Positions 1 through 29,461 of a DNA stretch of 29,461 nt are shown here, one piece after another (position 1 is the stretch's first letter; each line of letters opens with the position of its first letter). The stretch is from positions 1 to 29,461 of the IMG/VR virus record IMGVR_UViG_3300049226_000014. The stretch is one strand, 5' to 3'. A program made the translations under genes and the position numbers. This stretch comes from a virus. The notes beneath the pieces are model-generated. The model ran no database searches, had not been told where the DNA came from, and saw only the letters and a list, made by a program, of their open reading frames with translations.

Positions 1-1
1 T

Positions 2-3000
2 AAATTAGTTAATAATGCAGGTCAATTAATAACAAATCAAACAATTGGTAAAGATATAAGCACTACTAAAAAAGCTCTTAGAAAAATTAAAAAAGAACAT
101 ACTTTATTTGGTAGAGTACCTAGATTCTTTCAAACTACAAAAGACGAAATATTAAACAACAGTACTAATACTGAGTTCTTTAAAGCTTTAGCTGAAGAAG
201 ATAACTTGTATTTAATTAGTAATAATCCAATTACAAGACATTTGCCTGCACAAGTTCAAACAGACATTGCAACAGAAACTGATTGGAGAAAAGTACAAGG
301 TATGTTTGATGACATGATTTCATCATCAGGTTATGCAATACGTAATGATGCAGGACAAATGGTACCTTATACATTGCCAGGACGTATGTTACCTAAGACT
401 GGTTCACTCGCTGTAAATAAATTTATGCAATCTACTGGTTTAAACCCTAATGCTAACTACAGAACATTTGGAAGTTGGGCTGGTGAAAAAACTAGAAAAC
501 TACGTGAGGGTGTATTTCCTATAAGGCAATCTAGAAAAGAACCATCTAAGTTAGTAGAAGTAGGTAACGAAGCTATTATTGATACTATGGATGCTGTATC
601 TGATAAAGCATCAGCATTAGCTAAACTAGAAAACGTTACACCATCATATGCATTAGAAAAATTAGATATAGCAGGAGCACCAAAATTTGAAAGATACTTA
701 GGTTTTAGTTCTAACTTTAACTCTACATACAATCCTTATTACAGAAAATTATTAGGAGTTGTTCCTGACATGGGAATACCTCTAAATAATTTAAATGTAG
801 GATACAAACAATTGTCATCTCATTTGCAAATTAATGGTTATGACGCAGACAGTGCTAATAAAATTATGCAAGACTTTATGAAAATTAATCCATTAGACAA
901 ACCTGCTTATAGAGATTTTGCTTTTCAACAAGCTTCTAGAGATTTAAAAATGGTAAGAGCTAGAGGTGGTAATCACGAATACATAGCAGACCATGCAGCA
1001 CAAATGTTTGAAGGTCTTAATAAAATGAAAATATATGCTACTGATGCAGACAAGAACATACTTCCTAACATTGGTTCTAACTATAGAGGATTTGAAATAA
1101 ATGAATTAGGTTATGCAACAGATGAACTAGGTAATGCTGTAACAACTATGAGTGGTTCTATGTTTAGTGAAATGCAAGACAATATTGCACCGTTATTAGA
1201 TTATAGATTATTAGAACGTGCATTAGGACCTTTGTTTAAAGCTTATCCAGATAATCAATTTAAAGCTACAAGTATTCTTTCTGATAGTAAAAATTATCTT
1301 AAATATAAAACACAACATTTATCATGGAACAAAGCAGATGATGTTATTCCTAATCCATTTGATGATGGAATATTAAATGTTAAAAGATTAGAAAATAACT
1401 TTGTAAGTAATGTTATGTCTTTCTATACAAGAAATTTATTTAAACCATTTGTTTTAATGAGAGCTGCATTCTTTACTCGTGTATTTATGGAAGAACAAGC
1501 ACGTATAGCAGTTAAAGGATTGTCTAGTGTTTACAATAGACCGTACGAATATTTTCAATGGTTAGCTGCACATAATCCTAATTCACGTGTAGGTAAAATA
1601 TTAGAATCTTTACCTTTTAGTAAATACAAAGGAGCACAATACAATCCAGATGCTGTTGAGTTTTTAATGCAAGAAGAAGTAATGGAAGCTATGCAAAAAA
1701 CTATGCGATATGAAGATATGGCTGGCGGTGCAAATAAAACTAAAAATAATAAATACATAGAATATTTAGGTAAAAGTACAGCAGAAATGTCTGAACCACA
1801 AATAGTTGAATCTGTATATCACGAACTTAGATTACTTAGAAGTGACCCATTAGCAGTTGCAGTTGCTAGACATGGTTATGGTAGTGATGAATTAAGAAAA
1901 TGGATTGTTAGTCCTGCAGGTAAAGAAGCTAGATTGCAATACATAAGATACAAAGGGAAAAAGGCTGCAAACTTTATAGATGAAAATCATAGAGATTTAG
2001 ACCAACATTTACAAATGCTTGAATCGAGGGTAAGAATTATATCTGGTGGTACATTTGATTTAGCTAAAGACGCAGTTAAAAACAAAAAAGGTATCTTTAC
2101 ATATGCATTACGTAAAGGTGGCAATGGTGGTAACTCTGCTATAAGAACAATGGTAGCTGAAGGCAAACTTACAAAGTTTGGTTCAACAGGTAGTAATAAA
2201 AAAGACATTGTAGAATTTTTTAGTACAGAAGATGTATTTCTTAAAAAGTTTAAAAAATCTAAAATTACTGATGAATTAGGTAAATACTATAACAAAAAAG
2301 ATGGTATTGACCCAGGTACTCTTACTCAAATTGTAGATAAAGCTGAAGACATGACACCACAAAATTTCTTAGGACAAGTAGAAGATATGATGGATAATGC
2401 TTATCAAGCAATATTTGATAAATTAATGACAAAACCTATTGGTTACTTAAACCGTTCAACTACATTTAAACAATTTAGATGGATGTATGTACAAGATAGA
2501 TTTAAAGATTTTGATAAAGGATTAAGAAGTAAATTTATAAAAGAAGCTAAAGAAGCTGGTGTACCTCAAGATATTATAGACGAAATGATTGGGCTTAATA
2601 AATTATATAAACCAGGAAAAATATCAGATTATGAAGTAATGAACACAGAATCTAAAGCTTATGCATTAGCTGGTGTTAAAGAATTGTTATATGATACAAA
2701 ACAAAGACATACAATATCGGACAAACTTGTAAATGTATTTCCGTTTATTGAAGTATGGTTTGAGGTATTTCAAACTTGGGGACAATTATTTGGAGAAAAC
2801 CCTTATGTATTAAGAAAAGCACATTTAGGTGTACGTGGTGGTGGAGCAGCAGATGCTTTAGGTGCTAGCTCAGAAGATGGATTTATATCACCTGACCCTA
2901 TGGACCCAACAAGAGATGTCTTTGTATATCCATTTGGTGGCTTTATGTCTAATTTAATATTTGATGATGAGTTAACAGATGGAGAACAAAATGTACAAAT

Positions 3001-4399
3001 ATCACCTAGGGGACAATTGCAAGGTGTTAACTTACTAGCACAAGGATTTGTCCCTGGTCCTAACTCATTAGTCGCATTTGGTATAGACAAAGTACTACCA
3101 AAAATAGAAACAGCTACAACAAAATTAGGTGCTAAATATGGTTGGGCTAATGAATTTGAAAAGTTTTTATTTGGTGATTTCCCACCACCAGAAGAATTGT
3201 CTGATGTATTTGCTGTATCTCCTGTATATAAAAAAGGTAGAGCAATGTTATTAGACCCAGAAGACTTTGAATATATTACAGAAAATAGTAGCGATGTAGA
3301 AAAAATGCGTGCTAAGAAAACTATTGATGTATTTAGATGGGGTGTATCTGCAGGAGAACCTAAAAGATTATACGAATCTGGTAAGTTAGATAAATATTTA
3401 GATAAAGTTGCACCCAATACATCTAAAGCTAATTTAAACCAAGGACAAATAGAACTTGCTTATTTAGAGTTTGCTAAAGAAAAATCAGGTACTTTGTTTG
3501 CATTTGAGTTTATGGTGCAGTTCTTTGGTCCTACTGGATTTAAACCAGAGTTCTTTGTAGAAGATAAACAAGGACATTTGTGGGGACAAGCTGCTTTGTA
3601 TGAAGAGTATATAAGAATTAGAGAAAAAAATAATGGTAATGATATAGCTACATATAATGAATATTTAGAACTATATGGATTAGAACATCCATATATGATG
3701 AGCCCTAGGTCACAATCAGAAGTAGGTAAACAACCTACAAGTGTTAGAGTACAAAACTTTCAAAAAGATAATCCAGAAATATTTGATAGTTTAAAGGTAA
3801 GTGGTTACTACTTAAATATAGATAATCCTTATGAAGAAAAAAGATATGACGATATTGTTGTAGATAAAACATTGTTAAGCCCTGACCAATATCGTAGAGC
3901 TGTAAATGATACACTAGGTTTCTTTAGGTATAAAACGTTTACAAAGAAAATAGATGCAATGGAAACATTAACATCACAACAAAAAACTATATTTAAACGT
4001 AGTTATAGAAATGAATTAAAACTTGCTTTACCTGGTTTCCAATCAGAAGAATATGGTCAAATGAATCCACCATCTACAGATGATATATTTACTGAGATGA
4101 AACAACAATGGCTTAATAACCCAGCAATATTAGAGCTTGATTCTGGTAAAGGTTTTGCTGCTATAATGCAACATTGGGATTATGCAACAGCATTATCTAT
4201 TGAATACTCTAGTACTAAGAATCCTGATTGGTGGTTACAATCAGAAGACCCTAGAGCTAAAGCTTTAAGGATTTATGTTGCTAATGCAGCTAATGGAGTA
4301 ATTGAAGAATACCCAGAGTTTTGGGGTGTGTGGACAGGAGTTATGTTAAAGTTATATAGAGATGACCAAGAAGTATTAGATTACTTCCCAGAAGGATAA
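2..4399 (+). CDS. giant virion-associated protein, 5' partial
   Basis: The reading frame is open from base 2 to the TAA at 4397-4399, so the gene is cut by the window edge and encodes at least 1,465 residues. A TTG at 206 could be read as a start, but the frame continues upstream without a stop, so I do not use it. No catalytic motif or membrane helix is obvious. The protein is mostly charged and aromatic-rich, with many predicted helical stretches. It is followed after one base by the next gene and lies in the late, same-strand block ahead of scaffold and capsid. Very large proteins in short-tailed phages are often internal virion (ejection) proteins, and that is my best guess from size and position alone. 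A head-associated multidomain protein is the alternative. Family not recognised. Confidence 0.8.
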   Translation, partial: KLVNNAGQLITNQTIGKDISTTKKALRKIKKEHTLFGRVPRFFQTTKDEILNNSTNTEFFKALAEEDNLYLISNNPITRHLPAQVQTDIATETDWRKVQGMFDDMISSSGYAIRNDAGQMVPYTLPGRMLPKTGSLAVNKFMQSTGLNPNANYRTFGSWAGEKTRKLREGVFPIRQSRKEPSKLVEVGNEAIIDTMDAVSDKASALAKLENVTPSYALEKLDIAGAPKFERYLGFSSNFNSTYNPYYRKLLGVVPDMGIPLNNLNVGYKQLSSHLQINGYDADSANKIMQDFMKINPLDKPAYRDFAFQQASRDLKMVRARGGNHEYIADHAAQMFEGLNKMKIYATDADKNILPNIGSNYRGFEINELGYATDELGNAVTTMSGSMFSEMQDNIAPLLDYRLLERALGPLFKAYPDNQFKATSILSDSKNYLKYKTQHLSWNKADDVIPNPFDDGILNVKRLENNFVSNVMSFYTRNLFKPFVLMRAAFFTRVFMEEQARIAVKGLSSVYNRPYEYFQWLAAHNPNSRVGKILESLPFSKYKGAQYNPDAVEFLMQEEVMEAMQKTMRYEDMAGGANKTKNNKYIEYLGKSTAEMSEPQIVESVYHELRLLRSDPLAVAVARHGYGSDELRKWIVSPAGKEARLQYIRYKGKKAANFIDENHRDLDQHLQMLESRVRIISGGTFDLAKDAVKNKKGIFTYALRKGGNGGNSAIRTMVAEGKLTKFGSTGSNKKDIVEFFSTEDVFLKKFKKSKITDELGKYYNKKDGIDPGTLTQIVDKAEDMTPQNFLGQVEDMMDNAYQAIFDKLMTKPIGYLNRSTTFKQFRWMYVQDRFKDFDKGLRSKFIKEAKEAGVPQDIIDEMIGLNKLYKPGKISDYEVMNTESKAYALAGVKELLYDTKQRHTISDKLVNVFPFIEVWFEVFQTWGQLFGENPYVLRKAHLGVRGGGAADALGASSEDGFISPDPMDPTRDVFVYPFGGFMSNLIFDDELTDGEQNVQISPRGQLQGVNLLAQGFVPGPNSLVAFGIDKVLPKIETATTKLGAKYGWANEFEKFLFGDFPPPEELSDVFAVSPVYKKGRAMLLDPEDFEYITENSSDVEKMRAKKTIDVFRWGVSAGEPKRLYESGKLDKYLDKVAPNTSKANLNQGQIELAYLEFAKEKSGTLFAFEFMVQFFGPTGFKPEFFVEDKQGHLWGQAALYEEYIRIREKNNGNDIATYNEYLELYGLEHPYMMSPRSQSEVGKQPTSVRVQNFQKDNPEIFDSLKVSGYYLNIDNPYEEKRYDDIVVDKTLLSPDQYRRAVNDTLGFFRYKTFTKKIDAMETLTSQQKTIFKRSYRNELKLALPGFQSEEYGQMNPPSTDDIFTEMKQQWLNNPAILELDSGKGFAAIMQHWDYATALSIEYSSTKNPDWWLQSEDPRAKALRIYVANAANGVIEEYPEFWGVWTGVMLKLYRDDQEVLDYFPEG

Positions 4400-4400
4400 A

Positions 4401-5783
4401 ATGAATTTAGTATTATTTAAAAAAATTTTTAAACGTTTAGAAATAAATAAATCTATAGGAAAAGATTCTCCATTAACTTGGATTGAGTTTTTAGAAGTAG
4501 CTTTTAAGGATATGCCTGAACCACCAGTTGAGTTTATATCTGAAGAAGACGCAAAAGAAGTAATGGAATGGTGGAATAGTAAACCATTTACACAAGCAGT
4601 AAATGCTAAAGAAGTAGCAGCTACTGTAGAACAAAAAGTAGAAACAGCTTCAACTACACCTCAACCAAGTAGACAAGAGTTTCAATCACAAGTACCTTCA
4701 GCTGTATCTGGTAGAGATGCACAAATAACAGAATTAGAAACATATGGTATAGAAGAAGAAACATATAACGAGTTAAGTACAAAATTTGGTTTTGCTCCTA
4801 CTGAAGAAGATATATTTAATTGGGTTGCAAGTCTACCTGAAGAAGAACAATTACAAGGCAATATACAAGCACAAGCTTATTTTAATTTAATGACAGGTGA
4901 AACACCACTTAGACCTGCATTTAATGATGATGGTACTGCAGTTTTTATTAATGGTAAACAACCTCTTATGCCATTTTCTGGTCATTTTAAAGGTACAAAA
5001 GTAAGTGATATACTTGATAATCTTTCTACTTTTGATGAAAAAAAAGCGTTTCAAGATTTTTTAACTAGCAATAATTTAGTACCAGACAATTACTTTGCAG
5101 AAAGTGAAGGTGAAATGTCTGAGAAATTACGTGCATCAATTATGTATGTAATGAACTGGGCAGATAAAAATATACATGCTGTACCAGGAACTGAGTTATA
5201 CAAAGCTATATCAGAAGAAGACCCTGTATATTTTAGTGAATCACAAAACCTTTACGGTGAATGGGATGTACATAGAAATATATTTAATCATGCACTAAAA
5301 GAACTTGCTAAGAAACAAGATACTTTAGATGAAGTACAAGAAGCAGAGATAGCTAAAGAGTTAGCTAAAGAATTTATACCACCTAATAAATCTGCATTAG
5401 AAGATATGGTAGATGCATACTTTGAAAACAAACTAGGTAGAAGTGCTACTGAAGAAGAACTAGACGAATGGTCTACTAACTTTGCTGATAGTTACTCTAT
5501 AGCATTTGCACAAGCTAGAAGTAAAGCACAACAATTACAAGATGCAAACTTCATGCAATCACAACCAGAATATTTAGAATTAGATACAGATAGACAAGCA
5601 TTAGCTAACCAATATGGTGCAGAAAAAGTAATAGACTTATCTATGTTTAGTACAGATTCTCCACAAGATATTATGGCCCAACAGGTAGAAGATGAATTTG
5701 GTAAGCAAATAGATGCTGTAGAAGAAGGTAGAAAGGTTAGACAAATGCAAAATGATATGGTTGCATATATGTTTGGAGGATAA
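4401..5783 (+). CDS. acidic protein of unknown function, possible internal virion protein
   Basis: This 460-residue protein is strongly acidic and rich in Glu, Gln and Ala, with a low-complexity Pro/Thr/Gln stretch near residues 75-95 that looks like a linker between an N-terminal domain and a long helical remainder. No signal peptide or membrane segment is seen. The ATG lies one base after the stop of the giant protein, and the stop overlaps the next start as TAATG, so it is translated as part of the chain leading to the capsid genes. I do not recognise a family. Position among coupled late genes suggests a virion or assembly role, which is inference only. Confidence 0.8.
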   Translation: MNLVLFKKIFKRLEINKSIGKDSPLTWIEFLEVAFKDMPEPPVEFISEEDAKEVMEWWNSKPFTQAVNAKEVAATVEQKVETASTTPQPSRQEFQSQVPSAVSGRDAQITELETYGIEEETYNELSTKFGFAPTEEDIFNWVASLPEEEQLQGNIQAQAYFNLMTGETPLRPAFNDDGTAVFINGKQPLMPFSGHFKGTKVSDILDNLSTFDEKKAFQDFLTSNNLVPDNYFAESEGEMSEKLRASIMYVMNWADKNIHAVPGTELYKAISEEDPVYFSESQNLYGEWDVHRNIFNHALKELAKKQDTLDEVQEAEIAKELAKEFIPPNKSALEDMVDAYFENKLGRSATEEELDEWSTNFADSYSIAFAQARSKAQQLQDANFMQSQPEYLELDTDRQALANQYGAEKVIDLSMFSTDSPQDIMAQQVEDEFGKQIDAVEEGRKVRQMQNDMVAYMFGG

Positions 5784-6631
5784 TGGCTGAAGAAGACAAG
5801 ATACAATATACTACATTTACTGGAGAAAATAGAAATGACGACAATTTTAGAAACCGTGGTAATGTTCGTACTTCTAGAGAAGTAGATAATGTAGCTAAAT
5901 TTACTGATTGGAAAAGTAAAAAGTATACACAAGTTAAAGGTTCAGAAATAATTAAACAATACAATATAGAAAACTTTAAATCTTCTTTAAACAAATCTAT
6001 TAATTTAGATATAGACCCAGATAAAGTTTATTGGTTTCATAGAGAAAAAGAAAAAGTTGGTGGATTAACATCTTTAAATCAAGAAAAAGAAATTGTTAAA
6101 GAATTAGAGAATGCAAAATTAGGTGGAGCTGTAGATAACATTGCTAAAAATATTGGAATTAAAATGGATTTAGTAGATGATTATGCAAAACAATATAATA
6201 TAAATCCAAGAGTATTAGGTGGAGTATTAGCTAGAGGTGGTGCTGCATGGCTTGACCCTGTATCTGAAGCATTAGAAGTTGCATTTGGAAAAATAGGATT
6301 AAAAGGTGTAGCTACTAAATGGTTTAAAGGAGAAATGTACGGTTTAGCTGCTTCTGCAATAGCAGGATTAGCAGTTGCAGGTGCAGGAATTGCAGGAAAA
6401 AAAATGGCTGATACTACTGGTAGAGCTGTAATGGATTTATATGTACCTGGTTATGGAGATGCTATACCAGAACTAGAAGAAGATTATTATGTAGATTCTT
6501 TAATTGATGGTATAGAAGTAGCAGCAAAAGGTTCAGAGTTATTACCAAGTAGTATGATTGCAAAAGCATCTGCACCTATTGTAGACCCAATGAAAGATAA
6601 AATTAAGAATGTATTTGGAGCGTTTAAATAA
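5783..6631 (+). CDS. protein with Ala/Gly-rich membrane-like segment, possible ejection protein
   Basis: A 282-residue protein with a charged, Lys/Asn-rich first half and one Ala/Gly-rich hydrophobic stretch at about residues 186-206. The stretch has small residues in a glycine-zipper-like pattern, which could insert into or pass through a membrane. The start is fixed by a TAATG overlap with the preceding gene, and the stop overlaps the next start in the same way. Short, amphipathic or glycine-zipper segments are known in phage ejection proteins that line a channel through the cell envelope. This gene fits that pattern, but no sequence family is recognised. A structural head protein is the alternative. 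Confidence 0.78.
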   Translation: MAEEDKIQYTTFTGENRNDDNFRNRGNVRTSREVDNVAKFTDWKSKKYTQVKGSEIIKQYNIENFKSSLNKSINLDIDPDKVYWFHREKEKVGGLTSLNQEKEIVKELENAKLGGAVDNIAKNIGIKMDLVDDYAKQYNINPRVLGGVLARGGAAWLDPVSEALEVAFGKIGLKGVATKWFKGEMYGLAASAIAGLAVAGAGIAGKKMADTTGRAVMDLYVPGYGDAIPELEEDYYVDSLIDGIEVAAKGSELLPSSMIAKASAPIVDPMKDKIKNVFGAFK

Positions 6632-7905
6632 TGCCTGACCCAACACAAGAAAATATAGAAGATTATAAATCTGACGGTTACAATTACGATAATTTTAAAG
6701 GTGATTATGAAGGTCAAGAAATAATTTATGTAACTGGAGAAGGTTATAAGTTAGCTATAGATATGGGTAACTACACCTACATATTAGATTTACCAGATAC
6801 ATTTTTACTTGGAGATATATCTAACTCTCCTAAAAGAGATACAGGTAAACATGGTGACGATATAGAAGCTAAAGCAAGAGTTGATGCAGGTATAAGAGCT
6901 GACATATCACAAGAGGATTTTAATAAAGGTTTCTTAGATAGTGATATATTAGTTAGTGTTCCTGTTGGTGCATTAGATTTACCTGAAGGTGCAGATGCTT
7001 TAGAGATAGCTCAAAACTTTGCAGAATCTGTTAAAAGAAATAGAAAAAGAATTACTTCTAGGTTGTTATCTAATGATGATTATGTTGCATTAGTAACTTC
7101 AGAGTTAATTGCAACTGGTGGAGATATGAAAGCTGCTATAGCAAATGTAGAAAAATTAGATGAATACGGTGTTATATTAGGAGATTTAGGTGTAACACAA
7201 AATCAAATTGATTCTGAAAGAATGAAATATACTGACCCATTACAGTTTGAAAAGAACTTTACAAGTTACAAAAATTTATTTACAAAAACAGCTGCTAAAT
7301 CTTATGGTAGTGAACTACCTGAATCTGTTATAGATTACTTAGCAACTCAAACAAACAATGGATTTTATTCACAAGCAGAAGCATTAGAACAAATGAATGG
7401 TATATTCGACCCATCTGCAAATATTATATTAGATAACGGTATTCTAAATGCATTAGAAGGTATAGAAGTAGCTACTACTAAAGTAGGTGAATCTGATGTA
7501 CAAGATTTATTAGACCAATATTTACCAGAACATTTACATTCTACATATAACATATTAGAAGAAGCTGGCAATATACGTAACAATGCTGGTGCTAGAGAAA
7601 GTTTAATTAACAAACTAAAGAAAACTAGATTTCAATTTTACAATATGTATGATGAAGATATATCTTGGCAACAAATTATTGCATCTAAACAACAAATGGC
7701 TAAATCTGTATTAGGGCAAGATTTAAAATCTAATGACCCATTACTTGATGAAATTATAAAAATGAATGATAGTGGTCAGGAACTAGAACGTTTAAGAAAT
7801 TATGGTTTAAAAACTGGTAATCAAAAAGTTAAGAATGATTTAGCAGGTGCAATGATGGATACATTTGGTAAAGGTATAGTACCTAGTAGGAGTTATGTAG
7901 GATAA
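6631..7905 (+). CDS. hypothetical late protein
   Basis: A 424-residue acidic protein without signal peptide or membrane segment. The first 80 residues are rich in Tyr, Asp and Gly and look beta-like; the remainder looks helical, with many Leu/Ile/Asn/Lys heptad-like runs. It is joined to both neighbours by TAATG overlaps, so it is co-translated with the membrane-segment protein before it. No catalytic motif was found and I recognise no family. Its place in the block between the giant protein and the scaffold suggests a virion or ejection component. Confidence 0.78.
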   Translation: MPDPTQENIEDYKSDGYNYDNFKGDYEGQEIIYVTGEGYKLAIDMGNYTYILDLPDTFLLGDISNSPKRDTGKHGDDIEAKARVDAGIRADISQEDFNKGFLDSDILVSVPVGALDLPEGADALEIAQNFAESVKRNRKRITSRLLSNDDYVALVTSELIATGGDMKAAIANVEKLDEYGVILGDLGVTQNQIDSERMKYTDPLQFEKNFTSYKNLFTKTAAKSYGSELPESVIDYLATQTNNGFYSQAEALEQMNGIFDPSANIILDNGILNALEGIEVATTKVGESDVQDLLDQYLPEHLHSTYNILEEAGNIRNNAGARESLINKLKKTRFQFYNMYDEDISWQQIIASKQQMAKSVLGQDLKSNDPLLDEIIKMNDSGQELERLRNYGLKTGNQKVKNDLAGAMMDTFGKGIVPSRSYVG

Positions 7906-8927
7906 TGGCGTTTGATACATTAGGAAGACCAACAAATAAAGAAGTAGATAATGAATCTATTTTTAAATATAGACCAGGACAAATAGTAGAAAAAGATGTT
8001 TATTTAGACACTGGTGATTACATTAACCCAGGACAAGATGCTAATGGTAATCCAGGTATTGCTAAGCAATATCAAGGAGAAACAGTCAGTAGTCCTAAAC
8101 CAAAAGATAGTGGAAGGTCAATAGCAGAAGGAACTACACTTGCACAATCTTTGTATAATTTTTTACCTGATGAAGTTATAGATGAATTTGCAAAAGCATG
8201 GGTAAAATCAGGTGACCCTGATGTTGCTATAGGTACTACTAGACAAACTAAAGCTTGGAAAGATAACTTTGGTAAATTAATGCGTGATGATGGAACATTA
8301 GTTATGGATGAAATGACATTTCTAAGTACTAAAGCTTCTTATAAACAAACATTAGCTGAAGTAGGTATACAAGATTTTACAGATTTTGAAGATGAGTTTG
8401 AAGATATGGCTACAGGTTTTGAAACAGATGACCCTGTATCTGCTGAAGAGTTTCAAGCTAGAATTGATATGGTATACGGTGGTGTTAAAGACCAAATACC
8501 TGAAGTAGAAAAACTATTTAGAGATAGATTTAATATTAAACTTGATGCACCTACTATATTCGGTGCTTTAATTAATCCTAAAATACAAGACAAAATATTA
8601 GCTGGAGAAATAGCAACATTACAATTACAAGCTGAAGCATCATCTAGAGGATTTACTACAACATTTGGTAGGTTCCAAGAACTTAGAAACCTTGGACTTA
8701 CACAAGAACAAGCTCAAGGTATCTACGGTACTGCTTCTGACTTTATATCACAAGCTTCATCTGTGGGTAGAGATTTAAATATAAATACATTAGAAGATGC
8801 TGCATTAGGTGATACATCTGCACAGCAAAGATTACAACGTATACAAGCAGAAGTTCAATCTAAAGGTGGATTGACATTAGGTGCTGCTAAAAAAGGTGAT
8901 GAAGTAATTGGACTTACAGCCGATTAG
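7905..8927 (+). CDS. hypothetical late protein, last gene before structured leader
   Basis: A 340-residue acidic protein starting at a TAATG overlap and ending with TAG at 8925-8927. The N-terminal third is Gly/Pro/Asp-rich and probably partly disordered; residues from about 75 onward look helical, with several Gln/Ala-rich segments near the C-terminus. Neither a signal peptide nor a membrane helix is seen. Its last codons overlap the -35 region of the promoter that drives the scaffold and capsid genes, so this gene closes the upstream operon. No family is recognised. Confidence 0.8.
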   Translation: MAFDTLGRPTNKEVDNESIFKYRPGQIVEKDVYLDTGDYINPGQDANGNPGIAKQYQGETVSSPKPKDSGRSIAEGTTLAQSLYNFLPDEVIDEFAKAWVKSGDPDVAIGTTRQTKAWKDNFGKLMRDDGTLVMDEMTFLSTKASYKQTLAEVGIQDFTDFEDEFEDMATGFETDDPVSAEEFQARIDMVYGGVKDQIPEVEKLFRDRFNIKLDAPTIFGALINPKIQDKILAGEIATLQLQAEASSRGFTTTFGRFQELRNLGLTQEQAQGIYGTASDFISQASSVGRDLNINTLEDAALGDTSAQQRLQRIQAEVQSKGGLTLGAAKKGDEVIGLTAD

Positions 8928-8935
8928 TGTATAAT
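8908..8935 (+). promoter_or_regulatory. sigma70-type promoter ahead of the structured leader and capsid operon
   Basis: A perfect TATAAT lies at 8930-8935, with TTGGAC at 8908-8913 and a 16-base spacer. The expected start site is near 8942, just where the structured leader begins, and the box sits immediately after the stop of the preceding gene. Good match and sensible placement; a strong dedicated promoter for scaffold and capsid would fit their high demand. No transcript data are available here. Confidence 0.7.
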
Positions 8936-8941
8936 AAGTTT

Positions 8942-9133
8942 AAGCGTTGCGTGGTCCGCTAATAGACCTGCACTCAGCTTTCGAAGCCTACGTTGAAAGC
9001 TCGTATTAAAAACCGTAGAGTAATGGACTTATAGCTTTTAGCTACCAGAGAGATAAGTCAAGTGTTTAAGGTAGCACCACGGCAAGATGCCTATGGTCTT
9101 GTCTGATAGGTTAACACATAGTGGAGGTACAAA
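8942..9133 (+). ncRNA. structured leader RNA (5' UTR) with two candidate H-type pseudoknots
   Basis: This gene-free stretch of about 190 bases is visibly less AT-rich than its neighbours and full of complementary segments. Hairpin A pairs 8953-8956 with 8965-8968 and may extend. Pseudoknot 1 pairs 8976-8982 with 8995-9001 (7 bp), and its loop segment 8988-8992 pairs with 9014-9018 (5 bp). Helix B pairs 9026-9032 with 9053-9059 (7 bp); a nested hairpin, 9032-9036 with 9040-9044, competes only for base 9032. Pseudoknot 2 pairs 9083-9087 with 9097-9101, and its loop 9090-9094 pairs with 9106-9110; an outer CCAC/GTGG pair (9077-9080 with 9121-9124) encloses it and touches the ribosome site. An alternative hairpin pairs 9081-9084 with 9088-9091. 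I do not recognise a known RNA family: it does not read as a tRNA, hammerhead or twister. It is probably the leader of the scaffold-capsid mRNA. Confidence 0.6.
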
Positions 9134-9595
9134 ATGGAAGAATTTGATGCACCAGATAACGGTGTAAAACAAATGAGAGAAACAATTGATAGAAAAGATG
9201 ATGCTATCAAAAAACTTGAGGCAGAACTAGCTTCTTATAAAGATAAGGAAATAGACAATGTCTTCGGTAATTTAGGATTATCTACTGACAAAGGTTTCGG
9301 TAAGGCGTTAAAACAAGTGTATGATGGACCTGTTGATACAGAATCTATCTCACAGTTTGCTAAAGAAGAGTATGGTTGGGAATCTAGCGGATTAGCCCAG
9401 GAAGTAACACAACCTGTAGTTGAACCAATAGTCCAAGACGATGCACGTTCTAGAGTAGCTGCACTTGATGCAAATTCTAGTTCAGATGTACCAATGTCTG
9501 TCAATGATGAATTAGTTCAAGCTTTAAAAGGAGCTTCAGTAAAAGATTCTCTTAGAGCTAAATTAACCATTATGGACAACGAAAAAGAAAAATAA
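9134..9595 (+). CDS. putative capsid scaffold protein
   Basis: A 153-residue acidic protein whose residues about 12-45 form a charged coiled coil (Lys/Glu/Asp with heptad Leu/Ile), followed by a low-complexity Val/Gln/Pro segment and a short helical C-terminus ending in Lys/Glu. This size, composition and position, directly before the major capsid gene, are typical of head scaffold proteins, which direct shell assembly and then leave the procapsid. The ATG is preceded by a GGAGG ribosome site at 9123-9127, much stronger than for most genes here. It is the first gene after the promoter and structured leader. The scaffold role rests on context and coiled coil, not on a recognised family. Confidence 0.75.
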   Translation: MEEFDAPDNGVKQMRETIDRKDDAIKKLEAELASYKDKEIDNVFGNLGLSTDKGFGKALKQVYDGPVDTESISQFAKEEYGWESSGLAQEVTQPVVEPIVQDDARSRVAALDANSSSDVPMSVNDELVQALKGASVKDSLRAKLTIMDNEKEK

Positions 9596-9632
9596 GTAAA
9601 AGAATTTAATACGACATATACGGAGGTAAATC

Positions 9633-10769
9633 ATGGCAGCAATAACGCTGACTGGTGACACACTTTACTCCCAAAAGATTAACAACTTTTCGGGAGAGCT
9701 ATTCCGTGTAGGTGGTCAAAGAACTCCTTTCTTATCTGCAACAGGTGGCTTGAACGGAGGTAAGGTTTTACAATCTACTTTCTGGCAAATCCAAGCTGCT
9801 GACTCACACACAGTATCTTCTGAACCTGGTAAAGGTGCAGAAGGTGGTGCACCAACTGAATATCTTGGAAGAGATAGAGTTGCGTACACAGGTGTGACAC
9901 AGATATTCCATAAAGGTGTCAAGATGACTTACACAGCTATGGCAACATATCAGCATCAAAACTCATTTAACATCAATGCAGCTGGAGGAGGAATCACTCC
10001 TGTAGTTTCATCTGATGGTGATGGTACAACAAGTGCCGCAGCACTATTAGGATTAGCTGGTTCTAATCCAATCGTTGATGAGTTTGCAGAGCAAATGTCT
10101 TTGGCTCTTGAAAAAGTAGCTAGAGAAGTAGAATGGTTCGCATTCAATGGTACTTATGCAGATGGAGCTCACGCTACACCTGGTTCAGGTACTAGAGAAA
10201 TGCGTGGTCTTTCTGAGTACGTTGCTCTTAATGCAAATGCAAACAATACAGTTGCACCTACATTTGTAGGCGGAAACGTATACTGGAACGGTACAACTGG
10301 TAACGGTGCTACAGGTGATGCTCAAGTATTATCTTGGGATGCTATCGCTAACTCTCTTAAGAGATTGTATGATGCACATGCTCCAATGGTACAGCCTGTA
10401 CTTTGCGTAACTCCAAAACAACTTTTGGATTTAAACAAAGAATTACTAGCTGGTTCTGTTGGAATCACAGGTGCTATCTTACCTAGAGATAGAAACCTTG
10501 CTGGTATTGATATTGACGTAATTGTTACTCCATTCGGACAGATTGGAATGATGGTTATTGACCCTAATATCATGCCTGCTAATGAAGCATTTATTTTAGA
10601 CTTTGCTTTTATACAGCCAGTCTTTACAAATATCCCTGGATACGGAACAGTATTCGTAAGAGATATTGACCAAAATGCTGATGCTAAGATTGCTAAAGGT
10701 ATCTATATGGAAATGGCTTACGACTTCGGTCCACCGTCATACCATTTAAAGATAGACAAAGTAGCTTAA
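9633..10769 (+). CDS. major capsid protein, SU10/DUF5309-like
   Basis: A 378-residue protein forming the icosahedral head shell (HK97-type fold expected). The pattern matches SU10-like (DUF5309) capsid proteins: a beta-rich N-terminus with a Gln-rich loop near residues 88-115, a helix around residues 147-170 with the characteristic acidic/aromatic 'EVEWFAFNG' step, a 'MRGL' turn near residue 190, and a C-terminal beta domain. Length fits the family. A very strong ribosome site (GGAGGT at 9622-9627) precedes the ATG and a terminator follows the gene, as expected for the most abundant virion protein. Codon choice looks less AT-biased than in the flanking genes, with more C-ending codons, consistent with high expression. 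Confidence 0.9.
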   Translation: MAAITLTGDTLYSQKINNFSGELFRVGGQRTPFLSATGGLNGGKVLQSTFWQIQAADSHTVSSEPGKGAEGGAPTEYLGRDRVAYTGVTQIFHKGVKMTYTAMATYQHQNSFNINAAGGGITPVVSSDGDGTTSAAALLGLAGSNPIVDEFAEQMSLALEKVAREVEWFAFNGTYADGAHATPGSGTREMRGLSEYVALNANANNTVAPTFVGGNVYWNGTTGNGATGDAQVLSWDAIANSLKRLYDAHAPMVQPVLCVTPKQLLDLNKELLAGSVGITGAILPRDRNLAGIDIDVIVTPFGQIGMMVIDPNIMPANEAFILDFAFIQPVFTNIPGYGTVFVRDIDQNADAKIAKGIYMEMAYDFGPPSYHLKIDKVA

Positions 10770-10783
10770 CAAATTTGAAGATT

Positions 10784-10815
10784 AGGGTGGGTATCCACCA
10801 CCTGCCCTTTTCTTC
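10784..10815 (+). terminator. intrinsic terminator after the capsid gene
   Basis: GGTGG at 10786-10790 pairs with CCACC at 10795-10799 across a four-base loop, with further partial pairing of AGGG (10784-10787) and CCCT (10805-10808) as an alternative outer stem. A T-rich run (TTTTCTTCT) follows from 10808. The 65-base gap between the capsid gene and the next gene is otherwise rare in this compact region. It would partly insulate capsid transcription from tail genes; read-through is likely since no strong promoter follows. Confidence 0.65.
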
Positions 10816-10833
10816 TGCTATAGTAAGGAAGAT

Positions 10834-11166
10834 ATGCAATTACAAAAAGAAATTTTAATCGACATTTCAGACAATGCTGTAAACTCATCCGCTGCACAGT
10901 GTGATGGTTTATTACTATCTGGTATTGTATTTCCAGCAGCAATGACTGGAGCTACAGTAACATTTGATTTTTCATTTAATGGAACAACATGGTATGACGT
11001 AGTAGAAACTGATGGTACTGAAGTATCATATACAGTATCAGCAGGAAATGTAGTAAGAGTTGACCCTAGTGGTTGGGCTTTTGCTTCTCCTGGGTTTTTA
11101 AGAGTAACGTCTAGTAACTCTGAAGCAGCCGATAGAACAATAAATTTAATATTTAAACAAAGTTAG
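10834..11166 (+). CDS. small beta-rich virion protein, possible head decoration protein
   Basis: A 110-residue protein with alternating hydrophobic/polar strands and a 'FSFNGTTWYDV' segment near residues 48-58 that resembles beta-sandwich domains common in phage virion proteins. There is neither signal peptide nor Cys. The start is supported by AAGGAAG just upstream of the ATG. Its place directly after the capsid gene suggests a capsid decoration or head-fibre protein; a small tail component with the same fold is the alternative. Exact family not identified. Confidence 0.7.
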   Translation: MQLQKEILIDISDNAVNSSAAQCDGLLLSGIVFPAAMTGATVTFDFSFNGTTWYDVVETDGTEVSYTVSAGNVVRVDPSGWAFASPGFLRVTSSNSEAADRTINLIFKQS

Positions 11167-11174
11167 GAGGCCTT

Positions 11175-12182
11175 GTGAGTACCACAGTAGGTAACCTAGT
11201 TGATAGGGTATACAGAGAATACCTAGAACCTGTAGATAAAGTAGAATCTTATTCGTATATTACTGGTGGTATTGACGCATCTGCTACAACCATAGCTTAT
11301 GATGATAACTTGTTTTCTGTTGAAGAAGAAGATGCATTAGAAGCTGGAGCTATCGTAGAAGTTGGACAAGAATTAATGTATACAACTTCTGTCAATACAG
11401 TAGAAAATAGTATAATTGTTAAACGTGGACAACGTGGTACTACAGCTGCCGCACATAGTGCTGGAGCTATGATTAAAATAGCACCTGCATTTCCTCGTAA
11501 AAATGTATATGAAGCTGTTACTGACCAAATTAAAAACTTATATCCTACGTTATTTGCTGTAGAAACTATAGAACTTACTGCTAGTACTGGTTATAAACTA
11601 CTAGGTACACATGGTAGTGATGGAGATAGTTATAACTATTTAGTAGCACCATTAAAATCTATTTCACAATACACAGATTGGCAAGCAGGTTCAGACCAAA
11701 CAGGTCTTAAATACAATGGTGTAGCTATAGAAATGATTGACCTTCCTAATCCTTTTGTGTACACAGATGATACATCGACACAAAGAACTAAAACATATAC
11801 AACAGGACCTGATGTTGTACATGCAGTACAATTTGTAGGTATATCAGCAGGTCATACTGTTTTTGTAACATTTAAAAAGAAATTTATAGCTCCTACTGCA
11901 GAAGCAAATACTTTAGTTTCTATAGGATTAGAAGAAGAATATGAACCTATTGTTATGACTGGTGTAGCTGCACAGTTAGTTGCTGGTAAAGACATATCTA
12001 AACTTAATACTTCATACATAACAGAACAATTAGAAACTTCTGTAAATCCTGTAGGTAATTCAAATAGTATAGGACAAGGTTTATTAAGATATCAACAGTT
12101 ATTAATACAACAAGCTAGAAGTAATTTAAGGTCTAAATATCCAGAACCAGTACAACTTAATAGCATACTTTACCCAACATAA
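11175..12182 (+). CDS. putative head-tail connector / tail adaptor protein
   Basis: A 335-residue protein beginning with GTG, preceded by a clear AGGAGG site. The N-terminal helix (residues 1-20) reads like the beginning of gp11-type adaptor proteins. A beta domain with an 'RGQRGT' turn followed by 'AAAHSAG' (about residues 85-98) is a pattern I associate with connector and tail-tube proteins of short-tailed phages. The C-terminal 70 residues are helical and Gln-rich. It stands between the head genes and the large beta-propeller-like protein, the order seen for adaptor then nozzle in T7-like phages. The gp11-like role is inference. The stop overlaps the next start as TAATG. Confidence 0.65.
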   Translation: MSTTVGNLVDRVYREYLEPVDKVESYSYITGGIDASATTIAYDDNLFSVEEEDALEAGAIVEVGQELMYTTSVNTVENSIIVKRGQRGTTAAAHSAGAMIKIAPAFPRKNVYEAVTDQIKNLYPTLFAVETIELTASTGYKLLGTHGSDGDSYNYLVAPLKSISQYTDWQAGSDQTGLKYNGVAIEMIDLPNPFVYTDDTSTQRTKTYTTGPDVVHAVQFVGISAGHTVFVTFKKKFIAPTAEANTLVSIGLEEEYEPIVMTGVAAQLVAGKDISKLNTSYITEQLETSVNPVGNSNSIGQGLLRYQQLLIQQARSNLRSKYPEPVQLNSILYPT

Positions 12183-12322
12183 TGCCAGGTCCTTACAGTA
12201 AACCCAAAAGCATAGCTCATATTATGCCTGTATGGCAGGATAGAAATCGTAAAAATATGGGAACAAAATTAGATTCACCTGTACATAAAGGACATCCTTT
12301 GAAAGTAGTTGATGATGCCTAG
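12182..12322 (+). CDS. 46-residue basic micro-protein between connector and nozzle genes
   Basis: ATG at 12182 overlaps the connector stop as TAATG, and the frame runs 46 codons to TAG at 12320-12322. The product is basic, with Pro, Lys and His residues and a 'MPVW' segment near residues 15-18, and no membrane helix. It fills a gap of about 130 bases that would otherwise be empty in a region with almost none, and its end overlaps the next gene. Tight coupling is the main evidence that it is translated. Function unknown. Confidence 0.6.
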   Translation: MPGPYSKPKSIAHIMPVWQDRNRKNMGTKLDSPVHKGHPLKVVDDA

Positions 12323-14279
12323 AGTTGCAGATACTACAACAATACGTAATCCTAAAAGATATGGATATGATTTAAAAATAGATAATTTATTATTACGTAC
12401 AGCTATATCACCTGATAGACAAATGACTATACAATCGTCTGATGTACAATCAGGACAACAAGTTAATGTTAAACAAAATCCTGAAGACTTTACATCTAAC
12501 TTAGGTCGTATATATTCAAGAAATAATTTTAGTGCAGGGCAAGGATTAGATACAGCACATAGAGCTGATGGACAACCTGATGATGTAAATAGATTTTGGG
12601 ATAGTAAAGGTGTAGATGTATTTCATGGTGATGATGAAACTTCTTATAATTTGCATTTGCTTTATACAACACTTGTACAAAATAAATCATTTAGTGGTAC
12701 TAATAATCATGTAACACAAACAACTAATGGTCACATTTATGTTACTGATACTACAAACATACACAAATATGATGGTACTAACTGGACTACTATAGATGCT
12801 ACTACATCTGGTGCTACACATAACTTTACTGGTATAGCTGCATTTGGTAATGGATTTTATGCTACAACTGCAAATACTACATCTGGTTCACAATTAATTA
12901 AATATGATGGTAGTTCTTATACTGTATTAACTACTGCACAATCTAGTTCTGGTGGTTTAACAGGTGTATGGTATGTAAAAAATAGATTATGGATTACAGG
13001 TAATGATGGTACAGCTGAATACATTTGGGAAAAAAGTCCATTTGATGCATGGGTTGTAGGTAATTTAGCTGATGCAGATAGCATAGTAGAAGTAGAACCT
13101 ACACATAGTTTTACAAATATTGTTGATGGTGGAGCAGCAGTATTGGCTGCAAGCACAGATGGTACTGTGTATTCATTTAAATTAGCTAGTACTGTATTTG
13201 TTAATCAAGGTCAAACAAAAATACCTTTTGAAGAAATACATTCTATCGCAGCTACAGAAGGTATTGTTTTTATTGGTACTAAAGAAGTATCTAGAAATGT
13301 AGGACGTTTATATAGATTAGAGCTTGTTGCTGCAGATAATTTATATGTATTAGCTAACAGACAATTAATAAAAGAATGGATAACAGCTGTTGACACAACA
13401 CCTAAATCAATGTTTGTATCAAGAGATAGTGTATATATTGGTATTAAAGAAGCAACTAATAAGACAAATCTGTGGCGATATTATTTACCAACAGGTGGTA
13501 TAGCTAGAGATTTACAAACAGCAGGTAATGGTTTTGTAACTGGAATTGTACAAAGTAATGGAAAATTTTTAATATGTGTATCAGGTTCTGATGTATATAA
13601 AGAAACATCTACATATGAATCAGAAGGTTATTTAATGTTATCTGCTGCAGATTTCTTTACAGCTGAATCTAAACAGTTTGTAGGTGCAGAAATGTCAACA
13701 ATTGCTTTATCTTCTAATACTTCTGTAGATTTAAAATATACAACAAAGTTTGAAGATTTAGATAATCCTGAAACAGCTACATTTACTACTGCAATTACAC
13801 AAGCATCTGGTACTGGTGATGTTGAAAAACAAATAGCAGAAGTATCTAGATATATAATTGGTAAAGTTATTTTAAAATCAAGTGATGGTGTTAGTACACC
13901 TAAAGTAAAATCTGTGCAGTTTCGTGCATTAGCTAGACCAGAACTTGTAGTTGCACAAATACCTATCAATATTAGTGATAGAGTAGAAAGACCTGGAAGA
14001 ACTCCAATAACAGTTAAAGGTTTAGGTGACAAATTATATTCAGCATTACGTGATAAAGAAGGTGATTCTATTACATTAGAATTATTTCAACCTAAAGAAA
14101 TTATACGTGGTGTTATTGAACAAATAACTTATCCAGTTATTTCTAACAATAACAAAGGAAGTGATACAACTTTTGCTATAATAACTGTGCGTGGTACTAG
14201 ACAGAGTACACTTACTGATGTAACGTCTATACATGTACCAGGTATTGCAGCATTTGGTATAATGAGATACGGAGCATAA
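12315..14279 (+). CDS. large beta-propeller-like tail protein, nozzle (gp12-like) candidate
   Basis: About 654 residues. I take ATG 12315; ATG 12312 and TTG 12309 are in frame just upstream, and all overlap the end of the preceding micro-protein. Residues about 110-440 contain repeated strand-turn units of the type 'HIYVTDTTNIHKYDG', 'GNGFYATT', 'VFIGTKEVS' and 'VYIGIKEA', spaced about 40-50 residues apart, which looks like propeller blades. The C-terminal 200 residues form a different beta domain. T7 gp12, the tail nozzle of short-tailed phages, is a beta-propeller protein of similar size placed directly after the adaptor. The gene order agrees, but the assignment is inferred from repeats and position, not from a family hit. 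Confidence 0.65.
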   Translation: MPRVADTTTIRNPKRYGYDLKIDNLLLRTAISPDRQMTIQSSDVQSGQQVNVKQNPEDFTSNLGRIYSRNNFSAGQGLDTAHRADGQPDDVNRFWDSKGVDVFHGDDETSYNLHLLYTTLVQNKSFSGTNNHVTQTTNGHIYVTDTTNIHKYDGTNWTTIDATTSGATHNFTGIAAFGNGFYATTANTTSGSQLIKYDGSSYTVLTTAQSSSGGLTGVWYVKNRLWITGNDGTAEYIWEKSPFDAWVVGNLADADSIVEVEPTHSFTNIVDGGAAVLAASTDGTVYSFKLASTVFVNQGQTKIPFEEIHSIAATEGIVFIGTKEVSRNVGRLYRLELVAADNLYVLANRQLIKEWITAVDTTPKSMFVSRDSVYIGIKEATNKTNLWRYYLPTGGIARDLQTAGNGFVTGIVQSNGKFLICVSGSDVYKETSTYESEGYLMLSAADFFTAESKQFVGAEMSTIALSSNTSVDLKYTTKFEDLDNPETATFTTAITQASGTGDVEKQIAEVSRYIIGKVILKSSDGVSTPKVKSVQFRALARPELVVAQIPINISDRVERPGRTPITVKGLGDKLYSALRDKEGDSITLELFQPKEIIRGVIEQITYPVISNNNKGSDTTFAIITVRGTRQSTLTDVTSIHVPGIAAFGIMRYGA

Positions 14280-15202
14280 TGGCAAATAGACAAACAAAAA
14301 TAGTTAACTTTTATGAAAGTACATTAGCTGCATTATTAGCTAGTGGTAGTGAAACAACAACATTAACAGCGGCACCTACAACTGATGGTACAACAACTAT
14401 ATCTGCTACTGAAGGTAATAGCAGTACACATTATTTTTTAGTAATAGACCCTGACCAAGCATCAAACAGAGAAGTTGTATTAATTAAAGCTTCTTCTGGT
14501 ACAGGCATTACTAAAATGGACAGAGATGTAGAAGGTAGATATAGTGCATCTTCTCCACCTGACCATCAAATTGGAACAACTGTTCGTATGGCTGTATTAG
14601 CAGACCATATAAAAGACCAAAATGATAGAATTACTGCTGCTGAAACATCTTTAACTGATGCTTCTAATATTGGAGATGGCTCTGTTAGTAATACTGAATT
14701 TCAAAGATTAGATGGTGTATCTTCTGATATACAAACACAGATAGACAATATATCAGCAGGTGCAGTAACACTTACTGTACCTATAACAATTAAAGTAGCT
14801 GATGATGGTTCAGGTTCGCAAAATGTATTTTACTTTTTATCAGGAACAGATACAGGTGCAGGAACTAGGTCATCTAATTTTATATTCAAGATAGGTTTTA
14901 AATATAAGTTTGATACATCTGACAGCTCAATGTCAGGACACAACTTTAAGTTTTCATTAACTGCAGATAACTCAGGTAGCTCAGAGTTTACAACAAACGT
15001 TACAACTGCAGGTACACCAGGTAGTTCAGGTGCTTCTACAACTATAGAAATTACACCTGAAACTTTAGGTATAGCAGGAGCTACATCAACACTTTACTAT
15101 TACTGTTCTAATCATAGCGGTATGGGTGGACAAGGTGCTATAAACTTATATTCATCAGGTGGCGGTGGAGATATTCACAGTTTCTTATTAATGGGAGCAT
15201 AA
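14279..15202 (+). CDS. tail fibre protein with C-terminal cupredoxin-like copper motif
   Basis: A 307-residue protein starting at a TAATG overlap. The N-terminal 110 residues form a Thr/Ser-rich beta domain probably anchoring to the tail; residues about 110-160 form a short coiled coil ('LADHIKDQNDRITAAETSL'); the remainder is a beta domain. That domain ends with 'YYCSNHSGMGG' (residues 274-284) and contains 'SGHNFKF' (219-225), so His221, Cys276, His279 and Met282 have the order of a type 1 copper site as in plastocyanin. Similar endings occur in marine phage structural proteins. Whether copper is bound is unknown; here Cys-His-Met are closer together than in plastocyanin. Role: receptor-binding or fibre protein, inferred from domain order and neighbours. 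Confidence 0.7.
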   Translation: MANRQTKIVNFYESTLAALLASGSETTTLTAAPTTDGTTTISATEGNSSTHYFLVIDPDQASNREVVLIKASSGTGITKMDRDVEGRYSASSPPDHQIGTTVRMAVLADHIKDQNDRITAAETSLTDASNIGDGSVSNTEFQRLDGVSSDIQTQIDNISAGAVTLTVPITIKVADDGSGSQNVFYFLSGTDTGAGTRSSNFIFKIGFKYKFDTSDSSMSGHNFKFSLTADNSGSSEFTTNVTTAGTPGSSGASTTIEITPETLGIAGATSTLYYYCSNHSGMGGQGAINLYSSGGGGDIHSFLLMGA

Positions 15203-15402
15203 TGAGTATATTAATTATGATGAAAGAAGGTGGTAGTCTAGGTATAGATACTATTGGTAACTTACCTATAGACGAAGATATAGATTTACTACCTGAAGCA
15301 GGCGGAGCAATAAATGTAGATTTACAATTAATGTTATGGTCTGATACAGGTTTCGCATTACAGTACCTAGATGTGGATGAAATGTTATTATTAGGTGCAT
15401 AA
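15202..15402 (+). CDS. small acidic tail-region protein
   Basis: 66 residues, joined to the fibre gene by TAATG. It is rich in Leu, Asp and Gly, and the C-terminus 'MDEMLLLGA'-like ending (here VDEMLLLGA) echoes the C-terminus of the upstream fibre protein (SFLLMGA), perhaps a shared docking tail. There is no signal peptide or Cys. Likely a minor tail or fibre-associated protein; function not recognised. Confidence 0.65.
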   Translation: MSILIMMKEGGSLGIDTIGNLPIDEDIDLLPEAGGAINVDLQLMLWSDTGFALQYLDVDEMLLLGA

Positions 15403-15429
15403 GAAAATATATGATAATATAGGAGAACA

Positions 15430-15759
15430 ATGGCAAACGTATATAAAATACTTGGACAAATAGCAGACGCATCAGCTAATGATGTAGCTTTGTATTTAGT
15501 TCCTAGTAGCACTGAAGCTATAGTATCCAGCATTGTCGTGTGTAATAGAGAAAACGCAGCAAATACATTCCGTATTGCAACTAAATCTGATAACAGTGGA
15601 GTTGCAACTACAGATTATCTTGCTTACGATACATCTATTGCAGCTAACGATACAATTACATTAACATTAGGAATAACCTTACAAGCAGGTGCAGAAATAT
15701 CTGTTGGTTCTTCTGATGCTAATGTAACATTCAATGCTTTTGGTACTGAAATTTCATAA
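15430..15759 (+). CDS. small beta-sandwich virion protein
   Basis: 109 residues with regular alternation of Val/Ile/Thr/Ala and turn residues, consistent with an all-beta sandwich. The segment 'SIVVCNRENAANTFRIA' (residues 34-50) is typical of small marine-phage structural proteins found near tail fibres. The start is supported by AGGAG upstream. It stands between fibre genes and precedes the glycine-rich adhesin. It may decorate the tail or act as a fibre joint, but this is inferred from fold-like pattern and place. Confidence 0.7.
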   Translation: MANVYKILGQIADASANDVALYLVPSSTEAIVSSIVVCNRENAANTFRIATKSDNSGVATTDYLAYDTSIAANDTITLTLGITLQAGAEISVGSSDANVTFNAFGTEIS

Positions 15760-15775
15760 TTAAATAGGAGATAAT

Positions 15776-16684
15776 ATGGGTTTTAAAAGACTTGCATTAC
15801 AAGATGGTGTAACACCACATTTAACAAGAGGTAACGACCTTAATGCGAAAGCAATGTCTACTTATCTTACTCACACTAATAACAGTTCATTTAATGTACC
15901 TAGTAAAAATACTAAATTTCAAATGATGGTTGTTGGTGGCGGAGGTGGTGGTGGTGCTTGGCGTCCTGGTGGAGGAGGAGCAGGTGGTGGTGTATTTTTT
16001 GAAGGTGTACAATTTGATGCTGCTGGAGGAAACGTTGCTATAGGTAATGCTGGTAACGGTGGTAACACAGGTGGGTTTCATGATGGAAATAGCGGTGGTG
16101 CTACAAATGTAAATGGAATGAGTAGTAAATTATTTGATAGTAATAGAAAAGGTGGTAATTACAACACAATAGCTGCACAAGGTGGTGGTAGAGGTAGAAC
16201 ACAAGGTTACACAGGAACTGCTGGTGGCTGCGGTGGTGGTGCAGGTGCTGGTTCTTGGGGTGGTAATCCATCAGGTGGTACAGGTTTTACAGGTGGAAAT
16301 GGTGGTTCAGGACAAAGTTCAAGTTATCGTGGTGGCGGTGGCGGTGGAATGGGTGCTGATTTAACTGGTGATAATGGTGTTGAAGGTGGAGATGGAGGCG
16401 ATGGTTATCGTTTTGATGGACAAGATTATTGTGCAGGAGGAGGTCATCAAGGCTACTACGGTGGTGGTGGCGGTGGTGACGTAGGTAATACTAATGTTGG
16501 TGGTAACGGTGGATGCCCACCTGGAGCTGCTAATGGTTATGGTGCAGGCGGTGGGGGTAGAAAAAATGACTGCAATACTAATTCAAGTGGTTCTGGTAGT
16601 AAAGGAAGCGTTAAATGGTTAACATATGAACAACCTACTATTGGTGGTAATGTTAATCCTATAACAAAAATTAAAAGATTGTAA
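15776..16684 (+). CDS. glycine-rich tail fibre tip / adhesin
   Basis: 302 residues. After about 45 residues the sequence changes to long Gly-rich runs (for example near residues 57-75, 130-180 and 185-270) broken by short polar loops with Asn, Tyr, Arg and Cys, ending in a short non-Gly tail. Such polyglycine-II-like sandwiches with variable loops occur in tail-tip adhesins such as gp38 of T-even-like phages, where the loops contact host receptors. The ATG follows AGGAGAT. Several antisense and out-of-frame reading frames here are shadows of the repetitive coding sequence. Its place at the end of the tail genes agrees with host recognition. Confidence 0.82.
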   Translation: MGFKRLALQDGVTPHLTRGNDLNAKAMSTYLTHTNNSSFNVPSKNTKFQMMVVGGGGGGGAWRPGGGGAGGGVFFEGVQFDAAGGNVAIGNAGNGGNTGGFHDGNSGGATNVNGMSSKLFDSNRKGGNYNTIAAQGGGRGRTQGYTGTAGGCGGGAGAGSWGGNPSGGTGFTGGNGGSGQSSSYRGGGGGGMGADLTGDNGVEGGDGGDGYRFDGQDYCAGGGHQGYYGGGGGGDVGNTNVGGNGGCPPGAANGYGAGGGGRKNDCNTNSSGSGSKGSVKWLTYEQPTIGGNVNPITKIKRL

Positions 16685-17016
16685 TGATTGTAAGAATAGG
16701 CACAGATAATAAAGTAAAAAATACCTATATTGGTGATAACTTAGATAATTTTGCTGAAGACGAAATATATCCTGATGATACATTTGTTGTAGTAGATGAC
16801 CTTAACTATGTAGAAATAGGAGATGAATGGTATCCTGATGCAAAACAAACTAAACCTGAGCAGCAATTTCCTAGTTGGAATTTTAATACAGAAACTTGGC
16901 AATGGGAACCTCCTGTTGCTAGACCTGATACAGAAATAGATGCTGCAAATCAATGGTGGGACTGGGACGAAGAAAACACACAATGGGTATTAGTTACTGA
17001 AACACCCCCAGAATAA
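16684..17016 (+). CDS. Trp-rich fibre-associated protein
   Basis: 110 residues, very acidic and rich in Trp, Asp and Pro. The C-terminal half has two motifs resembling 'FPSWNFNTETWQWEPPVARP' (residues 60-79) and 'WWDWDEENTQWVLV' (residues 91-104), a pattern common in small proteins beside tail fibres of marine phages. It starts at a TAATG overlap with the adhesin, so the two are co-translated, and it could be a fibre-assembly chaperone or a fibre subunit. Function is inferred from position. Confidence 0.7.
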   Translation: MIVRIGTDNKVKNTYIGDNLDNFAEDEIYPDDTFVVVDDLNYVEIGDEWYPDAKQTKPEQQFPSWNFNTETWQWEPPVARPDTEIDAANQWWDWDEENTQWVLVTETPPE

Positions 17017-17033
17017 AAATTAAAAGGTGGAAT

Positions 17034-17711
17034 ATGTTATTTAATAGATTAAAAAAATCAGAAGTTGTATATTCATTATCAGATGAATACAAAGAAGCAT
17101 TAAGTATATTTAATGAACCTTATGTTTATAATGAAACAACACATGGTTGTCCTGCTGTATCTGTTAGTAGTACTAGACTTTATGCAATTAACGCACCTGC
17201 AGATTTAGAATTTATTTACAATCCTAAAACAAATCAAATGAATGCTAATTCAACAAGCACTAATACTTCCGATAAATTTACTAATCAAATAAACAATTTT
17301 TTAAGTTTTCAAATAGAAAAAAATAAAGATATTATTACTATACAAATAAATATGCCTTATATATTTTTTACAGATACAAAAGATATTGAAATTAATCTTT
17401 TACCTGGCACTGACATTGAAATGAATAATTGTAAATTTATTCCAGGTTCATTTAATATATACAATTGGAGTAGAACTTTAAACTTTTCTATACAAGTAAT
17501 AGATAATAAATCTATGGTTTCTTTTAAATGGCATATAGATAAACCTATGATGTTTGTATTTTTTAATAAACCTGTAAATATATCTTATAAAATAATGAAC
17601 GATAATATGTTATCAATGGTACAACAAGTTAAAAATATTGCTACAGTCAGACATAACATAACTAAAGTATTTAATACAGTATTAAAAAGAAGGCCTAAAA
17701 ATATATTATGA
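17034..17711 (+). CDS. conserved-type marine phage protein, paralogue of next gene
   Basis: 225 residues. The pattern 'HGCPAVSVSSTRLYAINAP' (residues 38-56) followed by a beta-rich domain with 'MPYIFFTDTKDIEINLLPG' and ending in 'DKPMMFVFFNKPV' resembles a family I have seen in marine phages near fibre and accessory genes; I cannot name the family with certainty. The following gene has the same skeleton (a CPA motif, an aromatic beta domain, a hydrophobic strand before a Pro). The ATG follows AAGGTGG. No signal peptide is seen. It may be a virion adornment or host-modifying protein; function is unknown. Confidence 0.72.
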   Translation: MLFNRLKKSEVVYSLSDEYKEALSIFNEPYVYNETTHGCPAVSVSSTRLYAINAPADLEFIYNPKTNQMNANSTSTNTSDKFTNQINNFLSFQIEKNKDIITIQINMPYIFFTDTKDIEINLLPGTDIEMNNCKFIPGSFNIYNWSRTLNFSIQVIDNKSMVSFKWHIDKPMMFVFFNKPVNISYKIMNDNMLSMVQQVKNIATVRHNITKVFNTVLKRRPKNIL

Positions 17712-18424
17712 AATTAAAAGTAACACCTATAGACCCAACATTTAACTTTATTACAGATTTACATCCTATAATTCCTGCAAGAGAAGCACCTCCTAAATGG
17801 TGGAAAACTATAAAAAGAGAAGGAGTTAACGAAGATTTAAGAAGTGCAGGTAATATTAAAACTTGTCCTGCTATAAAAGATATTATTAATTATGGATATA
17901 TAATGCCATCTTGGTCATGGATGCAATTTATAGAAGAAGATGGAGAAGTGTATTGGTCTATGGGACATCCTGGTGTTGGTATTGAAAGTCATGCACAACA
18001 ACAAATAGAAGGTGCTCCAGTAGAACCTTTACCATTAGGAGGAGTATTTAAGTTAGTATCACCATGGCAATTTGAAACTCCACCTGGTTGGGCAGTAATA
18101 TTTAATGACCCATTTTGGCATGATGAAGATAGACCTATTAAATTTTTATCAGGTTTAGTTAGAACTGATGCTTTTAATGGTATTAATTTTCCATTTGAAA
18201 TGAATAGACCTTTAGAAAAAAATGAAGTATTACAAGTAACAGCAGGTACTCCATTAATACATATGTCAGTTGTACCTATAGATGATACATTTGAATTAGA
18301 AGTTAATGAAGCTACACAAAAAAGTACTGATAATTATATAAGACAACAACAATCTGTTCAAGCTACACATACTAATCATTACAATCATACTGTTAAAAAT
18401 TTTGACAAAAATAGGAAGTCATAA
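17708..18424 (+). CDS. conserved-type marine phage protein, possible DUF6065-like
   Basis: 238 residues, start overlapping the previous stop as ATGA. It has 'APPKWWKTIKRE' (residues 26-37), 'KTCPAIKDIINYGYIMPSW' (residues 51-69), then 'FKLVSPWQFETPPGW' and 'GINFPFEMNRPL', and a Gln/His/Asn-rich helical tail. This set of motifs is familiar from uncharacterised marine-phage proteins; DUF6065 is my tentative label and is not checked. The tail (from about residue 195) may be a linker or oligomerisation helix. The pairing with a related gene just upstream suggests duplication. Function unknown. The gene ends close to a new promoter. Confidence 0.72.
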   Translation: MKLKVTPIDPTFNFITDLHPIIPAREAPPKWWKTIKREGVNEDLRSAGNIKTCPAIKDIINYGYIMPSWSWMQFIEEDGEVYWSMGHPGVGIESHAQQQIEGAPVEPLPLGGVFKLVSPWQFETPPGWAVIFNDPFWHDEDRPIKFLSGLVRTDAFNGINFPFEMNRPLEKNEVLQVTAGTPLIHMSVVPIDDTFELEVNEATQKSTDNYIRQQQSVQATHTNHYNHTVKNFDKNRKS

Positions 18425-18431
18425 CTCTCTA

Positions 18432-18440
18432 TGCTATAAT
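18432..18440 (+). promoter_or_regulatory. extended -10 promoter of the lysis/accessory block
   Basis: TGCTATAAT is a perfect extended -10 element, with the TATAAT at 18435-18440 in the 23-base gap after the fibre block. The start site predicted about 7 bases downstream coincides with the ATG at 18448, which would make the first transcript leaderless. A TTGACA occurs at 18402-18407 but the 27-base spacing is too long to count; extended -10 promoters do not need it. Confidence 0.65.
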
Positions 18441-18447
18441 CCGATTT

Positions 18448-18588
18448 ATGGACTTTGTAATTGTATTTGTTTTAGGTTATTGTATAAGAGATTTAATATT
18501 TTATTTAAAAAAATTAGTTAACTATCAAGAGTATACCTATGAATGGGACACTGAGTTTGAAGAATGGACTGGCGATGACCTCCCCTAA
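18448..18588 (+). CDS. 46-residue membrane micro-protein, probably leaderless
   Basis: ATG at 18448 begins a 46-codon frame ending in TAA at 18586-18588. Residues 2-20 are hydrophobic (beginning MDFVIVFVLGYCIRDL) and form a likely membrane helix; the C-terminal half is very acidic with Trp, Glu and Asp. The start lies 7 bases after a perfect -10 box, so the mRNA probably begins at or next to the start codon. It opens the lysis block, and a small membrane protein here could assist holin function. Too short for a family assignment. Confidence 0.55.
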   Translation: MDFVIVFVLGYCIRDLIFYLKKLVNYQEYTYEWDTEFEEWTGDDLP

Positions 18589-18766
18589 TGGCAATGGTTT
18601 TACACAGAAAGAAATGCTTACTTTAATATTGGAAGGGCAAAAAATTATTAATAAACGTATAGATGAGTTACACGAAAAAGTTAATCAAAAGATTTCAAGA
18701 CAAGAACTAAGTGGGTGGCTTGTAGCTATCTCTGCATTGGTGGTGCTGATAAACAATTTAATGTAA
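18575..18766 (+). CDS. XhlA-like membrane-anchored coiled-coil protein
   Basis: From ATG 18575 the product has 63 residues: an amphipathic helix, a charged coiled coil ('IDELHEKVNQKI', residues 29-40), and a C-terminal membrane helix (residues about 47-63). This layout is like haemolysin XhlA-type proteins, which act with holins in host lysis. The same frame also has an ATG at 18539, which would add 12 residues but overlap the preceding micro-protein by 50 bases; I prefer the shorter form, though neither has a strong ribosome site. The stop overlaps the next start as TAATG. Confidence 0.7.
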   Translation: MTSPNGNGFTQKEMLTLILEGQKIINKRIDELHEKVNQKISRQELSGWLVAISALVVLINNLM

Positions 18767-18873
18767 TGGAGGATGACTTTACATTACCTGACGATATGTT
18801 TACAGACAACCCTGTATTCGTAGATACATCACAAGAGTTTGATGATGACTGCGGAGATGCGTGTAAGATATGA
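18766..18873 (+). CDS. 35-residue acidic micro-protein
   Basis: ATG at 18766 overlaps the previous stop (TAATG), and the TGA at 18871-18873 overlaps the next ATG (ATGA). The product is highly acidic, with Asp/Glu runs and two Cys near the C-terminus ('CGDACK'). Both ends locked into neighbouring genes is the main sign that it is translated. It fills a gap of about 100 bases. Function unknown. Confidence 0.5.
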   Translation: MEDDFTLPDDMFTDNPVFVDTSQEFDDDCGDACKI

Positions 18874-20573
18874 AAAAGTTATTATCTTTAATTGCAGCTT
18901 TCTTATTAGTTACTACACCTGCTTATGCTTATCACACAGAAACACAAATGCCTTATGGTATAAACATATCTGTTGATAATGAAACAGGAGAGATAGAACT
19001 TACTTGGCAGGAGTCAGATGCATTAGAAGTTAACCCACCTGAATACTATAGGTTATACTTTGGTGATGATGACCAAGCAGCAGATTACTCTATAGATACT
19101 AGCTTTGGTTTTAATGAAGCATTGTCTTGGAGGACTTATTACTTTACTCCTGAATATATATACGAAAAGTTTGAAACAACTACGCTTACATTCTATGCAA
19201 AGATACAAGCAAGAAATGATACAGGTGATACAGTAAGTGACTTAACTGCAGTAGTTAGTGTAGAATATGATTATGATTATGTACCTGATACAACGACATC
19301 TAGTTCGACAACAAGCTCTAGCACCACGTCATCGACTACTACACCGACTACGACTCCAACTACATTACCTAAAGCGGAAGATGTGGTCGAAGATAACATT
19401 ACTACGTACCTTGCTTGGGACGAATATGGATGTCCACATCCAGACAATCCGTTATCGTATAAGCAATACCTTGAGGCGGTAGAAAGTGGAGATTGGTTCG
19501 GTTATCAACCTGGTGATTGCACTGACATACCTGATGACACTGTTGATATTGTCGAAGAAGAGATAGATGATGAGCTGGACGAAGAGATACTTGGAGATGA
19601 CACCCTTACAGAGGAAGATGTTTTTATTGAAGAGGAAGTTATTGAGCTCACGGAAGAAGAGATAGCTGCTATTGAAGCTGAAGAGATAGATGCTGAAGAA
19701 GAATTACTTATACTTGAGGAGCTAGAGGATAGCACTATTGACCTAGAAGATTTATCTAAAGAAGAAATACAAGAGTTTGTAGATGTTATTCAAGAGATAG
19801 AAGATACAATAGAACTTATTGAAATTGTTGAAGAGATAATAGAACTAGATATACCTGAAGATATTATACTTATTATAGAAGAGGAGGTTATAGAAGATGA
19901 CATTGTTATTGTGGTGGAAGATGAAGAAATCATCGAGGAAGTTTTGGATGAGCCAATACAGGAAGATGTTGAGGAGGAACTTGCAGAAGAACTTTCTGAG
20001 GAAGAAGTCGTTATTGCAGTATCTGAAGTTGAAGAAATCGTTGAAGATATCGTTGTTGAAGAAGCTACCACCGAAGAAGTAGTAGAAGTTCTTGAAGAAG
20101 TCAATGATATTGGCGTACAAAATTTAGATAAAGCTACTGAAGAAGTACAAGAAATAGTACAATCTGTAGTTGAGGAGGCCATTGATAACGTTGAAGAGCT
20201 TACACAGGAGCAAGTTAAGGTTGTTGCTGAAGTACTACAAGTTGAAACTGAAGATGTTGCTATCGTTGCAGAGGCTATTAAATCAGATACTGTAGTAGCA
20301 GAAGCTGTAGAAGAATACGTGGAAAGAGCTGTAGAAAATGCAGACGTAGAAGACTACACCTTAGCTGACGTTGTTACAGAAGTACAGTACGAAGCATTCC
20401 TAGAAAATCCAATAGAAGTATTTGTAGATGTAGATATACAAGACATAAACCTATCAACCATAGGTGATGACATGACTCAGGACCAAAGAGAAAAAGCACA
20501 AGAAGTTGTAGTGCCAGTTATTTTGACTAGAATAGTTAGTATTGCAGCATTTGTAATGAGGAAAACATTATGA
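18870..20573 (+). CDS. secreted acidic repeat protein with beta domain and Thr/Ser linker
   Basis: 567 residues. Residues 1-20 are a clear signal peptide (Lys-Lys, hydrophobic core, AYA cleavage site). Residues about 25-135 look like a beta-sandwich resembling fibronectin type III ('GEIELTWQES'). Residues 141-167 are an almost pure Thr/Ser/Pro linker. A short Cys-containing piece ('DEYGCPHPDN' and a later Cys) is followed by about 300 residues of Glu/Val/Ile-rich repeats, such as runs of EE(V/I), ending in a hydrophobic segment at about 546-562 that could anchor it. Base use in the linker is richer in CG-containing codons than its neighbours, suggesting acquisition from a host-like source. 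The linker style is common in secreted proteins of actinobacteria such as Acidimicrobiia. It could coat the host surface, block superinfection or take part in lysis; function not known. Confidence 0.8.
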   Translation: MKKLLSLIAAFLLVTTPAYAYHTETQMPYGINISVDNETGEIELTWQESDALEVNPPEYYRLYFGDDDQAADYSIDTSFGFNEALSWRTYYFTPEYIYEKFETTTLTFYAKIQARNDTGDTVSDLTAVVSVEYDYDYVPDTTTSSSTTSSSTTSSTTTPTTTPTTLPKAEDVVEDNITTYLAWDEYGCPHPDNPLSYKQYLEAVESGDWFGYQPGDCTDIPDDTVDIVEEEIDDELDEEILGDDTLTEEDVFIEEEVIELTEEEIAAIEAEEIDAEEELLILEELEDSTIDLEDLSKEEIQEFVDVIQEIEDTIELIEIVEEIIELDIPEDIILIIEEEVIEDDIVIVVEDEEIIEEVLDEPIQEDVEEELAEELSEEEVVIAVSEVEEIVEDIVVEEATTEEVVEVLEEVNDIGVQNLDKATEEVQEIVQSVVEEAIDNVEELTQEQVKVVAEVLQVETEDVAIVAEAIKSDTVVAEAVEEYVERAVENADVEDYTLADVVTEVQYEAFLENPIEVFVDVDIQDINLSTIGDDMTQDQREKAQEVVVPVILTRIVSIAAFVMRKTL

Positions 20574-20788
20574 TTAAAAAAATATGGAATTGGTTTATAG
20601 AAATAATTAAGGAAACATTAAACCTTAGTTGGACTTTAGTTGGTTTAGTTATTGCTACGCTTACATTAACTGGTTCAGCACAACAAGTAACAGGATTAGC
20701 TACTATAATTACATTAGCTATATGGTTATTAACTATAGGCTTTAGAAAAGACAAACCACAAGGTGGTTCAAAGAAAGTTAGTAGATAA
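20570..20788 (+). CDS. small two-helix membrane protein, possible holin or holin partner
   Basis: 72 residues with two hydrophobic helices at about residues 20-35 and 41-57, a short turn between them ('SAQQ'), an amphipathic N-terminus rich in Trp/Ile/Lys, and a basic C-terminus ('KDKPQGGSKKVSR'). The ATG overlaps the TGA of the acidic protein as ATGA. Size and basic tail suit a holin or antiholin, and lysis-type genes surround it. A second candidate holin lies at 23234. The holin role is inferred from topology. Confidence 0.65.
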   Translation: MIKKIWNWFIEIIKETLNLSWTLVGLVIATLTLTGSAQQVTGLATIITLAIWLLTIGFRKDKPQGGSKKVSR

Positions 20789-20868
20789 TGTGTATGATTA
20801 CAAGTCAATCAGATGGTTCATTTGTACAAATATGCAACTGCAAACATGGTAATTGTAAGGAGAAATAA
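20788..20868 (+). CDS. 26-residue Cys-rich micro-protein
   Basis: Start and stop are both locked by TAATG overlaps with neighbours. The product has Cys at residue 2 and a C-terminal cluster 'CNCKHGNCK' with His, a possible metal-binding knuckle. It is far below usual gene-calling limits; the coupling at both ends is the evidence. The sequence is too short to compare with families. Confidence 0.5.
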   Translation: MCMITSQSDGSFVQICNCKHGNCKEK

Positions 20869-21137
20869 TGGGAGTAGAGTATAGAGGTGAAAAGTTTTCA
20901 GGTTACAATAAACCTAAACGTACACCTAAACATGCTACTAAATCACATGTAGTATTAGCTAAAGAAGGTTCCAAAATAAAGATGATTAGATTTGGCGAAC
21001 AAGGTGCTAAGACTGCAGGTAAAAAAACAGACGCTAAGTCTAAAGCTAAGCGTAAATCTTTTAAAGCTAGACACGCTAAAAATATTAAGAGAGGTAAAAT
21101 GTCTGCAGCTTACTGGGCTGATAAGGTTAAGTGGTAA
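20868..21137 (+). CDS. basic phage protein of unknown function
   Basis: 89 residues, very rich in Lys and Arg. The ending 'KSFKARHAKNIKRGKMSAAY' (residues 64-83), followed by a Trp-Ala-Asp-Lys stretch, is a pattern I recognise from small proteins in many marine phages and other large viruses; it looks nucleic-acid-binding, but no function is known to me. The start overlaps the micro-protein stop as TAATG and follows AAGGAG. Several short genes follow in the same operon. Confidence 0.75.
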   Translation: MGVEYRGEKFSGYNKPKRTPKHATKSHVVLAKEGSKIKMIRFGEQGAKTAGKKTDAKSKAKRKSFKARHAKNIKRGKMSAAYWADKVKW

Positions 21138-21138
21138 T

Positions 21139-21264
21139 ATGGCAAGAACAGTAAGTTGGAAATGGGGCGATAAAACGTACAAAGGTACAGTAATTCGTAC
21201 TACTAAAACACATATCTATGCACGTACACATAATGGTAAAACCAAAAAGATTAAGAAAAAGTAA
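21139..21264 (+). CDS. 41-residue basic micro-protein
   Basis: ATG at 21139, one base after the preceding stop, gives a 41-residue product with an SH3/KOW-like beta pattern ('WKWGDKTYKGTVIRTTKTHI') and a Lys-rich tail. The longer in-frame start at 20992 would overlap the previous gene by almost half and is rejected. The stop overlaps the next start as TAATG. A small nucleic-acid-binding role is plausible from charge only. Confidence 0.6.
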   Translation: MARTVSWKWGDKTYKGTVIRTTKTHIYARTHNGKTKKIKKK

Positions 21265-21422
21265 TGGCACTACCTGGAGCATACGTTGTCAATAGCCCTA
21301 AACTTGGACAGTACTGCAGTAATTGTCTGCACTACTCTAATAATTATTGTCTTAAGTTTGCTAAAGAAGTAGCATCGTATGGTTGGTGTGCAGTATGGGA
21401 ACCAATAAAAAATGAAGTATGA
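21264..21422 (+). CDS. 52-residue Cys-rich protein with HiPIP-like motif
   Basis: The frame from ATG 21264 (TAATG overlap) to TGA 21420-21422 encodes four Cys at residues 18, 21, 29 and 42: C-x2-C-x7-C-x12-C, with the last in 'GWCAVW'. This pattern resembles high-potential iron-sulfur proteins, whose last Cys sits in a Gly-Trp-Cys context, although the spacing between the second and third Cys is shorter than in classical members. Similar small Cys proteins occur in many phages. It could bind an Fe-S cluster or zinc. It overlaps the next gene by 11 bases. Confidence 0.6.
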   Translation: MALPGAYVVNSPKLGQYCSNCLHYSNNYCLKFAKEVASYGWCAVWEPIKNEV

Positions 21423-22011
21423 AGTATTAAGAGTTAGTAGTGGTAAAGATTCTACATCAGGATTGTTATTTGAAATAGATAATAACAAACGTACATTTCT
21501 TGCGTATACATTAGAAGATGAACAACGTGATGTTAAAGTCTGGGGTGAAACTAGAATACCTGCAGGTACATACAAGTTAAAGCTACGTACTGAAGGTGGA
21601 TTTCATAATAGATATGTAGGTAAGTATGGTGCTATGCATAAAGGTATGATACATGTACAAGATGTACCAGGGTTTGAGTATATACTGTGGCATACAGGTA
21701 ACACTGATGAGCACACAGCTGGTTGTTTAATACTAGGTAACACACAAACAAACAATCGTATAGCTAAAGATGGGTTCATCGGCAGTAGCGTTGATGCGTA
21801 TAAGTTTGTATACCCACGTGTAGCAGCAGCTATTGAATCTGGACAAAATGTAGAAGTTACATACATAGATTATGATGTAGATATTAGTAATGTATCTAAT
21901 AAATCAACTGATGATGTTATACTATCAACTACCGTTATGGAAAAATTACAAGAGATAAGTGGTGAAGTTCAAACTTTGTCTGCTAAACTAGACGGCAGGA
22001 GATATGAATAA
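21412..22011 (+). CDS. DUF5675 family protein, possible lysis enzyme
   Basis: 199 residues. The family signature is clear: 'LAYTLEDEQRD' (residues 30-40), 'GETRIPAGTYKL' (45-56), 'DVPGFEYILWHTGN' (84-97) and 'TAGCLILG' (102-109), with His94, His101 and Cys105 as likely functional residues. After about residue 150 the sequence changes to a helical, probably coiled-coil tail. DUF5675 is uncharacterised; the His-Cys arrangement recalls cell-wall-active enzymes, so a lytic function near the holin is reasonable but unproven. The stop overlaps the next start as TAATG. Confidence 0.82.
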   Translation: MKYEVLRVSSGKDSTSGLLFEIDNNKRTFLAYTLEDEQRDVKVWGETRIPAGTYKLKLRTEGGFHNRYVGKYGAMHKGMIHVQDVPGFEYILWHTGNTDEHTAGCLILGNTQTNNRIAKDGFIGSSVDAYKFVYPRVAAAIESGQNVEVTYIDYDVDISNVSNKSTDDVILSTTVMEKLQEISGEVQTLSAKLDGRRYE

Positions 22012-23234
22012 TGAAATTACCTAGAAGTAAAAAATTGTATGATGACGATGGTGGTTTTGATTACTTAGAATCTGACCCTGAATATAACCCATCTGGTAAT
22101 GACCCTTTAAGAAAACAAAGAAAGATGGATTTTATTGGTGGAGAAATGGACCAACTTTCTGCAGGTGCTGCAAATAAAAAAGGTTCTACTGCAGGTGGTC
22201 CAATGTCAAACCCTACACAATATGGTGATGTAGGTGCTAAAAATACTATACCTTTTGCTGGTCAACAATCACAACAACTTAGTCCTCAACGTGGTTTAGA
22301 AGGTGCAATTGAAGATGCAATAGATGCAGAAATATCTAATTATGAAAAAGCAATTAAATCTGGTGATGCTGTTGGTGAAATGACAGCAGGTAGTAACATT
22401 AATAAATTACAAAATGAACTAAGTAGAGAGTTACAAGTATCACAAAAAGCACAAGAATCAATGGGTGAAACATATGAAGACCGTTCTATGCGTAAAAGAG
22501 TTACCCAAGCTTATGGTGGTAGAGTAGACCCTACTAATGTAGAGTTATCTATTGAAGATGCTAGACCATTACCTACTACATCTAAAGGTAAAGGTCCTGG
22601 TATTAAATCATCAGAAGCAATTATTCAAACAGGTTTAGAATCTAGAGAAATACCATACGATAAACTTAAAGATGGTGAGTATTCACAATCAGCTAGTTCT
22701 AAATCACAAGCATCAGTAGAAAAAGCATTACGTGAAGGTGCTGGTACTGGTAGTCCTAAACCAATTTTATACACAGGTGGTACTGAAGCTAGAACACAAC
22801 CTTATGATTTTCGTGAATCAATGTTTGGAGAAACAGGTGGTATATTAGGCAAAGCTAGTAAAGACCCAGGAGGTCCTACGTTTACAGGTCTAGATAAACA
22901 AGGTAACATACTACAACCTAAACCAGCTGTAGAATTTAAAACACCAGGTGGTAGAGAAGTTAAAAACTTTAGTGGTGGTAGTAAAGTATCAGGTAATAAA
23001 GTAAGTTCTGTTACACCTGATGCACCTAAAGCTGTTGTATCTAATGAACCATTTAGTGTAAAAGATGCATATAGTGATGGTGTTTCAAAAGGTATGACAC
23101 CTAGACAAGCACAAAAAAATGCAGAACGTTTACAAAGATTATCTAAAATTAAAGGCAAAGGTAAAGGTAAAGGTAAATTATTTACTACACTTGGTGCCAT
23201 AGGTATAGGTGCTATACTTAACAAGGATAGATAA
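22011..23234 (+). CDS. low-complexity protein with GK repeat and C-terminal hydrophobic segment
   Basis: 407 residues, polar and Gly/Ser/Thr/Lys-rich with little hydrophobic core, so largely disordered or fibrous. Near the C-terminus it has tandem Gly-Lys repeats (about residues 380-388) followed by a short Gly/Ile-rich hydrophobic segment. Both ends are joined to neighbours by TAATG. No family is recognised. It could be a DNA-packing, virion-interior or fibre-like protein. The basic repeat followed by a hydrophobic tail recalls membrane-targeting segments. Confidence 0.72.
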   Translation: MKLPRSKKLYDDDGGFDYLESDPEYNPSGNDPLRKQRKMDFIGGEMDQLSAGAANKKGSTAGGPMSNPTQYGDVGAKNTIPFAGQQSQQLSPQRGLEGAIEDAIDAEISNYEKAIKSGDAVGEMTAGSNINKLQNELSRELQVSQKAQESMGETYEDRSMRKRVTQAYGGRVDPTNVELSIEDARPLPTTSKGKGPGIKSSEAIIQTGLESREIPYDKLKDGEYSQSASSKSQASVEKALREGAGTGSPKPILYTGGTEARTQPYDFRESMFGETGGILGKASKDPGGPTFTGLDKQGNILQPKPAVEFKTPGGREVKNFSGGSKVSGNKVSSVTPDAPKAVVSNEPFSVKDAYSDGVSKGMTPRQAQKNAERLQRLSKIKGKGKGKGKLFTTLGAIGIGAILNKDR

Positions 23235-23515
23235 TGTTTGATAGATTCAAACGTAAAAGAAATTCTGATGGGACGTTTAAGAAAGACGTTGCGTGGACTC
23301 CTTGGAATGAAGCATGGAGTTATAAAATGAGTGAAGAATTAAAAGATATGGTAGAGCGTACTGCTTGGACATTTGTTGAAGCATTTATAGGTGCGTTAAC
23401 AGTTGCACCTTTAGTTGGTGTAGAAGCAGAAACACTACAACTAGCAGCATTAGCTGGTGGTGGAGCTGCGTTAGCAGTTATTAAAACATACGCTAAGAAA
23501 CAAATTACTAAGTAA
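23234..23515 (+). CDS. putative r1t-type holin
   Basis: 93 residues: a basic, polar N-terminus, then 'VERTAWTFVEAFIGALTV' (residues 40-57) as the first membrane helix, a short turn, and a second helix at about residues 67-84 ('LQLAALAGGGAALAVIKT'), ending in a basic tail. The helix-start 'ERTAWTF(V)EAF' and the overall plan match the r1t-type holins, which form membrane lesions to release lysins and are frequent in actinophages. TAATG overlaps join it to both neighbours. Confidence 0.75.
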   Translation: MFDRFKRKRNSDGTFKKDVAWTPWNEAWSYKMSEELKDMVERTAWTFVEAFIGALTVAPLVGVEAETLQLAALAGGGAALAVIKTYAKKQITK

Positions 23516-23730
23516 TGCCTGCACCAAAATTTAATTTAGGGGTTTACAAAAAATTAACTAAAGATGATGCTAATGCATATGCTAGTAGTTTTGAAACATC
23601 TAATAAAAAAAGTGCTTTGCAAAGTTCTTTTAAAAAAACATTAAAAAGTCGAAAGACAAAAGGTCAAGCTAGGTTAAAAAGTTGGGAAGATAGAAACCTA
23701 ATAAATCGTGGAACAAAGTTAAATCCATAA
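23515..23730 (+). CDS. small basic protein
   Basis: 71 residues, very rich in Lys, Ser and Asn, with a helical C-terminal half containing 'KTLKSRKTKGQARLKSW'. The strong positive charge suggests nucleic-acid binding or virion-interior packing. Coupled to both neighbours by TAATG. No recognised family and no motif beyond the charge. Confidence 0.65.
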   Translation: MPAPKFNLGVYKKLTKDDANAYASSFETSNKKSALQSSFKKTLKSRKTKGQARLKSWEDRNLINRGTKLNP

Positions 23731-24032
23731 TGCCTAGTCATTACGAAAGTACAGGTGCTGGACATTCAGGTCTTGGTAAACAAGAACTAAAACAACGTAT
23801 GAAACAACACACATCATTACGTGATAAAGCTTTACGTAAAGGTGAACGTGCTGATGATATGTATAAGTCACTAGGTAAACTAATAGGTACACATGGACAT
23901 GGTAAAACTGAGGGATTTAATACTGACCAAGCATATAAAGATATGGATAAAGCATTTGTTACTAGACGTTCAGCATACAAACAAGCAGTAGCTTTTAATA
24001 AAGGACTTAAAAAATTAGGCTTAGGTAAGTAA
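23730..24032 (+). CDS. basic helical protein, last rightward gene
   Basis: 100 residues, basic and helical with Gly/His-rich 'GTHGHGKTEG' near residues 53-62. It starts at a TAATG overlap and ends 16 bases before the end of the convergent leftward block. No terminator hairpin is visible in the short gap. Function unknown; small basic late proteins may be DNA-binding or virion components. Confidence 0.65.
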   Translation: MPSHYESTGAGHSGLGKQELKQRMKQHTSLRDKALRKGERADDMYKSLGKLIGTHGHGKTEGFNTDQAYKDMDKAFVTRRSAYKQAVAFNKGLKKLGLGK

Positions 24033-24048
24033 TACTAACGTCCATAGT

Positions 24049-24321
24049 TTAGATAGTCTGTTCTCTTTTTAAAAATCCTTTAAGTAAATCACGATATGCT
24101 ACACTAGTTCCGACTCTTTGTCTTCCATCATATATATCGTGGTGATGCTTACATAATATAGCTACATTATTAATATCAAATTTACGTTTCTTATTACCGC
24201 CCATACCTATACCCTGTATATGTGCAAGTTCTAACCATTTACTATCATTGCAATATGCCCATTCACATTGACCATTAGCACGTTGCATTGCTTCTTCACG
24301 TATCTCTGATAGTCCATTCAT
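24049..24321 (-). CDS. HNH endonuclease-like protein
   Basis: 90 residues encoding a compact HNH domain: zinc-type pairs Cys19/Cys24 and Cys57/His60, the 'LELAHIQG' segment with His34 as the catalytic-type His, Asn51/Asn52 before 'VAILCKHHHDIYDG' (residues 53-66). HNH nucleases cut DNA; in phages such small versions act in packaging or as homing enzymes. The start overlaps the upstream stop as TAATG. It ends the leftward operon, facing the late genes. Confidence 0.85.
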   Translation of the reverse strand: MNGLSEIREEAMQRANGQCEWAYCNDSKWLELAHIQGIGMGGNKKRKFDINNVAILCKHHHDIYDGRQRVGTSVAYRDLLKGFLKREQTI

Positions 24322-24887
24322 TAATCTATTATAAAGTAACTTCCCTTAGGTAAGTCCCATGTTTTCATAACATCTCGTGCTCTAAATTTACCCTTCTCAG
24401 GACTGCCGTTATATATACAATGTGCAGCTTTCATAAACATTAAACTATTACACTTACCATTTGTATAATGTATTTTACTTTCATTAAACATAATAAGTTT
24501 TTCTATATAATCTAATGTACGTTGTGTTACTTCGCCATGGTCTGACTTAGTAGCAGGACGCATAGCATGTTCTATATTACCAATCTTTTCATTATTACCT
24601 ATACGAATACCTCTAGGACATAACTTAGATTTTCGTATTGTATCTAATTCATGTGAAAGTTTTATGTTCATATCTAATGTGTCACGTTTAATAATCATAG
24701 TAACCCAGATAGGATTACCTTTATCTGTTACTCCTAGTAAACGTTTACCTCCAAATGTATTTGCTTTCTCTGCCTCTGTAATCTTTTCGTTTAACCACTC
24801 GTACCATCTGACTCTTGTAGTGTCTGGCGTGATGTGGTATAGCTCTGATGCACTGACGAATCTAGTGCTTGTAGTGTTATACACCAT
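24321..24887 (-). CDS. hypothetical early protein
   Basis: 188 residues, basic overall, with no membrane helix. A beta-rich core ('NPIWVTMIIKRDTLDMNI') is followed by a helical C-terminal half with two Cys. The start lies directly after the TAA of the preceding leftward gene and the end overlaps the HNH gene by TAATG, so it belongs to the same operon. I do not recognise the family. An accessory role in DNA metabolism is suggested only by neighbours. Confidence 0.72.
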   Translation of the reverse strand: MVYNTTSTRFVSASELYHITPDTTRVRWYEWLNEKITEAEKANTFGGKRLLGVTDKGNPIWVTMIIKRDTLDMNIKLSHELDTIRKSKLCPRGIRIGNNEKIGNIEHAMRPATKSDHGEVTQRTLDYIEKLIMFNESKIHYTNGKCNSLMFMKAAHCIYNGSPEKGKFRARDVMKTWDLPKGSYFIID

Positions 24888-25097
24888 TTACTCTTCTTCT
24901 CCTTCTAGTTGTTCTAAGTGATAGTTATAATCTGTTACGAATTTATCCATTAAGAACCTGAGCTTTTCCATGTCAGGTTGTACCTTAAACGTATCGCTGC
25001 CACATGCTTTATTAAACTGTTGAGCCCATACTTTCATGTACTTAGGATGTGTAAATATGTTTACACGACTTACATCAAATGGTTTATTCCCACTCAA
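24888..25097 (-). CDS. small early protein starting at TTG
   Basis: 69 residues, with a Lys/Phe-rich body and an acidic tail 'EQLEGEEE'. The only available start near the 5' end is TTG at 25095-25097, preceded by a GGAG sequence about 10 bases before it; no upstream ATG exists before an in-frame stop. It overlaps the 3' end of the preceding small zinc protein by 14 bases. Function unknown. Confidence 0.6.
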   Translation of the reverse strand: MSGNKPFDVSRVNIFTHPKYMKVWAQQFNKACGSDTFKVQPDMEKLRFLMDKFVTDYNYHLEQLEGEEE

Positions 25098-25254
25098 GAT
25101 TATCCATCTCCATTTCTAATTTTTCTATACAATCATTACAATACTTAACCAATGTAAAATCTGTCATGTAACTCATACCACATATTTCACATACAAGATT
25201 AAGTATTTTATTTATTTCTTTTTTAAATATTTTGTTTATGTTAAGCCATGTCAT
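25084..25254 (-). CDS. 56-residue zinc-ribbon micro-protein
   Basis: ATG at 25252-25254 on the minus strand gives 56 residues with an amphipathic Lys/Ile-rich helix and then two Cys pairs: 'CEIC' at residues 22-25 and 'CNDC' at 39-42, a C-x2-C...C-x2-C zinc ribbon. A GGGGA sequence lies upstream of the ATG. The stop overlaps the following TTG-started gene. Zinc ribbons of this size often bind nucleic acid or a host protein. It is too short for many gene callers. Confidence 0.6.
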   Translation of the reverse strand: MTWLNINKIFKKEINKILNLVCEICGMSYMTDFTLVKYCNDCIEKLEMEMDNLEWE

Positions 25255-25345
25255 CTACATGTCCCCACACTTTCTCACAATAATCACAATATACTTGGTC
25301 AGTTACCACGCATACTCTGTTTAGTTTGACTCCACAACAAATCAT
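25241..25345 (-). CDS. 34-residue Cys micro-protein nested at the end of the lysin gene
   Basis: In the +1 frame relative to the lysin, ATG at 25343-25345 starts a 34-codon frame ending in TAA at 25241-25243. AAGGA lies 7 bases before the ATG, an unusually clear ribosome site inside another gene. The product has 'MICCG', a further Cys at residue 12, and 'CDYC' at residues 20-23, a plausible zinc knuckle. It overlaps the lysin by 47 bases and the next gene by 14. Moderate support only. Confidence 0.45.
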   Translation of the reverse strand: MICCGVKLNRVCVVTDQVYCDYCEKVWGHVDDMA

Positions 25346-25751
25346 TATCAGTTCCTTTCCAACAATGTTTACTACTGTTCCAATGATGCCATCCATCATT
25401 ATACACTAACCAAGCTGCGACTGCAGTAGATACTTCAGGGTTAGTACGTTCACTTATTATACCTAGCTTAGGTTTTAACCATGCCCATGTGTCATCATTA
25501 AACTGCCAGAGTCCAACATCCCTGGTACCGTTAGTATTATTACCGATAGCTTGCGGGCGGCCGCTACTTTCGCAGTAAATAATATTTAATGCACGAGGGA
25601 TGTCTTCCTCTTTAAAGTATTCAGATACTATATTGCTGTATCTCTGTACAACAACAATGTCTTCGACAGTGTCAAGACACTCCTTGTATTCGAATACATT
25701 ATCGGTTGTTAGTACAAAGGGAAACAAACAACCGATTAATATTTCTATCAT
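25299..25751 (-). CDS. lytic transglycosylase / lysozyme-like protein in the early block
   Basis: 150 residues. The hydrophobic N-terminus (residues 1-15) is a likely signal or signal-anchor. The catalytic region reads 'YCESSGRPQAIG' (residues 59-70), with Glu61 as the acid, and 'DVGLWQFNDDTW' (78-89), matching the E-S-S and G-L-x-Q motifs of SLT-type lytic transglycosylases that cut glycan strands. Cys residues at 8, 25, 60 and 130 could form disulfides outside the cytoplasm. It lies among leftward replication genes rather than with the lysis block, so it may act at entry or be a second lysin. Start fixed by a TAATG overlap. Confidence 0.8.
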   Translation of the reverse strand: MIEILIGCLFPFVLTTDNVFEYKECLDTVEDIVVVQRYSNIVSEYFKEEDIPRALNIIYCESSGRPQAIGNNTNGTRDVGLWQFNDDTWAWLKPKLGIISERTNPEVSTAVAAWLVYNDGWHHWNSSKHCWKGTDNDLLWSQTKQSMRGN

Positions 25752-26029
25752 TAGCTAATGGCAGAAGTTTTTGTTGGAACTTCTGTACAATAATAATGTA
25801 CAAGTCCACGTTTCTTACTAGGTAAAGTTGTTATCTTATAACCTTCCTGCCTAAGATTATGTATAATTCCACCGAACCTATGGCAATACAACTCAGCTAC
25901 AAACTCCCAGTTACTTATAGGACTTTCTCCCATGTATCTAGTAAATACGTATGCAACTAACTGTGTCTTACTTTTAATATAAGCTGGTATTGCTTCATCT
26001 CTGAATGATTCTGGTATCATACATTCCAC
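25751..26029 (-). CDS. hypothetical early protein
   Basis: 92 residues with alternating helices and strands, ending in 'KKRGLVHYYCTEVP'-like beta strands; the layout could be a winged-helix domain (helices around residues 10-60, then a hairpin at 68-85), but I see no diagnostic motif. It overlaps the end of the preceding zinc-ribbon gene by 13 bases; an internal ATG at codon 4 is a possible start. The stop overlaps the lysin start as TAATG. Confidence 0.68.
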   Translation of the reverse strand: MECMIPESFRDEAIPAYIKSKTQLVAYVFTRYMGESPISNWEFVAELYCHRFGGIIHNLRQEGYKITTLPSKKRGLVHYYCTEVPTKTSAIS

Positions 26030-26559
26030 TCCTTTGGTATATCGCTGTTATCTAACCACCATGACTTACGCCATTTACCTGTATGTCCACCACATACAAC
26101 TGGGTCATTAGTACTACAAGTAAAGTCAGGACTTTTGTCTGACTTCTTACTGTTACGATTATCATATACCATTGCTTTACAGAATGGACATGCTAAATCG
26201 TCACGATATTTATTTTGTTTTTGTACGTCTTCCACTATGCCTCCTAGCATATCACCTGCACCTTGCAGTCCAGGAGTTATGTCAGTTGCTGCTAACCCTG
26301 CAGCGTCCAACTTTTCTTCGAGAGATAACTTATCAAAGTCATCTTGTGTATATTCTACAGGCATGTCTACTAATTTTTCTATCATAGCTAGATACTTATC
26401 TAACTGTTCATCAGACCAATAAGTTTTATCTTGTGCAAACTTCATAGTCTTAGCGTATTCATTAGCAGTTCCAATAATCTTGTGTAATGTTTCTGTATTC
26501 TGTACAGATTCAGTCATAGTTTTTATTGTATTAGTTATGAATGATAAGTCTTGTCCCAT
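26017..26559 (-). CDS. helical protein with C-terminal zinc ribbon
   Basis: 180 residues. The first 115 are helical and acidic. The C-terminus holds a zinc ribbon: Cys124/Cys127 ('CPFC'), then Cys148, Cys156 and His159, around a segment 'YDNRNSKKSDKSPDFTC' and ending in 'GKWRKSWWL' (161-169). Such ribbons occur in phage and host single-strand DNA and RNA-binding proteins. It directly follows the Rad52-type gene with a TAATG overlap, so the two are probably used together in recombination or replication. Function is inferred from context. Confidence 0.75.
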   Translation of the reverse strand: MGQDLSFITNTIKTMTESVQNTETLHKIIGTANEYAKTMKFAQDKTYWSDEQLDKYLAMIEKLVDMPVEYTQDDFDKLSLEEKLDAAGLAATDITPGLQGAGDMLGGIVEDVQKQNKYRDDLACPFCKAMVYDNRNSKKSDKSPDFTCSTNDPVVCGGHTGKWRKSWWLDNSDIPKEWNV

Positions 26560-27122
26560 TAGAATGGTGCATCTTCTGGTGTTTCATCAGCTGTATCGCT
26601 GCTATCTTCACCGACTATACTATTCATAATAGCTTCCATACGCTCGATATCTTCTTTAGTAGGCTTGTGTTCTTTCTTACGCATATCTACTTTAGTAACT
26701 TCTACCTTATCTTCTGGCTCAGTATCTGAAGTAGCTTCTTCTTCTGATTGCTTACTACCTGACCATAGCTCTACACCAAGGCCAAACCTCATGCATGCAC
26801 GTTTAAATGCATCAGACTCTGCGTCTTTAAGATTGCTACCATCGTTAAACTTTTCGTTGTTTAACTTGAATGTATCTACATCACCAAAGCCTACGTAACT
26901 ACCCATATTATCTAATGTGATAATACCTTTGGCTCCTACAATACGCTTCTCTCCATTGTGTGTACTATACACTGGTTCGCATTCCCATTTGTAATTAATT
27001 CCACTGTCCCTTAGTCGTTCAACGTAATGTGCATGTGGCACATAATCACCGAACTTACCTGCGGGTGCTTTACGAACTAACTCCTGTGGAAAAGGAGATA
27101 GCAAGTCAACGTTATTTACCAT
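26559..27122 (-). CDS. Rad52-type single-strand annealing protein
   Basis: 187 residues. The core matches Rad52/Rad22-like annealing proteins (as in phage Sak): 'NYKWECEPVY' (residues 43-52), 'GAKGIITLDNMGSYVGFGDVD' split over residues 63-83, and 'LKDAESDAFKRACMRFGLG' (98-116), the helix that binds DNA. The rest is a disordered acidic tail ending 'DTADETPEDAPF' (residues 176-187), which resembles the C-terminal tip of bacterial SSB. The protein anneals complementary single strands during phage recombination and replication. The start follows AAGGGA. A long perfect hairpin lies just upstream. Confidence 0.85.
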   Translation of the reverse strand: MVNNVDLLSPFPQELVRKAPAGKFGDYVPHAHYVERLRDSGINYKWECEPVYSTHNGEKRIVGAKGIITLDNMGSYVGFGDVDTFKLNNEKFNDGSNLKDAESDAFKRACMRFGLGVELWSGSKQSEEEATSDTEPEDKVEVTKVDMRKKEHKPTKEDIERMEAIMNSIVGEDSSDTADETPEDAPF

Positions 27123-27139
27123 AACATTCCCTTCTTTCT

Positions 27140-27183
27140 TTTATCTTTGTGTGAGAGTCAGTAGTGACGAACACAAAGATAAA
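27140..27183 (-). promoter_or_regulatory. long perfect hairpin in the recombinase leader
   Basis: Thirteen bases at 27140-27152 are perfectly complementary to 27171-27183, with an 18-base loop that itself can pair GTCA (27157-27160) with TGAC (27165-27168) across GTAG. No T-run follows on the leftward strand, so it is not a typical terminator. It sits 17 bases before the recombinase start codon and downstream of a short gene, in a genome where gaps are usually one base. It may be an RNase III cut site, an mRNA-stabilising stem or a protein-binding operator. Confidence 0.7.
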
Positions 27184-27186
27184 GTA

Positions 27187-27393
27187 TTATTCTCTTTCTA
27201 AGTCTAATAACTTTCTTAAATTATGAATACCTTTTGTTACTGGTATCATTTTAAAATCGCCTTGGTCATTCATTAATATAAAGTGTGGCTTATCACCTAA
27301 ACCACTGTACTCTATACTCTGTAATTTCCAGTTAGACTTGACAATTAAGTCATCCATATGTATATTATATGCTTTATATGTCAGTGTTTGCAA
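27187..27393 (-). CDS. hypothetical small early protein
   Basis: 68 residues with a beta-rich core ('SNWKLQSIEYSGLGDKPHF') and a helical C-terminus. The ATG overlaps the end of the metallophosphoesterase gene by 20 bases; an internal Met at codon 13 would remove the overlap and is an equally possible start. No motif or family is recognised. It is followed by the hairpin and then the recombinase gene. Confidence 0.62.
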   Translation of the reverse strand: MQTLTYKAYNIHMDDLIVKSNWKLQSIEYSGLGDKPHFILMNDQGDFKMIPVTKGIHNLRKLLDLERE

Positions 27394-28444
27394 GCTTTAC
27401 TAAGTATTCTGCAGTAACTCCAGCACCTGGCTTAGCAAATAATAGCCATTGACAAGGCCTTCCCATGCTAGCAAGCTGCTCTAATGCGTAAGTGTTATAG
27501 CTTTCTGTGCTTCCATTAACCCATAACCTTACGTCATTAACGTACATAGTTGTAGGTGTATGGAAATGTCCAGCAATTGCATAGTCAAAGTCAGGCATTA
27601 AGCCACGACTAGCTAATGCTTTCCATCCTAATAACTTCTTACCAAAGCCATACCATGGAAATCCACTGTGTCCTCTAACATTATCACCGTGCCATACAAA
27701 GAACTTACATCCTTCACCTACGTCTGCAATGTCGAACCAATGGTTATCACCTGTACTATCAGGTATAGTCCATGTCATTCTCTTTTCATCCTTATATATC
27801 ATTGACATAATCTTTCCAAGCATTCTATCTGCATTGGAATCTGGATGATAATCTTTACGTGCTCTACCACCAAGGCTGCCATGATTACCTATAACCCAAT
27901 GAACATCTACTTCATTAAAGTTTGCTAGTAATGTATCAAAAAATTTTGTTAATATTCGAGGACCGTCAATAGTTACTTGGTTATATAAACTAGCATCTAT
28001 AAGATGTGTTTGACCTGGGAATATAAGTTCACCTTCTACTATATCTCCAGCTGCTAGTACTACGCATTTGTTAACTGGATGTGCAGAACGTTGTACATTA
28101 GTAAGCTCTACTATTTTGTTAGCATATTCAACTACACGTTCTTCAGCTACTAAAGTATTATAATCAGGAGTTACCTTAGCTAATTGAACGTCACTTAATA
28201 TAGCTACAGCTACTTCTTCGTTCTTAGTTTTTTTATGTAGTTTAGGTTTAGGAATTTTAGGTTTGTCCCACGTCCGTAGGTTTGTAGATACTGCCTGATA
28301 TACAGCGTCAATCATATCAGATTTTTTATTCTTAGCTTTTTCTAATTGTTTAAGTAACCTAAGATTATCTTTTTTAAGTTCACGAATTTTATGTGATTCA
28401 GCTTCAGCTATAAGTTTGTTAATTTCTTTTTCTGATTTAGGCAT
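27374..28444 (-). CDS. calcineurin-like metallophosphoesterase
   Basis: 356 residues. Residues 1-45 form a charged coiled coil. The catalytic domain has the ordered metal motifs: 'LSDVQLAK' (83-90), 'AAGDIVEGE' (131-139), 'VIGNHGSLGG' (184-193), 'WHGDNVRG' (251-258) and 'AGHFHTPTT' (291-299). Motif I is D-x-Q instead of the usual D-x-H. The N-terminal coiled coil and missing His are the odd points. Such enzymes hydrolyse phosphoester bonds; Mre11/SbcD nucleases belong to the same superfamily, and a role with the Rad52-type protein in DNA end processing would fit. It overlaps the upstream gene by 8 bases. Confidence 0.85.
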   Translation of the reverse strand: MPKSEKEINKLIAEAESHKIRELKKDNLRLLKQLEKAKNKKSDMIDAVYQAVSTNLRTWDKPKIPKPKLHKKTKNEEVAVAILSDVQLAKVTPDYNTLVAEERVVEYANKIVELTNVQRSAHPVNKCVVLAAGDIVEGELIFPGQTHLIDASLYNQVTIDGPRILTKFFDTLLANFNEVDVHWVIGNHGSLGGRARKDYHPDSNADRMLGKIMSMIYKDEKRMTWTIPDSTGDNHWFDIADVGEGCKFFVWHGDNVRGHSGFPWYGFGKKLLGWKALASRGLMPDFDYAIAGHFHTPTTMYVNDVRLWVNGSTESYNTYALEQLASMGRPCQWLLFAKPGAGVTAEYLVKLANTDI

Positions 28445-28685
28445 CAGCTGCTAAATTTTCAAAGTGATTACGTACCGCTGATTCACTTACTTTAATATTG
28501 AAATGTTCTTTTAGTAATCTTGATACAACATAAGGCTTTACATGTCTACCATTCTTAGCACGTTCTTCACAGCCTTCCCAAAAAGGTTGTGCTTCTGGTG
28601 TAATTCTGGTTTGTATAGCACTACGTTTGCCATTCTCTGCTTCTTCTAATAACTCTTCTAATTCCATAGTTATCATGATAGTCAT
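28437..28685 (-). CDS. small helix-turn-helix-like early regulator candidate
   Basis: 82 residues. After an acidic N-terminus, residues about 45-78 ('KNGRHVKPYVVSRLLKEHFN' then 'VSESAVRNHFENL') read like two helices joined by a turn, as in winged-helix or CENP-B-type DNA-binding domains. The first ATG (28683-28685) lies 8 bases after a -10 box; codons 4 and 7 are alternative starts. Being first in the leftward operon suggests a regulator or replication-initiation protein. No family assigned. Confidence 0.65.
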   Translation of the reverse strand: MTIMITMELEELLEEAENGKRSAIQTRITPEAQPFWEGCEERAKNGRHVKPYVVSRLLKEHFNIKVSESAVRNHFENLAADA

Positions 28686-28693
28686 AGTTTTTT

Positions 28694-28722
28694 ATAATAC
28701 AAGGACCTAATTGTACAGTCTA
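28694..28722 (-). promoter_or_regulatory. leftward early promoter
   Basis: On the minus strand TAGACT (28722-28717) and TATTAT (28699-28694) are separated by 17 bases, a reasonable sigma70-type promoter. The predicted start, about 28687, is 2 bases from the first ATG of the helix-turn-helix gene, so the transcript would be nearly leaderless. The -35 region lies inside an 11-base inverted repeat, which suggests control by a DNA-binding protein. Confidence 0.55.
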
Positions 28723-28908
28723 TACCAACGTTTCTACTTGCCTGTTGGAGGGCATTACACATCTAGTGCATCTAAAGGTATAGAGTTGTTATGTCCATAC
28801 AACATAGAGTTTATCTTAGTGTGCTTAGGTCTGATAATTAATATGCATTAGCTTTACGACTTTTTAAAACGCTATCAGTACCAACGTTTGCTCATCTTAT
28901 AGACTGTA
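28714..28908. repeat. inverted 11-mer and direct 11-mer repeats flanking a 150-base spacer
   Basis: TACAGTCTATA at 28714-28724 recurs as its exact reverse complement, TATAGACTGTA, at 28898-28908. TACCAACGTTT occurs directly repeated at 28723-28733 and 28879-28889, each next to a copy of the inverted repeat. The left inverted copy contains the -35 of the leftward promoter; the right copy would place a -35-like TAGACT for rightward transcription, though only a weak -10 (ATTAAT, 28923-28928) follows. Paired operator sites for a repressor or origin-binding protein are the simplest reading. Confidence 0.7.
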
Positions 28909-29008
28909 TCCATAGATTGTTAATTAATATTACATGTTATCCTTTCAATGTCTTATCACTCGTGGCAACACTTGGCCTCACTGCGTCACTTGTTCAATCA
29001 AATATAAA

Positions 29009-29031
29009 CGCCCTACCCCACGGTACGGGCG
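29009..29031. other. strong hairpin in the GC-rich core
   Basis: CGCCC at 29009-29013 pairs with GGGCG at 29027-29031, and TACC at 29014-29017 pairs with GGTA at 29022-29025 around a CCAC loop, with one bulged C (29026). Nine base pairs, seven of them G-C, in a low-GC genome are unlikely to be accidental. No T-run follows it on the plus strand and no A-run precedes it, so it is not a simple terminator. It may be an origin hairpin or part of a larger RNA fold. Confidence 0.65.
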
Positions 29032-29045
29032 GAACTGTTTCTTGT

Positions 29046-29138
29046 TTCGTTGCTGCGTGTCACCACTCCCTACAGCTTTCGTTGCCCGCCAGCAGTACGT
29101 TTCTCGCTGCCTCGCTGGGAGGCTGCCAGCTTCGTTGC
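29046..29138. repeat. three direct TTCGTTGC repeats
   Basis: TTCGTTGC occurs at 29046-29053, 29078-29085 and 29131-29138 (the first two extended by a leading T), with start-to-start spacings of 32 and 53 bases. The 32-base step is close to three helical turns and the 53-base step to five, so copies would face the same side of the DNA, as with iterons bound by an initiator. Degenerate related words (such as CTCGCTGC) lie between. Confidence 0.6.
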
Positions 29139-29233
29139 TTCGTCACTCTCTGCTTATGGGCATCTCAAGAATTGGTATGTGTAGCAGTGTTCACTATGGG
29201 TTGATTGTTGACATTCATGAGGTTATCACCTGT

Positions 29234-29250
29234 TGCAGGTTCTCCCTGCA
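29234..29250. other. six-base-pair hairpin beside the GC-rich core
   Basis: TGCAGG at 29234-29239 pairs perfectly with CCTGCA at 29245-29250 around a five-base loop. It lies between the end of the leftward partial gene and the GC-rich core, where a leftward terminator could be expected, but there is no U-tract on that strand. Role unclear. Confidence 0.5.
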
Positions 29251-29332
29251 CTCTATTCTGCTACTGATTATAGCTTTGATTAGCGGAAAGGAACACTAAC
29301 TACTGTTGCCAGTATTACTATATTCCATACCA

Positions 29333-29461
29333 CTATACTACGTTCAGTTTTAATGCATGTTCTTTTACCTCATCAATATTCTTGAGGTTAATAATTTTAT
29401 TTGATGTGCATAGGTCGTAACATTCTTTAAGTAAATTGTAACCACTACTGTTTATACCTAT
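29333..29461 (-). CDS. C-terminal end of an unidentified leftward gene, partial
   Basis: On the minus strand the frame from the window edge (29461) runs 42 codons without a stop to TAG at 29333-29335. It reads as normal coding sequence: 'GYNLLKECYDLCTSNKIINL' (residues 7-26), then an Asp/Glu/Lys-rich helix ending in Leu-Asn-Val-Val. It is the tail of a gene whose body lies beyond the window, transcribed in the same direction as the replication block. Not enough is present to assign a family. Confidence 0.6.
   Translation of the reverse strand: MGINSSGYNLLKECYDLCTSNKIINLKNIDEVKEHALKLNVV

Follow-up and report, generated by a model that had tools for sequence, protein, structure and literature searches.

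Gene order and promoter at the scaffold and capsid locus

The window, i.e., the whole stretch of DNA that was analysed, is a 29,461-base IMG/VR virus record of a marine phage. It holds a leader gap at 8928-9133, between the end of the upstream open reading frame (8927) and the start of the scaffold open reading frame (9134), and genes nearby overlap by one base at 5783, 6631 and 7905. The one-base overlaps and the empty gap ahead of the scaffold gene had been pointed out in the initial annotation, and the boundaries of the reading frames agree with it. The genes and signals around the leader are as follows:

7905-8927, plus strand: upstream gene of unknown function (phrog_8424), whose 3' end holds the upstream part of the promoter
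8930-8935, plus strand: -10 promoter element TATAAT, with the same letters in 62 of 62 aligned relatives
9123-9127, plus strand: Shine-Dalgarno sequence GGAGG of the scaffold gene, outside all pseudoknot helices
9134-9595, plus strand: scaffold-like gene (phrog_7813, unknown function), directly downstream of the leader
9633-10769, plus strand: major capsid protein gene (phrog_1328 major head protein, E 5e-28)

The product of 9134-9595 is called scaffold-like on the basis of its position ahead of the capsid gene. The product of the upstream gene is only 21-30% identical, or undetected, in relatives that retain the leader. The promoter had been annotated as strong. The -10 element is invariant among relatives that were chosen without regard to TATAAT, which upholds that part of the claim; however, the -35 element (TTGGAC/TGGACT) is a weak one, and the leader promoter is missing from the sites listed by the consensus promoter scan. 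Based on the usual spacing between -10 and +1, transcription is predicted to start at about 8941-8943. The Shine-Dalgarno sequence is invariant as GGAGGTAC in the leader alignment.

A terminator-like hairpin is located at 10784-10808, 3' of the capsid gene, and suggests a short scaffold-capsid transcript. The T7-promoter-like string TTTAATACGAC at 9605-9620, ahead of the capsid gene, is present in some close relatives only and lost in others, and it is probably a chance occurrence. Elsewhere in the window, 206-4399 encodes a 1397-aa protein with no Pfam or PHROG match and with a 2016-aa counterpart in the phage found in a metagenome-assembled genome (MAG), and a leftward block at 24049-28685 on the minus strand contains an exonuclease (phrog_284), a Rad52-like protein and an SLT lysozyme domain.

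Architecture and covariation of the leader

The comparison of homologous sequences makes it almost certain that the 5' UTR of the scaffold-capsid mRNA is a series of four H-type pseudoknots, with three or four in relatives, that begins at about +1 and stops just short of the Shine-Dalgarno sequence:

8943-8972, plus strand: PK1, with 8943-8946/8957-8960 and 8948-8950/8970-8972 plus 8953-8956/8965-8968
8976-9018, plus strand: PK2, with 8976-8982/8995-9001 and 8988-8992/9014-9018
9026-9075, plus strand: PK3, with 9026-9032/9053-9059 and 9041-9046/9070-9075
9081-9121, plus strand: PK4, with 9081-9087/9097-9103 and 9091-9095/9117-9121

The initial annotation had proposed a structured leader with two nested pseudoknots ahead of the scaffold and capsid genes. 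Covariation backs the pseudoknotted leader as such; the number of pseudoknots is four, and they stand in tandem instead of being nested. PK2 had been given exactly, while PK1 at the 5' end and PK3 had been missed. A 7-bp helix annotated at 9026-9032/9053-9059 is real and forms one half of PK3, the pseudoknot not having been reported. Likewise, the stem 9083-9087/9097-9101 of the second candidate was recovered in a longer form in PK4, but its partner strand was not: the pairing 9090-9094/9106-9110 shows no compensatory changes and is 83.9% paired, no better than shuffles. The partner 9091-9095/9117-9121 is 100% paired with three double-covarying pairs.

These results come from 61 distinct homologous leaders of the window's clade, aligned with MAFFT without regard to structure (A1). 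The four-pseudoknot structure is paired in 97.5% of the cells of this alignment vs 92.7% in shuffles, and sliding the helix partners by 1-3 columns lowers the value to 31-42%. Changes on both sides were found in 19 of the 48 pairs. A total of 111 cells are double-changed vs 17.7 in shuffles, a number reached by none of the 500 shuffles; as the shuffles leave relatedness in place, these counts are not probabilities, and the weight of the argument therefore rests on repetition in independent clades. Moreover, the pair cells include 94 G-U and only 12 A-C combinations, which indicates that the plus-strand RNA, not the DNA, is under selection.

Double-changed pairs, as expected of H-type pseudoknots, occur in seven of the eight helices, and the eighth, the PK2 stem, is wholly changed in the most divergent locus, L061. 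Helices 1 and 2 (PK1) are 92% and 98% paired, with double changes in each (e.g., GACG/CGUC in L045). Within PK2, the pair 8990/9016 changes from A-U to G-C in 10 of the 61 leaders. The PK3 stem is rewritten as GUUAUCC/GGAUAAC in L045 and as CCCUACC/GGUAGGG in L073, and helices 7 and 8 (PK4) are 100% paired, with double changes in 8 of their 12 pairs. Apart from the rejected partner strand 9106-9110, the comparison of homologues showed neither uncompensated variation of the paired segments nor absence of the region, the two outcomes named beforehand as speaking against the structure.

The leader is more conserved than the genes it precedes: mean identity to the window is 91.6% for the leader, 80.2% for the scaffold coding sequence and 81.4% for the capsid coding sequence, and leader identity exceeds that of the scaffold gene in 59 of 60 comparisons. 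Unpaired bases are also strongly conserved in the window's clade (85% mean column identity), which suggests that something in them is recognised.

The tandem-pseudoknot score of the leader is the highest of 2342 190-nt windows taken from both strands of the phage, with z of 3.5-5.0 against dinucleotide shuffles. When only nested folds are considered, the region does not stand out (MFE z = -0.49), and RNAalifold, which works without pseudoknots, recovered part of the fold only, together with spurious long-range pairs. The search of Rfam 15 at the gathering score left the window and 11 divergent relatives without a match, in line with the initial annotation, which had recognised no known RNA class; relaxing the threshold to E<=10 for 8880-9180 added nothing but a spurious SNORD43 match that falls outside the leader. 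Since neither nested folding nor Rfam gave a signal, the claim is decided by comparison. The blastn search of the leader against named phages gave chance matches only.

Across clusters of leaders, the median module has a stem of 7 bp, a second stem of 5 bp and loops of about 4, 1 and 11 nt. The first paired base lies at a median of 8 nt past the -10 element, i.e., at about +1 to +2, a value affected by some first helices being misplaced by the tiling script described below. The last helix ends at a median of 17 nt before the AUG over all clusters and 12 nt in the window's clade; in the window itself, PK4 ends one base upstream of the Shine-Dalgarno sequence. Of 119 leader modules across clades, 79 have a C immediately ahead of the second stem, and the loops of PK2 and PK4 are similar (GCCUACG and GCCUAUG, e.g., window 8983-8992 and 9088-9095). 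The common C and the likeness of the loops hint that modules were duplicated or that they share a base triple.

Distribution among relatives and probable hosts

The capsid-protein search of IMG/VR yielded 75 loci. In every locus with enough upstream sequence, the same two genes are separated by about 200 nt or more, and the leader is the same except in the most divergent locus, L061, which carries a rewritten version. A pattern scan of the collection yielded 19 more contigs that strongly match the covariance model R1, which was built from the four primary hairpins only; in the matched contigs that were examined, a scaffold homologue directly follows the leader. With more distant capsid proteins as queries, the set was widened to relatives whose capsid protein is as little as about 47% identical to that of the window; these keep the plan with unrelated sequences and three or four pseudoknots. 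In the relatives, the conserved structure lies between a conserved -10 element and the start of the same gene, as in a cis-acting leader, and exactly one copy was found in each of eight 42-50 kb phage records searched. No R1 match was found in two distant capsid relatives, Mycobacterium phage Mendokysei (69-nt gap) and Propionibacterium phage Doucette (258-nt gap).

Covariation was seen in three separately aligned clades. In the three-pseudoknot clade A6 (12 sequences), 98.5% of the cells are paired, and the columns of the PK1 stem are filled by three unrelated sequences. Another four-pseudoknot clade, A5 (8 sequences), is 95.2% paired with 8 double-changed pairs. Versions of the PK1 stem across relatives include CCC/GGG, CUGCG/CGCAG and UAUUUUG/CGAAAUA. 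L061 also has four pseudoknots, with most helices rewritten: AGUCG/CGACU in PK1, UAGCACA/UGUGCUA with UACGG/CCGUA in PK2, as well as CAUUACA/UGUAAUG and CGAC/GUCG.

An analysis free of alignment was performed with a de novo pseudoknot-tiling script that uses a simple stacking-energy model. Three to four pseudoknots were found in all 51 leader clusters (92% identity clustering), with a mean z of 2.98 against dinucleotide shuffles; z exceeded 2 in 43 clusters and was below 2 in eight. Coding controls gave a mean z of 0.15, with 4 of 100 above 2. The script may miss the partner supported by covariation, and in the window it picks 9106-9110 for PK4; because it sometimes chooses the wrong partner, its exact helices are trusted less than the alignments.

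Concerning the hosts, distant capsid relatives (22-27% identity) are phages of Mycobacterium, Propionibacterium and Bifidobacterium, and the genome collection gave a single match, a contig assigned by binning to an Actinomycetota MAG. This 54-kb contig (L323, PBPX01000048.1) is a phage genome read around the circle, with a 10.3 kb terminal overlap that is 99.4% identical; it represents a free circular phage, not an integrated one, so binning is all that links it to the host. A search of four phage records for WhiB found none. This weak evidence makes marine Actinobacteria the probable hosts. Phages of Ca. Actinomarinales with low GC have been described (PMC7771536, PMC3861242).

Comparison with known systems and possible function

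Several known RNAs share single traits with the leader. The dicistrovirus intergenic (IGR) IRES is likewise compact, has three pseudoknots and immediately precedes a capsid reading frame; however, its pseudoknots are nested and interlocking, whereas those of the leader form a chain, and it serves eukaryotic ribosomes. Rfam gave no sign of a sequence relation between it and the leader. Initiation there needs neither a Shine-Dalgarno sequence nor initiator tRNA, whereas in the leader an invariant GGAGG precedes the ATG. The upstream pseudoknot domain of tobamoviruses, considered to stabilise the mRNA and enhance translation, has three pseudoknots in tandem like the leader, but it belongs to the 3' UTR of a plant RNA virus and adjoins a tRNA-like end. 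The tmRNA also has about four pseudoknots, arranged around a reading frame loaded onto the ribosome; the leader has no recognised tRNA-like domain or tag reading frame and no Rfam tmRNA match. The pseudoknot of the T4 gene 32 leader, which nucleates binding of the gene's own protein, is likewise part of the leader of an abundant phage mRNA, yet it is a single pseudoknot, whereas three to four fill the whole leader here. The SAM-II and preQ1-II riboswitches use one H-type pseudoknot that adjoins and captures the Shine-Dalgarno sequence and binds a ligand. The leader resembles them in having a pseudoknot next to this sequence, which nevertheless stays outside the helices; neither a Shine-Dalgarno sequence within a pseudoknot nor a covarying helix hiding it was found, and there was no Rfam riboswitch match. 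No description of tandem pseudoknots in phage leaders was found in the open-access papers searched. The leader is a real and apparently undescribed RNA element, a new RNA class within the structured cis-acting leaders.

As to its function, the likeliest reading, to which we give slightly less than an even chance, is that the leader is a cis-acting 5' armour and insulator of the late mRNA. PK1 would tie up the 5' end of the mRNA once it is transcribed and so hinder 5'-end-dependent nucleases, the chain of pseudoknots would leave few single-stranded stretches for endonucleases, and it would stop the leader from pairing with the ribosome-binding site. The outcome would be strong and long-lasting translation of the scaffold and capsid genes. 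Form rather than sequence persists across clades and the number of modules varies, which fits a mechanical or protective role better than recognition of a single ligand; the placement at the very 5' end also favours armour and insulation over ligand recognition. In energy models, the unpaired probability is 0.4-0.94 for the Shine-Dalgarno sequence and 0.74-0.92 for the AUG when the pseudoknot bases are masked, compared with 0.01-0.85 and 0.12-0.20 in nested-only folding; the chain could also keep the start site open.

RNase J, a 5'-to-3' exonuclease, would best suit a 5' barrier. The sole MAG holding a related phage contains an RNase E/G gene, and RNase J was not found in this MAG, which may be incomplete and is linked to the phage by binning only; for this reason, no specific claim of exonuclease blocking is made. 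In E. coli, disruption of pseudoknot 2 of the dicistrovirus IGR IRES reduced mRNA accumulation and left translation unimpaired (PMC9458429), which offers a direct precedent for a stabilising effect.

The main rival is an autoregulatory operator, to which we give a minor but real share of the probability: free scaffold or capsid protein would bind the chain and repress or pace translation of its own gene, so that subunits are supplied as assembly needs them. The leader always lies directly upstream of the scaffold and capsid genes, and the conservation of unpaired bases in the window's clade keeps this option alive. In phage P22, the scaffold gene is autoregulated post-transcriptionally, a parallel that places a control point just ahead of the scaffold gene, although we know of no comparable pseudoknot chain in P22-type autoregulation. 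Protein-bound operators usually keep a common motif, however, and none was recognised across all clades; with the Shine-Dalgarno sequence outside the structure, a bound protein could act only through crowding. It is rather improbable that the leader is a translation enhancer, a phage counterpart of structured IRES elements, in which the last pseudoknot recruits or positions the 30S subunit. Its distance from the Shine-Dalgarno sequence and the AUG is such that it would abut a bound 30S, but that distance to the AUG varies between clades, the canonical Shine-Dalgarno sequence makes special recruitment unnecessary, and the IGR IRES acts in E. coli via S1 and a Shine-Dalgarno-like element, not via its pseudoknots (PMC9458429).

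A switch responding to a metabolite, an ion or the stage of infection would alternate the chain with a fold that hides the Shine-Dalgarno sequence through the 7-bp helix 8955-8961/9119-9125. Nested-only folding does hide this sequence and the AUG, and the SAM-II and preQ1-II riboswitches show that pseudoknots in this position can serve as switches. The alternative helix is nevertheless broken in many of the 61 relatives with no compensatory change (G-A at 8958/9122 in 8 leaders; 8960/9120 paired in 44 of 61), and no sequence resembling a ligand core was recognised across clades, which makes a switch improbable. We regard it as very improbable that the leader works at the DNA level, as a site for packaging, replication or recombination, or that a separate small RNA is cut out of it. 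The single copy at a fixed genome position would suit either, but the covariation with its G-U and A-C cells is specific to RNA. The separately processed RNA suggested in the initial annotation found no support, as no terminator was found in the leader, its structure reaches the Shine-Dalgarno sequence and the gene directly follows. The other two roles suggested there, controlling or stabilising the mRNA and binding a capsid protein, both stay among the plausible readings.

Taken further than the armour and insulator reading itself, and with less assurance, the leader may represent the first known class of modular pseudoknot-chain leaders in phages of bacteria, with three to four interchangeable modules that would serve the capsid mRNA of abundant ocean phages as a nuclease-resistant, ribosome-insulating substitute for a cap. 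Leaders with structure, and H-type pseudoknots occurring singly, were known already; what is new, as judged by Rfam and the literature searched, is a leader made wholly of covarying pseudoknots from +1 to the Shine-Dalgarno sequence, with a module number that depends on the lineage. Standard screens based on nested folds would miss it, as the z of the window's leader shows. With this leader, the question of whether a tertiary RNA fold at the 5' end makes a bacterial mRNA more stable or insulates the ribosome-binding site can be put to a direct test. The leader also supplies a natural set of portable modules, and it points to a way in which capsid production may be driven in phages whose marine bacterial hosts are uncultured.
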